Below, in pieces: positions 1 to 64,000 of a stretch of DNA of 64,000 bases. Position 1 is the stretch's first letter. Every line of letters begins with the position of its first letter. The position numbers and the translations under genes were made by a program. Below the pieces are notes generated by a model. That model was not told where the DNA came from and made no database searches. It was given only the letters and a program-made list of their open reading frames with translations. Source of the DNA: Pyrococcus kukulkanii (GTDB lineage Archaea; Methanobacteriota_B; Thermococci; Thermococcales; Thermococcaceae); contig NZ_JARRIB010000002.1 of assembly GCF_041647995.1 (NCBI RefSeq), positions 1 through 64,000 of the forward strand, written 5' to 3'.

Positions 1-278
1 CCCTTCCTCTTCTTTTCAAGAAAACCCTTGACTCTAGCAACTACATCCTGGCAGGCAGTGTAGTAATAGTGGCTTGGCAATTCGTACTTTACCTTCAGTT
101 CTGGTGGTATGGAACTCCTAAGCTTGACTGGGTTCCTAATCTTATTTTCAAAAGCAGACTCGGTCAGGATTAGTAATAATCCAGAATAATCCGTGTAAAC
201 CTCCTTTACAGCCTCAAACTTCTTCTTTGTGGGTGGGTAGCTTTCGAGGACTACTGTTCTCGTTAGTTTTACACGCAT
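1..278 (-). CDS. TnpB-like (IS200/IS605 OrfB) protein, N-terminal part, cut by window edge
   Basis: An uninterrupted frame runs from an ATG at 278 on the minus strand to the left edge (92 codons, no stop). It begins MRVKLTRTVVLESYPPTKKK and is rich in basic and aromatic residues, as expected for the N-terminal domain of TnpB, the RNA-guided nuclease carried by IS200/IS605 elements. The RuvC and zinc-finger regions would lie outside the window, so the assignment rests on the first domain only. No TnpA transposase is visible. The leader upstream of the ATG (301-373) resembles a second copy at 63100-63178, which supports a mobile-element origin. It could instead be a domesticated or unrelated Thermococcales protein. 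Confidence 0.6.
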   Translation of the reverse strand, partial: MRVKLTRTVVLESYPPTKKKFEAVKEVYTDYSGLLLILTESAFENKIRNPVKLRSSIPPELKVKYELPSHYYYTACQDVVARVKGFLEKKRK

Positions 279-300
279 CAACAAGAGTATCCAGGAGAAT

Positions 301-373
301 TATTTAAACACTTAACCCCTGAAACGAAAGTACACGAAAACAACAAAACACACAAACAAAAGAACAGCCTCTT
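301..373 (-). repeat. Leader / left-end repeat of the TnpB-like element
   Basis: Read on the minus strand, this T-rich stretch upstream of the TnpB-like ATG contains AGGCTGTTCTTTT followed by TTTTGTTG, TGTA and GTGTTT blocks. The same 13-mer and the same order of blocks occur on the plus strand at 63100-63178. The shared segment is noncoding and sits at the same place relative to the gene start, so it is probably the element's left end or promoter. The two copies lie in opposite orientation about 62.7 kb apart. Confidence 0.55.
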
Positions 374-390
374 TAGCACTTTGTGAAAAA

Positions 391-1545
391 CTAAAGTGAA
401 TTCAAAACCTCCTCATACACCTTTTCGATCTTCTCAACGACGACTTTCCAAGAATATTCCTTCTCAACCGCCTTCCTTCCTGCCTTTCCGAGCTTGTTAG
501 CAAGGTTCTTATCTGAAAGTATCTTTATGATAGCCCGCTTAAGTGCAACTTCATCCCCGGGGGGAACAAGGATACCACTCTCACTTTCTCGAACAACTTC
601 TGGGATCCCACCAACAGTTGTTGCCACGACGGGCACCCCAGAAGCCATAGCTTCTAAGATAACAATCCCAAATGCTTCCGAGGTTATGGAGGGAAGAACG
701 AAAACATCTGCCGATGCGTACAACTTCGGAAGGATTTCGCCTGGAACGTACCCCAGGAACCTAACTCTCCTCTCAATCCCCAGGAACTTTGCTTGTGCTT
801 TTAAGAAGGGAAGCATCTCTCCTGTCCCCACCATCACAAGGGTGACATCATCGATCTCTTCAACAATTCTTTGAAACGCATTGAGAAGAACGTGAGGCCC
901 TTTCCTTGGAGACATTCGGCTAACATAGAGAACAACACGACCTTCTAGCCCAAGTTTCTCCTTTACATCCGCTTTCTCATCTTCACTTAAGGGTTTAAAA
1001 AGTTCATCATCTACACCATTAGGGATTACTTCCACCGGAACATCCGTGAAGTGTTCTATAAAAGCTTTAGCAGAGTTGCTAACCGCTATTATCTTATGGA
1101 GAAAGCTCAGATAATGACTAAATAGGGGAAACGTCAATCCCAAAGCTTTCCAGAGAGAGGATTCATGATAAAATGATATACTATGCGTTGTGAGCAACGT
1201 TGCCTTTCCAAGTTTTCTACCTGCTTTCATTGCCTTAAGGGCAAGGGGGGTAAAGGCATGATGAGAGTGAATAACCTCGAAGTCATTCAAGTATCCCCCG
1301 AGTTCCTTATTTGATTTCAAGCTATAAGTGAGGTTTATTCCCACAATTGGGCTTACAGCCCCAGGGACTTTTCTCAGCTCAATGCCCAACTCCTCAAGCT
1401 CTTTCTCCTTTCCAGTCTTAAGATCATTAGTCACGATTGCGACATCGTGACCCCTTTCCTTCAGATACTTCGCTAGATGGTGCATGTGGCTAGCCACACC
1501 ACCAACTTTTGGGTAATACCAATCACTTACAAGGGCTACCCTCAT
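391..1545 (-). CDS. GT4-family glycosyltransferase (GT-B fold)
   Basis: 384 aa. The N-terminal half shows the GT-B pattern of a glycine-rich loop (YYPKVGGVASHMHHL, residues 10-24). The C-terminal half has the nucleotide-sugar site SEAFGIVILEAMASGVPVVA (about 287-306) with the family's paired glutamates, followed by GGIPE. It should transfer a sugar from an NDP-sugar to a lipid or polyisoprenoid at the cytoplasmic face of the membrane; donor and acceptor cannot be read. It is the last gene of a minus-strand operon behind a UPF0104 membrane protein (ATGA overlap at 1542-1545) and a UbiA prenyltransferase, so a glycolipid role is inferred. Confidence 0.88.
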   Translation of the reverse strand: MRVALVSDWYYPKVGGVASHMHHLAKYLKERGHDVAIVTNDLKTGKEKELEELGIELRKVPGAVSPIVGINLTYSLKSNKELGGYLNDFEVIHSHHAFTPLALKAMKAGRKLGKATLLTTHSISFYHESSLWKALGLTFPLFSHYLSFLHKIIAVSNSAKAFIEHFTDVPVEVIPNGVDDELFKPLSEDEKADVKEKLGLEGRVVLYVSRMSPRKGPHVLLNAFQRIVEEIDDVTLVMVGTGEMLPFLKAQAKFLGIERRVRFLGYVPGEILPKLYASADVFVLPSITSEAFGIVILEAMASGVPVVATTVGGIPEVVRESESGILVPPGDEVALKRAIIKILSDKNLANKLGKAGRKAVEKEYSWKVVVEKIEKVYEEVLNSL

Positions 1546-2438
1546 GATTTACCCCCCACCGTTTTATAAAACTCCACAGCTCCCACAAAAGACCACGCGT
1601 ACTGGTAGATGAACTTGTACGTAAAGGCAACTAAGGTGCTCTTCGTCGAAGAACCTAGGGCGAGCGTTATGCCAAGCTCGTTCGCACCTATACCCGAGGG
1701 GATACCACTTACAACAGCAAAAAGTGTGCTGAGTATAAATGCTTTGATGGCATCAAGTAGCCCAACTGAGAGCCCAAAAGCTTTTCCAACTGTTATTATT
1801 CCGCCCACTTGAAGGAGCACCGCAAGCGCTGAGAGGAAAAGTAGCACAGCGAAAGTGCTTGGGTTTTTCTTAGAGTTTCTCCACCCAAAATGTATTCTCT
1901 CCACGTAGTCCTCCAACCTCCTAGCGAGCCGAGGGCTAATTCTTCGAACGAGATGCAATCCCACCTGAAGAACGTTATAAGTAGCATTATCATAGAAAAT
2001 GGGCACGAGAAGAAGTCCAAGTAAAAGGAATTTCCACATGCTAGTCCCAAAGGCCACTATTGATATTATAACGAGGATTAAGCCCTCAAGAGAAATGCCA
2101 AAAATTAGAGCTGAAAGCGCCTTAAAGTAATCTCCCCCAACAAGCTTTACTTTTGCTAAGTGTCCAACACTTGGGGGAAGGAAGACCATCATATAAAACC
2201 CACTTAAAATTGCAGTGAAGGTTTTTCTGAAGCTTGCATCTTGAACCTCCCTAAGGGCGATATACCATCTTAGAGTTGAGATAAGTATCGATGAAAATGC
2301 CATCCCAAAGGAAAGACTCAGGAGTTTTAGATCTGCTATAGAGAAGGCTTCTTTTAGCTCTTCTATTTTAACAGTGCGTGCCATGTACCCGAGAGATAAC
2401 AAGAGTAAAAGAACTGAAAATATCTTTCTCTTTCTCAT
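1542..2438 (-). CDS. UPF0104 / AglD-MprF flippase-like membrane protein
   Basis: 298 aa, with about eight hydrophobic segments, a conserved PPSVGHLAKVKLVG stretch (about 89-102) and GIPSGIGANELG near residues 245-256. Both are hallmarks of the lysylphosphatidylglycerol synthase transmembrane family (UPF0104, COG0392). Members are proposed to move or present lipid-linked molecules across the membrane. Start and stop overlap its neighbours by ATGA (2435-2438 and 1542-1545), so translation is probably coupled with UbiA and the glycosyltransferase. The exact substrate is unknown. Confidence 0.85.
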   Translation of the reverse strand: MRKRKIFSVLLLLLSLGYMARTVKIEELKEAFSIADLKLLSLSFGMAFSSILISTLRWYIALREVQDASFRKTFTAILSGFYMMVFLPPSVGHLAKVKLVGGDYFKALSALIFGISLEGLILVIISIVAFGTSMWKFLLLGLLLVPIFYDNATYNVLQVGLHLVRRISPRLARRLEDYVERIHFGWRNSKKNPSTFAVLLFLSALAVLLQVGGIITVGKAFGLSVGLLDAIKAFILSTLFAVVSGIPSGIGANELGITLALGSSTKSTLVAFTYKFIYQYAWSFVGAVEFYKTVGGKS

Positions 2439-3292
2439 AGGTTCGTTCCTCCTGTTATAAGGAGTGCTACAATCATTGCAACATCAAACATTCGATAAAC
2501 CGTCTGAGGTCTTATGCCCAGTCCTCTTCCAACCACCATTAGGGATGGAGCAACTATCAGATGAGGTCTAAAGGCATAGAGCACTACTGTAATGGCAAGG
2601 AGGGAGAAGATCTCCACAAGGAGTTCGCTTCTAGCTCTGCCTATAACTATTGGAGTCGTTCTTAATCCAGCCATTAAATCGCTCTCATAATCCTCCAAGT
2701 GGTTTCTCAACTCAAGGGCGAAGGAGTAGAAGGTTATCGCCACTGCCATAAGCATCTCTACATTCGAAAGGTTTCCATCGACTATTGAGCCATATATGAA
2801 GGACAATCCTCCAAAGAAGAGGCCATGGGAGAGTACATCTACAATGGGCTTACCCTTCAACCTTGGAGGTGCTGAGTACATCGTTGCGAGAAGTATCATG
2901 GCCAGATAGACTATAAACATCTCGAAATTTATTTTGAGTGTAAGTCCAGCCCCAGTTAACGCAAGCAGAGCCGACAAGAGTAGTCCCTCCTTTAATGACA
3001 GTTCTCCCGAGGCTATGGGATTTTTCCTTACTTTCATAGGGTTCCTTGAATCAGTATCAACATCAAAGCAATTATTTATCGAAAACGCATACCATACAAA
3101 TAAAACTCCTGCCAAAAGTGCCATGACGAACTCGAGTAGCTTCACACCTTTAATGTTCATCAACAGGGAAAACCCAATAATCGCCATGTACGCCCTCCCC
3201 TCTATCGGCCTAATATTTCTGATTATCGCTGAAATCGATGTCATAACTCCCACCACGCACCCTATTGAAGAAATGATTATAAGCCTTTTCAC
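2435..3292 (-). CDS. UbiA-family prenyltransferase
   Basis: 285 aa, starting at a GTG, hydrophobic throughout (about eight membrane segments). The first Asp-rich motif is NNCFDVDTDSRNP (about 73-85) and the second is LEDYESD (about 198-204); these are the two magnesium-diphosphate sites of UbiA enzymes. The likely reaction is transfer of a prenyl chain to an acceptor in the membrane, which in archaea may be an aromatic quinone precursor, a glyceryl lipid or a polyprenyl-sugar. As first gene of a three-gene operon with a flippase-like protein and a GT4 enzyme, a lipid-linked glycan role fits. Only 45 bp separate it from a divergent regulator gene. The start is uncertain. Confidence 0.85.
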   Translation of the reverse strand: MKRLIIISSIGCVVGVMTSISAIIRNIRPIEGRAYMAIIGFSLLMNIKGVKLLEFVMALLAGVLFVWYAFSINNCFDVDTDSRNPMKVRKNPIASGELSLKEGLLLSALLALTGAGLTLKINFEMFIVYLAMILLATMYSAPPRLKGKPIVDVLSHGLFFGGLSFIYGSIVDGNLSNVEMLMAVAITFYSFALELRNHLEDYESDLMAGLRTTPIVIGRARSELLVEIFSLLAITVVLYAFRPHLIVAPSLMVVGRGLGIRPQTVYRMFDVAMIVALLITGGTNL

Positions 3293-3337
3293 GAACTTGT
3301 GAATAGGTATGAAAAAATATCTTCAGGGGTCCTAAAA

Positions 3338-3667
3338 ATGGAGGATATACTCCGCGCCCTTTCAGAGGTTCTCAAAACATTTGAGCTTGGAGAGTCGGAG
3401 ATAAAAATTTACTCTCTTCTCCAGCGTGAATCATTAACTCCCAGACAGATAGCAAAGGCTCTTGGTCTCTCTGAGAGGATCGTCAGAGAGAAGCTGAAGC
3501 ACCTACTTGAGCTAGGACTTGTTGAAAGAACCCTCGTGAACCGAGGATGGTTAGGTTACGTTTATCGTGCCAAAGCACCTAGGGAAGCCCTCCAGGAAAT
3601 ATTCAAGCGCATTGAATCCACACTCAAGATCCTAGAGAAAGAGAGCAAGATGAAGCTAAAGAATTGA
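3338..3667 (+). CDS. TrmB/ArsR-like winged-helix regulator
   Basis: 109 aa from the ATG at 3338, which has a good AGGGGT ribosome site; a longer frame begins at 3299 but lacks one. Residues about 20-70 form a winged helix (SLTPRQIAKALGLSERIVRE), typical of archaeal TrmB-type DNA-binding domains, followed by a helical tail. There is no sugar-binding domain. It is transcribed divergently from the UbiA operon, so it may control that operon, itself, or both. Ligand unknown. Confidence 0.8.
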   Translation: MEDILRALSEVLKTFELGESEIKIYSLLQRESLTPRQIAKALGLSERIVREKLKHLLELGLVERTLVNRGWLGYVYRAKAPREALQEIFKRIESTLKILEKESKMKLKN

Positions 3668-3682
3668 ACACTATTTAGGAAA

Positions 3683-4855
3683 TTAGGCAAGAAGGTTAGA
3701 AAAAGCCTCAATGAGTGCTTCAACATCTTCCTCGGTATTGTAGAGGTGAGGTGAGACCCTTACCCCATAAATCCCTTTGGCTCCTCTGAGAGACACAACT
3801 ATTCCCTCTTCCTTAAGCCTTGCCACCGCTTCCTTTTCCTTTTCAAATCCCAATCCAGTCCTAATCAGGACTATCTGGGAGTTCCCCAGGACTTCAAATC
3901 CTCTCTCCTGGGCCCACTTCCTAACCTTTTCGGCAAGCTTTAGGTCGTGCTTCTCTATCCTCTCCACGCCTAACGAGTTTATCAACTCAAGCGAGGCCCC
4001 AAGGGCAACTATACCTAGGTAGGGAGGAGTTCCATGATCCAGAACTCTAGCATCCTTCCTCAGCGGAAGGAGCTCCCAAAGATCCTTATCCTTATCACCC
4101 CACCAATCGGACCACGGCATGGGAGGCTCAGTGTTTAGCAACCCTATAACGGGTTCACACTCATCCAAGAACTCGTTAGATAGGTACATGATCCCGCTTC
4201 CGGTGTTGGGATTGAGCAACCACTTCTCTCCTCCCGCAACAAGTACATCAACGTTCCTCAGGTCAACCTCGAGGGCTCCCAAAGATTGAACGGCATCAAC
4301 TATAACCCAAGCTCCGTGCTCTTTCGCTACCTCGGCTATTTCCTTGGGCATCCTTTGGCCTGTTATCCACTGGACGTCGCTGTAAACCACGGCGAAAGTT
4401 TCATCATCTATAACCTTCTCGACCATTTCCGGAGTGTAGAGGCCGTTCTTATTTTCCACGACTTCAACCTCCAAGCCATGAAGCTTGGCGTAGCTCTTGA
4501 CTATCGCGGATATCGTTGGAAACTCGAGGTCAAAGGATACTATCTTCATGCCCTTCCTGGGTTTAAGGGCCTGTAGGGCCCTCTTTAAACCGTCCGTAGT
4601 CTGAACGCTGAAGGTTACGTTATCTCTTTTCGTCCCAAGAAGCTTCGCCGCTTCCCTTTGAACGGGTTCAAGGTACATTGGATCCAGCTCTTCAACCGCA
4701 TTTATCCCCTCTTTATAGTTTATAACGTCAAGGAGGAACTCGTTTACAGCTTTAAGAACCGTTACGGGCATCAATCCGAGGCCGGCCGTATTCAGGTAGG
4801 CCTTAAACTTCTCAAGCCCAGGGAACAAATGCCTCACATTCACTTCGACCACCAT
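3683..4855 (-). CDS. Class V aminotransferase family (cysteine desulfurase / epimerase-like)
   Basis: 390 aa PLP enzyme. The likely Schiff-base lysine is in VAGGEKWLLNPNTG (about 207-220). VDAVQSLGALEVD carries the PLP-contacting Asp and Gln, and SVQTTDGL is the phosphate-side region. The family includes cysteine desulfurases, isopenicillin-N-epimerase-like proteins and serine-glyoxylate aminotransferases. No obvious catalytic cysteine loop of SufS or IscS type is visible, so the substrate is left open. It is monocistronic, with a TATA-like TTTATTAA about 25-30 bp upstream of the start. Confidence 0.85.
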   Translation of the reverse strand: MVVEVNVRHLFPGLEKFKAYLNTAGLGLMPVTVLKAVNEFLLDVINYKEGINAVEELDPMYLEPVQREAAKLLGTKRDNVTFSVQTTDGLKRALQALKPRKGMKIVSFDLEFPTISAIVKSYAKLHGLEVEVVENKNGLYTPEMVEKVIDDETFAVVYSDVQWITGQRMPKEIAEVAKEHGAWVIVDAVQSLGALEVDLRNVDVLVAGGEKWLLNPNTGSGIMYLSNEFLDECEPVIGLLNTEPPMPWSDWWGDKDKDLWELLPLRKDARVLDHGTPPYLGIVALGASLELINSLGVERIEKHDLKLAEKVRKWAQERGFEVLGNSQIVLIRTGLGFEKEKEAVARLKEEGIVVSLRGAKGIYGVRVSPHLYNTEEDVEALIEAFSNLLA

Positions 4856-4926
4856 CTTAATGTTTGAATGGAGGTTTAATAAATTAACCTTAAAGCCAAC
4901 CAGTTCCTCTACCTTGTGGTGGTTCC

Positions 4927-5679
4927 ATGGAGAGAGATGAGATAGTCAAGTTCCTCGATGAATTCCTTAGTATCTCAGCTTACCCCGACAAGTCAAGCAA
5001 CGGACTCCAAGTAGAAGGAAGAGAAGAGGTGAACACGGTAGCATTTGCGGTTGATGCGTGCTTAGATACGATAGTTAAAGCGAGGGCTTTCAACGCTGAC
5101 ATGCTTATAGTTCACCACGGGATAATATGGGGTGGTGTGAACTACGTTAAAGGACTGTTCGCTAAGAGACTAAAGGAACTTATGAAGGCCGAGATGAACT
5201 TGTACGTTGCCCACGTACCCCTCGACGCCCATCCGGAAGTTGGGAACAATGCTCAGTTGCTGAAGCTTCTGGGCCTAGAACCGAAGGAGCCCTTTGGAGA
5301 GTACAGGGGTGTGAGGATAGGTTTCATAGGGGAGTTTGAGGAGCCAAAACCACTCCCAATGATAGCTCAAATTTTGGCTGAGAAGCTCCCCGTGGACTAC
5401 GTTAAGAGCTACGAGTTTGGCCTTCAGGAGGTTAAAAGGGTTGCAGTTATGAGCGGGGCGGGAGGGTTCGCGATAGAGGAGGCCAGCGAAAAGGCTGACC
5501 TCTTGATTACGGGAGAGTTCACGCACGCAGACTACAGAACCGCGGAAGACTTAAGGCTTAGTGTTATAGCTGCCGGTCACTACGCCACTGAAACTTTAGG
5601 GGTTAAGGCCCTAATGCCCATAATAAGGGAGAAGTTTGGGGTGAAAACAGTCTTCATAGACAGCCCAACTGGATTATGA
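4927..5679 (+). CDS. Nif3-like dinuclear metal-centre protein (DUF34)
   Basis: 250 aa, the usual length of the short single-domain form of this family. Metal-binding residues are visible in IVHHGIIWGG (about 61-70), VAHVPLDAHPEVGNN (about 95-109) and, near the C terminus, GEFTHADYRTAEDL and GHYATE. The family binds two metal ions in a toroidal hexamer. It was once annotated as GTP cyclohydrolase I type 2, but a general role in metal or damaged-metabolite handling is now favoured, so no reaction is asserted. It runs on the opposite strand to its neighbours and its 3' end overlaps the converging membrane-protein gene by 6 bp. Confidence 0.9.
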   Translation: MERDEIVKFLDEFLSISAYPDKSSNGLQVEGREEVNTVAFAVDACLDTIVKARAFNADMLIVHHGIIWGGVNYVKGLFAKRLKELMKAEMNLYVAHVPLDAHPEVGNNAQLLKLLGLEPKEPFGEYRGVRIGFIGEFEEPKPLPMIAQILAEKLPVDYVKSYEFGLQEVKRVAVMSGAGGFAIEEASEKADLLITGEFTHADYRTAEDLRLSVIAAGHYATETLGVKALMPIIREKFGVKTVFIDSPTGL

Positions 5680-6075
5680 GCGTCCCATGGCATAGTGGAG
5701 TAGCTCATCCCAGTCTAAGTTCAGTTGTAACCCTTCAATGCCGAACATCGTCCCTACAGTCGTGAAGATGAAGTAGAGAGCTATGAAGCTCATGAAAAAG
5801 CCAAACTCTGCAGTTAAGGCCACTATAAGTGAATCCTTTACATTGACTCCCTCTATTATTACAAAGAGCAACGTAAAGGCAAATGCTGCTAATAGGTGAA
5901 CGAAGAGTAATAGAAAGACAGAAACTCCAGATACAACAAGGAGCGCCAACTTCCTAGGCCTCTTGTACGTGAATATCTCAAATCCCGTCTTTAGGAACTC
6001 ATAATATGCAAAGATTCCAACGACTAAGACGAGAAAATCAGCCGGCTTTATGAAGGGATATGCCGAGAGGCTCAT
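5674..6075 (-). CDS. Small membrane protein, function unknown
   Basis: 133 aa from the ATG at 6075, chosen for the GGAGGGAAAAGG ribosome site directly upstream. Four hydrophobic stretches (about 12-28, 42-66, 72-90 and 95-115) predict a polytopic inner-membrane protein. I do not recognise the family. The start lies inside the 3' end of dph2 (38 bp overlap), so the two are probably co-transcribed and coupled. Confidence 0.75.
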   Translation of the reverse strand: MSLSAYPFIKPADFLVLVVGIFAYYEFLKTGFEIFTYKRPRKLALLVVSGVSVFLLLFVHLLAAFAFTLLFVIIEGVNVKDSLIVALTAEFGFFMSFIALYFIFTTVGTMFGIEGLQLNLDWDELLHYAMGRS

Positions 6076-7072
6076 CCTTTTCCCTCCTTCCCCCTGGAAT
6101 TTCATCGAACTCATATTCCTCTTTTAGTCCAAGCAACAACTCAATTTCCCTGGGCGTTAAAACTGGCTTCCTCCAGTTTTCGTAGTCATCTATTGGAACC
6201 CTTGGGCATGCAACCACTACATAGGCGTCAAAGGGAAATCCCTCAAGCTTCATGTAACTTATTTCGTTCATGATTATAAGCCTTGCCTCTCTCCCATGCT
6301 CCCTCAAGAGCTGCACAATTCTCTCAGCCTCCTTGAGCCTTAGCTGGCCTTTCTTGGTGCTTACTATAACGCCAAATCTTTTAGCGTCAATAGCCTTAGC
6401 TATTTGGGCCCATCTCTTTCTTATGAACTTCTCTTTGAGCTCCTCCATCCACATGAAGTCACCGCTGTAGGGATTTATTGCCAGAACACTCTTTTTCGTT
6501 GACAAGGCGAGACCAAGTGGATGAAAGATTCCTGAGCCTATGAACAAAATTCCATCTCCCTCAGCCTTTGCAGCTGAGTAGTTGCATCCAAGCACTTGAC
6601 CAGCCCAGGAAACCCTTGAGTCTCCCTTGCCTATTATAACCTGAAATCCATTTTTCTCTAAGAATTTCTTCGCTTCTTCGAGCTGATGTATATGCTGTGC
6701 CGTTGTTACGAGAATTATCTTTTTCCCTAGTTTCCTAATCTCTTCAATGTTTTTCCTTAAGGCCTCAATCACATCAACTTTCGCAAAGGCGGGAACGAAT
6801 ATCGTTGGGACTTCTAGGTGGAGCTTCATGTAGGAGTGGCCCAGATGTATCAACGCGTCGCAACCTAACAGCTTAGCCTCTTTATCTGCCGGATCGCAGG
6901 CACCGTAATTTATTTCACCATGGATTATCGCATTTATCCCATTCTCCTCTAAGAACGCCGCAAGCTCGTAGGCTTCCCTTCTGAGGCCTTCGGGGGACTG
7001 AATGAGAACTTTCTTGGCATTTAACTTCTGAAGTTCCCTTAAGATATCATTTTTAGGGATTTCGTGAAGCAT
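6038..7072 (-). CDS. dph2: Diphthamide synthase Dph2 (noncanonical radical-SAM enzyme)
   Basis: 344 aa. Dph2 transfers the 3-amino-3-carboxypropyl group of SAM onto the target histidine of elongation factor EF-2, the first step of diphthamide synthesis. The three cysteines that hold the [4Fe-4S] cluster are spread over three domains: YGACDPAD (about 57-64), LGCNYSAAKAEGDG (about 162-175) and VACPRVPIDD (about 285-294), the arrangement known for the archaeal homodimer. The methylating partner dphB lies at 30049-30846. Confidence 0.96.
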   Translation of the reverse strand: MLHEIPKNDILRELQKLNAKKVLIQSPEGLRREAYELAAFLEENGINAIIHGEINYGACDPADKEAKLLGCDALIHLGHSYMKLHLEVPTIFVPAFAKVDVIEALRKNIEEIRKLGKKIILVTTAQHIHQLEEAKKFLEKNGFQVIIGKGDSRVSWAGQVLGCNYSAAKAEGDGILFIGSGIFHPLGLALSTKKSVLAINPYSGDFMWMEELKEKFIRKRWAQIAKAIDAKRFGVIVSTKKGQLRLKEAERIVQLLREHGREARLIIMNEISYMKLEGFPFDAYVVVACPRVPIDDYENWRKPVLTPREIELLLGLKEEYEFDEIPGGRREKDEPLGISLHKAG

Positions 7073-7102
7073 GTAATAAAAAGGAGGGAGAATTAAAAAA
7101 GT

Positions 7103-7357
7103 TCACTCAACAACTTCCGCAAATGCAAACCTCTTCTTAACCGAGTTTATCACTATCTCGACCTCGTCCCCAACGTGGGTGTGGGGAACGAATATCACAA
7201 AACCCTTAATTCTGGCTATTCCATCTCCACCTTTGCCCATGCCCTCGATCTTAACTTTGTACCTTTCTCCAACTTTAACTGGGGCTTCAAATCTCCTGGG
7301 CCCTCCATTAAACTTTTTCTTTCCACCTTTTCCACCATACATCTCCAACACATCCAT
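7103..7357 (-). CDS. Small TRAM-domain RNA-binding protein
   Basis: 84 aa from the ATG at 7357; another ATG at 7342 and a GTG at 7399 are possible. A TATA-like AATATTTATT at 7421-7430 would start transcription near 7400, which makes the GTG unlikely. A short basic, Gly-rich N terminus is followed by a TRAM beta-barrel ([19 protein letters not shown], then [11 protein letters not shown]). Stand-alone TRAM proteins of this size bind RNA, and some archaeal ones act as RNA chaperones; partners here are unknown. Confidence 0.88.
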
Positions 7358-7420
7358 CCAATATTGGAGCAAGGCACTCAGAGGAGTGTCTTGCCCCACT
7401 TAAGCGTTAAAAAGTTCGTT

Positions 7421-7430
7421 AATAAATATT
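7421..7430 (-). promoter_or_regulatory. TATA box of the TRAM-protein gene
   Basis: AATATTTATT on the minus strand, about 64 bp before the chosen start. With the usual archaeal spacing of about 25 bp, transcription would begin near 7400. This argues that the GTG at 7399 is not the start codon. Confidence 0.5.
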
Positions 7431-7454
7431 TTGGTGGCATAAAAGTAAGAATAA

Positions 7455-7658
7455 TCAACCGCCAGAAACTACAGGGATCACTTCAACGAAATCCCCATCT
7501 TCCACTTCCTTGTCCTCAAGGGCAACTTTGCCATTGACCTTAGCTATGGCACTTTCCGTATTGAACCCTACTTCCCTAAGAACGTCCCTTACTCTCATTC
7601 CTTTTCTCCACTCAACCTCCCTCTCAATCCCCCTGCCAATGACTTTTACCTTTATCAT
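7455..7658 (-). CDS. MoaD/ThiS family ubiquitin-like protein
   Basis: 67 aa beta-grasp protein ending in VVSGG, the exposed di-glycine that is adenylated and thiocarboxylated in MoaD, ThiS and archaeal SAMP/Urm1 proteins. The pattern KVNGK...DGDFVEVIPVVSGG is typical. It may deliver sulfur for tungstopterin or tRNA thiolation, or serve as a protein modifier; the sequence cannot decide between these. No E1-like partner is visible nearby. Confidence 0.9.
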   Translation of the reverse strand: MIKVKVIGRGIEREVEWRKGMRVRDVLREVGFNTESAIAKVNGKVALEDKEVEDGDFVEVIPVVSGG

Positions 7659-7772
7659 TGCCCAACCCCCTTACCAATTCTACGAGGATCCTTAAATCTT
7701 GCCTTGAGGATTTTTCGAGCTAAATAAAAACCATCTCCGAACATATTATAAGTTTAACACGGCTGAAAATCC

Positions 7773-7816
7773 AAAAAATTTAAATCCACTACTGAATGAA
7801 CTTTAATATCGGTGAA
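7773..7816 (+). promoter_or_regulatory. Promoter and ribosome site of the ABC-importer operon
   Basis: AAAAAATTTAAATC at 7772-7785 is a BRE/TATA-like element. About 25 bp later transcription would start near 7806. A CGGTGA ribosome site at 7811-7816 precedes the ATG pair at 7822/7825. A second AT-rich candidate, TATTATAAG, lies at 7744-7752. Confidence 0.5.
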
Positions 7817-7821
7817 ATTAT

Positions 7822-9381
7822 ATGATGTTGAAAGCGCAAGTTTTTGCATTGGTGTTGCTTTTAGCCCTCGGAGTTGTGGCAAGTGGATGTATAGGAGGGC
7901 AACAAACCCAGACAAAAGAGGAGGTTACGCAAATAGTAATTGGTGTTACCGATAAGGTCACCGACCTCGATCCTTCAAATGCTTATGATTTCTATACTTG
8001 GGAAGTCTTGAACAACATAATGGAGGGCCTAGTCAAGTACAAACCAGGGACCCTGGAAATTGAACCTGCAATTGCAGAAAGGTGGGAAGTAAACGAGGAT
8101 TCGACTGTCTGGACTTTCTACCTAAGAAAGGACGTAAAGTTTGCTGACGGAACACCTTTAACCGCTAAAGATGTGGTTAGGAGCATAAAGAGAGTAATGA
8201 AGATTAATGGGGATCCAGCCTGGCTTGTAACTGACTTCGTCAAAGATGTCGTCGCTAAAGATGACTATACGGTAGTATTCTACCTTAAACAACCTACGAG
8301 CTATTTCCTTGCACTACTGACTACACCCCCATACTTCCCAGTTCACCCTAACTACTCTGATACTCAAATAGAGAGCGATGCAACATATGGAGGAGCCGGC
8401 CCCTATAGGATCGTCAAGTGGGTCAGAGATGAAGAATTAGTCCTTGAAGTTAACCCCTACTATTACGGAGAGAAGCCGAAGACGAAGAGGATAGTTATCA
8501 AGTTTTACAGGGATGCCTCAACAATGAGGCTGGCCCTACAGAACGGTGAAATTGATATAGCCTGGAGAACGCTAAGGCCAAGCGACATAAAGAGCCTTCA
8601 GCAAGGTGGCAACTTTAACGTTATCGAAATCCCAGGTGGTTTCATAAGGTACATATGTCTGAACACAAAGACTGACCCAACTAAGAATGTAAAAGTAAGG
8701 CAGGCCTTGGCTGCAGCAATTGACAGAAAGGAGATTGCGGAGAAGGTTTTCATGGGAACTGTCGAACCCCTGTACAGCTTAATTCCAAACGGAATGTGGA
8801 GCCACATAGATGCATTCAAGGAGAAGTACGGAGATGCAAACGTAGAGCTCGCAAAGAAGCTACTGCAAGAAGCAGGCTACAGCGAGAGCAATCCACTCCA
8901 GATAACCCTCTGGTACACGCCAACCCACTATGGAGATACCGAGGCTGATCTGGCACAGATCCTTAAGGAACAGTGGGAAAGGACTGGAATGATCAAGGTT
9001 GACATAAAGAGTGCGGAGTGGGGAACCTACGTTGACTACGCAAGGAAAGGACAGATGCAAGTCTATCTCCTGGGCTGGTATCCAGATTACCTTGATCCAG
9101 ATGACTACACAACGCCGTTCCTTAAGAGCACAGCCAACAGTTGGGCTGGAACTGGCTATGCCAATCCAACGGTAGATGAACTCCTAACCAAGGCTCAGAG
9201 GCTCACAGATCAGAACGAAAGGACTAAGTTATACGAGGAAGTGCAGAGGATACTTGCAGAGGACGTTCCATACATACCGCTCGTGCAAGGTAAGCTGTAC
9301 CTGGTCACCCAAAAGAACGTTAAGGGAGTTGTAATTGGCCCAGACATGATATTCCGCTACTCTACACTCTATAAAGAGTAA
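7822..9381 (+). CDS. Opp/Dpp-type ABC transporter substrate-binding lipoprotein
   Basis: 519 aa. A hydrophobic signal segment (residues 5-20) ends in the lipobox VASGC, so the mature protein should be lipid-anchored outside the cell. The body is an SBP family 5 protein, with VNEDSTVWTFYLRKDVKF, DGTPLTAKDVVRS and GTVEPLYSLIPNGMW. The family binds peptides, but in Thermococcales and Thermotoga many members bind oligosaccharides. The GH130 gene at the end of this operon favours a mannose- or glucose-containing oligosaccharide. First of six genes running to 14163. Confidence 0.92.
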   Translation: MMLKAQVFALVLLLALGVVASGCIGGQQTQTKEEVTQIVIGVTDKVTDLDPSNAYDFYTWEVLNNIMEGLVKYKPGTLEIEPAIAERWEVNEDSTVWTFYLRKDVKFADGTPLTAKDVVRSIKRVMKINGDPAWLVTDFVKDVVAKDDYTVVFYLKQPTSYFLALLTTPPYFPVHPNYSDTQIESDATYGGAGPYRIVKWVRDEELVLEVNPYYYGEKPKTKRIVIKFYRDASTMRLALQNGEIDIAWRTLRPSDIKSLQQGGNFNVIEIPGGFIRYICLNTKTDPTKNVKVRQALAAAIDRKEIAEKVFMGTVEPLYSLIPNGMWSHIDAFKEKYGDANVELAKKLLQEAGYSESNPLQITLWYTPTHYGDTEADLAQILKEQWERTGMIKVDIKSAEWGTYVDYARKGQMQVYLLGWYPDYLDPDDYTTPFLKSTANSWAGTGYANPTVDELLTKAQRLTDQNERTKLYEEVQRILAEDVPYIPLVQGKLYLVTQKNVKGVVIGPDMIFRYSTLYKE

Positions 9382-9410
9382 TCTCTTTTTCCTTCTTCTT
9401 TATTAATTAA
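9382..9410 (+). terminator. T-rich stretch after the binding-protein gene (possible partial terminator)
   Basis: CTCTTTTTCCTTCTTCTTT directly follows the stop codon. Oligo-T tracts terminate archaeal RNA polymerase, so this could let the binding protein be made in excess over the membrane subunits. There is no hairpin. Readthrough into dppB, 47 bp downstream, is expected. Confidence 0.35.
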
Positions 9411-9428
9411 ATTTAGGGAGGTGTTTAA

Positions 9429-10448
9429 ATGAGTAGGGGACTAGGAAGGTATATCCTTATTAGAGCCTCTATGATCATCCCAACGATCCTAATTTTATAT
9501 ACGGTGGTGTTCATATTCTTGAGAATTCTTCCAGGAAACCCAATATTGGCGGTAGTGGGAACTAAGAGTATCTCACCAGAGCAATTGGAGCATTTAATGA
9601 AGATGGCCGGTCTGGACAAGCCATATCACGTTCAATATTTTGAGTACCTTTGGAACATTCTTCATGGAGATTTCGGAGTAACCTTAGCGTTTCCAATGGG
9701 TAAACCGGTGTGGGATTATTTAAAGCAGAGGTTCCCGGCAACCCTCGAATTAACGATTTGGGCATTTACAATTAGTGTCCTCTTAGGCTTGCTTACAGGA
9801 GTCTTAGGGGCAACGAAAAAAGGGACAAAAGTGGACACTTCAATGAGACTCTATAGTATAATAGCGTACACGCTCTTCATACCATGGTTCGGCATGATGC
9901 TTCAGTACATATTTGGAGTAAAACTTCACCTCCTCCCGACCTCTGGAAGACTTGACCCAGGAGTTCATCTACAAACAATAACAGGCCTATACGTACTCGA
10001 CAGCATACTAACCGGAAACTGGGATGCCCTAGTTAGTGCCGTAAGGCACTTAATACTACCCGCATTTACCCTTGGAATTGTTCTCAGCGGTGCATATACA
10101 AGGTTGGTTAGGAATAACATGGTGGATGTATTAAGTCAAGACTTCATAAGGGCCTACCATGCGAGGGGCGTTCCCCCGAGAAAGGTTACATGGTACGCTC
10201 TAAAGAATGCTTTTATTCCTGTGGTTACCTTAATGGGACTCCAGTTTGCAATACTCCTCGGTGGTGCAGTTTTAACGGAAACTACTTTCAGCTGGCCCGG
10301 GATGGGAACCTTTATAGTCGACAGGATAGATTATAGGGACTACAATGCAATTCAAGGTGCGGTAATATTCTTCGCGTTCTTCGTGGGCTTAATTAGCCTG
10401 ATAGTTGACGTGATCTATGCAATCCTCGATCCAAGGGTTAAGTACTGA
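9429..10448 (+). CDS. ABC importer permease, DppB/OppB family
   Basis: 339 aa, start preceded by GGGAGGTG. Six predicted membrane segments. The N-terminal FIFLRILPGNP is the family signature, and the EAA-like cytoplasmic loop is at YHARGVPPRKVTWYALKNA (about 238-256), where the ATPases dock. It forms the channel with the DppC-like protein encoded next. Confidence 0.93.
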   Translation: MSRGLGRYILIRASMIIPTILILYTVVFIFLRILPGNPILAVVGTKSISPEQLEHLMKMAGLDKPYHVQYFEYLWNILHGDFGVTLAFPMGKPVWDYLKQRFPATLELTIWAFTISVLLGLLTGVLGATKKGTKVDTSMRLYSIIAYTLFIPWFGMMLQYIFGVKLHLLPTSGRLDPGVHLQTITGLYVLDSILTGNWDALVSAVRHLILPAFTLGIVLSGAYTRLVRNNMVDVLSQDFIRAYHARGVPPRKVTWYALKNAFIPVVTLMGLQFAILLGGAVLTETTFSWPGMGTFIVDRIDYRDYNAIQGAVIFFAFFVGLISLIVDVIYAILDPRVKY

Positions 10449-10457
10449 GGTGATAAA

Positions 10458-11306
10458 ATGGAGATAATAAGTCCAATGACAAAGTTTCTCCTAGAGAAAA
10501 AGCCCGGAAGAGGAATGCTACTCTTTGGAATAGCTGTAGTTCTCATGGTAGTTATAATGGCAATTTTCGCTCCAATAATTGCCCCATACGATCCAACCAA
10601 GAGCACTAAGGACGTTTTTGCTCCTCCAAGCCTTAAGCATCCCATGGGAACTAACAGGTTAGGACAAGATGTGTTCTCAAGGATAGTCTGGGGATCGAGG
10701 GTGGTTCTCTCGGTAGTTTTCATGGCCACCCTCCTATCTATGATCATTGGAATTCCCCTGGGTCTGATCTCAGGCTACTATGGAGGGAAAATCGACAGGT
10801 TACTGAGCATAATAATGGACAGCATTTATGCATTCCCAGCCTTGATATTGGCAATTGTCATTGCGGTAGTTTTGGGGCCAAGCCCCGTGAACACTGCAAT
10901 AGCGATAAGTTTCGTTTACGTACCTACTTATTTCAGGATGGTTAGAGGGCAGACATTAAGCCTAAAGAACCAGCTGTTCGTTGAGGCCGCGCATGCCATA
11001 GGAGCGAAGGACAGGGAAGTTATGGTGAAGTACATACTCCCAAATCTGGGCCCGACGGTTCTTGTAGTATTCACGCTGAGCGTTGCCGATGCTATACTAA
11101 CGGAGGCAGGTTTAAGTTTTCTTGGTCTTTCCGTGACGCCGCCAACGCCAGACTGGGGCTACGATCTGAGGGTAGGTCAGCCGTTCTTGCTTGACGGCTA
11201 TTGGTGGCTGGTCTTCTTCCCTGGAGTGATGATCATGCTCCTAGCGATGGCATTCGCACTGATAGGTGAAGCTCTAAACGAGAGAATTTCCCTGGGGGTG
11301 AGGTAA
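10458..11306 (+). CDS. ABC importer permease, DppC/OppC family
   Basis: 282 aa with six membrane segments. HPMGTNRLGQDVFSRIVWG (about 55-73) is the conserved DppC N-terminal motif. The EAA loop is EAAHAIGAKDREVMVKYILP (about 176-195). It starts 9 bp after dppB and its stop overlaps the start of the ATPase gene by one base, consistent with one transcript. Confidence 0.93.
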   Translation: MEIISPMTKFLLEKKPGRGMLLFGIAVVLMVVIMAIFAPIIAPYDPTKSTKDVFAPPSLKHPMGTNRLGQDVFSRIVWGSRVVLSVVFMATLLSMIIGIPLGLISGYYGGKIDRLLSIIMDSIYAFPALILAIVIAVVLGPSPVNTAIAISFVYVPTYFRMVRGQTLSLKNQLFVEAAHAIGAKDREVMVKYILPNLGPTVLVVFTLSVADAILTEAGLSFLGLSVTPPTPDWGYDLRVGQPFLLDGYWWLVFFPGVMIMLLAMAFALIGEALNERISLGVR

Positions 11307-12280
11307 TGCTACTGGAAGTTAAAGACCTCTCCATTTATTATTACACGCTCTCGGGAGTCGTCAAGGCAGTTGAAGGAGTAACATTCTCCATAGACGAGAA
11401 AGAGTGGGTAACGTTCGTTGGGGAGAGTGGCAGCGGAAAGTCAACCGTTGCTAGTGCCATAATCAGGCTGGTTCCACCCCCAGGAAAAATAGTTAGTGGT
11501 CAAATAATGTTCGAAGGAAAGGATCTGCTAAAGCTAAGTGAGGAGGAGATGAGGCAAATTAGAGGAAAAGATATCAGTATGGTGTTCCAAGATCCCATGA
11601 CGAGCCTAGATCCCTTAAGAAAGATAGGAGATCAGCTCGTTGAAGCAATGACCGTTCACGGAGTCGATGAAGATGAAGCCAAAGAAAGGGCAAAAGAACT
11701 ACTCGAAAAGGTAAACATTCCTCCGGACAGGTTCGATTACTATCCACACCAGCTCTCTGGAGGTCAGAGACAGAGGGTCAGCATTGCAATTGCAATGGCT
11801 TTTAATCCAAAATTACTCATCGCCGACGAGCCTACTACCGCCCTAGATGTTATAGTTCAGGATTCCATTATGGATCTAATTCAAAGCCTGAAGGAAGAGG
11901 GAACAAGCATATTCTTCGTGACCCACGACATTTCACTCGCGGCTGAGAGGAGCGATAAGATAGCGGTAATGTACGCCGGAAAGCTCGTAGAGTTTGGAAC
12001 CGTTGAACAGATTGTGGAAAATCCCCTCCATCCCTACACCCAGGCCCTTCTCAATAGCGTTCCCGACTTATGGACCGAGAAGCCCGTCAAGGCCATTCCA
12101 GGTTACCCACCGGACTTAAGAAATCCGCCAAGGGGGTGCAGATTTCATCCAAGATGCCATATTTTCGCAGAGAAAGGAGAGCTGAAGGGACTGTGCGATG
12201 CAGAAGAGCCGATGATGATCGAATACGAGAAGGGGCACTTCGTTGCCTGTCATCTCTATGGAGGGAGCAGAAATGAGTGA
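11306..12280 (+). CDS. ABC importer ATPase, DppD/OppD family
   Basis: 324 aa. Walker A is GESGSGKST (about 39-47), the signature LSGGQRQRVS is near 148-157, Walker B is LLIADEPTT and the H-loop His is in FFVTHDIS. The C-terminal cysteine-rich segment (RGCRFHPRCHIF and a later C) is the iron-sulfur-like oligopeptide-transporter extension. It pairs with the DppF-like ATPase to power uptake. Confidence 0.94.
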   Translation: MLLEVKDLSIYYYTLSGVVKAVEGVTFSIDEKEWVTFVGESGSGKSTVASAIIRLVPPPGKIVSGQIMFEGKDLLKLSEEEMRQIRGKDISMVFQDPMTSLDPLRKIGDQLVEAMTVHGVDEDEAKERAKELLEKVNIPPDRFDYYPHQLSGGQRQRVSIAIAMAFNPKLLIADEPTTALDVIVQDSIMDLIQSLKEEGTSIFFVTHDISLAAERSDKIAVMYAGKLVEFGTVEQIVENPLHPYTQALLNSVPDLWTEKPVKAIPGYPPDLRNPPRGCRFHPRCHIFAEKGELKGLCDAEEPMMIEYEKGHFVACHLYGGSRNE

Positions 12281-13259
12281 GCCCCTCCTGAAAGTTGAGA
12301 ACCTGAAGAAGTACTTCCCTATAAAAAGAGGAATAATTGAAACACTTAGGAGGGCACCAGTAAGGTACGTTAAAGCCGTAGATGGCATAAGTTTTGAAAT
12401 AAAGAGAGGAGAAGTTCTTGCACTCATAGGTGAAAGTGGATGCGGAAAGACCACAGCGGGAAGAACTATACTGAGGCTAATAGAACCGACCGACGGAAGG
12501 ATAATCTTTGATGGGGTTGATATAACTAAGTTAAGCAGGGAAGAGCTTAGACCATTCAGGAGGAGGATGCAGATAATATTCCAAGACCCATACGCGAGCT
12601 TAAGCCCCAGGATGAAAATAGGAGATGCGATAGCACACCCACTTCTGGTTCATGGACTTGCAGATAAGGAAGGGGCAAAAGAGCTAGCCCTGAAAATGCT
12701 CAGGAGGGTAGGGTTAACTCCTGAAGATGAGTTTTACGAGAGGTACCCACACCACTTAAGCGGAGGACAGAGGCAGAGAGTTGTAATAGCTAGGGCAATG
12801 ATCCTCAAACCGGAATTCGTAGTTGCAGATGAAGCAGTTTCAATGATTGACGTATCAATGAGGGCCGCAATTCTCGACTTGCTAGAGAGCTTCAGGAAAG
12901 AATACAATATGAGCCAACTCTTCATTACGCACGATATTGCAGTGGGGAAGCTAATAGCCGACAGGATAGCGGTAATGTACCTAGGCAAGATAGTCGAGAT
13001 AGGGCCCACGGATGAAGTCCTTAAGAACCCGGCCCATCCCTATACGATGGCCCTAATTCAGGCTGTTCCCTCAATAGCGAGAAAAAAGGAGAGGAAAATT
13101 GAGATCACCGGAGAGGTTCCAAACGCCGCTAATCCTCCAAGCGGTTGCAGATTCCACCCAAGATGCCCCCTAGCAACTGAAGAGTGCAAGAGTAAGGAAC
13201 CAGAGTTAATTGAGGTCTCCCATGAACACTTTGTGGCTTGCCACCACCCGTTAAGGTGA
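12273..13259 (+). CDS. ABC importer ATPase, DppF/OppF family
   Basis: 328 aa from the ATG at 12273, which overlaps the dppD stop and has GGAGGGAG upstream; an earlier in-frame ATG at 12243 lacks support. Walker A GESGCGKTT (about 50-58), signature LSGGQRQRVV, and Walker B VVADEAVS, where Ala replaces the usual Pro after the catalytic Glu. The C terminus has the paired cysteine motif SGCRFHPRCPLA. It heterodimerises with the DppD-like subunit. Confidence 0.93.
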   Translation: MSEPLLKVENLKKYFPIKRGIIETLRRAPVRYVKAVDGISFEIKRGEVLALIGESGCGKTTAGRTILRLIEPTDGRIIFDGVDITKLSREELRPFRRRMQIIFQDPYASLSPRMKIGDAIAHPLLVHGLADKEGAKELALKMLRRVGLTPEDEFYERYPHHLSGGQRQRVVIARAMILKPEFVVADEAVSMIDVSMRAAILDLLESFRKEYNMSQLFITHDIAVGKLIADRIAVMYLGKIVEIGPTDEVLKNPAHPYTMALIQAVPSIARKKERKIEITGEVPNAANPPSGCRFHPRCPLATEECKSKEPELIEVSHEHFVACHHPLR

Positions 13260-13263
13260 GAAG

Positions 13264-14163
13264 ATGCTTAGAAAGCTTCCCTTCCCAATTTTATTGCCGT
13301 CAGCAGATGGCTTTGACTGCAAAAACGCATACAACCCCTCAGTGATTTATAGAAAAGGGAAGTTTATCATGCTGTACAGGGGTGAATGCAAAGACAGAAA
13401 AACTGGAAGAATAGGCCTAGCGATAAGTGAAGATGGCATTAACTTCACTAAATTTCCAGAACCTGTACTTGAGCCTGAATATCCCTGGGAAGCAAAAGGT
13501 GTTGAGGATCCAAGGGTGGTAAAGTTAGGAAAGAAGTACGTGATGACGTACACAGGTTACGATGGGAAGATCGCGAGGCTCTGCATAGCAACTTCAAAGA
13601 ACTTACTCTCATGGAAAAAGCATGGGCCTATATTTGATGACTTTCCAGAGAATTACCTGAGGCCAAGGGGATGGACGAAAAGCGGTGCAATACTCCCAGT
13701 TAAGGTCAATGGAAAATACATCATGTACTTCGGAGATTCAAACATTTGGATTGCATACTCAAAGGACGGTAAAAATTGGGAGTACTCAGAAAAGCCAATT
13801 CTAAGCCCAGGAGAGCTGTTGTTGATAGAACCGGGGCCTCCACCCTTATTAACCGATAAAGGCATCGTACTCTTCTACAACTCGGCGGATAAGAGTTTAG
13901 TCTACAGAGTTAGGGTTGCCGTCTTTGATAAAAAGAATCCAGGGAAGGTAATATGGAACTCAGGGACTCCAATTTTAGAGCCCGAATATCCCTGGGAAAA
14001 GTTTGGCCACGTTAATAACGTTGTATTTTTGGAAGGACTAGTGGGGGATAACGAGAGGACGCTCTTCTACTATGGGGCAGCCGATAGGTATATTGGTTTA
14101 GCAGTATGGAAAGGGAGCGTTGAGATGTTACTACAAGCATTGGGATTTTCAAAACCTATATAA
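13264..14163 (+). CDS. GH130-family glycosidase or phosphorylase
   Basis: 299 aa with a five-bladed beta-propeller pattern: repeated YNPSVIYRKGKFIMLYRGE, VEDPRVVKLGKKYVMTYTGY and SGAILPVKVNGKYIMYFGDS blocks. Family members phosphorolyse or hydrolyse beta-mannosides (beta-1,4-mannosylglucose or manno-oligosaccharides, or beta-1,2-mannobiose). It starts 4 bp after the importer ATPase stop, so it is the last gene of the uptake operon, and intracellular processing of imported oligosaccharide is inferred. No signal peptide, in agreement. The substrate is not determinable from sequence alone. Confidence 0.85.
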   Translation: MLRKLPFPILLPSADGFDCKNAYNPSVIYRKGKFIMLYRGECKDRKTGRIGLAISEDGINFTKFPEPVLEPEYPWEAKGVEDPRVVKLGKKYVMTYTGYDGKIARLCIATSKNLLSWKKHGPIFDDFPENYLRPRGWTKSGAILPVKVNGKYIMYFGDSNIWIAYSKDGKNWEYSEKPILSPGELLLIEPGPPPLLTDKGIVLFYNSADKSLVYRVRVAVFDKKNPGKVIWNSGTPILEPEYPWEKFGHVNNVVFLEGLVGDNERTLFYYGAADRYIGLAVWKGSVEMLLQALGFSKPI

Positions 14164-14197
14164 GGCAAGGCATTATGCCAAGGAAGGGGAGAGTAAG

Positions 14198-14818
14198 GTG
14201 GAAGAGGAACTCAAACCGGAGAAAATTCAAGAGATTAAGCTAGGAGACTGCCCGATTTGTGGAGGTAAGGGAACGTTAAAGGCAATCCAGTTCATTCACA
14301 AGATCCCCTACTTCGGCGAGGTCATGGAGTCAACAGTAATCTGCGAGAGGTGCGGCTACAGGAGTGCAGATGTCATGATTCTTGAGGAAAAGGAGCCGAG
14401 GCTGTACGAGATCAAGGTAGAGAACGAGAAAGACCTCTTCACGAGGGTAGTTAGAAGCAAGAGTGGAACTATAGAGCTTGAGGAGCTCGGAATAAAGATA
14501 GAGCCCGGACCAGCAGCCCAAGGGTTTGTAAGCAACATAGAGGGAGTTCTGGAGAGGGCAAAGGAAGTTCTCCTCATGGCAAGAGACTTCAAGAAGGAGG
14601 AGAACGATGAAGAGGCCGTAAAGAAGATAGATAAGTTGTTGAAGTACATCGAAGATGTTAAGGAAGGCAAAAAACCCCTGACCATCAGGATTATGGATCC
14701 CTTTGGCAACAGCGCCCTGATAGGGGAGAAAGTCAAGAGCAGGAGATTGACAAAGGAGGAAATAAAGAAGCTTAGCACCGGACCTTACGTAGTCATTGAT
14801 CCAGAGGCTCGGCAATAA
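14198..14818 (+). CDS. ZPR1-type zinc-finger protein
   Basis: 206 aa from a GTG at 14198 preceded by AGGAAGGGGA. The frame is open upstream into the GH130 gene, but no better start is seen. An N-terminal C4 zinc finger, GDCPICGGKG then VICERCGYRS, is followed by the ZPR1 beta-domain (VVRSKSGTIELEELGIKIEPG) and an alpha-helical stretch. Archaeal ZPR1 proteins have one zinc finger-plus-domain unit where eukaryotes have two, and in eukaryotes they bind EF-1A; the archaeal role is inferred to be similar. The last 26 bp overlap the converging methyltransferase gene. Confidence 0.85.
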   Translation: MEEELKPEKIQEIKLGDCPICGGKGTLKAIQFIHKIPYFGEVMESTVICERCGYRSADVMILEEKEPRLYEIKVENEKDLFTRVVRSKSGTIELEELGIKIEPGPAAQGFVSNIEGVLERAKEVLLMARDFKKEENDEEAVKKIDKLLKYIEDVKEGKKPLTIRIMDPFGNSALIGEKVKSRRLTKEEIKKLSTGPYVVIDPEARQ

Positions 14819-15947
14819 CAGCTAAATCCCTAACCTTGAAGACGAAGGCCCTCTTCTCTCCCTTAAGCCCCTGCTCAATCTTCCTCCTTATTCTCCAGTA
14901 CTCCTCCTCAGGAACGCTCATCCTCAGGGTGGCCCTTCCGTAGCCCTCCTTCCTTAGAAAGTCGTTTATCCTCACCGGATGGAATGGCATTGTTGCAACG
15001 ACAACATAGGATCTCTTGAAGTACTCGCTCTTTATTTCTTCATCTCCTGTGGCAAGGATCCTCCTCTTCTCCCTCAACAAAAGCTTAAGTTCGCCTTTAA
15101 CCTTGTGGAAGAGCTCGTTTATTAGGTCTGCGTAGTCTATAGCCTGAGGAATTTCATAAAGATACCTCTCGGGAGTTTTGGTTTCATCAACTATGTTCTC
15201 CAGCTCAGGGTTACTCTCGAGCCTTGCTCCCTGGGGCAATATGACGGCACTTCTCTCGGCCTTAGCCAAGGGTTCGGTGTAGAAGGTTAGCCTATTAACG
15301 TGGCCGTAGAGGTCTATGTACTCGAACTCGCCCTTCCACGGAACCTTTTCGCGCCTTATCTGGGGGGGTAGATCGAAGATGAAAGCTTCAGCTTTTTCCT
15401 TATAGGCCTCGTACACCTTTAAAGGACTCGGAAGGAGATCCTCAAGGTTTCTCTCCGGAACCTCTGGGGGCCTTGCAGGGTCGGAGAATATAACTTTCGC
15501 ATCAATCTTCTCAATAATATCTGGGTTCAAAGAATCACCAACAAGGAACTCGATGTTAACCCCATACTTCTCCGCGTTTCTTCTTGCGAACTCTATCTTT
15601 AGGGGATCTATATCAACGCCCACTGCCCTTATCCCATGCTTGGCGAAGAATATCAGCTGAATTCCAACGCCACAGGAAACGTCAGCTATGCTCTCCACTC
15701 CCTGCTCCTTCAACCTCCTTCCCCTGTAGTCAGCCACAATTTCATGGGTCGCATATCTAAGCCCCTCGAGATCAAACCAGAGGTCGGTTCTTGAGAACTT
15801 ATCCTTCGCCTTTATTCTAGCCCTAGCCACCTCCAACGCTAATTTAAATTCTTCCTCAGGAAGGCCTAAAGCTCTCCTTATCTTCTTCTCATCGTACCCC
15901 TTTCTTATCATCTCCTCCGCCGTTCTAACGTGCTCCTCAGTGAGCAT
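14793..15947 (-). CDS. SAM-dependent methyltransferase with THUMP-like C-terminal region
   Basis: 384 aa from the ATG at 15947, which has a strong GGAGGTG site. Helical N-terminal domain, then a Rossmann methyltransferase: [20 protein letters not shown] (SAM loop, about 98-117), [17 protein letters not shown], and [10 protein letters not shown] in the NPPY/DPAR position. The C-terminal part resembles the THUMP-like domain of archaeal RNA methyltransferases. The probable substrate is RNA, but this is inference. The gene starts inside the end of the IPCT-DIPPS gene (11 bp overlap). Confidence 0.82.
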
Positions 15948-17205
15948 GATCCCACCTCCTGACGAGGTAGATAGTGATTGCAACCCTCAACGTACTCCAC
16001 ACTGCAAGTAGAGCAAACAGAGGCTTTATCCATCCAAGCAGTGTAAAGAGCATTGTTGTGAATATCCTCTCGTCTCTCTTTCCTGGGATCCTCCTTAGTG
16101 GTGGGATTACCTTATAGGCATCGACACAGTAGGCCCCCCTAAACCTCTCGGTTGAGTAGCTAACCATAGCCGAGGAGAACATTGCAATTCCAGCTATAAC
16201 CCACCATATGGGTTCCCTTATTGAAACATAAGCTAAGGTCAGGAGGAACGTAAAGTCAACGTACCTGTCAAGTATTGAGTCGAAGTAGCCGCCGAACTTA
16301 CTCGTCTGCATCCTGGCCCTCGCTATCTCTCCATCGACGCCATCGAGAATTGAGCTTATCTGATACAGGATTCCAGCCAATGGGACACTGATGAGGTTCA
16401 TTAGACCCGAGAATATGCCAAAAAGGAATGTTATAACGGTGAGCTGATTGGGCGTGAAGTGCTCAACCAATAAAACGGAGATCCTTGTAGAGATCTTCCT
16501 GTTTAAGTGCCTGCTTATGAATCCATCTCCAACCCCCTTAACGGAGGTGTAAACTATGAGCTTCCTCGCCTTCTTGAGCTCCTCCGGCGTGTCAACGTCC
16601 ATCCAGAAGAGGCCATCCACAAAGGTAACCTCAAGCCTTGCCTCCCTCACAACGTCCCTAAGCTCGACAACTTCCCTTTCCTTAGCTAATCTCTCGGTAA
16701 CTTCAAATATCGAGTCGTCAAGCACGAAAAAGCCAGTGTCTAGGGCATCCCACTCCTCAAGCTGCTTCCCTATATCTTCAACCCTTCCATTCTTCACCTT
16801 AACCTTTGTTGCCTCATCAACATCAACGAACATAGGCTTTCTATCCGCTATTAGTCCTCGACCCTTAACGGCAAGCTCGTAAAACCTCTCCTCGTAGATG
16901 TGATCGCTCATGACGAGCACGAACCTGCCTGTTACGTGCCCTTTAGCTACGTGAAGGGAAAAGCCGTTGCCCCTCTCGGGCCTTGGATTAACTACAATCT
17001 CGGCGTTAAGGTTATGCTTCCTCACGAACTCCTCGTAGGGCTCTCTGTACTTTTCGTTCGTCACTATCACGAACTCGCTCACTCCAAACTTCTGGAGGTT
17101 TTTGATCGTCCTGTAGATAAGTTCCCTGCCTGCAACCCTGATTAGACCCTTCGGCTTCTCACCCATCCTCGTCCCGTATCCCGCGGCCAGTATTACCGCT
17201 TTCAC
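15937..17205 (-). CDS. Bifunctional inositol-1-phosphate cytidylyltransferase / DIPP synthase
   Basis: 422 aa fusion. Residues 1-210 form a nucleotidyltransferase ([25 protein letters not shown]) that makes CDP-inositol. Residues about 220-422 form a membrane CDP-alcohol phosphotransferase with [11 protein letters not shown] and a later [13 protein letters not shown] motif, which joins CDP-inositol to inositol-1-phosphate. The product is phospho-di-myo-inositol phosphate, the precursor of a compatible solute made at supra-optimal temperature. This fused form is a marker of hyperthermophiles. The inositol-1-phosphate synthase gene is not in the window. Confidence 0.93.
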
Positions 17206-17272
17206 TCCCTCACCCCTTAACGGAGTTAGAAGGGAGAAGTTAAAAGTTTTAGTGTCAAAAGGTTAGAAAATC

Positions 17273-17734
17273 TCATTGGGCCTGATGGAGAACTTCGAGG
17301 AAAGGTACATTCTCAAAAATCCTTATCAAAGGTGGCAATTTTCGAAATCTTATAAAACTTGCAGGTGGCTGCTATGAGAGCATCATTTGGCAATAAACCA
17401 AATTCCTTGGAGAGAGTATCTGCTTCGTTTAGGATTTCCTTATTAGGTGGGAGCAACTCTATAATCCCAAGCTCAATGTTCTCCAGTATAAACTCCGAGA
17501 GATACTTAAAAACAGGGTCAAATCTCTCCCGTTCCTGCATGAACATTTTCTTAACCCTGAATTTTCCGGTACAGCCAAATAACCTTTCTGTTTCCATATA
17601 GAGCAGTTTAAAGAACAACATTTGGAGAAACGTAAGGCATGTTTTCATTTATCGCATAGTCTAAAAGTTCTATTGCATCTTTAACTCCATAATAATGCCT
17701 AAACAAAAACGGAAGTGTCAATAAATATCTTCAT
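17273..17734 (-). pseudogene. PIN-domain (VapC-like toxin) gene broken by frameshifts
   Basis: Translating the minus strand with three frame changes restores one PIN protein. It starts MKIFIDTSVFV (17734), shifts frame near 17700 into RHYYGVKDAIELLDYAINE, shifts again near 17605 into KLLYMETERLFG, and runs to LLPNDALIAATCKFYKISK. A single extra T after FDKDF near 17313 cuts off the last residues (ENVPFLEVLHQ) before a TGA at 17273. The Asp near the N terminus and the NDALIAA Asp of the PIN site are still readable. It is therefore a recently inactivated toxin-like RNase; no antitoxin gene accompanies it. Confidence 0.8.
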
Positions 17735-17749
17735 TTTCAAACCTCTCTT

Positions 17750-17945
17750 CCAGGTAAAGAAATTGATGCTGAATTTGATAAGCTATATGAAATTGGAGCC
17801 CACACACTTACCGACTTTGCTGTAGAAGCGAGATATCCAACTATCTACGAAATTCCCCCAAGAGATTGCAAGAGAGGCTATTGAGATAGCAAAGCTTGTT
17901 ATGAATTTTGTCCTTAATAAATTGCAAATTAAAGATGCCCCTTGA
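17750..17945 (+). pseudogene. HEPN-domain gene remnant (3' end)
   Basis: Plus-strand remnant reading IDAEFDKLYEIGAHTLTDF, then VEARYPTIYEIP. One extra base near 17864 shifts the frame into EIAREAIEIAKLVMNFVL, ending at a TGA at 17943-17945. This is the C-terminal half of a HEPN domain, which in thermophiles is usually encoded beside an MNT nucleotidyltransferase antitoxin. The N-terminal half and any partner are missing. Its end overlaps the 3' end of pgk on the opposite strand. Confidence 0.72.
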
Positions 17946-19158
17946 ACTTCTCGTAGCTTAAGCTTAGAGCCTCGAGCACAGGCAGTTTCTCTCCGGCAAA
18001 GAACGTTAGCATCGCCCCTCCACCGGTTGAGACGTGGCTTATACCCTCTATTCCGTACTTATGTATGCTAGCTATTGAGTGACCCCCACCGACAACGCTG
18101 AACGCTGGACTTTCAGCTATGGCCCTAAACACTCCTACTGTTCCCACAGCAAACTCCTCCCTCTCAAAAACACCCATAGGGCCGTTGGCCACTATTATCT
18201 TTGCCTGCATGAGGACCTGCCTGTACTTCTCCACCGTTCTCGAGCCTATATCCAGTATCTGGTACTCATCAAATAGCCTCTTTTCTTCACTTAGCAGGTC
18301 TATCTCCAGCCTCTCCCCTTTATAGTCTATTGCAAAGTCTACGGGGGTTTTAACGAAGGGATAAAACTCATCCAGTATCTTCTCGGCCCAGTCCACGAAC
18401 TTTAAAATCCCTTTACGTTCCATGAACTCTATGTTCCTCCTTCCCAAATTAAAGCCCTTAGCCAAGGTAAAGACGTTTGCAACCAATCCTCCGGTTAAAA
18501 TGAGGTCAGCTTTACCTTTCCTTAACACGTTCTCGGCAACCCTCAACGAGTCATCGACCTTTGCCCCCCCAAGGACGTATACTCTGGGCCTCTCTTTACT
18601 GTAATAAGCTTTGCTTAGAGCCTCAACCTCCCTCTCCATTAAGAGTCCCATTATCATGGGCTTTACCCTTGCAAAACCAACAAGGGAGGGCTGACTTCTA
18701 TGTGCGGCGGCAAAGGCATCATTCACAACAAGATCTATAACTTGGGAGAGCTTTTTAACGAAGAACGTTTTTTCGCACTCCTCTATGGACTTATTTTTAA
18801 CTTCCTCAGCTGAAAACCTCAGGTTTTCGAGCATTAAAACCTCCCCAGGTTTGAGCTCCCTAATCTTCTCCCTAGCGTACTTTCCAAATATATCCTCAAC
18901 GTACTCAACGTGCTGGTCTAACAGTTCAGAGAGAATCCTCGCGTGCTCTTCTGTTGTGGCGTAGTCTTCACTATATGGCTTTCCCTGATGAGTGCCTATA
19001 ACAAGCCTCGCTCCACTTTCGAGCAGGTACTTTATCGTTGGAAGCACGGCCCTAAATCTCGCGTCACTGATTATCTTGCCATCTTTCATTGGTGAATTGA
19101 GGTCAGCACGAAGGAAAACCGCCTTATTATGGAAATTAAAATCGCTCAATCTGAACAT
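17929..19158 (-). CDS. pgk: Phosphoglycerate kinase
   Basis: 409 aa, normal length for the archaeal enzyme. RADLNSPMKDGKI (about 19-31) and GTHQGKP hold substrate-binding residues; GGAKVDDSLRV is the nucleotide loop region, and the C terminus has GGGHSIASIHKYG and STGGGAMLTFFAG. It converts 1,3-bisphosphoglycerate and ADP to 3-phosphoglycerate and ATP in gluconeogenesis and part of glycolysis. A GGTGGTGAA ribosome site precedes the ATG. It lies beside the asd/thr remnants, an order I recall from related Pyrococcus genomes. Confidence 0.97.
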   Translation of the reverse strand: MFRLSDFNFHNKAVFLRADLNSPMKDGKIISDARFRAVLPTIKYLLESGARLVIGTHQGKPYSEDYATTEEHARILSELLDQHVEYVEDIFGKYAREKIRELKPGEVLMLENLRFSAEEVKNKSIEECEKTFFVKKLSQVIDLVVNDAFAAAHRSQPSLVGFARVKPMIMGLLMEREVEALSKAYYSKERPRVYVLGGAKVDDSLRVAENVLRKGKADLILTGGLVANVFTLAKGFNLGRRNIEFMERKGILKFVDWAEKILDEFYPFVKTPVDFAIDYKGERLEIDLLSEEKRLFDEYQILDIGSRTVEKYRQVLMQAKIIVANGPMGVFEREEFAVGTVGVFRAIAESPAFSVVGGGHSIASIHKYGIEGISHVSTGGGAMLTFFAGEKLPVLEALSLSYEKFKGHL

Positions 19159-19202
19159 TTCACCACCGTAAAATTATTGGAAGGAGGTTTAAGAAAGTTT
19201 AT

Positions 19203-20456
19203 TTACTCACCGTAGGTGGCAATGCTTTCTCTAGCAAGCTCCACTAGATCTCCCGGTGTTAGCACGTCAACGTTCTTTGGTTCCCTCTCAAGAACATCCA
19301 GGGATGGAACAAATAGTATCTTTCTGCATTTGAATTTTTGGAGCTTTTCTTCGATTTTTCTAATTTCTTCTCCCCTAACTCTTGACTTCCACTTTACTTC
19401 ACCGACAATTTCGAGATGACTGAACCTTAGAAGGGCTATGTCAACTTCAAGTTTCGGCTCCTCGATTTTTGTTTTTCTCAGCCCATACACTTTGCTTAGC
19501 AGATTCTCTACGAAGTACTGAACGTGAAAGGGGAGCTTCATCTCAATAACTTTGGCTATAAATTCTACTGGTGTCTCAAGCTCCGTGTAGGAGTACTTTT
19601 CCTCGAGATAGAAGTGAAGATCTAATAAGGGGGAAGATATCCTGTATCTGAACCTCTTCTTTCCATATATGGGGATTTTTTCAAGAAATCCCATGGCCGT
19701 AAGGATTTTCAAGTACTTCTGAACTGCAGAGGGTGACTCTATCAACCCTTTATTTATTAAAATGCTAGCTATTTCTCCACTCTTCTGCATTCCGTCCGCT
19801 ACAGCAGATAAAATAGCTAAATATACCCTGGACATGGTGACTTCCTCTTCCCTGAAAGCTTCTCCGACGATCTCTTCAACTACAGCCCCTGAACTTGCCA
19901 AGTATTCTGCAAGAAATCTCCTCAATGGCGGCCTGTATATCGGGACTAAAATAGGCTCCCTCAAGTACGTCGCTGCCTCGATCAATTCTTTCCCGTTAAC
20001 CTCCTTTTTGAGTTCAACAAGCAATTCCCTCTCATCAATTAAGCCAACTTTAATTGGCTCTGCTATTCCAAGAAGAGGGCTTTCCCTCCGAGCAATGAGC
20101 CTAGTTGTGAGCCAGAGCGTTGACGTTATGAGTATAAGGTCTCCAGTGCCAGAATATGCATGGAGGAAGTCAAGGAACTCATCTGGCAGTCTATGAAACT
20201 CATCTATAACGATCCTTTTGCTTTCTCTTAAATCTTGAAGCAGGCCACTAATGAATTCTCTATAGCCCATAGAGATCGCATCTTGCTTGTCAAAAACACT
20301 CCCATCCCTTTTTACGAAATAGAACTTGTCCCATTTTGTGAATTTCTCAACCAAGAACGTTTTTCCAGTCTTTCTCCGCCCGTATACCATCTTCCATCCA
20401 GGGGATTTTAATTTGTTAACCTCGATTCTCCTGGGAATGATTCTCATGGGAATCAT
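19203..20456 (-). CDS. Archaeal ATPase with DUF234 nuclease-like domain
   Basis: 417 aa (414 if the second ATG at 20447 is used). P-loop GRRKTGKT (about 26-33) and Walker B RIVIDEFHRL (about 98-107) mark the archaeal ATPase_2 family. A winged-helix segment (SGEIASILINKGLIESPSAV) follows, then DUF234, whose EVDIALL and IVGEVKWKSR give a D-x(n)-E-x-K pattern like PD-(D/E)XK nucleases. Function is unknown; such proteins are multi-copy in Thermococcales and have been suggested to be mobile or defence-linked. A TATA-like TTTTTATATAATT lies just upstream, so the mRNA is probably nearly leaderless. An inverted repeat spans the start codon (see 20435-20458). Confidence 0.85.
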   Translation of the reverse strand: MIPMRIIPRRIEVNKLKSPGWKMVYGRRKTGKTFLVEKFTKWDKFYFVKRDGSVFDKQDAISMGYREFISGLLQDLRESKRIVIDEFHRLPDEFLDFLHAYSGTGDLILITSTLWLTTRLIARRESPLLGIAEPIKVGLIDERELLVELKKEVNGKELIEAATYLREPILVPIYRPPLRRFLAEYLASSGAVVEEIVGEAFREEEVTMSRVYLAILSAVADGMQKSGEIASILINKGLIESPSAVQKYLKILTAMGFLEKIPIYGKKRFRYRISSPLLDLHFYLEEKYSYTELETPVEFIAKVIEMKLPFHVQYFVENLLSKVYGLRKTKIEEPKLEVDIALLRFSHLEIVGEVKWKSRVRGEEIRKIEEKLQKFKCRKILFVPSLDVLEREPKNVDVLTPGDLVELARESIATYGE

Positions 20457-20458
20457 TC
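20435..20458 (-). promoter_or_regulatory. Inverted repeat over the start of the DUF234 ATPase gene
   Basis: GAATGATT (20435-20442) and AATCATTC (20451-20458) are perfect 8-bp inverted arms around an 8-bp spacer. The repeat covers both candidate start codons and the predicted transcription start. It may be an autoregulatory operator. Part of the symmetry comes from the coded IP/IIP residues, so chance is possible. Confidence 0.4.
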
Positions 20459-20495
20459 TAAGCAGAATTATATAAAAAGGTTATGCTCAAAAAAT

Positions 20496-21501
20496 TCAAA
20501 GATACCCAAGCCTATATGCGAGCTCAGCGTTTAAAACTAAGCCTCCCCTCTTACCCCTGACAAGGTTGTGCCCCAAGACAACGTATTTAACTCCCCCACT
20601 TATCTCCTCAAGCCTTCCCACGGTCACCGTCAGTCCCTCTCCGCGATCCCTGTGAAGTCTAGGTTGAGGAACCTCCGTATAAACTATGGGCTTCTCGTAA
20701 GAGGGCAGGTTTAAATCATTTAGAGGATCGAACTCCTCAAACGCTCTCCGAATTTCTTCAACATCCGGGTTCTCAAGCTCAACAAAAACTGCCTCAGTGT
20801 GTCCGTGTATTACGGGAACTCTAGTTGCTATCGCGGATATATCAAAGTCTGCGAACTTTATCTTATCCCCCCTTAAGCTCTCCTAGGATCTTCCTGCTTT
20901 CGTTCTCTATCTTCCACTCTTCCCCACTTATGAACGGAATTACGTTATCGTGGATGGCATAGGCAGAAAGACCAGAGAAACCAGCGCCGCTGATTGCCTG
21001 CATCGTGGCTACCCTGACCTTCTTTATGCCAAAATTCCTCAACGCCGCCAGTGATAGGGTTAGAATAGCAGTTGAGCAGTTTGGATTAGTGACTATAAAT
21101 CCTTTCCAGCCCCTCTTTTCCTTTTGAACCTTTATGAGTTCCAGGTGCTCTTTGTTGACTTCTGGTACTAGAATTGGGACATCTTCGTCGTAACGATGGG
21201 CTCTTGTGTTGGTAAACACGGGAATTTCCTTGGCGAGCTTTTCCTCAACATCCTTCGATATTGAAGCAGGCAAAGCATTGAACACTAAGTCAACCCCAGG
21301 ATCTTCAAGGAATTCTGTTAGGCTCACCACGACATAATCTCTGAATTCTTCGGGAGCGTCTTCAACAAATTCACCGTACTTCTTTCCAGCGGATCTTTCT
21401 GAGGCAACCAGCTTCTCAACCTTGAACCATGGATGACCCTCGAGGAGATTAACGAACGTTCTCCCAACTAATCCCGTTGCTCCTAAAACTGCGACCTTCA
21501 T
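20496..21501 (-). pseudogene. asd: Aspartate-semialdehyde dehydrogenase, frameshifted
   Basis: The first 212 codons read a normal ASADH: GATGLVGRTFVNLL (NADP loop, 8-21) and catalytic Cys in VTNPNCSTA. At a run of six C on the plus strand (20867-20872) the frame is lost and a TAA follows. With one base fewer the frame continues IKFADFDISAIATRVPVIHG to a TGA at 20496-20498, giving the usual length of about 335 aa. A single-base insertion is the simplest explanation. Since the adjacent lysC and thrC are also destroyed, decay of the pathway is more likely than sequencing error. A GGAGGGTGAT ribosome site precedes the start. Confidence 0.88.
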
Positions 21502-21535
21502 TCCATCACCCTCCTGAACGCTTCTAGCGTTGGCT

Positions 21536-22839
21536 CTATGGCTCAGGTAGCTTGAAGTTGTTTACAACTATGTTCGGGTCTTTCAGTCCGTGACCCGTGG
21601 TTATCAGCACGTAGCTCTCGCTCCTATCTATGGCGCCCTCACACAGGAGCTTTATCAGACCAGCCAAGGATGCTGCTGAAGCTGGCTCCACAAAAAGCCC
21701 CTCTTTAGAGGCCAGAATCCTCTGGGCTTCAAGTATCTCTTCGTCGGTAACGCTCTCGAAGAGTCCTCCCGATTCCTTCACGACGTTCCAAGCCTTGGGC
21801 CAGTTCGCGGGGTTTCCTATCCTTATTGCTGTTGCAACAGTTTCGGGCTTCTCCTCTGGCCTGAACTCCTTGCCCTCTTTCCAGGCCTTTGCTAGAGGAG
21901 AGGCACCTTCCGCCTGAATTCCGATCATCCTGGGGAGCTCGTCTATTACTCCAGCCTCATAGAGCCCCTTGAATCCCTTCCAGATTGCCGAGATGTTGCC
22001 GGCGTTTCCTACAGGCACTACAACATTATCCGGAACCCTCTGGAGCTGATCGTAGATCTCGTAAGCTATAGTCTTCTGCCCTTCAAGCCTGAACGGATTT
22101 ATTGAGTTCAGCATGTAAACTCCAAGCTCCCTGCTTGCCTCAACCACAACCCTAAGTGCATCATCAAAGTTACCGTTAACGGGAACTACTTGGGCTCCGT
22201 AGATTATGGCCTGGGCGAGCTTTCCTAGGGCAATCTTACCGCTCAGAACCAAAACATAAGCTTTTATTCCGGCCTTTGCATCGAGAAGGCTCGCCAGTGC
22301 TGTCGCAGAGTAATCACTCCCTCCCCAGGGTCGCAACTTTATCGCTGAGATTGGCCATAAATCCTGAAATAACAGGAACAAGGGCCTCCTCGAGGGCTTC
22401 ATATATTAGCTTGGCATTCCTTCTGCTCTTCTCAATATCAATGAATGCATCGCCGAACTCGCCCCTTCCGACGAATATTTCCTCCCCTGGGATTACTTTT
22501 CCACTTACGGCACTTGCGAAAAGAACTGCTGAAAGTAACTCTCCCATGCTGAGGATGTAGTCCCTAAGGGCGGGATATTTAAGATCAGGAAGGGTGAAGA
22601 GTCTATCTATATAGGGCTTTAAAATCGAAGAGCATTGCATGGTAAATACATTCACCCGCAACCTTTACGGCAAGGTCCTGATTTAAGCTATCAGCGTATC
22701 TTATTAGATCGTCTGTTATCCCTTTAAGGGCCGAAACAACTACAGCTACCTCGTTCTCTTCAGACAAACTCGCTACCAGTGAAACTGCATCCTGAAAGTC
22801 GAGTCTCATTGAGCTCCCGCCGAACTTGAATACTATCAT
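21536..22839 (-). pseudogene. lysC'-'thrC deletion fusion (aspartokinase to threonine synthase)
   Basis: The 5' part reads aspartokinase: MIVFKFGGSS at the start, a frameshift near 22625, LKPYIDRLF through GFMANLSDKVATLGR, then a second frameshift near 22318 into GGSDYSATALASLLDA. There the frame passes directly into threonine synthase at AGIKAYVLV...GKIALGKLAQ and runs normally to TTGHGLKDPN and a TAA at 21536. Missing are the C-terminal part of aspartokinase, all of homoserine kinase and the N-terminal part of threonine synthase including its PLP-lysine region. A deletion with endpoints at similar ALASLL-type sequence is the likely cause. No active enzyme can be made. Confidence 0.85.
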
Positions 22840-22865
22840 TTCCCCGCCAAGCCATGTTTCTCAGG

Positions 22866-22882
22866 AAATTTTATATATTTTT
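22866..22882 (-). promoter_or_regulatory. Promoter of the former lysC-thrC-asd operon
   Basis: AAAATATATAAAATTT on the minus strand is a strong TATA-type element about 30-40 bp before the lysC start at 22839, so the promoter has survived the gene decay. The rest of 22885-22990 shows nothing recognisable apart from AT-rich DNA. Confidence 0.45.
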
Positions 22883-22991
22883 AGACATAATTTTAATGCC
22901 TAAAAATAACTAGAAAGAATAAAACTTTGAATAGTAGCTCGAGGGTTAACTATTAGCTCAGAAAATTCCTGGGTAAAAAAAGTAAGGGAGT

Positions 22992-24065
22992 CTAGCTAGT
23001 CACGCTCTCAAGCTTATCCTTTTTCACAATGTACGTATCCTCATGCTTTATGCTTCCCTCGGGCAACATTAAGGGAGCATGAATTATGCTGAGAACCATA
23101 TTCTCCTGAACCTTTTGAGCCCTAGTCTGAACTATTATCGTCGGCATGGGCAACTCTTCAATCAGCAGGCCAACGCCGTGGGTGTAACCCGTAATGTATC
23201 CATTTCCAAATCCTTTCGCCCTAAAAAATTCCGCTAGCTTCTTCTCAACGGAGTTTAAGGGAACTCCAATCCTTGTTTCATCCAGTGCAAGCCTGTAAGC
23301 TTCTTCTTTGGCCTTTATTGCCTCTCTAACCCTAGCCCCAGGATCCCCAATGACGAAGGTTCTGGCCATGTTAGCGTGGTAATGGTTGTAGTCAGCACCG
23401 ATGACCACGGTAACAACTCCATTTTCCTTAACCTTCAGGTCACGGAAGGGCTCTGCATGAGCCCTTGGAGTTGTGGAGACGTAAACCTTAGGATTTTCGC
23501 TACCCTTAATCATAAGCTCCCTCGTAATCTCAGCGGCTATCTCAAGCTCGCTCTTTCCTGGTTTTATGACCTCCTCAGCAACCTTCATTCCTGCCTTCGC
23601 TATCTTTCCGGCCTTTCTTATCTGCTCAAGCTCCCACTCATCCTTGATCATCCTTAGACCCATTGTTATGTCCAGAATATCTACAACATCTACCGTTGGA
23701 TTCAACCTCTGGAATATCCTGAGAAATGCTAGGTATGCATCCCTCTCAAAGCCGAACTCAAGGCCAACCCTCTCCATCCCGTTGTTGCGTATCCAACTAA
23801 CTATGTGGGCCATAAGATCCTCAACCCTTTGGTATTCCTCAACATCCTCTATCCAACTCCTTCTCTTGAATTCCTCAGCCTCATTCCTTACTACGAGAAC
23901 CTCAGGCTCTCCCTCCGCTGGAATTAGAAGGGAGGGCCTAAGCCACTTAGTTCCAGTGAAGTAGATAAAGGAAGATAGCGTTCTTATGACCGCTCCATCT
24001 ATGTCCCTCTTCTTGAGCTCTTCCTGAAACCTCTTTACTCTCTTCCTAAATATTTCTTCATTCAT
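22992..24065 (-). CDS. M24-family (Xaa-Pro peptidase-like) protein lacking metal ligands
   Basis: 357 aa from the ATG at 24065, chosen for its GGAGGGGA site and because a TATA box (CTTATATAATG) overlaps the longer start at 24155. N-terminal creatinase-like domain, then a pita-bread fold. The usual first metal Asp is Val in TVVIGADYNHY, the second is Asn in HANMARTF, and the Glu after NMVLS is Ile. The His in YTHGVG and Glu in KHEDTY remain. Three of five ligands are thus absent, so it is probably not a normal metallopeptidase; a binding or regulatory role is inferred. Relatives include prolidase and aminopeptidase P. Confidence 0.8.
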   Translation of the reverse strand: MNEEIFRKRVKRFQEELKKRDIDGAVIRTLSSFIYFTGTKWLRPSLLIPAEGEPEVLVVRNEAEEFKRRSWIEDVEEYQRVEDLMAHIVSWIRNNGMERVGLEFGFERDAYLAFLRIFQRLNPTVDVVDILDITMGLRMIKDEWELEQIRKAGKIAKAGMKVAEEVIKPGKSELEIAAEITRELMIKGSENPKVYVSTTPRAHAEPFRDLKVKENGVVTVVIGADYNHYHANMARTFVIGDPGARVREAIKAKEEAYRLALDETRIGVPLNSVEKKLAEFFRAKGFGNGYITGYTHGVGLLIEELPMPTIIVQTRAQKVQENMVLSIIHAPLMLPEGSIKHEDTYIVKKDKLESVTS

Positions 24066-24218
24066 CGCTAGTCCCCTCCAATCTGACAGTCTCTTCTCTC
24101 CCTCTAACGGTTCCCAGATTAATTTCTTGCTGCTATAGAATTTACACAAACTCATTATATAAGTTATAACTCCACCTTAGAAGGCCTCGCAAAGGAGGGC
24201 AAAACCACTCATGCGAGG

Positions 24219-24381
24219 TTAGATCTCCGTCCCTATCTGGTTGCAATCTATAATATACTTCTTAATTTCTTCCTGGGACAAGCTTAGGATTTTTCTCTGC
24301 ATATAGATAAACTAACTGCTTCAACCAAGGATCCCACTCCTTGAGCTTCACCTCGCAGTAACCGAACTCTCCCTCCTGCAT
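24219..24381 (-). pseudogene. Degenerate coding remnant, family not recognised
   Basis: The minus strand reads MQEGEFGYCEVKLKEWDPW from 24381, then KQLVYLYA, and after one frame change QEEIKKYIIDCNQIGTEI before a TAA at 24219. Composition and frame bias look protein-like, but no complete domain can be named; the start resembles the N-terminal cysteine region of radical-SAM proteins. A 7-bp inverted repeat (24185-24191 / 24212-24218) lies next to it. The rest of 24390-24550 shows nothing beyond AT-rich DNA. Confidence 0.35.
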
Positions 24382-24571
24382 CCTTGAATTATTGACCAAT
24401 GTTTTTCTCTTCTACTTCCAAAGGCAATAGTGACGTATTTCGGCCAAAGGACGAGGATTTCGGAAGAAAAATATAATTGGCTCAGGGGGTGTTCACTTCA
24501 TCACTATTCAGGGGGCTTGCTACTCATCATCGCCTAGAACCTTTTTATTTCCTGGGTTAAAATCTATTCCC

Positions 24572-24979
24572 ATGAGGAAGTACTTTATAGTGAAGGTTAA
24601 GGAGAATGGAAAGCTTGAGATTCCACTTGAGCTTGCCTATGAGATAGGGCTCGTTAAGGGGGCGTACTTCCTGGTTGAAATAGACACGAACTTAAAGGAA
24701 ATGCATATAGAGAGGGTTGCCCTACCTGGAAAAAAGCTTGTGGAAATTGAGGTCATAGTTGAGGACAAGCCGAGAATCCTAGCCAAAGTTAGCGAAACCT
24801 TAGGAAGATTAGGCATAAACATACTGTTTAACGAGGTGGAAGAGTTAGAATCCCTAGGTCTGTCTGCAATAGTTGCAATAGTAGATATAAGTCAGAGCAC
24901 CATCTCATTAGATGACTTAAAAAGGGAACTGGAGAAAATTAAGGAAGTTAAAGAAGTTAAAGTACTAGACATGGACTAA
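24572..24979 (+). CDS. AbrB-like / ACT-domain fusion protein
   Basis: 135 aa. Residues 1-45 (YFIVKVKENGKLEIPLELAY) resemble the swapped-hairpin SpoVT/AbrB DNA-binding fold, including the IPLELAYEIGL turn. Residues about 55-135 form an ACT domain: EIEVIVEDKPRILAKVSETL, then GINILFNEVEEL. ACT domains usually bind amino acids, so this looks like a small ligand-responsive regulator. TTTTTATTT about 25 bp upstream of the ATG predicts a leaderless mRNA. The gene stands alone among gene remnants. Ligand and targets unknown. Confidence 0.8.
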   Translation: MRKYFIVKVKENGKLEIPLELAYEIGLVKGAYFLVEIDTNLKEMHIERVALPGKKLVEIEVIVEDKPRILAKVSETLGRLGINILFNEVEELESLGLSAIVAIVDISQSTISLDDLKRELEKIKEVKEVKVLDMD

Positions 24980-25126
24980 CATGGGTGCCATTTCAGCAAC
25001 TACCATTTCCACTATCGGTTACATTTGTTGCAACTGATGGGGTTAACCTTGCACTCCCGTCCACAGTGGGAGATTATTCATTTATTTCCTCAAGTTTTCG
25101 TTGAACATGAGCTAGCACAACTTTAG

Positions 25127-25402
25127 CAAATCTCTGGCTGTGAAAGTCCAGATCCGATAGAAAAAACAATTATTTCATTTTTTCCTGGAAGTTACACATA
25201 TTCTATAGCGTTCCCTTCTTGTAACTTTATGTGCTCATTCTGCTACAATTGGGAAATAAGCCAGATGATAAGAGAAAAGATTCCATTACCATACTTTGAA
25301 TCCAAACCAGAAGATATAGTAAGAATGGCAACAGAAAACAGGACAAAAATAATCGGAGAGGAAGGAACTCAGGAAATATACAAAGAGATACTAACTAGCT
25401 AG
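25127..25402 (+). pseudogene. Radical-SAM (AmmeMemoRadiSam-type) gene fragment
   Basis: After an in-frame TAG at 25124-25126 the frame reads GCESPDPIEKTIISFFPGS, then SCNFMCSFCYNWEIS, which carries the CxxxCxxC cluster motif. It continues LPYFESKPEDIV and stops at TAG 25400-25402. The DPIEK...FFPGS...CNFxCxFCxNWEIS order is diagnostic of COG1180/AmmeMemoRadiSam enzymes, but the N-terminal cysteine domain and most of the barrel are gone. At about 91 codons it cannot be active. The 24980-25126 stretch upstream also shows scattered protein-like reading frames without assignment. Confidence 0.75.
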
Positions 25403-25464
25403 GTCTTGAAGGGACGCTTCAAGATCATGAAAAGCGTTTCAAAAAGAAAATAAGATGGAAAAGA

Positions 25465-28400
25465 TCACTTGAGTACAACCTCAGCAAAGTTCGTGAAGAC
25501 ATCGAAGTCCGTCCACTCGTTGTCACTGTCATGTACAGTGGGCTGATCAGGTAAAGCATCTACTGCGGAATCTCCAACGCCCTGTCCAGTTATGTACGCG
25601 ACTATGTAGAGTTTCTCTGGCTTCTCTCCAAGCACTTTCCACGGTATTGCTATCTCTAGGGTTTGCAATCCGTTATCTCCACCAGCATAGGCGTAGAATG
25701 CGTACTCATCTAGCTTAAGGTACTCCCAGGTTCCATTCTTCCATATAGCCAAGTTAGCTGAGGTTACGTTATTTGTTCCCGGATTACCGAAGAATTCACC
25801 ATTCCAGAACAGGTAGATTTGAGTATCTATGCCCCTTTCGAAGTCTATATTCCTGCCCCAGGCGTCCCCTCCAGTTGTATAGCCACCCTCCTTGTAGTCA
25901 AGAGCAATACCATAGGCTATCCTCCATGATGCCTTATTCCTAGTTGTCAATGCTATGTACAGGAAGTTATCATCGTAATCAACGTACAGGGCCTTTAAGT
26001 CCGCACCATCTTGACCGAAGTTCTCAGTATCCTCCACAATTGGCTTGACCTTCCAGTCGCTTAAGTTGCCATCTATAGTCTTTGTTAATTTCCCTTTGAG
26101 TTCCTCCATCTCTTTCTCCCATTCGAGTTGCCTCGATACTATAAGCTGAATTATTCTTTTAAGAGCATCATTTACCCTTATGAGACCAGTGTACGCTCTG
26201 TATATCTTTACAGCAGAGATTATTGAGTATCTTCCTGCCTTAATATCGTATATCCCTTCTTGGAAGGCCTTCTCTAATTCTGGAACTTCAGCGGTTAAAT
26301 TCTCGATTTTCTCCCTGAGCTCTGGAGGAATTTCCATTGAGCTAATGTTCCTGATTAATTCGTTGTATTTCTCGTACTCGATTCTATACCTCGCAACTCC
26401 ATAGTACCTGTTTATCTCTAGGAACTTCTGTATTGCTTCCCTTCTCTTGATTTCCAACCTTTCGATCTTGTAATTTATGACGCTCGCCCATTCGACCCCA
26501 GCATTTAACTTGAGCTTTACGTAATAATCTGGAACGTTATCAGCAAGCTCATCCTCTGTGCTGTCCTCTGAAATCGTGTCCACGACATCACTTATCTCAT
26601 CATTTGCAAATGGATCTCCGAAATTCCAAACTGCAGGACCATAGCTAAAGGCCGTTGCTAACTGTAAGTTCATTTCATCTGAACCGCTTATTAAGCTAAG
26701 GGGAATCCTGATCTCAATTGTGTTCTTGGCAAGATCAACTCCAACCAAAGCGTCTTGGCACTGAACAATGTTGCCGTCTGAATCGACGATATAGAAGAGG
26801 CCCTCTTTTGAAGTACTAACACTCGTGACTACCTTGGTTTCCCCCTTGAAGTCACTACTTGCCAGGTTAACTACAACTTGAACGTCCCACGGGATAACGG
26901 TCTTTGTATCCATTTCTCCAGCAAACCAGTAACTCCCGCCCTCCTTGTAGTCTATTGGAATAGCAACGAACGTTGCACCATTGTTCCCGATCTTTATGTT
27001 GCTCATGTTGTCGAACTTAAGGAGGAAGTACAAGTATCTATCATCCTTAGTAACTTCAAATTCTACAAGGTCTGCGTGGGATGATGTTTTACCTGGGAGA
27101 TAGGGATCCTTATCGTGCCTCTGGTCTCCAACCATATCCTTCCATATGAAGAATCCTCCCGTAACCTTGTACGAGTTATTTGTCAATTCAACGCTGAGCC
27201 AGTCATCTGGATTTCCATCGATCTCTATCTTTCCTACCCAAACGACGTTTACTACCAATGTATATTCATTGTTGTTCTCATTGGCCTCATGGATCTTATT
27301 CTCTTCATCCACTATCACTTTAATTTCATACATTCCCTCTTGGGTTGGCGTCCAGTTAAAAGTCAATTTGACTTCACTTCCAGCTTTAACATCAATTGTC
27401 CAGTTCTTGTACTCCGTTCCATTAATGTACACCTTAACGTTAACGTCGCTAACATCGAGTGACCCCTCGTTCTTTACGTAAACAGTGTATTCGGCTATCC
27501 TATTAATTCCAATTGCCTGTGGGCCACTTATACTAACCGTTAAGTCTGGCATCAAGAACCATTCCTCTAAGTATAGGCTAGTGAACGTATCATCATCTGT
27601 CCACTCATTCTCCGAATCTCCTACAGCAGGATCTGCTGGGGCAGTATCTACTGCGCTACTCCCCTCCCCACCTGCAACCCATGCTATTATAGCAAACTTT
27701 GACTTCTTCCCACCTAGAGCCGACCATGGTATTTTGATTTCAAGGGTTTGCAACCCCGTATTGGTATCTCCAGTGTAGGCGTAACTACCCCCAATATCAT
27801 TGATGCTCTTGTACTCCCATCCATTACCTGTCCACTTTATGAAGTTGTGAGGTCCCATTCCACTGTCCCAACCCCACCAGAAGTATATCTCGAACTCTAA
27901 GCCAAAACCGTTGGCAAATTTTATCTTTCTGCCCCAAGCGTCTGTATCTCCTGTATAGCCAGTTCCCTCTCCCGGATCAACATCTATTCCGATACCATAC
28001 GCTACATTCCAGCTTGCAGTATTGTTGGTTTTTAAGGCAATGTAGAGGTATTCATCGTCCCAGGAAACGTACATCTTCTCAATGTCCGCACCCTCAAGCC
28101 CACTTGGAGGTGAAAGAATAGCTTCATTTTCTGACCAATCTGACAGATCTCCGTCTATTGTTTTACTGCCCACAGATATAACAGCAAGATTCGTAAATGT
28201 GTCTTGATCGGTCCACTCATTTTCTGAATCTTTCACGGCTGGATCAAACGGTAGGGAATCAACGGCACTTCCACTTTCCCCAGTTACCCATGCAATTATT
28301 CCAATCTTTTCAGGCTTACCTCCAAGAGCCGACCATGGTATTTTGATCTCTATAAACTGGAGTCCCGTGGATGTATCTCCAATGTAGGAATAGCTCCCAC

Positions 28401-28869
28401 CTATGCTAGAAAGGGATGAGTATCCTGTCCATGAGCTCTCATTCCAAACTATGAAGTGGTCAGTCCCCATGCCACTATCCCAACTCCACCAGAAGTATAT
28501 TTCATACTCAATTCCAAACCCATTTCCGAACTTTATTTGCCTTCCCCAAGCATCTGTGTCTCCCGTGTACCCTGTCCCCTTTCCAGGGTCTATGTCAATT
28601 CCGATTCCATACGCTACATTCCAGCTTGCAGTATTGTTGGTTTTTAAGGCAATGTAGAGGTAATTCTCATCCCAAGCGACGTATAGTTTATCAAGGTTTG
28701 CCCCATCTTTACCGCTATCAAGGCCGATTGCAACTACATCAGAACTGGTCCAGTCAAAAAGTTGTCCATCTATGATCTTAGTGCCGTACATTGCGCTGAC
28801 TGGAAATGCTGAGAGCACTAATATGGCAGAAACAATTAATATTGCAAACTTAGGATGCAGACTACCCAT
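25465..28869 (-). CDS. Large secreted multi-domain protein with DOMON-like and CARDB domains
   Basis: 1134 aa from the ATG at 28869 (GAGGTGA upstream). Signal peptide at residues 5-26 (ILIVSAILVLSAFPVSA). Two near-identical glucodextranase-type DOMON/CBM9-like domains (about 30-235 and 236-435), each KTIDG...W opening and DSENEWTD ending. Then a CARDB domain (MPDLTVSISGPQ, about 440-545), a divergent DOMON-like domain (about 548-790), a helical spacer (about 800-920) and a last DOMON domain ending DSDNEWTDFDVF. No catalytic domain is seen, so it should bind carbohydrate or the cell surface rather than cleave. Such domains occur at the ends of Thermococcales amylopullulanases. No membrane anchor at the C terminus. 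Confidence 0.85.
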   Translation of the reverse strand: MGSLHPKFAILIVSAILVLSAFPVSAMYGTKIIDGQLFDWTSSDVVAIGLDSGKDGANLDKLYVAWDENYLYIALKTNNTASWNVAYGIGIDIDPGKGTGYTGDTDAWGRQIKFGNGFGIEYEIYFWWSWDSGMGTDHFIVWNESSWTGYSSLSSIGGSYSYIGDTSTGLQFIEIKIPWSALGGKPEKIGIIAWVTGESGSAVDSLPFDPAVKDSENEWTDQDTFTNLAVISVGSKTIDGDLSDWSENEAILSPPSGLEGADIEKMYVSWDDEYLYIALKTNNTASWNVAYGIGIDVDPGEGTGYTGDTDAWGRKIKFANGFGLEFEIYFWWGWDSGMGPHNFIKWTGNGWEYKSINDIGGSYAYTGDTNTGLQTLEIKIPWSALGGKKSKFAIIAWVAGGEGSSAVDTAPADPAVGDSENEWTDDDTFTSLYLEEWFLMPDLTVSISGPQAIGINRIAEYTVYVKNEGSLDVSDVNVKVYINGTEYKNWTIDVKAGSEVKLTFNWTPTQEGMYEIKVIVDEENKIHEANENNNEYTLVVNVVWVGKIEIDGNPDDWLSVELTNNSYKVTGGFFIWKDMVGDQRHDKDPYLPGKTSSHADLVEFEVTKDDRYLYFLLKFDNMSNIKIGNNGATFVAIPIDYKEGGSYWFAGEMDTKTVIPWDVQVVVNLASSDFKGETKVVTSVSTSKEGLFYIVDSDGNIVQCQDALVGVDLAKNTIEIRIPLSLISGSDEMNLQLATAFSYGPAVWNFGDPFANDEISDVVDTISEDSTEDELADNVPDYYVKLKLNAGVEWASVINYKIERLEIKRREAIQKFLEINRYYGVARYRIEYEKYNELIRNISSMEIPPELREKIENLTAEVPELEKAFQEGIYDIKAGRYSIISAVKIYRAYTGLIRVNDALKRIIQLIVSRQLEWEKEMEELKGKLTKTIDGNLSDWKVKPIVEDTENFGQDGADLKALYVDYDDNFLYIALTTRNKASWRIAYGIALDYKEGGYTTGGDAWGRNIDFERGIDTQIYLFWNGEFFGNPGTNNVTSANLAIWKNGTWEYLKLDEYAFYAYAGGDNGLQTLEIAIPWKVLGEKPEKLYIVAYITGQGVGDSAVDALPDQPTVHDSDNEWTDFDVFTNFAEVVLK
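27995..28050. repeat. 56-bp identical repeat inside the DOMON gene, copy 1
   Basis: These 56 bases are identical to 28607-28662, 612 bp (204 codons) away in the same frame. They encode the same strand of DOMON domain 2 as the partner does of domain 1. Identity at silent positions indicates recent duplication or gene conversion. Confidence 0.9.
28607..28662. repeat. 56-bp identical repeat inside the DOMON gene, copy 2
   Basis: Partner of 27995-28050, located in DOMON domain 1. The surrounding domain sequence is similar but less conserved, so the exact tract is bounded and fits gene conversion. Confidence 0.9.
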
Positions 28870-28985
28870 CAAATGTTCACCTCAAGTGATACATTGAGTT
28901 TTATGACTTTATATATTTTATCACCGTGAAGGGTGAAGAAAAGAAAGACCACAGTCTAATGGGTTAAAAAGAGGGAAAAGTAACA

Positions 28986-29933
28986 TCAGAACTTAATTCC
29001 ACCCATTACTAGGGCAAGGACAGCCTTCTGCGCGTGGAGCCTGTTCTCTGCCTGATCCCAGACGACGCTGTTCGGTGAATCAATGACGTCATCGGTAACT
29101 TCCTCTCCCCTGTGCGCTGGCAGGCAGTGCATAAACATGTAGTCGGGCTTTGCATGCTTAACTAAATCCTTGTTAACCTGGAATGGCCTGAATATCTTCC
29201 TTCTCTGCTCAGCTTCAGCCTCTTGGCCCATTGAGGCCCAAACATCGGTGTATATGACGTCCGCATCCTTGACAGCTTTAACTGGATCATGGAGTAGCTC
29301 GAAGCTTCCACCGCTCTCCGCTGCATTCTGCTCGGCCCACTTGATTACCTTCTCGTCGGGCTCATAGCCCTCTGGGGTTGCTACCACAACGTCTGCTCCA
29401 AGCTTGGTTCCAGCTATCATCAATGAGTGGGCAACATTGTTACCATCGCCAACGTACACAACCTTAACTCCCTTTATCGTTCCCTTCTTCTCCCAGATCG
29501 TCATATAATCAGCTAGGGCCTGGCATGGATGTGAGAAGTCGCTGAGGCCGTTTATTACTGGAACTGAAGCATACTTTGCCAAATCCTCAACATCCTTGTG
29601 ATCGTAGACTCTCGCCATTATTGCATCAACGTACCTGCTCAAGACCCTTGCAGTATCAGCTATGGTCTCTCCCCTCCTCAACTGAAGATCCTGGGCATTC
29701 AAGTACAGGGCATGGCCTCCGAGGTGGGCCATTGCAACTTCAAAGCTTACCCTCGTCCTCGTTGAAGGCTTCTGGAAGATCATTGCAAGAGTTTTACCCT
29801 CAAGAAGTCTGTGTGGCTTCCCTATCTTCTGCCATATCTTAAGCATCTTAGCCGTCTCAAGAATTGTCCATATCTCCTCAGGCGTGTAATCCTGCAGACA
29901 GAGAAGATCTCTTCCAGCTAAGCTAACCACCAT
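28986..29933 (-). CDS. argF: Ornithine carbamoyltransferase
   Basis: 315 aa from the ATG at 29933, chosen over a GTG at 29942 and an ATG at 29939 because it is best spaced from GGTGATG and gives the expected length. Carbamoyl-phosphate site PSTRTR (about 59-64), HPCQ (about 140), ornithine loop DVWASMGQE and HCLPAHRGEE (about 274). It forms citrulline from ornithine and carbamoyl phosphate; in Pyrococcus it is a dodecamer that channels the thermolabile carbamoyl phosphate made by carbamate kinase (arcC here at 53983). TTATTAAAAT upstream is a likely TATA box. Confidence 0.97.
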   Translation of the reverse strand: MVVSLAGRDLLCLQDYTPEEIWTILETAKMLKIWQKIGKPHRLLEGKTLAMIFQKPSTRTRVSFEVAMAHLGGHALYLNAQDLQLRRGETIADTARVLSRYVDAIMARVYDHKDVEDLAKYASVPVINGLSDFSHPCQALADYMTIWEKKGTIKGVKVVYVGDGNNVAHSLMIAGTKLGADVVVATPEGYEPDEKVIKWAEQNAAESGGSFELLHDPVKAVKDADVIYTDVWASMGQEAEAEQRRKIFRPFQVNKDLVKHAKPDYMFMHCLPAHRGEEVTDDVIDSPNSVVWDQAENRLHAQKAVLALVMGGIKF

Positions 29934-30048
29934 GTTCATCACCGCTAAGATGTTTTCGATGATTTTAATAACCCTTTCGTCGGAAAATCTTCCTGTAAGG
30001 TGAATATATTTTGGAAAAAGGGCAAAAATAACTTTGTGTATATCAAAA

Positions 30049-30846
30049 TTACCTTGCTAATTTTAACACTTCCTCTGGGGCACCCGCAATTTCAACCAGA
30101 TACTCTGCCTCAACTATGTGTAGCTTCCCAGGGACTATAAGGACGTGAGGCTGTTTTCCAAAGTCCCTCCGGATCATATCCTTAACGAAACCTGCCTTGA
30201 GCGTTGGCTCGAGGGAACCAGCTCTAGCCAGAACAACCACGAGGGTGTCCTCGGTGAATACATTCTGCTTCTTCATGTCCTCTATCTTCAGGAGCAACTC
30301 CATAGCCTCATTTGCCGTCATATATTTCCCTCGGTCTGCCTTTATATCCAAGAATAGGAGGGTATGCAACCCCCTCTCCTTATTCTCCTTTATTACATCA
30401 TAATAGCTTGTGGGGAACCAGTTGCCTTCAGGGTAAGCAACGGTGGCACTCTTTCCGAACTTGTAGATGTGCAGGCCGGTAACTGCGATTGCTGAATAAA
30501 TGCTTGGGGCGTGGATGACGTAGCTTTTTACTCCCATCCTCTTCGCCCTTATCCTGAGCTCCGAATGAGTCGTTGCAACCATGGGATCTCCAGGGATCAA
30601 GAATGCAACGTCGTAATCCTTAGCCAGGGGAAGGACTATCCTTTCAAAGTTCATCTCCACGTCTTCTCTACTCAGGACTTTTATCTTCTTGCCTATTAGC
30701 TCTTGAACTCTTTCAAGAGTTGTGCCGGCCATTAGAGAGGTGTAGAACTCTGCAAAAACGTAATCACACTTTCTAGCTATTTCAAGCCCCTTGAGCGTTA
30801 TGTCCTTCTCATCGTACAAGCCCAGACCAATGAAGTAGAGAGCCAT
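30049..30846 (-). CDS. dphB: Diphthine synthase
   Basis: 265 aa from the ATG at 30846 behind GGAGGTGAAAAT. It has the tetrapyrrole-methylase-like fold: IGLGLYDEKDITLKG at the start, IPGDPMVATTHSELRIRA (about 94-111) and HAPSIYSAIAVTGLHIYKFG. It methylates the aminocarboxypropyl-histidine of EF-2 with SAM to diphthine, following Dph2 (6038-7072). It follows a VapC-like gene by 4 bp, so the two are probably on one transcript. Confidence 0.96.
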   Translation of the reverse strand: MALYFIGLGLYDEKDITLKGLEIARKCDYVFAEFYTSLMAGTTLERVQELIGKKIKVLSREDVEMNFERIVLPLAKDYDVAFLIPGDPMVATTHSELRIRAKRMGVKSYVIHAPSIYSAIAVTGLHIYKFGKSATVAYPEGNWFPTSYYDVIKENKERGLHTLLFLDIKADRGKYMTANEAMELLLKIEDMKKQNVFTEDTLVVVLARAGSLEPTLKAGFVKDMIRRDFGKQPHVLIVPGKLHIVEAEYLVEIAGAPEEVLKLAR

Positions 30847-30850
30847 ATTT

Positions 30851-31276
30851 TCACCTCCCAAGGAGCTCTAGAAACTCTCGGGGTGTATATGCGGGGATTA
30901 TACCTTCAACATCCGCTTTTAGATTTAGATCTCCAGTTATCAAAATTGCACGCCTATGGAGTGCGAGTGCAACATAAGGGACGTCTCCTTTGTCTCTACA
31001 CAGCTTTACTGCTTTTTTTAATTCATTTTCAAAGAGCTCTTTTGGGACGGACGTTGAGTATAGCTTTAGTATCGATAGCATTTTTTCGAACTCTTCCTGA
31101 CTTAGCTTTGTGTGTCTGAGGAGCTTCTCTTCATGCTTTTCAAACTCCTCCCAAAAGTACTCTGGGACTAATATCCTTATTGTGGGATCAAGAATCAGGG
31201 CAACAAGAAGGAGATATGAAGTTCCCTTCTTCTGAAATGCTGAGAATACAACGTTATAGTCCAAAACGACCTCCAT
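30851..31276 (-). CDS. PIN-domain RNase (VapC-like toxin)
   Basis: 141 aa from the ATG at 31276; a longer start at 31303 overlaps the upstream gene. PIN motifs: VLDYNVVFSAF (first Asp at residue 4-5), WEEFEKHEEKL (Glu), CRDKGDVPYVALAL (Asp), LITGDLNL (Asp). It should be a metal-dependent single-strand RNase. The gene immediately upstream, encoding a small charged protein, overlaps translationally (TAAGATG) and is the expected antitoxin. The frame is intact. Confidence 0.85.
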   Translation of the reverse strand: MEVVLDYNVVFSAFQKKGTSYLLLVALILDPTIRILVPEYFWEEFEKHEEKLLRHTKLSQEEFEKMLSILKLYSTSVPKELFENELKKAVKLCRDKGDVPYVALALHRRAILITGDLNLKADVEGIIPAYTPREFLELLGR

Positions 31277-31277
31277 C

Positions 31278-31511
31278 TTACAGAACCCCGTACCTTCTGG
31301 CAAGGGCCTCTTTTAGCTCCCTCTCTAATTCTTTTGCATCTTCTTCCTTGAGTTCGCTTTTTTCTAGTATTCTTAATAGCTCCTCCGCCCTCTGCAACCT
31401 TTCCTGTATCTCCTTTATTATCTCGAGCTTTATATCCTCCACAATCCTCTCACTTAGGTATTTCTCGAGGCTTTCAGGTATCTTCACCCTGACGATTATC
31501 TCACTGCTCAA
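31278..31511 (-). CDS. VapB-like antitoxin candidate
   Basis: 77 aa, highly charged. The N terminus (IIVRVKIPESLEKYLSERI) resembles a ribbon-helix or MazE-like opening, followed by an amphipathic helical coil (LQRAEELLRILEKSELKEED). Placed one base before the PIN-domain gene and starting in ATGA overlap with the upstream MBL-fold gene. Pairing with the PIN protein is inferred from position and size. Confidence 0.72.
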   Translation of the reverse strand: MSSEIIVRVKIPESLEKYLSERIVEDIKLEIIKEIQERLQRAEELLRILEKSELKEEDAKELERELKEALARRYGVL

Positions 31512-32341
31512 AGACTTCCCCCATTTAACCTTAACATTGGTCCTTTATAAACCTCCGCTTCATAGCCTAGCCCTCTGAGTATCTTCGCGAACTGCTCTGC
31601 ATGCCCATAAACGGTGAACACCTTCTCTGGTTTAACCCTTTCCACTATCTCGATTAACTCCCAGAAATCGGCATGATTGCTGAGCTTTATCCGTGAAAAT
31701 CCTGAAACTTGAATTCCTCGTCTGGAGGAAACTACAACTTCACCATCTTCGCTAATTTTAAGCCTGGCACCGAACTTTCTGTAAACCCTCGAGACCTTTC
31801 CTATAATTCTGTCAACCCTAACTTCGTAACCATGAATATTTAGGATTCTAATTAATTCCTGGGCCTTTCCAAATGGGTTGGCCATGAACATGGGAGTTTC
31901 TCCTTTATCGAGCTTTTCCTCTACTATGGCGATTATCTCCTTCTCCACAATCTTTGGTTTTGGAAACCTAAACTTTGGAACTCCAAAGGTTGCCTCTATT
32001 ATTAGAAAGTCCGCCCTTGGAATTTTAGTCCTCTCTGGAGTCCTAAGCCTTTCAAGCTTTATATCTCCCGTGTAATAAAGGGTTCCTTCATCGAGCCAGA
32101 TCTTTATCCCGGCAGAACCAAGAATATGGCCAGAGGGATACAACTTGGCCCTGTAATCATCAATGTAGAACCTTTTCCCAAACTCAACGGGAGAATAAAA
32201 GCGGGAATTCCTCAAGTGACTTAGGTGTATCGTTGGCAGTGTTGCGTAGATGATTCTACCCTGGGCAAAGTGATCAGTATGGGCGTGAGATTGAAACGCC
32301 ACCTTTCCCTCTCCATCTAGCCCTATTGTTACGATGTTCAT
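31508..32341 (-). CDS. MBL-fold exonuclease-like protein
   Basis: 277 aa metallo-beta-lactamase-fold protein. SHAHTDHFA (about 18-26) is the zinc motif, with PSGHILGSAGI (about 69-79), YYTGDIKLE (about 89-97) and VYGHAEQ near the C terminus. It resembles archaeal COG1236-like proteins related to mRNA 3'-end-processing nucleases (YSH1/CPSF type), but is shorter and lacks KH domains. RNA or DNA nuclease activity is inferred. First gene of an operon with the VapBC pair and dphB. Confidence 0.85.
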   Translation of the reverse strand: MNIVTIGLDGEGKVAFQSHAHTDHFAQGRIIYATLPTIHLSHLRNSRFYSPVEFGKRFYIDDYRAKLYPSGHILGSAGIKIWLDEGTLYYTGDIKLERLRTPERTKIPRADFLIIEATFGVPKFRFPKPKIVEKEIIAIVEEKLDKGETPMFMANPFGKAQELIRILNIHGYEVRVDRIIGKVSRVYRKFGARLKISEDGEVVVSSRRGIQVSGFSRIKLSNHADFWELIEIVERVKPEKVFTVYGHAEQFAKILRGLGYEAEVYKGPMLRLNGGSL

Positions 32342-32389
32342 CGAAAAGGTGATAACTCAAACTCTAATATATTCCTATTGGTGGCCGCC

Positions 32390-33532
32390 ATGTTTGATCC
32401 ACTAAAGGAAGCCGAGAAAATAAAGGAACAGATAATCGAGTGGAGAAGGGACTTCCACATGCACCCCGAGCTTGGCTTTGAGGAGGAGAGAACTTCAAGA
32501 ATCGTGGAGGAGCACTTAAGAGAGTGGGGCTACAGGATAAAGAGAGTCGGAACCGGAATAATAGCTGACATTGGGGAAGGAGAGAAAACAATTGCCCTTA
32601 GAGCAGATATGGATGCTCTCCCCATACAAGAGGAAAATGATGTCCCTTACAAATCGAAGATCCCAGGAAAGATGCACGCCTGCGGTCACGATGCTCACAC
32701 TGCAATGCTTTTAGGTGCAGCGAAAATAATAGCTGAGCACTCCGATGAGCTGAAGAACAGAGTCCGCTTGATCTTCCAGCCAGCAGAGGAAGGTGGGAAT
32801 GGAGCACTAAAGATGATCGAAGGTGGTGCACTAGAGGGAGTAAACGCCATCTTCGGCCTTCACGTTTGGGCGGAGCTTGATTCTGGCATAGTCGGGATAA
32901 GGGAAGGGCCGTTCCTTGCCGGCGTTGGCAGGTTCCTTGCAAGGATAGTCGGAAAGGGCGGGCATGGAGCGGCCCCACAGTACACCATAGACCCGATACC
33001 TGCAGTAGCTGACACTATCTTAGCACTGCAGAGGATCGTTGCCAGGGAAGTCGATCCCCTGGAGAGTGCGGTAGTTACCGTTGGAAGGGTTCAGGGGGGT
33101 ACGGCATTCAACGTAATCCCAGAATTCGTGGAGTTGGAGGGAACGTTTAGATTCTTCACGAACGAACTTGGCGAGTTCTTGAAGTCGAGGATAGTGGAGA
33201 TAATTGAAAACACGGCAAAGGCCCATAGGTGTAAGGCTGATGTCAAAGCTGACATCCTAGGCCCGCCCACGATAAACGATAAAGAGATGGCGGAATTCGT
33301 GAGGAGAGTTGCTAAGGATATTGGCCTAAACGTTGGAGAGGTTAGGAAAACACTCGGCGGAGAGGACTTCGCATTCTATTTACAAAAGGTTCCTGGGGCC
33401 TTTATAGCCCTTGGGATAAGAAACGAGGAGAAAGGGATAGTCTACCCCCACCATCATCCAAAGTTTGACGTCGACGAAGACGTCCTTCACTTGGGAACTG
33501 CCCTTGAAGTTGCCTTAGCGTTTAGGTTCTAG
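32390..33532 (+). CDS. M20-family amidohydrolase / carboxypeptidase
   Basis: 380 aa from the ATG at 32390 (TTGGTGG upstream); a TTG at 32378 is possible. Zinc ligands in HACGHDAHTAMLLGA (Cys-x-His, about 98-112), EEGGNGA (about 134-140), HVWAELDSG and, at the end, HHHPKFDVDED. HMHPELGFEEERTS near residue 23 is typical of the hippurate-hydrolase/IAA-amino-acid-hydrolase subfamily. It should hydrolyse N-acyl amino acids or act as a carboxypeptidase. Its stop overlaps the pyrI stop on the other strand. Confidence 0.93.
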   Translation: MFDPLKEAEKIKEQIIEWRRDFHMHPELGFEEERTSRIVEEHLREWGYRIKRVGTGIIADIGEGEKTIALRADMDALPIQEENDVPYKSKIPGKMHACGHDAHTAMLLGAAKIIAEHSDELKNRVRLIFQPAEEGGNGALKMIEGGALEGVNAIFGLHVWAELDSGIVGIREGPFLAGVGRFLARIVGKGGHGAAPQYTIDPIPAVADTILALQRIVAREVDPLESAVVTVGRVQGGTAFNVIPEFVELEGTFRFFTNELGEFLKSRIVEIIENTAKAHRCKADVKADILGPPTINDKEMAEFVRRVAKDIGLNVGEVRKTLGGEDFAFYLQKVPGAFIALGIRNEEKGIVYPHHHPKFDVDEDVLHLGTALEVALAFRF

Positions 33533-33987
33533 AGGTTTGCTAGGATTTCCTCTTCTTCCATTGTTCTTTCACAGTAGTGGCATCTGACCTTCAGCGGTTC
33601 CCTGCTTATTACGTAGAATTTTGTCGTTACATACTCGTAGTGAGTTATGCAGTTGGGATTTGCACACCTTAATATCCCTTCAATGACATCCTGAATCTCG
33701 ACCTTGAACTTTTCAACGACCTTGTAGTCCCTTATTATGTTCACAGTGGCAGTAGGAGCGACGAGGGCTATCTTGTTTACCTCCTCCTCGCTCAGGAACT
33801 TGCCTTCGACTTTGACTATATCCTTTCTCCCAAGCTTCTTGCTTGGGACATTCATTGCCAAGAGAACGGCCCCACCGTTGCTTAGCCTTCCCAGCTTCAG
33901 TATCTCAATGACCTTAAGCCCCTTGCCCGCGGGTATGTGGTCTATAACGGTTCCCTCCTTAATAGCAGAAACTTTAAGCTCGGTCAT
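33529..33987 (-). CDS. pyrI: Aspartate carbamoyltransferase regulatory subunit
   Basis: 152 aa. The C-terminal zinc site has four cysteines, CANPNC and CHYC (about 108-113 and 137-140). The N-terminal half is the allosteric nucleotide-binding domain (GTVIDHIPAGKGLKVIEIL). It binds CTP and ATP and tethers catalytic trimers into the 2(c3):3(r2) holoenzyme. The gene directly follows pyrB without a gap. Confidence 0.97.
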   Translation of the reverse strand: MTELKVSAIKEGTVIDHIPAGKGLKVIEILKLGRLSNGGAVLLAMNVPSKKLGRKDIVKVEGKFLSEEEVNKIALVAPTATVNIIRDYKVVEKFKVEIQDVIEGILRCANPNCITHYEYVTTKFYVISREPLKVRCHYCERTMEEEEILANL

Positions 33988-34926
<939 letters not shown>

Positions 34927-34943
34927 TCACTGGATCCTCATGG

Positions 34944-34951
34944 TTATATAA
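34944..34951 (-). promoter_or_regulatory. TATA box of pyrBI
   Basis: TTATATAA on the minus strand, 30 bp before the pyrB ATG at 34914. Transcription would start near 34922, giving a very short leader. It sits about 40 bp from the operator-like repeats of the divergent ATPase gene. Confidence 0.55.
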
Positions 34952-34986
34952 GGTTTGCTTTAACATGTTTCTGTCACAATGGCAAA

Positions 34987-35022
34987 TTACTTAAAGTTAA
35001 GTAACTTAGGATTAAGTAACTT
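34987..35022 (+). promoter_or_regulatory. Operator-like repeats upstream of archaeal ATPase gene
   Basis: TTACTTAA (34987-34994) and TTAAGTAA (34997-35004) are perfect 8-bp inverted arms with a 2-bp spacer. TTAAGTAACTT (34997-35007) recurs at 35012-35022 as a direct repeat with 15-bp period. The array lies 12-47 bp before the ATG at 35034, over the probable TATA and start site, a position expected for a repressor site. Confidence 0.6.
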
Positions 35023-35033
35023 GGTGGTGAGTA

Positions 35034-36143
35034 ATGGAAAATCCTTTCGTGTTTGGAGAGCCGGTTAGGGGAGATAAGTTCATAAACAGAAAACGAGAAG
35101 TGGAGAGACTAAAGGCCTATATTCTGAGTGGAAGAAACGTCATATTGTATTCTCCTAGAAGGTTTGGAAAAACATCTCTTATTCTAAAGGCTATTGAAGA
35201 ATTGAGAAATGACGTTATTCCGATATTTATCGATTGCTATGCCATAACTTCAAGGGAGGAGCTCGCTGAGGAGATAACTAGAAAAGTACTAAAAAGCTAT
35301 AGCAGCTTTAGTGAAGCCGTGAAGAGGCTTCTTGCTAATATACAGGCCAGTGTAATGATAAAGACAGAATATGGAATCGATTTTGAAGTGAAATTCAAGA
35401 AAAGTCCAGAAAGTTGGAAAGATGCCATTGATTTGCCACAAAAACTCGCTGAAGATAGGAAAAAGAGAGTCGTCGTTGTTTTTGATGAGTTCCAGGAGTT
35501 ATCCAAGTTCGAAGGGTTACTAAAAGTGCTGAGGTCGAAGCTTCAGCTCCACGACAAGGTAAGCTACGTCTTTGTTGGAAGCAAAAGACACTTAATGGAG
35601 TGGATATTCCGATCCAAAGAAAGCCCCTTCTACAACTTTGCGGCTCACATGGTTCTAAAGGAAATCCCAAAGGAAGATTTCAAGGCTTACATAATGAAAG
35701 CATTTGAAATGGGTGGAATAGAAATTAAGGAGGACGTAGTTGATTACATCCTTTCCTTAACTAAATGTCATCCCTACTACACCCAGAGGCTGTGTTTTGA
35801 GCTGTGGTACCTGGGAAAAACGAAAGGCAGAGTGAGAAAGGACGATGTTGACGAAGTTCTTGAGGATCTAGTATCTGACCTAGAAAATTCCTTTATAGTG
35901 CTGTGGGAGACTCTAACACCAAATCAGAGGAAGGTTTTAATAATGATAGCAGCTGGAGAGAAGGATCTGTTCTCCGGGGAAACGATAAGGAAATACAATC
36001 TTAGGTCCCCCTCGAGCGTCCAATCCGCCCTTAAAAAGCTAATTGAAAAGGAAATAGTTTCGAAAAATGACACGTACAAAATCTCCGATGTATTCTTAGA
36101 GTACTGGATAAGGGAAAGGTTTATTGAAGGAAAATTGTATTAA
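35034..36143 (+). CDS. Archaeal ATPase (ATPase_2) with winged-helix C terminus
   Basis: 369 aa. P-loop SPRRFGKTS (about 40-48), Walker B VVVVFDEFQEL (about 143-153) and a sensor-like FVGSKRH. The last 75 residues form a winged helix (SGETIRKYNLRSPSSVQSAL). It belongs to the STAND-related archaeal ATPase family, whose function is unknown. Operator-like repeats overlap its promoter and its own wHTH could bind them, so autoregulation is inferred. GGTGGTGAG precedes the ATG. Confidence 0.85.
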   Translation: MENPFVFGEPVRGDKFINRKREVERLKAYILSGRNVILYSPRRFGKTSLILKAIEELRNDVIPIFIDCYAITSREELAEEITRKVLKSYSSFSEAVKRLLANIQASVMIKTEYGIDFEVKFKKSPESWKDAIDLPQKLAEDRKKRVVVVFDEFQELSKFEGLLKVLRSKLQLHDKVSYVFVGSKRHLMEWIFRSKESPFYNFAAHMVLKEIPKEDFKAYIMKAFEMGGIEIKEDVVDYILSLTKCHPYYTQRLCFELWYLGKTKGRVRKDDVDEVLEDLVSDLENSFIVLWETLTPNQRKVLIMIAAGEKDLFSGETIRKYNLRSPSSVQSALKKLIEKEIVSKNDTYKISDVFLEYWIRERFIEGKLY

Positions 36144-36159
36144 CTCACTGGTGGATATC

Positions 36160-37299
36160 ATGAGAAAAGTCATCCCACTAATCCTTCTCTTGCTCTTTGT
36201 GCCCTTAGCTGAGGCCTGCATCTTCCCTCAGGATTTTTATGCAGTTGAAGTAGAGCTGAACAAGGGTAGTTATGACCTTTCTCCCCTCTTGAACGCGAAG
36301 AATGTTGTAGAGTATGAGGGAAAGATCATTTACAAGTCTCACTATGATCCAAGGCTGATAGTTATTCTCTGGTCTGGGGAATGGGGTGTTGGTATTAAGG
36401 AAAACGGAAGCTACCTACACATCCGGATTCAGATACCAACGAAGAGGGTTAAAAGAGTTAGGTACTCTGAGGAATTTCAAGGCATAATTCCCGTAGAAGA
36501 GACGAAGGAGAGGGCCAAGAATCTGGGTTGGGAGGTTGGGGAGTACTCCCTAGTGAAAGACAATATAACGATAATACTCACCAAGCTTAAGGGATTTGAG
36601 TGTAAAGATGACTCCGATTGTAAAGTTGCTGGATGTTCCAAGGAGTTATGCGTCTCCAAGAATGAGAGCCCATACTCTATCTGCGTTTATAGGAAGTGGT
36701 ATGTATGTCTCAATCTTACCAAGTGTGGTTGCTATAACGGTTTTTGCACTTGGTTGCCTAACGAAGAGTTCCTAAGGTGCTTAAAGGAGCACAACATCAC
36801 TATTGATCAGATAATAAAGGCAAAAGTGGCAAAAGTCAACATAATAATAGAAGTGAGGGGAAACCTAACCAAGGAAAAAATTAGGGAAATCAGAGATGTT
36901 TTAGGAGACAATGTTCCCATAAACTTCACAGAAAGATGGGAATGGAGGGTCATGCCTTCGGTAGATCCTCGGACAATAAACGCAAGTGAAGCAATGAAAA
37001 CTGAACTAAAGTGGCTCAAGAGTGCAGGTGTGATAAAAATAAGTGATAGTGATATAGAGGAAATAACAAGCGTCGCAAAGTGGGGATATGCAGGGTACAA
37101 TGCCAGGATAGGATTTTACGACGGTAAGTGGATACCATACTTGAACGCCTCTAATGCCGTTCTCATAAAGTGTGGAGGCTTAGCTTACGAAGAGTACCCA
37201 ATCCCAGCCTCAACTCCAGTATTGCCATCCTCAGGGAGAATTTGTGGGCCGGGCCTAATCCTGCTCCTTGCAATACTGATAAGAGGGAGGAGGAAATGA
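36160..37299 (+). CDS. Secreted CGP-CTERM protein
   Basis: 379 aa from the ATG at 36160 (GGTGG upstream). N-terminal signal segment KVIPLILLLLFVPLAEA. The body has a cysteine-rich patch (FECKDDSDCKVAGCSKELC, then KCGCYNGFC, about 147-200) reminiscent of small disulfide domains. It ends ICGPGLILLLAILIRGRRK: the CGPG-hydrophobic-RRK tail called CGP-CTERM, a Thermococcales sorting or anchoring signal. The protein is therefore exported and probably lipid- or membrane-anchored. Function unknown. Its stop overlaps the start of the ThiN-domain regulator by ATGA. Confidence 0.85.
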   Translation: MRKVIPLILLLLFVPLAEACIFPQDFYAVEVELNKGSYDLSPLLNAKNVVEYEGKIIYKSHYDPRLIVILWSGEWGVGIKENGSYLHIRIQIPTKRVKRVRYSEEFQGIIPVEETKERAKNLGWEVGEYSLVKDNITIILTKLKGFECKDDSDCKVAGCSKELCVSKNESPYSICVYRKWYVCLNLTKCGCYNGFCTWLPNEEFLRCLKEHNITIDQIIKAKVAKVNIIIEVRGNLTKEKIREIRDVLGDNVPINFTERWEWRVMPSVDPRTINASEAMKTELKWLKSAGVIKISDSDIEEITSVAKWGYAGYNARIGFYDGKWIPYLNASNAVLIKCGGLAYEEYPIPASTPVLPSSGRICGPGLILLLAILIRGRRK

Positions 37300-38186
37300 G
37301 GACTCCAAGCTCGTTTTGGGCAGAGGTAGTTTTACCTTCAATAAGAGCAAAGGTAGCTAAGATACTGTACTCGAAGGGTTATTCTCAGATAAAGATAGCT
37401 AAGGAGCTTGGAGTGACTCAGGCAATGGTCAGCAAGTACCTCTCCAAATACACTCTCCCAGAGTTGCTTGAGCCGATAGAAGATGAGATAGATACAATAG
37501 CGTTAACGATAGCTGAGATGATGGAGAAGAATGCAGGGAAGGAGGATATAATTAAAGTTTTAGAGCGAAAATTTTTTGACCTTCTCCTTGACGAAAAGTT
37601 CTGTAGACTTTATGAAAAGTACTCTGGAGTCAGGGGTATTGTCTGTCGAGAAATTCTCCCAGGAACGAGCAGGAAAGAAATTCTCGATGAGCTGGCTAAG
37701 GCTCTTGACATTCTTTTAAAGGACGAGAAGTTCCCCGAGCTGATTCCAGAGATAAGAAGCAACTTTGCTCATTCTATTCCAAACCCCAAGAGTGTTAATG
37801 ATGTTGCAGCAATTCCAGGAAGAATTACACTAGTTAAAGGAAAACCCTACGCCATGCCTCCAGAATTTGGCGCTAGCAGACATACAGCGAGGTTGCTGAT
37901 TAAGATATCTAGGTACAACCCTTCAATTAGGGCCGTCTTAAACGTGAGGTTTGGAGAAGACGTAAAGAATGCCCTTGAAAGATCTGGTCTTAAGATCTAT
38001 TATCTCTCCAAGGAAAACAGGAGCGAAGAGGAAACTGAAGATGAGATAGCGGGAGCTTTTAGGGAAGAATCTTGGGATGTAGTAGTTGATCCCGGCGGTT
38101 ATGGCGTCGAGCCCTGCGTTTACATCTTCGGAAGGGATCCCCTTGAGGTCGTAGGAAAGTTAAAGAAGATTGAGCAAAACTTATGA
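37296..38186 (+). CDS. thiR: HTH-ThiN domain thiamine regulator / ThiN protein
   Basis: 296 aa from the ATG at 37296. Residues about 15-60 form an HTH (YSQIKIAKELGVTQAMVSKYL). The C-terminal ~170 residues form a ThiN domain (NPKSVNDVAAIPGRITLVKG, then VVVDPGGYGVEPCVYIFG), which elsewhere makes thiamine phosphate. The stand-alone HTH-ThiN form acts in archaea as the thiamine-responsive repressor ThiR; I prefer that reading over an enzyme since no ThiD domain is fused. The YjbQ-family gene at 38776, a family with thiamine-phosphate synthase side activity, is nearby. Symbol given by analogy. Confidence 0.8.
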   Translation: MRTPSSFWAEVVLPSIRAKVAKILYSKGYSQIKIAKELGVTQAMVSKYLSKYTLPELLEPIEDEIDTIALTIAEMMEKNAGKEDIIKVLERKFFDLLLDEKFCRLYEKYSGVRGIVCREILPGTSRKEILDELAKALDILLKDEKFPELIPEIRSNFAHSIPNPKSVNDVAAIPGRITLVKGKPYAMPPEFGASRHTARLLIKISRYNPSIRAVLNVRFGEDVKNALERSGLKIYYLSKENRSEEETEDEIAGAFREESWDVVVDPGGYGVEPCVYIFGRDPLEVVGKLKKIEQNL

Positions 38187-38215
38187 ACTTTTCTTCACCA
38201 ATTTTTTGGTGGTAG

Positions 38216-38737
<522 letters not shown>

Positions 38738-38775
38738 ACTTTATACACTTTCCTCAATTTTATTTGGGTGGTTTT

Positions 38776-39189
38776 ATGAGAGTTGTTAAGAAGGAGCTCC
38801 ACTTTTCAACGAAGGGCGAAATAGATCTGGTGGATATAACACGCGAAGTCGAGAAGTTTGTCGAAGAGAGTGGAATAGCCAATGGACAGGTCTTAATTTT
38901 CGTTCCTGGGGCCACGGGAGCTATAATTGCCATAGAGCATGAAGAAGGCCTTTTAGAGGACTTTAAGAGGTGGCTTAGGGAGGTCATACCAAAGGAAAGG
39001 CATTACCTCCACAACAGGTTCGACGACAATGCCCACTCCCACCTAAGGGCCACCCTGCTCGGCCCGAGCTTGGTCTTTCCGATAATTGATGGGGAACTAA
39101 TGAGGGGAACCTGGCAGCAGATATTCTTCGTTGAGCTAGATACTAGACCGAGAAGAAGGAGAGTCATACTTCAGGCCATCGGAGAATAG
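38776..39189 (+). CDS. YjbQ / UPF0047 family protein
   Basis: 137 aa from the ATG at 38776 (GGGTGG upstream). The conserved HYLHNRFDDNAHSHLRATLLG stretch (about 77-97) and GTWQQIFFVELDTRPRRRRV (about 113-132) define the family, with His and Asp residues forming a metal-like site. Members have secondary thiamine-phosphate synthase activity. Its 3' end overlaps the converging peptidase gene by 26 bp. Confidence 0.9.
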   Translation: MRVVKKELHFSTKGEIDLVDITREVEKFVEESGIANGQVLIFVPGATGAIIAIEHEEGLLEDFKRWLREVIPKERHYLHNRFDDNAHSHLRATLLGPSLVFPIIDGELMRGTWQQIFFVELDTRPRRRRVILQAIGE

Positions 39190-39796
39190 TCCTCCAGAGC
39201 TCGTTCGCATGGACTATAAACCACCATTTCTTCAGCTCCCTCCTCTTCTCCTTATAGTCTGGGTGGAATTTGGAGACTATGGACCAGAACTTTTTGCTGT
39301 GCCTCATTTCTATCAGATGAGCTAATTCGTGCGTCACGAGGTAGTGAAGCAAGTTATGGGGAAGGGCCGCTGAAGCGAGGTTTATCGTTATCGACTTCCT
39401 CCACGTTGCCGTCCCCCACTTGTTCCTCATCGGGATTATGTAGATCCTTTTGGGCCTTGCACCTATCCTTGGGGATACCTCGTCAACTATTTCCTTAACC
39501 TTTGTTCTGAGATGTTCCCTTATCTCCTCCCTCAGTTCCCCAGGATCACCACCCAATTCTATGAACTCCCCAAACAAGGGGAAGCCCTTTTTACCCTGAG
39601 CTAGGGCTTCTTCAACGATCTCAAGCTTCGAGAGAATCCATTTTCTCTTTTCCATGAGAACTTTCTCCACTATCCTCTCATCCGGCGTCGTGACAAGTAG
39701 GGTTCCGTCTTCGAGAATTCTTATTGTGACGTATCTAACAGGTTTAACTTTAACCCTGTATCTAACCGTTTTCCCATTGAGATTTATCGCCCTCAT
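39164..39796 (-). CDS. YgjP/SprT-like metallopeptidase (DUF45)
   Basis: 210 aa. The zinc motif is VTHELAHLIEMRHSKKFW (about 164-181), HExxH with a third His nearby. The N-terminal half (VKPVRYVTIRILEDGTLLVT) and NKWGTATWRKSITIN are typical of the COG1451 family. It is probably a cytoplasmic zinc peptidase of unknown substrate. Minus-strand gene just downstream of the DUF3226 gene. Confidence 0.88.
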   Translation of the reverse strand: MRAINLNGKTVRYRVKVKPVRYVTIRILEDGTLLVTTPDERIVEKVLMEKRKWILSKLEIVEEALAQGKKGFPLFGEFIELGGDPGELREEIREHLRTKVKEIVDEVSPRIGARPKRIYIIPMRNKWGTATWRKSITINLASAALPHNLLHYLVTHELAHLIEMRHSKKFWSIVSKFHPDYKEKRRELKKWWFIVHANELWRTILRWPEV

Positions 39797-39805
39797 TGGA
39801 ACCCC

Positions 39806-40531
39806 TTATTGAATGAATTCTCTTATACTTTCAACAACGTAGTCTGGCAATTCATTGATAGAACTCCAGCTGAAAATCTCGGATATTAGCTCAAATGTTC
39901 CATAGTCGGGATCCTTGCATAAAGATTCTAGAATTTTGACTATTGCTTTTTGAGTTGGTTCTTTTCCTTTCTTTTCCTTGTAGAAGTCTATTGCTTGGCC
40001 TATTATGTGTTTAAAATTTTCGTTGCTAAGTGCTAAGTCAAGAATTAAGTCTTCTATTTCATGTTGTAGAACATTAAATCCAAGCTTTTCTTCTATCCTT
40101 GTATCTCCAAGAGGAATAACAATGACATCAAGCTCACAACCTTTACATCTACACTTAAATGAAAAGTTCCCTTCTTTAACAACTTCATATTTAGACTTTA
40201 GAACGTGCTCAATTGAACTTAACAATCCTTGAACGGTTTTATCGTCGAGATCAATAGCAAGCCCTATTTTTGAAACTCCTCTCTCGCACCAATTTATGAT
40301 TTGACTTTCAGCCTTTATAGTTCCAATTACCGACTTTGACCCACCTCCTAATGGGTAAAATATGAAAATTTCCTCGTTTTCATTTCTTAAAACAGTGAAT
40401 TTCTTGTAATTTAGCCCCAGTTTTTCCCATAAGTAGTTATATTTAACCCTTGCTCTTTGAAATCCCAGTTTGGTTAGTAAATTTGATAGAAATTCCATAT
40501 CCCTCGTTCCTTCACAGAGCAACACTTTCAT
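39806..40531 (-). CDS. DUF3226 TOPRIM-like protein
   Basis: 241 aa. The start MKVLLCEGTRDMEFL carries the TOPRIM Glu (residue 7) and IGLAIDLDDKTVQ (about 90-102) the DxD pair. A zinc-like CRCKGC lies mid-protein. DUF3226 belongs to the OLD/DUF4435 nuclease-like TOPRIM group. It starts 3 bp after the AAA ATPase gene, in the order ATPase then TOPRIM seen in split OLD nucleases and PARIS-type defence modules. Nuclease activity is inferred. Confidence 0.82.
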   Translation of the reverse strand: MKVLLCEGTRDMEFLSNLLTKLGFQRARVKYNYLWEKLGLNYKKFTVLRNENEEIFIFYPLGGGSKSVIGTIKAESQIINWCERGVSKIGLAIDLDDKTVQGLLSSIEHVLKSKYEVVKEGNFSFKCRCKGCELDVIVIPLGDTRIEEKLGFNVLQHEIEDLILDLALSNENFKHIIGQAIDFYKEKKGKEPTQKAIVKILESLCKDPDYGTFELISEIFSWSSINELPDYVVESIREFIQ

Positions 40532-40534
40532 TCC

Positions 40535-41530
40535 TCATCCCCTCAAATCGGCCTCCAATTCCCTTCTTCTGAATTCTGCTTCCTCCCTATCAAATGAGAT
40601 GTACTCCAAAACGCCGTCCTTTATCGTGGGAACGAAGAATTTAATATCGATATTCTCACACTTCAGCAATATATCATCTATCAGCTCAAGGCTATGCGTG
40701 CTTATGAATATCTGATTGTCTTTTGCGGCCTTACAAATCCCCTCAACTATAAGTTTGCGTGAAGAGGGATGTTGGTAGTTTTCAGGCTCCTCACACAGGA
40801 TGTACCCATATTTAACGCTCATAAGGTAAGCTAGATATATATACGCTGATCTGAACCCATCTCCCATGACAAAAAAGGGTACCTTGCCTTTTTTGTAAAC
40901 AATTTCGGGGCCAACCCCCTCTGAAAATATCCTAATATCCTTAACATCGGGGTATACTGTCCTCAGAACCTCTATCAATCTTTCGTGAGCCTCGTATCCT
41001 CTCTCAAATACCATATTATATGCATTAGTGGGCGTTTTCCCGTATATCGATTGGTTATCTATGAACGCTACATCGCCAGGCGGTTTCTTGTCTTGTTGTT
41101 CGTAGATTTTCTCAAATTTACCTGAAATGTCAAAATAAAGACGATATTTTGTGGATGAATTATCAGCTTTAAAGGTTACCTTCAATGCAATGATATCTCT
41201 CATAAAACCATACGTCTCCACGAGAAACTGGATCTCATCCGTTGTAGGCATAGCAGGTTCAAGCGTCACGTGAGATATATCTGACGATATTACAATAGGC
41301 TCCTCTACATTTTTAAATCTGAAAAGCGAGAAAATGCTGTCAAAACCATGCCATCCTCTACGCTTGACTATTTGGGGAATTAAATTGTGATCTAGATTTA
41401 TCGCAAGTGCCTCCAGAATTGTTGATTTTCCGCTATTATTCCTTCCGATAAATATGTTGAGTTGTGCGAATCCCTCAATTTTCCCCTCGCTTATCCCTCT
41501 AAAGTTCTTAATTTCTAATTTCTTGATCAT
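40535..41530 (-). CDS. AAA_15/SMC-like ATPase (OLD / PARIS AriA-like)
   Basis: 331 aa. It starts MIKKLEIKNFRGI with P-loop GRNNSGKST (about 29-37). A short signature-like GDGFRSAYIYLA (about 225-236) precedes Walker B YGYILCEEPE (about 244-253), and ISTHSLELIDD is the H-loop. No long coiled coil is present, unlike true SMC or Rad50. It is followed within 3 bp by a DUF3226 TOPRIM gene; together they look like a split OLD-type defence ATPase-nuclease. Divergent from trm10. Confidence 0.85.
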   Translation of the reverse strand: MIKKLEIKNFRGISEGKIEGFAQLNIFIGRNNSGKSTILEALAINLDHNLIPQIVKRRGWHGFDSIFSLFRFKNVEEPIVISSDISHVTLEPAMPTTDEIQFLVETYGFMRDIIALKVTFKADNSSTKYRLYFDISGKFEKIYEQQDKKPPGDVAFIDNQSIYGKTPTNAYNMVFERGYEAHERLIEVLRTVYPDVKDIRIFSEGVGPEIVYKKGKVPFFVMGDGFRSAYIYLAYLMSVKYGYILCEEPENYQHPSSRKLIVEGICKAAKDNQIFISTHSLELIDDILLKCENIDIKFFVPTIKDGVLEYISFDREEAEFRRRELEADLRG

Positions 41531-41616
41531 CTTTATCTCCCGACATTTTTGAAGTGTGGTCTTATATCACATTTTTGCTCATAAGATTTAAAAACAAACC
41601 CTCAATTCGGCCAACG

Positions 41617-42726
41617 ATGAAGAGGCCGGGAGAAATTCTCAGGGAAATCCTGAAGGAGAAAGGAGTTGAGAGCATTGGAACACTCTCACGAAAATGGCCG
41701 AGTGGTGAGGATATCTATCAAGAATTGGCCTTACTTCTTCTGGAGGGGGATGGGGCGATAGTTAAGCTTGGTGAGCCCGTTAAGGAATCCTGGGATTTAG
41801 AAGGGAGGAAGAAAGGGCCTTCTCTTTACGCTTACGTTAGGCCCTGCATGGTGGATAAGTTTGAGGTAGTGGTGAGTAGGGAAGACCTACTGCACAAGTT
41901 GCCCGACTATCCCTGGATAATTGTTGACCTCATGTTCTGGGATAAGCACATACCAAAGGAAAAGGGAAAGGTTAGCCTTCAGCTCAGGGAAACCTACGCC
42001 GTTATGAGGAGGATGTTCTGGCCGAGGAGGTTGGCAATAACTTGGGTCAACGAGGAGTTCAAGAGGATGAGCAAGCTACCACTTAACAAGATTGGGGCCT
42101 TTGAAGGATCCACCGCGGAGTTCCTCAAATTGAAGGAAATAGAGAGGGTAGTTCTTCTAGATCCAAACGCCCAGGAAGTTCTATCCCAGGATGATCTAAA
42201 AGAGAAGGCGTTCATAATCGGTGGCATAGTGGATATGAAGGGTGACAAGAAGGGAACTACCGCCAAGATCGGAGAGGAGCTGGAGTCTAAAGGCATTGAA
42301 GTGCTTAGGAGGAAGATAGTCTTAAGGGGAGACATCGTAGGAGTCCCGGATAGGATAAACCACATAGCAGAAATTTTACTTAGAATGCTATATGGAGAGA
42401 ATATGGAAAAGGCAATCTTAGCCGTTCAAGCTCCAACACACGCAAGGTGGAGGCTCAGGAAGGAGATCCCAAAGAGGAAGATCCGCTATCTAATAGACGG
42501 GAAATTGTACCTTGTCGTCGAGAAAGAGCTTTATGACGAGTTAAAGCAGTGGCTTAACATAAGGTGGGAGGACTTCGTCAAGGTTCTTAGGGAAACCGGC
42601 ATGGTGGCCCTAGAGAGGAGGAGGATTCACCACTTAAACAAGATCTCGGTTTACAGGCTCGATAGGAGTGGGGGTAAAAGGGTTATTCTACTTAAGAGGG
42701 CCGCTCTGCTGTGCTACAATTGTTAA
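41617..42726 (+). CDS. trm10: Archaeal tRNA (purine-9-N1)-methyltransferase Trm10
   Basis: 369 aa from the ATG at 41617; TATA-like GATTTAAAAA at 41586-41595 predicts a near-leaderless mRNA. It is a SPOUT-class enzyme: FIIGGIVDMKGDKKG (about 206-220) and GDIVGVPDRINHIAEILLRM (about 245-264) form the knotted SAM site. The archaeal enzyme methylates N1 of A9 and/or G9 of tRNA. The C-terminal extension is archaea-specific. Confidence 0.88.
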   Translation: MKRPGEILREILKEKGVESIGTLSRKWPSGEDIYQELALLLLEGDGAIVKLGEPVKESWDLEGRKKGPSLYAYVRPCMVDKFEVVVSREDLLHKLPDYPWIIVDLMFWDKHIPKEKGKVSLQLRETYAVMRRMFWPRRLAITWVNEEFKRMSKLPLNKIGAFEGSTAEFLKLKEIERVVLLDPNAQEVLSQDDLKEKAFIIGGIVDMKGDKKGTTAKIGEELESKGIEVLRRKIVLRGDIVGVPDRINHIAEILLRMLYGENMEKAILAVQAPTHARWRLRKEIPKRKIRYLIDGKLYLVVEKELYDELKQWLNIRWEDFVKVLRETGMVALERRRIHHLNKISVYRLDRSGGKRVILLKRAALLCYNC

Positions 42727-42727
42727 G

Positions 42728-42782
42728 TATAGTGGATAATCATCACGCTGTTATTATTCACTATAGTGACAAACTTTATATA
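42728..42782 (+). promoter_or_regulatory. Palindromic operator-like sites and TATA box upstream of AAA_14 ATPase
   Basis: TCACTATAGTGA (42758-42769) is a perfect 12-bp palindrome. A further half-site TATAGTG lies at 42728-42734. TTTATATA at 42775-42782 is the TATA box, with the ATG at 42805, so the mRNA should be leaderless. The palindrome abuts the BRE, where a bound protein would block TBP/TFB. Confidence 0.65.
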
Positions 42783-42804
42783 TCTCCCGCTCCAAGGTTA
42801 GACT

Positions 42805-44064
42805 ATGGCCATGAACGTTGAAGCCTTGAAAAGGATATTGGTGGATCAGAGGGAAATAATGAAGGAAAAGCTAAAACAGGGTAAGATCATTGAAAGGGAA
42901 CTTAAAATTGTCCCAAAATTTCCCCATGCTTATATAATTACGGGTGTCAGGAGGGCGGGAAAGTCCACACTTGCGTTTATTTCATCTCAAAATCCCCTGT
43001 ACGTGAACTTTGAAGATCCAAACCTCTTGGGTTTTGATATTAAAGATTACATGAAGCTTATCCAGGCTGGATATGAGGTGTTTGGTTATTTTGATACAAT
43101 AGTGTTTGACGAAGTTCAGGAAGTCAAGAGATGGGAAAAGATGGTGTCCTTTCTCATGGAGAAGTACAAAGTAATAGTCACTGGAAGCAATGCAAGGCTA
43201 CTTTCCCATGAGTTTTCTACTTACCTAACCGGGAGGTACCTCAAATTCACCCTCTTTCCATTCTCTTTCAGGGAGTTTTTAACGTACAAGGGGGTCTCTT
43301 TAAACGTGTATAGCACTAGGGACATCGCGAGTGTGAAAAAACTTCTGAACGAGTACATTAAGATTGGAGGATTTCCAGAGGCGTTGAAACTTGGCAGAGA
43401 GTTTCTTATCAACCTGTATGATGACATAATAACTAGGGATGTCGCAGTTAGGTACAACGTGAGGAATTTCAGGGAGCTTAAGGAGTTAGCGTTTTACGTG
43501 CTTTCAAATTTTTCGGCTAGGATAACGTACAACAAACTGAAGAACTTATTCAAAATTGGTAACCTGCAGACTGTAAAAAACTACATTGAGTATCTAACGA
43601 GTGCATATTTGATATTTGAGGTTCCAAAATTCTCCTTTAAACTTAAAGATCAGCTAACGGGAGAGAGGAAAGTGTATACAGTTGACGTTGGGTTAATAAA
43701 TGCTATAGTCCCTAGGATCTCCGAAAATATTGGAAGGATAATGGAGAATTTAGTCTTCTTAGAGCTGATGAGGAGGAAGCACTACAGGGAAAAGGACATC
43801 GAGATCTACTACTATAAAGACACGAGAGGTCGGGAAGTTGACTTCCTAATTGTTAGCGGGAGAGAGAAAGAGGCAATTCAGGTAACTTATGCCTCCGACG
43901 TAGATGAGATACCCAAGAGGGAAATTAACAATCTAATTGCCCTCTCAAAAGAGTTTGGGCTAAGGGAGGGAATTATCATCACGTGGGATCTTGAAGATGA
44001 AATGGTGGTGGAAAATGTTAAGTTGAAGTTCATACCAATCTGGAAGTTCCTTATAAAAGGTTAA
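42805..44064 (+). CDS. AAA_14 / DUF4143 ATPase
   Basis: 419 aa. P-loop GVRRAGKST (about 48-56) and Walker B DTIVFDEVQEV (about 96-106); TGSNARLLSHEFST and YLTGRYLKFTLFPFSFREF are AAA_14 hallmarks. The C-terminal DUF4143 part includes a winged helix and REVDFLIV...EAIQVTY, a degenerate PD-(D/E)XK-like pattern. Function unknown. A second ATG two codons later (42811) is possible. It is divergent in sequence from the other three ATPases in the window but has the same layout of ATPase plus DNA-binding or nuclease-like tail. Confidence 0.85.
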   Translation: MAMNVEALKRILVDQREIMKEKLKQGKIIERELKIVPKFPHAYIITGVRRAGKSTLAFISSQNPLYVNFEDPNLLGFDIKDYMKLIQAGYEVFGYFDTIVFDEVQEVKRWEKMVSFLMEKYKVIVTGSNARLLSHEFSTYLTGRYLKFTLFPFSFREFLTYKGVSLNVYSTRDIASVKKLLNEYIKIGGFPEALKLGREFLINLYDDIITRDVAVRYNVRNFRELKELAFYVLSNFSARITYNKLKNLFKIGNLQTVKNYIEYLTSAYLIFEVPKFSFKLKDQLTGERKVYTVDVGLINAIVPRISENIGRIMENLVFLELMRRKHYREKDIEIYYYKDTRGREVDFLIVSGREKEAIQVTYASDVDEIPKREINNLIALSKEFGLREGIIITWDLEDEMVVENVKLKFIPIWKFLIKG

Positions 44065-44132
44065 ACCAGGAACTTTTCCTTCCCTTTAAGTTAGGTGAAG
44101 TGATACCAACTCTGATGGCCTCGGATAGACTT

Positions 44133-44170
44133 AAATTACACACTATGTAATTTACATGGGGTGTAATTTA
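44133..44170 (+). promoter_or_regulatory. Operator-like repeats upstream of second wHTH ATPase
   Basis: AAATTACA (44133-44140) and TGTAATTT (44146-44153) are perfect 8-bp inverted arms with a 5-bp spacer. TGTAATTTA recurs at 44162-44170 (16-bp period) just before the ATG at 44172. The array covers the probable TATA and transcription start. Confidence 0.6.
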
Positions 44171-44171
44171 T

Positions 44172-45242
44172 ATGGTATGTAAAAACATCTTCACTCAAAG
44201 GCCAATCACGAAGCTTGAGTGCCTTTGGGGGAGAGCTCATAGAGAGGCCGTTGAGGAACTCTTAGAAAATTCCATGGAGGGCGAAACATCGGTACTCCTT
44301 GGGCCGAGAAGGATTGGGAAGACGAGTGTCGTTTTGACAATGCTCGAGCTGTTCAAAAGTAAGGGACACTACATTTACTTCAACTTCTCAAGATTCCTAG
44401 GGGCCAAAGCCATCTCAATAGCTGATATAACTCCTCAAAAGACCTCACTGAAGTTCATAACAACTAGCAAAGCCTATAAATTTTCCCTAAAGGGGGTAGA
44501 AGTTGAAGTCAGAAAAACTAGCATAAATGAATTCGTTAGCGATTTCTCGACTCTTGTGAGAGTTTTCTCCGAGAACACGAAGAGAGGTGTTATAGTTTTC
44601 GATGAAGCTCAGGTCTTGGCAAGACTGAAGAATCTCGACTTTAGAGGCCTTATTCAGGAAATTATTGACACGTACACGAACATCTCCTTAATCTTTACGG
44701 GGTCAATGCCAGGGCTACTAGTTAACTACCTAAATCCAAGCCCAGACAGACCTAATTTCATGAGGGGAGCGAGGACAATAACACTTGGAAGATGGAGCAC
44801 CGAGGAGGGTGTGGAGTACCTTAAGAGTGGCTTTGGTAGAGATGATCCGAGGTTTCCACGGATAGTTGAATCCCTGGGAGGCATTCCTGGGTTTTTGGCT
44901 TACTTTGGCCTAACAGCATTAAACATGGGATATCCTAGTCAGGATACCCTTGATTTGGCTCTAATGAAAACACTCGAGTACGCTAAGGAAGAGTGGAGGA
45001 GAGATATTGGGGCCTTCTTAGCCCTGTACAACAGCCCTATCTACACCTCTATCCTTAAAATCCTCGCTAGATCTGAAGTTCCACTTAGGGGCTCGGAGAT
45101 TTACAAATTGCTCGAGGAGAAGCCTAAGAGGATACAGCATGTCTACAAGTACTTAAAGAATTTAGAGAAGGCAGGCTTCGTAAAGTCGAGTGGAAAGAGG
45201 TACTGGATAGAGGATCCAGTGTTGAAGCTTGCATTGTTGTGA
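44172..45242 (+). CDS. Archaeal ATPase (ATPase_2) with winged-helix C terminus
   Basis: 356 aa. P-loop GPRRIGKTS (about 43-51), Walker B GVIVFDEAQVL (about 138-148) and FTGSMPGLL sensor region. The last 70 residues form a wHTH (LRGSEIYKLLEEKPKRIQHVYKYL). It is similar in design to the 35034-36143 gene but only distantly related in sequence. The repeats directly before its start codon could be its own binding site. Function unknown; co-directional with the AAA_14 gene before it and hel308 after it. Confidence 0.85.
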   Translation: MVCKNIFTQRPITKLECLWGRAHREAVEELLENSMEGETSVLLGPRRIGKTSVVLTMLELFKSKGHYIYFNFSRFLGAKAISIADITPQKTSLKFITTSKAYKFSLKGVEVEVRKTSINEFVSDFSTLVRVFSENTKRGVIVFDEAQVLARLKNLDFRGLIQEIIDTYTNISLIFTGSMPGLLVNYLNPSPDRPNFMRGARTITLGRWSTEEGVEYLKSGFGRDDPRFPRIVESLGGIPGFLAYFGLTALNMGYPSQDTLDLALMKTLEYAKEEWRRDIGAFLALYNSPIYTSILKILARSEVPLRGSEIYKLLEEKPKRIQHVYKYLKNLEKAGFVKSSGKRYWIEDPVLKLALL

Positions 45243-45278
45243 ATTTATAAACTCTCTCCCTAACATGATTTGGTTGAA

Positions 45279-47444
45279 ATGAGGGTCGAAGAGCTCAAGG
45301 TCAGCGAGAAGGTGAAGCTCATCCTCAGGAAAAGGGGAATAGAGGAGCTTTATCCACCCCAGGAAGAGGCATTAAAGAGTGGAGTTCTCGAGGGAGAGAA
45401 CTTACTCGTTGCTATCCCGACGGCGAGCGGTAAAACGCTCATAGCTGAGATAGCCATGGTTAACACCCTCCTTAGGGAGGGAGGCAAAGCAGTCTACATA
45501 GTCCCCCTCAAGGCCCTAGCTGAGGAAAAGTTTCAGGAGTTCAAGGATTGGGAGGAGATTGGACTGAGGGTAGCGATGGCCACTGGAGATTACGACTCAA
45601 AGGACGAGTGGCTTGGGAAATATGATATAATAGTTGCTACAGCAGAGAAGTTTGATTCTCTCTTAAGGCACGGCTCGAGCTGGATTAAAGATGTGAAAGT
45701 TCTCGTTGTAGATGAGATCCACCTCTTAGGCTCGAGAGATAGGGGGGCAACTTTGGAGGTAATCTTAACTCATATGCTTGGAAAAGCTCAAATAATCGGC
45801 CTCTCCGCCACGATAGGAAATCCCGAGGAGCTTGCCGAGTGGCTCAATGCAAAACTCGTCATGAGCGAGTGGAGGCCCGTTCAACTGAGGAGGGGAGTCT
45901 TTCATCAGGGTCTCGTAGTCTGGGAGGATGGAGAGGTTGACAGGTTCAGTTCCTGGGAGGATTTAGTGTACGATGCGGTAAAGAGAGGTAAAGGTGCCCT
46001 AGTGTTCGTGAACATGAGGAGAAAAGCTGAAAGGACTGCTCTTGAACTTTCTAAGAAAGTAAGGTCAATGTTAACGAGAGGAGAACTTAGGAAGCTTAAA
46101 GAGTTAGCGAATTCTTTGGAGGAAAATCCAACTAATGAAAAGCTCGCTAAAGCCCTTCAAGGTGGGGTTGCCTTCCATCATGCTGGCTTAGGAAGGGAGG
46201 AGAGGGTTCTCGTGGAGAACAACTTTAGGGCCGGGCTAATAAAGGTCGTAGTTGCAACTCCAACCCTGGCTGCGGGGATAAACACGCCAGCATTTAGGGT
46301 GATAATTAGAGACACCTGGAGGTATTCCGACTTTGGAATGGAGAGGATTCCCGTCCTTGAGGTACAGCAGATGATGGGTAGGGCGGGGAGACCGAAGTAT
46401 GATGAGAGGGGTGAGGCCATAATAGTTTCTACCACGGAGAATCCTGGGGACGTTATAAGCTACTACATAAGGGGGAAGCCTGAGAAGTTATTTTCCCAGC
46501 TGTCGAATGAGAGCAACTTACGGAGCCAGATTCTCGCCCTAATAGCAACTTTTAATTATAGAACCGTGAGAGAGATCCTAAACTTCATAGATAGGACTTT
46601 CTATGCATACCAGAGAAAGGACACGTATTCAATAGAGGCAAAGATAAAGGAAATTCTGTACTTCCTCATGGAAAACGAATTCGTAGAGTTAACCCTTGAG
46701 GACGAGATAATTCCACTCCCATTGGGAACAAGGACAGCAAAGCTTTACATAGATCCGATGACGGCAAAGGTCTTCAAAGACTTCTTTAAGTATATAGAGA
46801 AGGATCCGAACCCCGTAGGAATATTCCATGTTATTGCCCTAACTCCTGACATGGTCCCCGTCTCTTATTCTAAGAGGGAGTTATCAAAACTCGAAGAGGA
46901 GTATTATTCCTTAAAGGACAGAGTTTATGCTGACGATCCCTATCTCGCTTATGATCCCTATTATGAGAGGAAGTTCTTTAGAGCATTCAAAACGTCACTT
47001 ATCCTTCACGCTTGGATAAATGAAGTTTCGGAAGCTGATATAGTCGAGAAATTCTCCGTGGAGCCGGGCGATATTTACAGGCTTGTTGAAACTGCCGAAT
47101 GGCTTGTCTATTCCCTGAAAGAGATAGCGAAAATCCTGGGAGCGTCGCAAGAGCTTCTTGACTATCTTGAAAAGCTAAGGGTAAGAGTCAAACACGGAGT
47201 GAGGGAAGAATTGATTCCGCTGATGGAGCTCCCAATGGTGGGTAGAAAGAGGGCGAGGGCACTCTACAATGCAGGATTTAAAGATTTTGAAAGCATAGCC
47301 AGGGCCACCCCCAGGGAGTTACTGAAGATAGAGGGAATTGGAGCAAAAACAGTTGAAGCAATATTTAAGCACCTTGGCAGGGAAGTTAAGATAGTGGAAA
47401 AACCGAAAAAGAACACCCTAGACTACTTCCTAAACAAACGATAA
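45279..47444 (+). CDS. hel308: Hel308 (Hjm) 3'-5' DNA helicase
   Basis: 721 aa from the ATG at 45279. Superfamily 2 helicase motifs: Q-motif YPPQEEAL (about 23), Walker A IPTASGKT (about 47-54), DEIH (about 145), SATIGN (about 172), and QQMMGRAGRPKYDE (motif VI, about 363). The C terminus has the ratchet and HhH-like domain (VGRKRARALYNAGF) and the PIP-like DYFLNKR tail. It unwinds forked and Holliday-junction DNA at stalled replication forks. TATA-like ATTTATAAAC lies 28-37 bp upstream. Confidence 0.96.
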   Translation: MRVEELKVSEKVKLILRKRGIEELYPPQEEALKSGVLEGENLLVAIPTASGKTLIAEIAMVNTLLREGGKAVYIVPLKALAEEKFQEFKDWEEIGLRVAMATGDYDSKDEWLGKYDIIVATAEKFDSLLRHGSSWIKDVKVLVVDEIHLLGSRDRGATLEVILTHMLGKAQIIGLSATIGNPEELAEWLNAKLVMSEWRPVQLRRGVFHQGLVVWEDGEVDRFSSWEDLVYDAVKRGKGALVFVNMRRKAERTALELSKKVRSMLTRGELRKLKELANSLEENPTNEKLAKALQGGVAFHHAGLGREERVLVENNFRAGLIKVVVATPTLAAGINTPAFRVIIRDTWRYSDFGMERIPVLEVQQMMGRAGRPKYDERGEAIIVSTTENPGDVISYYIRGKPEKLFSQLSNESNLRSQILALIATFNYRTVREILNFIDRTFYAYQRKDTYSIEAKIKEILYFLMENEFVELTLEDEIIPLPLGTRTAKLYIDPMTAKVFKDFFKYIEKDPNPVGIFHVIALTPDMVPVSYSKRELSKLEEEYYSLKDRVYADDPYLAYDPYYERKFFRAFKTSLILHAWINEVSEADIVEKFSVEPGDIYRLVETAEWLVYSLKEIAKILGASQELLDYLEKLRVRVKHGVREELIPLMELPMVGRKRARALYNAGFKDFESIARATPRELLKIEGIGAKTVEAIFKHLGREVKIVEKPKKNTLDYFLNKR

Positions 47445-47478
47445 ATATCCCAACTCCAATTTATTTTTGGTGATTTTC

Positions 47479-48366
47479 ATGAAGGGAGTTATCGTACCTT
47501 TGGTGACACCCTTTAACGAAGATTATTCTATAGACCTACAAGCGCTAGAAGAGCACATAAATTTCCTCCAAAAGGCAGGGGTTCATGGGATTTTTATTAA
47601 CGCGACAACTGGAGAATTCACTAGCCTCAGCTTTGAAGAAAAGAAGTTTCTCGCAGAGAAAGGTAGAGAGCTTGTAACTTCTACAGCTTATCTAGTAGGA
47701 ACGGCTTCAACAAACACTTTTGAGGTTGTTGAGCTAACCAAACATGCCCAAGACATTGGAGCCGACTATGTGGTGATAGCTCCACCATACTACTGCCCCC
47801 TTAACGATGAAGCACTTTTCCACCACTATTCACTAGTTGCAGAAAAAACTGATATTCCAATAATCCTCTATAACATTCCGAGCTGTGCAAATCCCCTGAG
47901 CGTTCCACTTATCAAAAAGCTCGCCATGGAGTATTCAAACATAGCGGGCATAAAAGAAACGATAGACAGCATAAACCACATTAGAGATGTCATCTTGGAG
48001 GTCAAAGGAGAAAGAAAAGACTTTAAGGTATTCACTGGTTTAGATCAACACTTTCTCAACACACTTATCCTCGGTGGAGATGGAGGGATAATGGCCTGTG
48101 CAAACTTCGCCCCAGAGCTACATCTTGCCCTATACAAAGCCTTCAGGGAGAAGAAGTTTGAGGAAGCTGTTGAGTACGCCAAAAAGCTCGCAAAGCTTTC
48201 AAGGATTTACAACATTGCATTGTCCTTTGGCTCTGCAATAAAGATAGCCATGAGCATAAGAGGGTTTTCTATAAAGCCAATACTGAGACCACCGTACAAG
48301 ATGGATGGAGAAGATGTAAGGGAGAAAATAAGGGAGTTGCTAGAATCCCTGGGGCTTGTCCCTTAG
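47479..48366 (+). CDS. DapA-family aldolase (dihydrodipicolinate synthase / KDG aldolase-like)
   Basis: 295 aa from the ATG at 47479 (GGTGATTTTC upstream). (beta/alpha)8 class I aldolase: INATTGEFTSLS (Thr-Thr pair, about 40-51), YNIPSCANP (catalytic Tyr, about 133-141) and Schiff-base Lys in AGIKETIDS (about 158-166). As Thermococcales make lysine by a LysW pathway, true DapA activity is unlikely; a 2-keto-3-deoxy-sugar acid aldolase is the better inference. It is the last intact gene before the relic-bordered exporter operon. Confidence 0.87.
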   Translation: MKGVIVPLVTPFNEDYSIDLQALEEHINFLQKAGVHGIFINATTGEFTSLSFEEKKFLAEKGRELVTSTAYLVGTASTNTFEVVELTKHAQDIGADYVVIAPPYYCPLNDEALFHHYSLVAEKTDIPIILYNIPSCANPLSVPLIKKLAMEYSNIAGIKETIDSINHIRDVILEVKGERKDFKVFTGLDQHFLNTLILGGDGGIMACANFAPELHLALYKAFREKKFEEAVEYAKKLAKLSRIYNIALSFGSAIKIAMSIRGFSIKPILRPPYKMDGEDVREKIRELLESLGLVP

Positions 48367-48375
48367 AGGAGGTAT

Positions 48376-48475
48376 TCATTCCCATGGCACTAAAAGCACT
48401 GGGAGCTTTGACTCCCTCACAACCTTCTCATCCGTTCCAAGCAAAAGATCCTTTATAACGCTCTTGCCTTTTTAC
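48376..48475 (-). pseudogene. Universal stress protein gene remnant (C-terminal end)
   Basis: The minus strand reads GKSVIKDLLLGTDEKVVRES, then KLPVLLVPWE and a TGA at 48376. This is the last strand-helix-strand of a UspA domain (normally G-x-G-x(9)-G-S/T...V...PVLVV). Everything upstream is missing; the fragment abuts the GH13 relic. Confidence 0.65.
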
Positions 48476-48478
48476 CAA

Positions 48479-48837
48479 TTACTCTCCCTTCTCGACGACA
48501 TCTTGGAAACGATGGAACTCCTCTCCTGAGAATATTTTAGCGACATTAGTTATTTGTTCAAATTTATAGGAGAGCCTCCCATATACAGCCTTCTCATTGT
48601 TCCCAAAATCAAGTGTTAAATTCCCGTCGATAGAAAAGAGGTAGTACCAAATTCCCTCGGGGAGTTCAACTTTTATAGTCCACCTATCTCCCTTTTCTTT
48701 CATTCGAAAGCTTCCTCCATTAAAGGTGTTGAAGTTTCCTAAGAGGTAAGCATAGCTACCTCTTTTAGGTGTGCTAAACTCTACTTGAGCAACTTACCAA
48801 GATCTTCGTCGTCTTCAAATTCGAGAATTTTATACAT
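48479..48837 (-). pseudogene. GH13 amylase/neopullulanase gene remnant (N-terminal domain)
   Basis: The minus strand reads MYKILEFEDDEDLGKLLK, then after a one-base frame loss at the TAG near 48781 VEFSTPKRGSYAYLLGNFNT, FRMKEKGDRWTIKVELPEGI and SYKFEQITNVAKIFSGEEF, before a TAA at 48479. This is the N-terminal E-set/CBM48-like domain of Thermococcales maltodextrin-active GH13 enzymes. The catalytic barrel is entirely missing. No ribosome site or promoter stands out. Confidence 0.68.
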
Positions 48838-48926
48838 AAGTTCCACCTTGAGAACAGTCTCACTGATAGTGGTTAGAGTTTTGTGCTATTCAACAATACT
48901 GCCCATAGAGGACTTCTTAAAGCCTT

Positions 48927-49619
48927 TTAGTCACAAACAAAACCATCTATACCCACGTATTTCTGGACGACTTCGGTTTTGTATGGGCCGTTATAACTTA
49001 GTTTACCACCTTCTAAGACAATTACTTGGTCAACTCCTATATTCAAGGGAACATGGCTAGCGACTACTAGTGTGACCTTTTCTGGAAGTTCTGAGAGTGC
49101 TTGAGTTATAATCCTTCTACTTTCGGCATCTAAACCACTAAAGGGTTCATCCATAAGAATTAACTCCCTATCACTAGATATCGGTTCTATCATGGCAACT
49201 CTCCTTCTTAACCCTTTTGACAGCTCTCCTATTCTCTTGAAAAGGTGACCTTCAAGTCTAAGTAGTTTTACAGCTTTTTCTACCTTAGAATCTCCGTAAA
49301 TTTCCGAAAGCATCTCCACAACTGTTGAAACAGTTAACATGTAAGGGTAATCCTCACTATCCCTAATGTAAAGCATCTTAGAGTAAAGCTCCTTGCTTTC
49401 AGTAAAAGGGTCATAGCCAAGAACTTTAACAACTCCTTTGGTAGGTCTAAGAAGACCTGATAAAACACGCAAGAGGGTAGTCTTTCCAGAGCCATTTGAT
49501 CCAAGAAGTAAAACTTTGCCTCCTTGAATGCAGAGGGTTACATCTTCAAGTGCAACAATATAGCGAAACTTCACAGTGAGGTTCTTCACGATAATTACAG
49601 GGTCATTCGTTCTTGGCAT
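48927..49619 (-). CDS. ABC exporter ATPase
   Basis: 230 aa. Walker A GSNGSGKTT (about 35-43), signature LSKGLRRRVA (about 132-141, Lys-Gly instead of the common GGQ), Walker B LILMDEPFSG (about 151-160), and His of the H-loop in VVASHVP. A CcmA-like ABC-2 exporter ATPase. The start overlaps the preceding gene by 17 bp. It is the last gene of an operon with a six-TM permease, an anchored accessory protein and secreted proteins; the cargo is unknown. Confidence 0.9.
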   Translation of the reverse strand: MPRTNDPVIIVKNLTVKFRYIVALEDVTLCIQGGKVLLLGSNGSGKTTLLRVLSGLLRPTKGVVKVLGYDPFTESKELYSKMLYIRDSEDYPYMLTVSTVVEMLSEIYGDSKVEKAVKLLRLEGHLFKRIGELSKGLRRRVAMIEPISSDRELILMDEPFSGLDAESRRIITQALSELPEKVTLVVASHVPLNIGVDQVIVLEGGKLSYNGPYKTEVVQKYVGIDGFVCD

Positions 49620-50052
49620 ATATTATCACCCCAGGGCCCCTCAAACTTTGATTAACGACACATGTGTTTGGTATTGTGACTTTCACATGAAGATACAAAA
49701 AAGTATCTTTTCTTTTAATAAGGAAGGAGAATTTTCCAGAATTTTTAAAGATTCTTCCATCCATTACAATAACCTCGAGGGTATAATTTGAGTTTTTGCA
49801 TTTTATTCCCTCAACATACGCTTGTACTCTTGTTTTTCCTGGCTCCATGGCCCAAAAGATGTCAAAACTATAAACCACACTCTTGTTCACGACCTTTGCA
49901 AACTTAAGCAATTTATCAGCTGACTGGAGCGGTATCTTACCGTAATAGGACGATCCTAAGGCACTCCAATAGAATACACCAAAGAAAGATGACAGTATAG
50001 ATACAACTAGGGAAAATGAGAATACTATCGCAAAAGTTCTTTTCCAGTTCAT
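49603..50052 (-). CDS. Membrane-anchored accessory protein, family unknown
   Basis: 149 aa. One N-terminal membrane segment (FAIVFSFSLVVSILSSFFGVF, about 7-27) and a beta-rich outer domain with two cysteines (IKCKN and NTCVVN) that could form a disulfide. No family recognised. ATGA overlap with the upstream permease gene and 17-bp overlap with the ATPase gene tie it to the exporter. Confidence 0.75.
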   Translation of the reverse strand: MNWKRTFAIVFSFSLVVSILSSFFGVFYWSALGSSYYGKIPLQSADKLLKFAKVVNKSVVYSFDIFWAMEPGKTRVQAYVEGIKCKNSNYTLEVIVMDGRIFKNSGKFSFLIKRKDTFLYLHVKVTIPNTCVVNQSLRGPGVIIYAKNE

Positions 50053-50804
50053 ATTTTCATTACCCTCCTATGTGCTATCATGATCAGGGCCAGTACAATT
50101 CCCATAGAAGCTCCTAAATAAATTAACACGCTTTTCCAATTAAAGTCAAGATTGCTAGAAAATCCAAAAGCCAACAAAAGGGTGAAGAATACTGTTAAGT
50201 CACCCCTCCCCCAAACAATATAAGTAGAGTACACTGTGACAGTAAGAAGTATTAGAAGGCTGATAAGTATAGAAGAAAGCAACAAAATAGAGGAGAACCT
50301 CACCCCAGAGAGCCAGAACTTTGAGACAATGATAATAGGGGCTAGGATCGAGATGTAAAGCGGTAATAAAAAGAGAAAAGACAGAATGAGACCCTCTAAA
50401 ACCAGATGAACAAGACTAGTTGGTTCCCTAAAGAGTAGAGGGACAAGGGATATTCTCATCCTATAGACAAATGGAAACAGGAATACAAACGCCCCTATTG
50501 TGTACGTGGTTGACAGTAAATTTATATTAGACCAAACGAACTTCCCAAAAAGGCTTGCTATCCTCTCTTTTATTTCAAAATATTTGTTAGCATAATATTC
50601 AGGTGATTTCTCAGAATTTTGGACACTTAGATGGCCCTGTACACCGAGAATTGGTATAACTTCACCTCCCACTATTGAAGCTTTATAAATTGATGTGCCA
50701 ACAACATAGGCCGTCGTCAAGCTAGCTATGAATGTTGCAATAACAATGCCAAAAATTTCCAAAAGAAGATAATCAGAGAAAGAAGTTCTAAAGAGCAACT
50801 TCAT
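50049..50804 (-). CDS. ABC exporter membrane subunit (about six TM)
   Basis: 251 aa with about six hydrophobic segments, a larger loop after the first (SVQNSEKSPEYYANKYFEIK) and a basic C terminus. Sequence match to known ABC-2 permeases is weak, but size, topology and coupling to the ATPase gene make it the likely channel. ATGA overlaps on both sides. Confidence 0.75.
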   Translation of the reverse strand: MKLLFRTSFSDYLLLEIFGIVIATFIASLTTAYVVGTSIYKASIVGGEVIPILGVQGHLSVQNSEKSPEYYANKYFEIKERIASLFGKFVWSNINLLSTTYTIGAFVFLFPFVYRMRISLVPLLFREPTSLVHLVLEGLILSFLFLLPLYISILAPIIIVSKFWLSGVRFSSILLLSSILISLLILLTVTVYSTYIVWGRGDLTVFFTLLLAFGFSSNLDFNWKSVLIYLGASMGIVLALIMIAHRRVMKI

Positions 50805-52489
50805 TCTCTATGCCACCTCCTCACTAGTGGAAGTAATATAAATAATAACATCACTCCTGGTCCACAGGCAGGGAGCAAACCTTTGAAATTTGAATTACTT
50901 ATTTCTGATTTAGAACTAGGGCTATCCTCTTTTTTAGGGGATTCTTTCTTGCTATCCTCTTTTTTGGAGGTTTCTTCCTTATGTGAGGTCGTTTCTTCTT
51001 TATACACCTCTTCCAAATAATCATCTATCATATCTGAAACAGTCATATACAGAGTATCGAGCTTCTCATAATCTATTTCACCTTTGAGCATGCTGGAATG
51101 AAGCATACCAGAGATTTGTCCAGCAATTTCCGAATAGAGAAGAGGCAGGAATGCTTCAAGATTTTTTAATCCCTCTGAAAGATTCTCAGGAGTAAAGAGT
51201 CGTGGATCATAATACACGTAGGGATATTTTTCAGCGTTCCTAAGAAGATTAACAAAGATATATTTTGCTCCAAGTTTTTCCCCGTATTTTTTCGGCAAAG
51301 GTAGTGGAAGAAAGTCCGAAGTATTAATTGGAACACTGACATGAACAAAGATGTTTGTAAACAGGAACGGATAATAAACCTCCTTAACATAGAGAGTCTT
51401 ATTTACGATCTCGAGTATACCCTTCTCGTCGCCACTTTTGAGGTAATTTAAGACTGCATCTTTTGTTAGATTTTTGATTTGGGGGGACAATATCGCGCTA
51501 ATATTGGCTTTGACCTTGGGGGCAACTCTCCACAGATTTATGTCATCAATAGGAGCAGTAATATGACTACCATCAAATTTCAGGGGAAGTCCAAGGTACT
51601 GATGGTTTGCTATAAGCATTATTTTTTCAGTAAAATTAATTGTTGCCTCGCTTATTATCCGATGAGCCTCCCAGGAAGAATTAGCAAGGCTTGCCTTTTC
51701 AATTATCTCTTTAATAATCCACGGGTTTTCCTTTATAGTATTGATGAAGCGATAAGTATTTTCTCGAACAGTTAGAAGGTACTGTTTAGGATTAAATTCT
51801 GGGAGGTAAAAAGGTGTTGTCCCTACGTACACCATATTGTCTCCGTCTATAAGGTACGCATCCCCAGTCTTACGATTTACAAGGAATTTTATTATTATTT
51901 CTCTTGGCCAACCAAAATATTCAGGGTTGGAAATTCCAAAAGTGTCTCTAATTTCTGGGGAAACAGTAATATTAAGGATTTCAATTATAATGAAAAAGTG
52001 AGTCGAGTTGTGATACACATAGGATATTGTAACGTTTTCTGATCTCAGCTCTACCCCATATGGAAATGGGAAATCTGTATATATATTAACAGGAACCATG
52101 ACAACCTTAAAGAAGCCGTCTCTGTAGGTAATATTGGCTGGAAGAACTTCTACTTTCATTCCTGAAACATTAGGACATCCTATATACACATTTGTATAAA
52201 TCATGAGAGCTTCAGTGGAGTTTATATAGCAACCAATTAAACGATTTCGAAGATAAGGATAGAGCGTACAAGAATTCAAGTGAAGTGGTAAAACTGTAAA
52301 GTTTTCATCAAGCGGAAGTATTGAGATAAACTTTATATTCCATTCCTCAGATATTTCCGACGCATCTATTATAGTCCCCTGATTTCCAGAAGTTTCTTCA
52401 GAGAGTACAAGAGGGACAGGAAGGGAAATCATCCCTACAACATTTAGAAAAATAAAAGCAAAGAAAAGGTTCCTATAAGTTATCCTCAC
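50801..52489 (-). CDS. Secreted CGP-CTERM protein of the exporter operon
   Basis: 562 aa from a GTG at 52489 with GGAGGGATAGACA upstream. Signal segment LFFAFIFLNVVGMISLPVPL. The body is a large beta-rich ectodomain with many N-glycosylation-type NxS/T sites (NIT, NST, NVT, NTS). A charged, repetitive stalk (KEETSKKEDSKKESPKKEDS, about 508-527) follows. It ends ACGPGVMLLFILLPLVRRW, the CGP-CTERM anchoring tail. It is probably displayed on the cell surface with the exporter. Function unknown. Confidence 0.82.
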   Translation of the reverse strand: MRITYRNLFFAFIFLNVVGMISLPVPLVLSEETSGNQGTIIDASEISEEWNIKFISILPLDENFTVLPLHLNSCTLYPYLRNRLIGCYINSTEALMIYTNVYIGCPNVSGMKVEVLPANITYRDGFFKVVMVPVNIYTDFPFPYGVELRSENVTISYVYHNSTHFFIIIEILNITVSPEIRDTFGISNPEYFGWPREIIIKFLVNRKTGDAYLIDGDNMVYVGTTPFYLPEFNPKQYLLTVRENTYRFINTIKENPWIIKEIIEKASLANSSWEAHRIISEATINFTEKIMLIANHQYLGLPLKFDGSHITAPIDDINLWRVAPKVKANISAILSPQIKNLTKDAVLNYLKSGDEKGILEIVNKTLYVKEVYYPFLFTNIFVHVSVPINTSDFLPLPLPKKYGEKLGAKYIFVNLLRNAEKYPYVYYDPRLFTPENLSEGLKNLEAFLPLLYSEIAGQISGMLHSSMLKGEIDYEKLDTLYMTVSDMIDDYLEEVYKEETTSHKEETSKKEDSKKESPKKEDSPSSKSEISNSNFKGLLPACGPGVMLLFILLPLVRRWHRE

Positions 52490-52501
52490 TGTCTATCCCT
52501 C

Positions 52502-53338
52502 CTATGAAGTTAAAGTTCCACGAGACCCCAATGACGTTAGGTCTACGTCCTCATAACTATAGAATGTGTGGCGCCTTGTAAAGTCGAAGTCTTTATATTC
52601 ATAAAGGTCACGTGAATTTTTGTTATCGTTATCTACACTTTTTACCTTTTGACTTCCTGTACTCATTGGTAGGATACCTGACCCTTCCACGTGATAATGT
52701 CTATGCATCGTCCCTTGGAATATAGTAGTATAGTAATGCTTATATTGTGTAATCTTCACCTCTACTGTGTATCTCCCTTCGACACCAGCAGTTCCAACTA
52801 CTCTTACTGAAACTTCAGCGCCAATCCCCAAAAGGTCAAAACCTGCTTTTACTTCTGTTTCAGCTTCAGTTTCAGATTTGGCATATACGGTTAGAGTATA
52901 TGTCTTTGTGATAGTGGTTCCTGTTTTTCCTCCGTACCCGTACATCTCTGTGGGGACTATTCAATATTCTTCATATCCGCTCCAAGTAGGGCCTGAGAAC
53001 GAGTGGTAACTTCCCTTTCCAAAAAACACAGAACCCATAGCCTCTGTAAATTTAAGTTTATCTCCTGTATTAGTTTTAACTCCACTGTATAGTCGGGTAA
53101 CTATTAAACTTACTACAGCTAAATTATCCCAGGGAATTGTCACGGTCACGGAAGGAGTATCGCCACCTGCAGTTGGACGAACTGTTCTAACTAGAGTACA
53201 CTTGTCAACCCCTGACCAAGATTTATGAATCTTGCTATATACCTCTGTTCCTACTATGGTAGTAGTAGCTTCTACTGGAATAATAGATCCTAGTATTATA
53301 AAGATGACTCCAAAAATAATCCAGCATTTTTGTTTCAT
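52502..53338 (-). pseudogene. Secreted protein gene split by an in-frame TGA
   Basis: From the ATG at 53338 (GAGGGTGAGAAAT upstream) a signal peptide (CWIIFGVIFIILGSIIPVEA) leads into a beta-rich protein ending GPTWSGYEEY and TGA at 52961-52963. The next codons IVPTEMYGYGGKTGT are in the same frame and continue for 147 further codons (TYTLTVYAKSETEAETEVKA) to a TGA at 52502. A single change (TGG to TGA would give EEYWIVP) explains the split, giving 278 sense codons in all. The second half alone has no signal peptide and only a weak ribosome site. It is first gene of the exporter operon. Recoding cannot be excluded but no selenocysteine machinery is known in Pyrococcus. Confidence 0.7.
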
Positions 53339-53525
53339 ATTTCTCACCCTCTAAGTGTTTGCCAAATTACTATACATATTTTAGTTTATAAAATTTTCTC
53401 TTGTATAGATAAGAACTAATAAGTTATATTGCAAAACAAAGTTAATTTATCCAAATTGTAATTTTAATTGCTAGCATCTCTTTTATACTCCTTGATATCT
53501 TGATGATAATCTATGATGAAGTCTG

Positions 53526-53765
53526 TTGAGAGTAGCGAGGTGCTCTCAAAAGTTTACCCTCAAGTATGTCTCGGAATGGTTTAGATTCATCGTCAAGAAT
53601 TCTCTGTACCCTTCGTGTACTGACTGCCCAGTTGTTGAGGCGCGTGATTATGCAAGAGGATCAAAAATGGACTGCTGGGGTAATGTACCAAGCTGTGGAG
53701 AGTGTTGGTGGGCGAGAAAAATAATTCTATGCCCAATTCCCATGGAAGGGTATGGAAAGTTCTAG
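53526..53765 (+). pseudogene. Radical-SAM maturase remnant (SPASM C-terminal end)
   Basis: The plus strand reads LKYVSEWFRFIVKNSLYPS, then CTDCPVVEARDYARGSKMDC and WGNVPSCGECWWARKIILCP before a TAG at 53763-53765. The CxxC...C...CxxC...C spacing with DCWGN and GECxWAR is the twin-cluster SPASM end of the tungsten-cofactor/AOR-associated radical-SAM (Cmo-like) proteins. The radical-SAM core is missing, so only about the last 75 residues remain. The region 53348-53525 holds the exporter operon's AT-rich upstream DNA and nothing else recognisable. Confidence 0.68.
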
Positions 53766-53816
53766 TGACATGCTTTTTTATTCACTAAAAACCCGCAAAA
53801 TTTTCGAAACTCTCTG

Positions 53817-53863
53817 AATGAACTACCTAGTTCATTGAATTTTAGTTTGATATTGTTCAATAT
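53817..53863 (+). promoter_or_regulatory. Inverted repeats upstream of carbamate kinase
   Basis: AATGAACT (53817-53824) and AGTTCATT (53829-53836) form a perfect 8-bp stem with a 4-bp loop. ATATTG (53850-53855) and CAATAT (53858-53863) form a second. Both lie 120-166 bp before arcC, beyond its likely TATA (GCTTTTATTC near 53941), so they may serve a distant operator or be leftovers of a lost gene. Confidence 0.35.
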
Positions 53864-53982
53864 AAAACTTTAATATTGTACTCTCAAGCTCTAGGGAATT
53901 TTGCATAATTTTCGGTATTTGATATTTTATGGCTAACAAAGGCTTTTATTCAAGCTTTTCCAACTAATTTTGGTGGTGTTTC

Positions 53983-54927
53983 ATGCCTAAAAGAGTCGTT
54001 ATAGCTCTTGGCGGTAACGCCCTTCAGCAGAGAGGACAAAAGGGGGCTTATGAGGAGATGATGGAGAACGTAAAGAATACTGCCAAGCAGATAGCTGAAA
54101 TAATAGCGAGAGGTTACGAGGTAGTGATTACCCACGGTAATGGTCCTCAGGTAGGAACCCTATTGTTGCACATGGATGCAGGACAGGCCGTGCACGGTAT
54201 TCCCGCTCAGCCAATGGATGTTGCTGGAGCAATGACTCAAGGGTGGATTGGATATATGATCCAACAGGCTCTAAAGAACGAACTTGAAAAGAGGGGGATA
54301 AAGAAAGATGTAGTTACAATAATCACACAGACTATAGTAGATAAGGATGATCCTGCTTTTGAGAACCCAACCAAGCCCGTTGGTCCATTTTACGATGAAG
54401 AGACTGCGAAAAGACTTGCCAAAGAAAAAGGATGGGTAGTTAGAGAGGACGCGGGAAGAGGCTGGAGGAGAGTTGTCCCAAGTCCAGATCCCAAATCTCA
54501 TGTTGAAGCAGAGGTAATAAAGAGATTAGTTGAGGCTGGAGTTATAGTTATAGCAAGCGGTGGCGGTGGAGTCCCGGTAATCCAGGAGGATGGAGAGATA
54601 AGAGGAGTCGAAGCTGTAATAGACAAGGATCTCGCCGGAGAAAGACTTGCAGAAGAAGTAAATGCAGATATACTAATGATTTTAACAGATGTCAACGGAG
54701 CAGCTCTGTATTATGGAACTGAGAAGGAGACATGGCTTAGGGAAGTAAAGGTGGAGGAGCTGGAGAAGTACTATAACGAGGGGCACTTCAAGGCTGGAAG
54801 TATGGGGCCCAAGGTTCTCGCCGCGATAAGGTTCGTGAGATGGGGTGGGAAGAGGGCAATAATAGCTCACCTTGAGAAAGCTGTAGAAGCATTGGAAGGC
54901 AAGACGGGAACCCAGGTTATCCCCTAG
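53983..54927 (+). CDS. arcC: Carbamate kinase acting as carbamoyl-phosphate synthetase
   Basis: 314 aa. Amino-acid-kinase fold: [14 protein letters not shown] (about 7-20), THGNGPQVG (about 49-57), [11 protein letters not shown] (about 190-200), [18 protein letters not shown] (about 214-231) and [13 protein letters not shown]. In Pyrococcus the enzyme makes carbamoyl phosphate from ammonia, bicarbonate and ATP for OTCase and ATCase, both encoded in this window (28986 and 33988). TTGGTGGTG precedes the ATG. Confidence 0.96.
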
Positions 54928-55175
54928 GGCCTCTTCCCAAATTTATCATCGTAGAAGTACTTTCCCATTGCCTCTCCATACGCTTTGAAATACCCCCGGA
55001 GGAACACGGAGGTTATAATAATTATTATCAGAATCGTCAGCATGGTCTCTGGGTATTCCTTTATAAAGCGCCAAAGAGCATAGAGGGGAAATCCTAGGAC
55101 GACCGCAATTAAAATAACTATTCCTAAACCCAACAACTTGTACCCATATTTTTCCATGAACAAATCAAAGTCCAT
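54924..55175 (-). CDS. Small membrane protein, function unknown
   Basis: 83 aa with two membrane segments (about 14-33 and 42-60) and a charged C terminus ([18 protein letters not shown]). No family recognised. It converges on arcC and their stop codons overlap by 4 bp. The start has only a weak ribosome site. Confidence 0.7.
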
Positions 55176-55237
55176 ATTGACACCATAACTGTTTTTACTT
55201 CCATACTATATAAGATTTTTGTTCGATAAAAGTAAAA

Positions 55238-56542
55238 TTAAGGTTCAAAGCTTTTTCTAACATCGTTTATTGGGGCTATGAACCTCTGGTAGAACTCCCT
55301 CAGCTTTCTTGTGTGCTCCTCAACCCACTCTCCTTTAACTTTCCTCCTCGCAATGCCATCTTTGATTGCTTGCTCAGCAACTGCCCTAGCTTCCTTTGGA
55401 TAAACATTGGGGTGCAGGGGGGAGGGGATTATGTTTTCCTCATCCAACTCATCTTCAGGAATTACCGAGGCTATTGCGTTCGCAGCAGCAATGTTCATGT
55501 TTAGAGTTATATCCATAGCCTTAACATCTAACGCTCCTCTGAAAATTCCTGGGAATCCTAGGACGTTGTTTATCTGGTTTGGAAAGTCACTCCTTCCCGT
55601 TGCTACTATCCCCGCTCCGGCCTTTTTAGCTTCATCGGGCATTATCTCCGGAATTGGGTTTGCCATGGCAAATACTATCGCGTCATCTGCCATTCTCCTA
55701 ACCATATCTGGAGTAACTATCCCCCCAACGCTCACGCCAATAAATACATCCGCTCCTTCCATTGCCTCAGCTAAGCCCCCTTCGATCCCATGGATGTTAT
55801 ACTTTGCTATTTCCCTCTTGTACGGATTTAGATCTTCTCTTTCCTCGTGGATTATTCCCTTCCTGTCAACTGCTACTATCTCCCTGACACCTACGTGGTG
55901 AAGTATCTTGGCTATCGCAATTCCTGCAGCTCCTGCACCGCTAATTGCCACCTTTATTTCATTGAATTTTTTGCCAACGACCTTTAATGCGTTAATTAAA
56001 CCGGCAAGGGTTACCACGGCAGTACCGTGTTGATCATCGTGGAAAACAGGGATATCAAGTTCTTTCTTTAACCTCTCCTCTATCTCAAAGCATCTTGGGG
56101 CTGAGATATCCTCAAGGTTTATGCCTCCAAACCCCTTGGAGATCAACTTTACCGTTTCAACTATTTTGTCAACATCTTTAGTGTCTATTAGGATCGGGAA
56201 TGCATCAATCCCAGCTAGGGCCTTGAAGAGAACACATTTTCCTTCCATAACCGGCATTCCTGCTAGAACTCCTATATCGCCAAGACCGAGGATTGCCGAA
56301 CCGTCAGTAACCACGGCAACTGTATTTGGGACTATAGTGTATTCATCGGGATCCTCCCCATCTCTTATAACTTTACAAGGCTCCGCAACCCCCGGTGTAT
56401 ACGCTAAGCTTAGATGATAGAAGTTCTTGAGCGGAACCTTTGGAATTACCTCAATTTTACCGTTCCCAGGGAAGTTATTTCTGTGGAAATCAAGGGCATC
56501 CTGGGGCAATCTCTTCCTCTCTTCTTCACTAAGCCTTGACAT
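55238..56542 (-). CDS. Malic enzyme (NAD(P)-dependent, decarboxylating)
   Basis: 434 aa, the short prokaryotic form. AYTPGVAEPCKVI (about 48-60) holds the catalytic Tyr, VTDGSAILGLGDIG (about 78-91), catalytic Lys in EGKCVLFKALAGIDAFP (about 100-116), metal site FHDDQHGTAVVTLAG (about 158-172), and Rossmann loop SGAGAAGIAIA (about 193-203). It interconverts malate with pyruvate and CO2. It precedes the methylmalonyl-CoA decarboxylase operon on the same strand. Confidence 0.95.
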   Translation of the reverse strand: MSRLSEEERKRLPQDALDFHRNNFPGNGKIEVIPKVPLKNFYHLSLAYTPGVAEPCKVIRDGEDPDEYTIVPNTVAVVTDGSAILGLGDIGVLAGMPVMEGKCVLFKALAGIDAFPILIDTKDVDKIVETVKLISKGFGGINLEDISAPRCFEIEERLKKELDIPVFHDDQHGTAVVTLAGLINALKVVGKKFNEIKVAISGAGAAGIAIAKILHHVGVREIVAVDRKGIIHEEREDLNPYKREIAKYNIHGIEGGLAEAMEGADVFIGVSVGGIVTPDMVRRMADDAIVFAMANPIPEIMPDEAKKAGAGIVATGRSDFPNQINNVLGFPGIFRGALDVKAMDITLNMNIAAANAIASVIPEDELDEENIIPSPLHPNVYPKEARAVAEQAIKDGIARRKVKGEWVEEHTRKLREFYQRFIAPINDVRKSFEP

Positions 56543-56605
56543 GTTAATCCCTAGAAGGGTAGGCTTTGTGCTTATAACGGTTTATCTCTAAGAAAAGGAA
56601 AGGAG

Positions 56606-57808
56606 TCAGCCAAGGGCAGAGAGGAACACTCCAGCAACAACTGCAGTTCCAATAACTCCAGCAACGTTTGGTCCCATGGCGTGCATTAATATAAAGTTCC
56701 CTGGGTCTTCTTCTGCAGCAAGCTTCTGAACTACCCTTGCTGACATCGGAACTGCCGAAACTCCAGCGGCACCAATCATTGGGTTTATCCTCCCCCCCGA
56801 GAGCTTCATCATCAACTTTCCAAATAGCACACCGCCAGCGGTTGCCGAAGCAAAGGCCACAACTCCAAGGGCCAAGATCATTAAAGTCTTAGGAGTAAGA
56901 AAGCTCTCCGCCCTCATCGTTGATCCTACACCAAGCCCCAGGAATATAGTCACAATGTTCATGAGCTCCTCCTGAGCAGCCTTGCTAAGCCTCTGAACAA
57001 CACCGCTTTCCCTGAATAAGTTCCCTATCATCAGCATTCCAATGAGGGGAGCAGCTGAAGGAACAAGCAAACCGATGACAATCATGCTTGCAATTGGGAA
57101 GAGTATCTTCTCCCTCTTCGACACCGGCCGTAGTTGCTCCATCCTAATCCTCCTCTCCTCAGGAGTCGTTAGGGCCTTAATGACTGGAGGCTGAATCAGA
57201 GGAACAAGGCTCATGTAACTGTAGGCAGCAACGGCAGTCGCCGAGAGTATATGTGGAGCGAGTTTAGTCGTTAGATAGATCGTAGTTGGCCCATCGGCGC
57301 CTCCAATGATACCAATTGATGCTGCCTCTTTGAGATCAAAGCCCAAGAGTATCGCGGTAAGCATTGCAACGAACACTCCAATCTGGGCCGCAGCCCCAAG
57401 TAAAGCCGTCTTTGGATCAGCAATCATTGGGCCGAAGTCCGTCATTGCACCCAATCCGAAGAATATCAAGAGTGGCACTACCTCAGTTTTTATCAGGAGG
57501 TAGTATATCAGATCAAAGATTCCCGGAGGACCATATTGCTCATTTAAATAACTCAATGTTGCAAAGATGTTTCCTTGGACGTCTGGAGGGAGTTGAGGAG
57601 CCAAGGGCCAATTTGCCACGTGAGATAAGGGAAGGTTAACTAACACTGCACTTATCCCAATAGGCAACAAGAGGAGGGGCTCCATCTTATATCTAATCGC
57701 GAGGTACACAAGGGTCAAGCCAACAAGTATCATCACTATATTCCCAACGGTTAAATTAAGGATGCCCATATGAGTGAAGAAATCAACCAAAGCCTGCTCG
57801 AGTCCCAT
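56606..57808 (-). CDS. mmdB: Sodium-pumping decarboxylase beta subunit (OadB/MmdB type)
   Basis: 400 aa from the ATG at 57808, which fits the GGTGA in the preceding stop; a GTG at 57817 is possible. Many membrane segments. [20 protein letters not shown] (about 168-187) carries the Asp of the sodium site, and [20 protein letters not shown] (about 340-359) is the second conserved helix region. It couples decarboxylation of carboxybiotin to export of sodium ions. Last gene of the four-gene decarboxylase operon. Confidence 0.94.
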
Positions 57809-57813
57809 CAGCA

Positions 57814-58272
57814 TCACCCAAGCTCAATTAATGGAGTTCCAGTATCCACAGCATCCCCTTCCTTTACAAGAATCTTCTTAACAACCCCATCTTTCGGTGC
57901 TGGAATCTCATTCTCCATCTTCATGGCCTCTAATACTAGAAGACCCTGCCCAATCCTCACTTGTTGCCCCTCATGAACCAGAATCTTCAGCACTTTCCCA
58001 GGCATTGGAGCGGTGACGACGTTCTCGGAGACCTGTGGTGCTGGCGTTTGCGGAGCAACTGGAGTGGGAGTTGGTACTGGCGTAGGTGTGGGGGCCGGAG
58101 TTGATACTGGAGTCGGAGTTGGCGTGGGAGTTGTGACAGGAACTGATATCCCTAAGTCCTTGGCCTCAACTTCATAAGTTTCTCCGCTCAGTGTGACCCT
58201 GAACTTTCCGGGCATTACTTCCTCAACTTCAACCTCATACTCTTCTCCATTAATGACAACCCTAACCTTCAT
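57814..58272 (-). CDS. mmdC: Biotin carboxyl-carrier subunit
   Basis: 152 aa from the ATG at 58272, which overlaps the stop of the delta subunit gene by one codon region (GTGAGAATG). An N-terminal beta-domain ([18 protein letters not shown]), then a 30-residue Pro-Thr linker of TPTPTP units, then the biotinyl domain with [17 protein letters not shown], where the Lys of MKM is biotinylated. It shuttles carboxyl groups from MmdA to MmdB. Confidence 0.95.
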
Positions 58273-58274
58273 TC

Positions 58275-58637
58275 TCACCACTTCCCGAGTTCGTAGTTGA
58301 AGTTCTCAACTTCCTCAACATAAGTAGTCAACCCAGATAACCACCAATTCTGAGAGGGTTTCCTCTTAATTAGCACTTCTTTTGGTCTCTTTTGGCTCAA
58401 ATAAGCCATTATTGCCGCAGTTATTATTGCAACCTTCTTCTCATCTAGTTTCTCCTCCGTCTTAACCTCCTCTCTCCTCCCAGCAGGTTTTTCTTCCCTC
58501 TTAGGCTTCTCCTTTTCAACAAGCCTCCTCTCAGCCCATCCTATTCCGTACATTACAATGGCAAGAATTGAGAGTACTGAAAAGACCACTGTAACACCCA
58601 GGACAGTAATGTACAGTCCCTCAAGGAATCCCGCCAT
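58275..58637 (-). CDS. mmdD: Decarboxylase delta/gamma subunit (OadG/MmdD type)
   Basis: 120 aa from the ATG at 58637 (GAGGTGAGATTA upstream). One N-terminal membrane helix (LYITVLGVTVVFSVLSILAI), a charged Lys/Glu-rich hinge, and a C-terminal domain with WWLSGLTTYVEEV. It anchors the complex and holds the biotin and carboxyltransferase subunits together. Assigned mainly by position and topology. Confidence 0.88.
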   Translation of the reverse strand: MAGFLEGLYITVLGVTVVFSVLSILAIVMYGIGWAERRLVEKEKPKREEKPAGRREEVKTEEKLDEKKVAIITAAIMAYLSQKRPKEVLIKRKPSQNWWLSGLTTYVEEVENFNYELGKW

Positions 58638-58647
58638 TAATCTCACC

Positions 58648-60216
58648 TCAGAGCGGAATGTTGCCGTGCTTCTTTGGAGGCAACTTGACCCTCTTATTCT
58701 CTAGAGCCTCGAGGGCCATAACTATCTTAGCCCTAGTCTCTGCAGGATCAATAACATCATCAATGTACCCTCTCGATGCAGCAACGTACGGGTTAGCGAA
58801 CTTCTCCCTGTATTCTTGAATCTTCTGTCTCCTGAACTCTTCGGGGTTCTCTGCTTTCGCAATTTCCTTTCTGAAGATGATGTTTGCTGCTCCTTCTGGA
58901 CCCATGACTGCAATCTCTGCCGTCGGCCACGCGAAGACGAAGTCAGCTCCCAAATGCTTCGATCCCATCGCGAGGTACGCTCCACCATAGGCCTTTCTTA
59001 AGATTATAGTGACCATTGGAACCGTTGCTTCGGCGTAGGCGTAGAGAACTTTTGCACCATGCCTGATTATTCCCCTGCTCTCCTGATCAACCCCTGGGAG
59101 GTACCCTGGGACGTCCACGAATGTTACTATTGGGATGTTGAATGCATCACAGAACCTCACAAACCTCGCGATCTTGTCACTTGAGTCAATATCAAGGACT
59201 CCAGCCAAGTGTATTGGATTGTTCGCCACTATTCCCACTGTCTGCCCATTTATCCTTCCAAACCCTATCACGGCGTTGGGTGCGAAGTAGGGTTGTAGTT
59301 CAAGAAAGTCTGGATTGCCGTTCTCGTCCCTGTCAACGATTGAGTAAATTACCTGCCTAACGTCGTAACCTTTGTTTGGATCGTCGGGAACTATGTCATA
59401 GAGTTCTGGTGTTCTTCTGAATGGATCATCTTTAGTTTTGACTCTGGGTGGCTTCTCCATGTTGTTTGATGGGAGGTAGCTCAATAACCTCTTTATTAGC
59501 GCGATTACTTCCTCATCGTTTTTGCCTATTAGATGGGCTTGTCCGCTCTTTTGAGCGTGAACCATTGCGCCTCCCAATTGGACGGGGGTAACATCAACTC
59601 CAGTTACGGCCTTGACCACCTGGGGGCCGGTGATAAACATGAAGGTTGCCGGGTTGTCAACCATTAGGATAAAGTCGCCTATTGCCGGACTGTAAACTGC
59701 TCCTCCCGCGCATGGCCCCATTATGGCCGTAATCTGCGGAACAACTCCACTTAAAACTGTGTTCATCTTGAATATTTCACCATAACCCTTGAGGGAGTCA
59801 ACTCCTTCTTGTATCCTTGCTCCTCCAGAATCGTTGAGGCCTATTACCGGAGCTCCTGCCTCTAGAGCCAACTCCATGATTCTCTTGATCTTCATCGCGT
59901 GCATCTCTCCCAGGGAACCACCCATTACCGTGAAGTCCTGAGCATAGACAAACACCAATCTTCCATCAATCGTTCCATATCCCGTAATTACTCCATCAGC
60001 TGGGAGATCCCTCTTGTCCATTCCGAATTCTGTAGCCCTGTGCTTCACAAACATTCCAATCTCAACGAAGCTTCCCGGGTCAAGTAAAAGCTCAAGCCTT
60101 TCTCTGGCCGTAAGCTTGCCTTTATCGTGCTGCTTCTTTATGGCCCCCTCCCCACCCATTTGCATTATCTTTTTCCTCTTCTCATACAGCTCCTTAACTT
60201 TCTCTTCCATGGTCAT
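58648..60216 (-). CDS. mmdA: Methylmalonyl-CoA decarboxylase alpha subunit (carboxyltransferase)
   Basis: 522 aa from the ATG at 60216, 7 bp after GGGGG; ATGs at 60222 and 60210 are alternatives. Acyl-CoA carboxyltransferase fold: KQHDKGKLTARERLELLLDP near residue 27, FTVMGGSLGEMHAMKIKR (about 95-112), and GGAYSP-type oxyanion loop in GPCAGGAVYSPAIGDF. The C-terminal half has GGAYLAMGSKHLGADF and the AAxRGYIDDVI end. It moves the carboxyl group from methylmalonyl-CoA to biotin. TATA-like CTTTTAAG lies near 60260. Confidence 0.95.
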   Translation of the reverse strand: MTMEEKVKELYEKRKKIMQMGGEGAIKKQHDKGKLTARERLELLLDPGSFVEIGMFVKHRATEFGMDKRDLPADGVITGYGTIDGRLVFVYAQDFTVMGGSLGEMHAMKIKRIMELALEAGAPVIGLNDSGGARIQEGVDSLKGYGEIFKMNTVLSGVVPQITAIMGPCAGGAVYSPAIGDFILMVDNPATFMFITGPQVVKAVTGVDVTPVQLGGAMVHAQKSGQAHLIGKNDEEVIALIKRLLSYLPSNNMEKPPRVKTKDDPFRRTPELYDIVPDDPNKGYDVRQVIYSIVDRDENGNPDFLELQPYFAPNAVIGFGRINGQTVGIVANNPIHLAGVLDIDSSDKIARFVRFCDAFNIPIVTFVDVPGYLPGVDQESRGIIRHGAKVLYAYAEATVPMVTIILRKAYGGAYLAMGSKHLGADFVFAWPTAEIAVMGPEGAANIIFRKEIAKAENPEEFRRQKIQEYREKFANPYVAASRGYIDDVIDPAETRAKIVMALEALENKRVKLPPKKHGNIPL

Positions 60217-60257
60217 GAGCATACCCCCACTGAGTCTGGCTTGATATTTGTAAAGTC

Positions 60258-60381
60258 ACTTAAAAGCATTTTTATCGCTATGAAACAATGTGTGCACTCC
60301 TACATTCCCTCAAATTCTGTTATGACAATTGCTGTATCCCTATCAAACGAACGTCGAATTTTGGATGATCTTTTTAAATCC
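60258..60381. promoter_or_regulatory. Divergent promoter region between mmdA and rli1
   Basis: On the minus strand GCTTTTAAGTG (60258-60268) is a TATA box for mmdA, with start near 60237. On the plus strand TTTTTAAATC (60371-60380) is a TATA box for rli1, with start near 60403. The 100 bp between them show no conserved element. Confidence 0.5.
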
Positions 60382-60411
60382 CCCATTAGAAAAGCCCCAG
60401 GGGGATGGAAA

Positions 60412-62181
60412 GTGAGAATCGCGGTCATCAACTATGATAAGTGCAACCCCGACAAGTGTGGTCATTTTCTATGTGAGCGTGTCTGTCCCGTAAATAGGAT
60501 GGGTGGGGAGGCAATAGTAATAGATGAGGATAACTACAAGCCGATAATTCAGGAAGCAAGCTGTACAGGTTGTGGGATCTGCGTCCACAAGTGTCCCTTT
60601 AACGCTATAAGCATAGTGAACCTACCAGAGCAACTTGAGGAAGACTGTGTCCACCGCTACGGGATCAACGCCTTCGTTCTATACAGGCTGCCCGTGGTCA
60701 AGGACGGAATGGTTGTCGGAATCGTCGGGCCAAACGGTACGGGAAAAACCACTGCGGTAAAAATACTCGCCGGACAGCTTATTCCCAACCTCTGCGGAGA
60801 CAATGACAGTTGGGATGGAGTTATTAAGGCATTCAGGGGCAATGAGCTACAGAACTACTTCAAGAGACTCAAGAATGGGGAGATAAGACCTGTCGTTAAA
60901 CCCCAATATGTGGATTTAATTCCAAAGGCCGTTAAGGGGAAGGTTAGGGATCTGCTGAAGAAAGCCGATGAAACTGGGAAGTTCGATGAAATCGTTAAAG
61001 CCTTAGAGTTGGAGAACGTTCTTGATAGGGAAATACAGCACTTGTCAGGTGGTGAGTTGCAGAGAGTGGCAATTGCTGCAGCCTTGCTAAGGAATGCCCA
61101 CTTCTACTTCTTCGACGAACCTTCAAGCTATCTAGACATAAGGCAGAGGTTGAATGTTGCGAAGGTTATACGAAGGTTAGCAGATGACGGAAAATCTGTC
61201 TTAGTTGTTGAGCACGATCTAGCGGTTCTTGACTACCTAAGTGATATAATCCATGTGGTTTACGGTGAACCTGGAGTCTACGGAATATTCTCCCAGCCAA
61301 AAGGAACAAGAAACGGAATTAATGAATTCCTTAGGGGTTACTTGAAGGACGAAAACGTTAGATTCAGGCCGTACGAGATAAAGTTCACCAAGACAAGCGA
61401 GAGAGTCGAGGTTGAGAGGGAGGTTCTCGTTGAGTATCCAAGGCTTGTAAAAGATTACGATAGCTTCAGGCTTGAGGTCGAGCCTGGTGAGATAAGGAAA
61501 GGAGAAGTTATAGGGATAGTTGGGCCCAATGGTATAGGAAAAACAACCTTCGTAAAGATGCTTGCAGGAGTTGAAGAGCCAACGGAAGGAAAGATAGAGT
61601 GGGATCTAACTGTGGCCTACAAGCCTCAGTACATCAAAGCAGAATACGAGGGAACAGTGTATGAGTTACTAAGTAAGATAGACTCCTCAAAGCTCAGCAG
61701 CAACTTCTACAAAACCGAACTTCTAAAACCACTGGGAATCCCAGACCTGTACGATAGAGAAGTCAACGAACTTTCGGGCGGCGAGCTACAGAGAGTAGCT
61801 ATAGCTGCAACCCTTCTTAGGGATGCCGACATATACCTTTTAGATGAACCCTCAGCGTACCTTGACGTAGAGCAGAGACTGGCAGTTTCTAGGGCCATAA
61901 GACATCTGATGGAGAAGAATGAAAAGACAGCATTGGTAGTTGAGCACGACGTTCTCATGATAGATTACGTTAGCGACAGACTAATGGTCTTTGAGGGAGA
62001 ACCAGGAAGATACGGAAAGGCCCTACCTCCCATGGGAATGAGGGAAGGGATGAACAGATTCCTAGCGTCCGTAGGAATAACTTTCAGGAGAGATCCAGAC
62101 ACAGGGAGGCCAAGAGCAAACAAGGAAGGTTCAGTAAAGGACAGGGAACAGAAAGAAAAGGGAGAGTACTACTACGTCTAA
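60412..62181 (+). CDS. rli1: Ribosome recycling ATPase ABCE1 / Rli1
   Basis: 589 aa from a GTG at 60412 (AGGGGGATGG upstream), since the frame is open further 5' only because the region lacks stops. Two 4Fe-4S ferredoxin-like sites at the N terminus (CNPDKCGHFLCERVC and CTGCGICVHKCPFNA), then two ABC domains with GPNGTGKTT and GPNGIGKTT P-loops, signatures LSGGELQRVAIAAALL and LSGGELQRVAIAATLL, and DEPSSYLD / DEPSAYLD. It splits the ribosome after termination, with aRF1/Pelota. Very highly conserved in archaea. Confidence 0.98.
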   Translation: MRIAVINYDKCNPDKCGHFLCERVCPVNRMGGEAIVIDEDNYKPIIQEASCTGCGICVHKCPFNAISIVNLPEQLEEDCVHRYGINAFVLYRLPVVKDGMVVGIVGPNGTGKTTAVKILAGQLIPNLCGDNDSWDGVIKAFRGNELQNYFKRLKNGEIRPVVKPQYVDLIPKAVKGKVRDLLKKADETGKFDEIVKALELENVLDREIQHLSGGELQRVAIAAALLRNAHFYFFDEPSSYLDIRQRLNVAKVIRRLADDGKSVLVVEHDLAVLDYLSDIIHVVYGEPGVYGIFSQPKGTRNGINEFLRGYLKDENVRFRPYEIKFTKTSERVEVEREVLVEYPRLVKDYDSFRLEVEPGEIRKGEVIGIVGPNGIGKTTFVKMLAGVEEPTEGKIEWDLTVAYKPQYIKAEYEGTVYELLSKIDSSKLSSNFYKTELLKPLGIPDLYDREVNELSGGELQRVAIAATLLRDADIYLLDEPSAYLDVEQRLAVSRAIRHLMEKNEKTALVVEHDVLMIDYVSDRLMVFEGEPGRYGKALPPMGMREGMNRFLASVGITFRRDPDTGRPRANKEGSVKDREQKEKGEYYYV

Positions 62182-62232
62182 TACGTCTAAACATTTTTAT
62201 CCTCCTTTCCCCCAACATAATTTGGTGGTTCT

Positions 62233-62613
62233 ATGAAGGAGATAGTTTTCACTGAAAGAGCTCCAAAACCAATAGGCCCCTATAGCCAAGCGATAAAGGC
62301 TGGAAACTTCCTCTTCATTGCAGGCCAGATACCAATTAACCCTGAAACAGGAGAGTTAGTTAAGGGAGATATAAAGGAGCAGACGAGGCAGGTTCTCGAA
62401 AACATAAAAGCAATTCTCGAAGCAGCTGGTTATACCCTAAACGACGTTGTTAAGGTCACAGTTTACTTAAAGAATATGGATGACTTTGCTGCAATGAATG
62501 AAGTTTATGCCAAGTACTTTGGAGAATCAAAACCTGCAAGGGTAGCAGTTGAGGTTGCTAGACTGCCTAAGGACGTCCTTATAGAGATAGAGGCGATAGC
62601 GTACAAGGAATGA
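62233..62613 (+). CDS. ridA: RidA family imine/enamine deaminase
   Basis: 126 aa, YjgF/YER057c/UK114 family. The N-terminal [18 protein letters not shown] and [13 protein letters not shown], and C-terminal [20 protein letters not shown], hold the conserved Tyr/Arg/Glu active-site residues. It hydrolyses reactive 2-aminoacrylate-type enamines. TTTTTATCC near 62191 is a TATA box and TTGGTGG a ribosome site. Confidence 0.97.
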
Positions 62614-63099
62614 ATTTAAAAAACCGTTTTTAACAGCTTTTCCTATACCTTTTTAGAATTATCCAAGGGCAATATACCTACCCTAGTTTACACATAATAA
62701 ATCTTTTACTCAAGCATCCCACGAAATAGTTAGTAGCGGCTATCCATATGGGTGGAGCAGAATAATTTGCTGGTGCTCTTTACAGGGATACTGGAGAACA
62801 AGTCGCCACTGAGGATGTAAAGTATAGGAACGATGGATGGCTGATCCAATGCACATTTACGTTGACGTTACAATCCCTCCAGAAACCGCAGCTGAAGTTC
62901 CAGCAAACCACGTGCCCAAGAGTGGAGTAAAATTTCCCAGACTCTGCTATCATTCAGCTACGAGGGTATTCACAGTTATTGTACCCAGAGCTTTGAATTT
63001 TGCCAAGTTAGTAATAACACCATAGCTAAAAAGCGACAATAAACGAAACTGGATACCCTTCAACTTTATCTAATCAGCACAAGGTAATGTGACTTTTAT
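62614..63099. other. Degenerate region without an identifiable gene
   Basis: Between ridA and the TnpB-type repeat there is AT-rich DNA with short protein-like stretches. One frame reads MADPMHIYVDVTIPPETAAE, then VPANHVPKSGVKFPRLCYHS (62837-63025), and another FPDSAIIQLRGYSQLLYPEL in part of the same DNA. No family is recognised and the frames are short. It looks like a decayed gene or genes. Confidence 0.5.
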
Positions 63100-63178
63100 A
63101 AAAGGCTGTTCTTTTTGTAGTTTCTTTTGTTGCATTCATGTATTTTTGTGTTTTAAGGTTTTGAGTGTGTTTTTGTTT
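63100..63178 (+). repeat. TnpB-leader-like repeat (second copy, opposite orientation)
   Basis: Begins AAAGGCTGTTCTTTTT and continues with TTTTGTTG, TGTATTTTTGTG and GAGTGTGTTTTTG blocks. This matches, in order and spacing, the minus-strand leader of the TnpB-like gene at 301-373. Here no tnpB follows: it runs directly into the GC-rich block at 63181. Confidence 0.55.
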
Positions 63179-63180
63179 TG

Positions 63181-63290
63181 GGGCCGTTTCCGTTCGGCCC
63201 GAAGGCTGATCCGGTGGCTCCAATGTGAGCGGGAGTGCAAAGCCAACCGCACCACTTGCACTACAACTGGTAGCGGAAACGGTCCGGAAT
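63181..63290 (+). ncRNA. GC-rich structured RNA candidate in a TnpB-derived mini-element
   Basis: About 60 percent GC in a surrounding region near 35 percent; in hyperthermophiles GC-rich islands of this kind mark structured RNA genes. Three nested pairings are visible: GGGCCG/CGGCCC (63181-63186 / 63195-63200), CCGTTTCCG/CGGAAACGG (63184-63192 / 63274-63282, an alternative closing stem) and AGTGCAA/TTGCACT (63234-63240 / 63256-63262). It directly follows the TnpB-type leader repeat, so it may be a guide-RNA-like (omega-RNA) right end left after loss of the transposon body. The conserved structure is an inference. Confidence 0.5.
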
Positions 63291-63578
63291 TATTGTATCA
63301 CCAGTAAGAGGGAAATATCAATCTTTAGCGCCAATAGTGGCGTTATATTTCAATATTAACGGTAGTGTATATGCATTTTCCACCAAAAGCTCTTAATTTA
63401 GGGAGAGTGGAACAAGGATGAAAATATGACTATTATACTACTCGAAATTAAATCCTTCGAGACTCCTAGTAGGATTGAGCCAATTCCCTATTTATTATGA
63501 TGAACGCTACGTTGGAAATAAAAAAGGTTCGAGATCTTTAATCCAGAGTCACGAAAAAGAAGTAACACACTCTTCTCT

Positions 63579-63686
63579 ATGATTAGTTTCTTTATAGTTC
63601 TTGGAGTGGGAAGTGCAGTTATCCTTCTGCTTCAGCTCAATAAGGAGGAGATAAAAACACTTTTTTCTCATTTTTTTCGTTTTTAA
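63579..63686 (+). other. Possible end of a membrane-protein gene (short, unassigned)
   Basis: A 35-codon frame reads MISFFIVLGVGSAVILLLQL, then charged residues NKEEIKTLFSHFFRF, to TAA. The upstream frame (KRFEIFNPESRKRSNTLFS) is also protein-like from 63518, so this may be the C-terminal membrane helix of a decayed larger gene rather than a small gene. It converges on the TauE-like gene with overlapping stops. T-rich tracts at 63660-63684 could terminate transcription. Confidence 0.3.
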
Positions 63687-64000
63687 ATTCCCATTATGTT
63701 TCTGAGGAGGTTAATTAGCGTCAGTATGGAAATACCAAGAAATACTTCCTTAAGATGCTTGGAATCTAGTTTAAGGGCAGTTTTTGCTCCAAACCATGAG
63801 CCCACAATAACAGGGAAAATTAAAAGCATTCCAATGGGGTAATCAACGAATCCATTTCTCGCATATGTGATAAAAGCAATAAAGTTGTTGAAGAAGATTA
63901 TGAGCTTTGCTATTGCATTTGCTTCCAAAAGCTCAACTTTGAAGAACATTCTCAAAAAAGATATAACCACCAGAGTAGATGCTATCCCCAAAATGCCTAT
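63683..64000 (-). CDS. TauE/SafE family transporter, C-terminal part, cut by window edge
   Basis: About 105 residues to the end of the protein; the frame is open through the right edge, so the start lies outside. Hydrophobic helices with the family pattern GMLLIFPVIVGSWFGAKTAL and SKHLKEVFLGISILTLINL. Members export sulfite, sulfoacetate or related anions, or act as permeases of unknown substrate. Confidence 0.82.
   Translation of the reverse strand: MGILGIASTLVVISFLRMFFKVELLEANAIAKLIIFFNNFIAFITYARNGFVDYPIGMLLIFPVIVGSWFGAKTALKLDSKHLKEVFLGISILTLINLLRNIMGI

Follow-up and report, generated by a model that had tools for sequence, protein, structure and literature searches.

Two adjacent genes in Pyrococcus kukulkanii probably make up a mobile module of the ATPase-TOPRIM (OLD-like) type that acts against viruses, and a diverged archaeal member of the PADLOC candidate system PDC-M38. 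The pair is located in a stretch of 64,000 nucleotides (NZ_JARRIB010000002.1, positions 1 to 64,000, forward strand), which was analysed as a whole and is referred to here as the window. We document the gene order of the pair, its intact motifs, the relationship of its second product to TOPRIM domains, its mobility and the recurrence of the same gene combination on plasmids and in prophages.

The ATPase gene and the DUF3226 gene

The two genes and their motifs are located in the window as follows:

40535-41530, minus strand: ATPase P0002, 331 aa, ATG start, first gene of the pair
41423-41446, minus strand: Walker A motif GRNNSGKS, P0002 residues 29-36
40787-40792, minus strand: Walker B acidic residue and catalytic Glu, E247-E248 in GYILCEEPE of P0002
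39806-40531, minus strand: DUF3226 TOPRIM protein P0001, 241 aa, ATG start, second gene of the pair
40499-40513, minus strand: TOPRIM motif I, EGTRD, P0001 residues E7-D11
40244-40252, minus strand: TOPRIM motif II, DLD, P0001 residues D94-x-D96

An earlier note on this DNA had described an ATPase gene followed within 3 bp by a gene for a TOPRIM-like DUF3226 protein. Both open reading frames are present, separated by 3 nt after the ATPase stop codon and in the same frame, and both products score above the Pfam cut-offs. P0002 is an OLD/RecF/Rad50-like ABC-type ATPase without a coiled coil, and matches AAA_15 and AAA_21 with 83 and 68 bits, respectively. Its motifs are all intact, including the Walker A motif GRNNSGKS, the GDG signature, the Walker B motif with the catalytic Glu (CEEPE) and the H-loop STHS. 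The protein ends in ADLRG, and a [DE]xR tail of this kind was found at the ATPase C-terminus in 30 of 31 aligned sequences, immediately preceding the TOPRIM gene, so that the tail may represent a contact or hinge with the TOPRIM partner.

P0001 matches DUF3226 with 36.4 bits (cut-off 27). Alignments with relatives from Thermococcales and with virus-borne relatives show no variation at E7, G8, D11, D94 and D96, and the EGxxD and DxD motifs are likewise present in bacterial DUF3226 proteins. The archaeal and bacterial DUF3226 profiles aligned to each other with a probability of 90.6 and an E-value of 1e-6. Several DUF3226 relatives score above the cut-off for OLD-like_TOPRIM (PF20469), with 25.8 bits, and 27.4 bits at locus L152. 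We also compared the DUF3226 profiles with a profile built from the TOPRIM portions of OLD-like proteins of archaea using hhalign, which yielded scores of 36.8 and 28.2, while 39 column-shuffled versions of each profile reached maxima of 9.1 and 10.0. The landmarks EGxxD, GG(K) loop and DxD were aligned in this comparison, and on these sequence comparisons DUF3226 is a TOPRIM domain. A separate OLD-like TOPRIM domain (65.6 bits) occurs elsewhere in the same genome, in a 695-aa open frame (L123, G000:C6:2668-2859).

Structure prediction added nothing to this assignment. AlphaFold models had pLDDT values of 54 for P0001 alone and 63 for P0001 with five distant virus-borne relatives, and the low-TM matches that Foldseek returned for these poor models in the PDB were disregarded. 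The PDB entry 2P62 (PH0156), deposited without a function, is a DUF3226 paralogue from the wtp operon described below, identical to the L024 protein and 20-27% identical to P0001. A literature search found no paper naming DUF3226 or PDC-M38, and no DUF3226 protein with a reported activity.

For the function of the pair we propose a gate-and-effector logic modelled on PARIS, the best analogue, in which the ATPase restrains a TOPRIM ribonuclease until the binding of a viral protein (PMC12409363); by analogy, the ATPase centre would be the sensor and the TOPRIM protein a two-metal effector. The ATPase would assemble with the DUF3226 protein via the C-terminal [DE]xR tail and hold it inactive. Sensing of a viral trigger, or of a state specific to infection, would probably fall to the variable centre of the ATPase, upon which the TOPRIM protein would be released or activated. 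It would then cut nucleic acid, either tRNA or DNA, using two metal ions coordinated by E7, D94 and D96, and the cutting would stop the virus or the cell. Counting against a defence function are a weak score of P0001 to the PDC-M38B profile (27 bits), the lack of surrounding defence genes, the lack of matches to the window pair in phage and plasmid records, the lack of a known activity for any DUF3226 protein and the presence of solo TOPRIM proteins in about 70 genomes.

A recent insertion between ygjP and trm10

The pair is located between two host genes that are not part of the module:

39787-41582, no strand: approximate inserted segment, with no match to genome G004 between window positions 39786 and 41583
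39164-39796, minus strand: ygjP (metallopeptidase), flanking host gene directly downstream of the pair and on the same strand
41554-42726, plus strand: Trm10/SPOUT-like methyltransferase, flanking host gene, divergent, with homology from about 41620

Three of nine genomes of the genus contain the pair, namely the two of the window's species (G000, the source of the window, and G061) and G003. The spacer between ygjP and trm10 is 54 bp in G006, 63 bp in G001 and 66 bp in G007, all of which lack the pair. The closest relative without the pair is G004, the trm10 gene of which is 96% identical; its spacer (L078, G004:C1:1702000-1712000, about 5710-6300) is about 600 bp in size and contains a PIN_2-like fragment and a small open reading frame, probably a decayed toxin-antitoxin pair. 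The score of the PIN-domain fragment, 18.4 bits, is below the Pfam cut-off.

The G+C contents of the two genes are 0.34 and 0.40, as compared to 0.44 for the window and 0.44-0.49 for most neighbours. Because of the presence in only three of nine genomes, the low G+C content and the empty site in relatives, we consider the pair in the window to be a recent gain. The DNA identity between G000 and G003 is 99.4-99.7% over the pair, 98.2% for trm10, 97.0% for ygjP and 87-94% further out, and the higher identity of the pair than of its neighbours is consistent with a recent spread. The ygjP-trm10 spacer appears to be a small site at which toxin-type genes are exchanged.

The earlier note had suggested that the pair might be part of a defence island, on account of a neighbouring trm10 gene and further ATPases. 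These neighbours do exist, and comprise the trm10-like gene and two AAA ATPase genes at 42805-45242, the latter being AAA_14/DUF4143 and ATPase_2-like genes of common archaeal families located between trm10 and hel308. In G006 both are absent, such that trm10 adjoins hel308, and in G004 the AAA_14 gene is truncated. The proposed island was not borne out, however: the tested neighbours (YgjP, UPF0047, ThiN, flavin reductase, Trm10-like and Hel308) have housekeeping functions, and the tested flanking open reading frames in the window gave no specific defence match to Pfam or PADLOC. At some distance, a diphthine-synthase-like gene has as its neighbour a minus-strand gene (30851-31303) for a full-length PIN_2 protein (69.7 bits), possibly a VapC-type toxin.

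Recurrence of the gene order on mobile elements

The same gene order was found in other archaea and in bacteria. The ATPase gene is located directly upstream of the DUF3226 gene in all seven bacterial plasmid loci fetched, in one of which (L103) the ATPase reading frame is split, in five of five virus-like contigs found and in 15 of 15 wtp-operon loci of Thermococcales. Other archaea contributed eight clear two-gene loci and one fused protein (L141), along with two loci in which the DUF3226 reading frame is broken or short. With this order repeated across unrelated archaea and bacteria, chance falls far short of accounting for the adjacency. The DUF3226 family is sporadic in other archaeal phyla, with 12/398, 1/23 and 0/152 genomes containing a member.

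A tblastn search with P0001 against phage and plasmid records yielded no match for the pair, and the sole match in a scan of genome contigs was to a metagenome-assembled genome of the same species. Searches with the A1 profile against viral contigs, and with the pair from a Citrobacter plasmid against Escherichia coli genomes, were also without a match.

On small plasmids the pair adjoins BrnTA or RelE/NadS genes, while other plasmid and prophage loci are beside tail or integrase genes. The former arrangement would be expected of a plasmid-stabilising or toxin-antitoxin-like selfish module, with the TOPRIM protein as toxin, the ATPase as antidote and virus defence as a secondary effect. The operon-like arrangement of the two genes and the remnant of a PIN domain in the G004 spacer also fit such a module. 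However, it would be unusual for an ATPase of the OLD type to serve as antidote, its hypervariable centre fits a sensor better, and the prophage-borne copies fit superinfection exclusion, and we consider a primarily selfish role unlikely. By analogy with PARIS, itself partly toxin-antitoxin-like, such a role and the anti-virus function that we favour would overlap.

Paralogues in the tungstate transporter operon and solo DUF3226 proteins

A paralogous ATPase-DUF3226 pair is located between wtpB and wtpC in the tungstate transporter operon at 15 loci in Thermococcales (L076, L077, L085, L086, L087, L091, L092, L094, L019-L022, L048, L090 and L093), including one in the window's own genome:

3269-6620 of L076 (G000:C1:624000-633000): wtp-type pair

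In all aligned ATPases from the wtp operon the catalytic Glu is replaced by Ser or Leu, whereas an acidic residue is kept at this position in the window pair and in nearly all relatives outside the operon. In the ATPase tree, the window ATPase forms a long branch beside, not inside, the wtp clade (90/78).

Solo DUF3226 proteins of about 340 aa were identified in about 70 genomes of Thermococcales (for example L003, 1159-2163, and L009, 1189-2238). Their first approximately 100 residues resemble the end of the ATPase (TASLELID...LRKYLDFDLRG) and contain no Walker A motif. Because only this C-terminal remnant of the ATPase is kept, the TOPRIM part can act without the ATPase. At another locus (L025, 661-2555, in G010), an ATPase gene is followed by a gene for a 227-aa protein with EGxxD and DxD-like motifs (EGFND and GDKDGEED) and no match to Pfam, possibly a further TOPRIM family.

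The fixed position of the paralogous pair between wtpB and wtpC, the loss of the catalytic Glu from the ATPases there and the near universality of solo DUF3226 proteins in the family outside Pyrococcus could together indicate a housekeeping or regulatory nuclease pair, active in DNA repair or RNA processing (as RecF/Rad50 with a TOPRIM protein such as RNase M5) or as a tungstate-linked regulator. Yet the window pair has an intact ATPase and its insertion is recent and patchy, wtpB and wtpC adjoin each other with no pair between them in G001 and G006, and the wtp modules have been reshuffled between genomes, which makes a housekeeping function quite improbable.

This reshuffling was evident from several comparisons. 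Among the wtp relatives, the mean pairwise identity of the central ATPase part is 29%, between blocks of 62% and 68%. For G030 and G020, both single-contig assemblies, the central part is 14% identical and the TOPRIM protein 72-84%. For G066 and G094, the C-terminal half of the TOPRIM protein is 100% identical, its N-terminal half 35% and the ATPase 45%, although G094 is a draft that may be chimeric in its assembly. The exchange of modules and the variable centre would be more in keeping with an arms race than with a fixed role in transport.

Returning to an anti-virus function, a more tentative and rather doubtful extension is that an ATPase-TOPRIM cassette for defence has been retained by Thermococcales at a fixed position between wtpB and wtpC, the hydrolysis-deficient alleles of which are swapped module-wise between genomes, that the solo TOPRIM proteins derive from the same stock and that the window pair is an active mobile relative of this domesticated series.

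The results link an archaeal pair, the functionally unassigned DUF3226 family and the orphan structure 2P62 to the class of ATPase-TOPRIM defence systems, and provide a short list of proteins for testing from hyperthermophiles; purification of proteins from such organisms is often easy. The wtp paralogues also represent a natural series in which the ATPase is intact, catalytically altered or lost, suited for probing the role of ATP hydrolysis, and this series is a more interesting lead than the window pair itself.

Comparison with known ATPase-TOPRIM systems

Known anti-phage systems that combine an ATPase with a TOPRIM protein include OLD, Gabija, AbiL, MADS and PARIS (PMC12409363). The combination of an ATPase with DUF3226 is not new, since it has already been catalogued as the PADLOC candidate PDC-M38. 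The window pair resembles PDC-M38 in gene order, in both protein families and in its mobile distribution. Whereas a bacterial pair matched the PDC-M38A and PDC-M38B models end to end with 463 and 263 bits, respectively, the archaeal window pair has diverged: P0002 matched PDC-M38A with 98.8 bits over residues 2-293 of 331, and on the TOPRIM side P0001 gave a remote, partial match to PDC-M38B with 27.1 bits (E = 7e-7, residues 3-140). PDC-M38 is the right label for the pair, with the reservation that it is itself a computational candidate.

The best PADLOC match of P0002 was to AbiLi (119 bits), ahead of PDC-M38A and of AriA (87.5 bits). Membership in AbiL was rejected on the partner, since P0001 gave no match to AbiLii (RloB-like) in PADLOC at E-values up to 1, and none to RloB; one wtp relative matched AbiLii at 0.009. 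A link to MADS mad3-mad4 was also set aside. Some TOPRIM proteins of the wtp type do match the mad4 profile (best 9e-20), and MADS3 was the top NCBIfam match of P0002, but with 49.1 bits as compared to a cut-off of 420, and there were no methylase genes near the pair. The PADLOC mad3 profile also matched an ABC-ATPase at 60127-62181 of the window with 205 bits, and its matches are therefore unspecific and were discounted.

In PARIS, an AriA-type ATPase hexamer binds three AriB proteins. The window pair shares with PARIS the two-gene order of ATPase and TOPRIM protein, the acidic TOPRIM motifs and the match of P0002 to the AriA profile. Nevertheless, AriB belongs to DUF4435 and the partner here to DUF3226; DUF4435 was found in none of the 115 genomes of the phylum, P0001 did not match it, and P0002 scored higher to the AbiLi and PDC-M38A profiles than to AriA. 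PARIS cuts tRNA, and the window pair may cut tRNA or DNA. The membership in PARIS that had been suggested for the pair is thus highly improbable.

The other half of that suggestion, a split OLD nuclease, agrees with our sequence results: the genes form an OLD-like ATPase-TOPRIM module that is conserved as a pair and has the TOPRIM motif residues. Neither observation that the note had named as refuting, a lack of adjacency in other genomes or missing TOPRIM residues, was thus made at the sequence level. P0001 has the ExxxD and DxD motifs and sequence homology to the OLD TOPRIM domain. Unlike OLD and GajA, the module is split into two proteins, and DUF3226 has a C-terminal part of its own. Otherwise the pair resembles OLD, Gabija GajA and the OLD effectors of retrons in combining an ABC-type ATPase with a TOPRIM domain containing EGxxD, GGK and DxD, and at L141 the ATPase and DUF3226 are fused in one protein.
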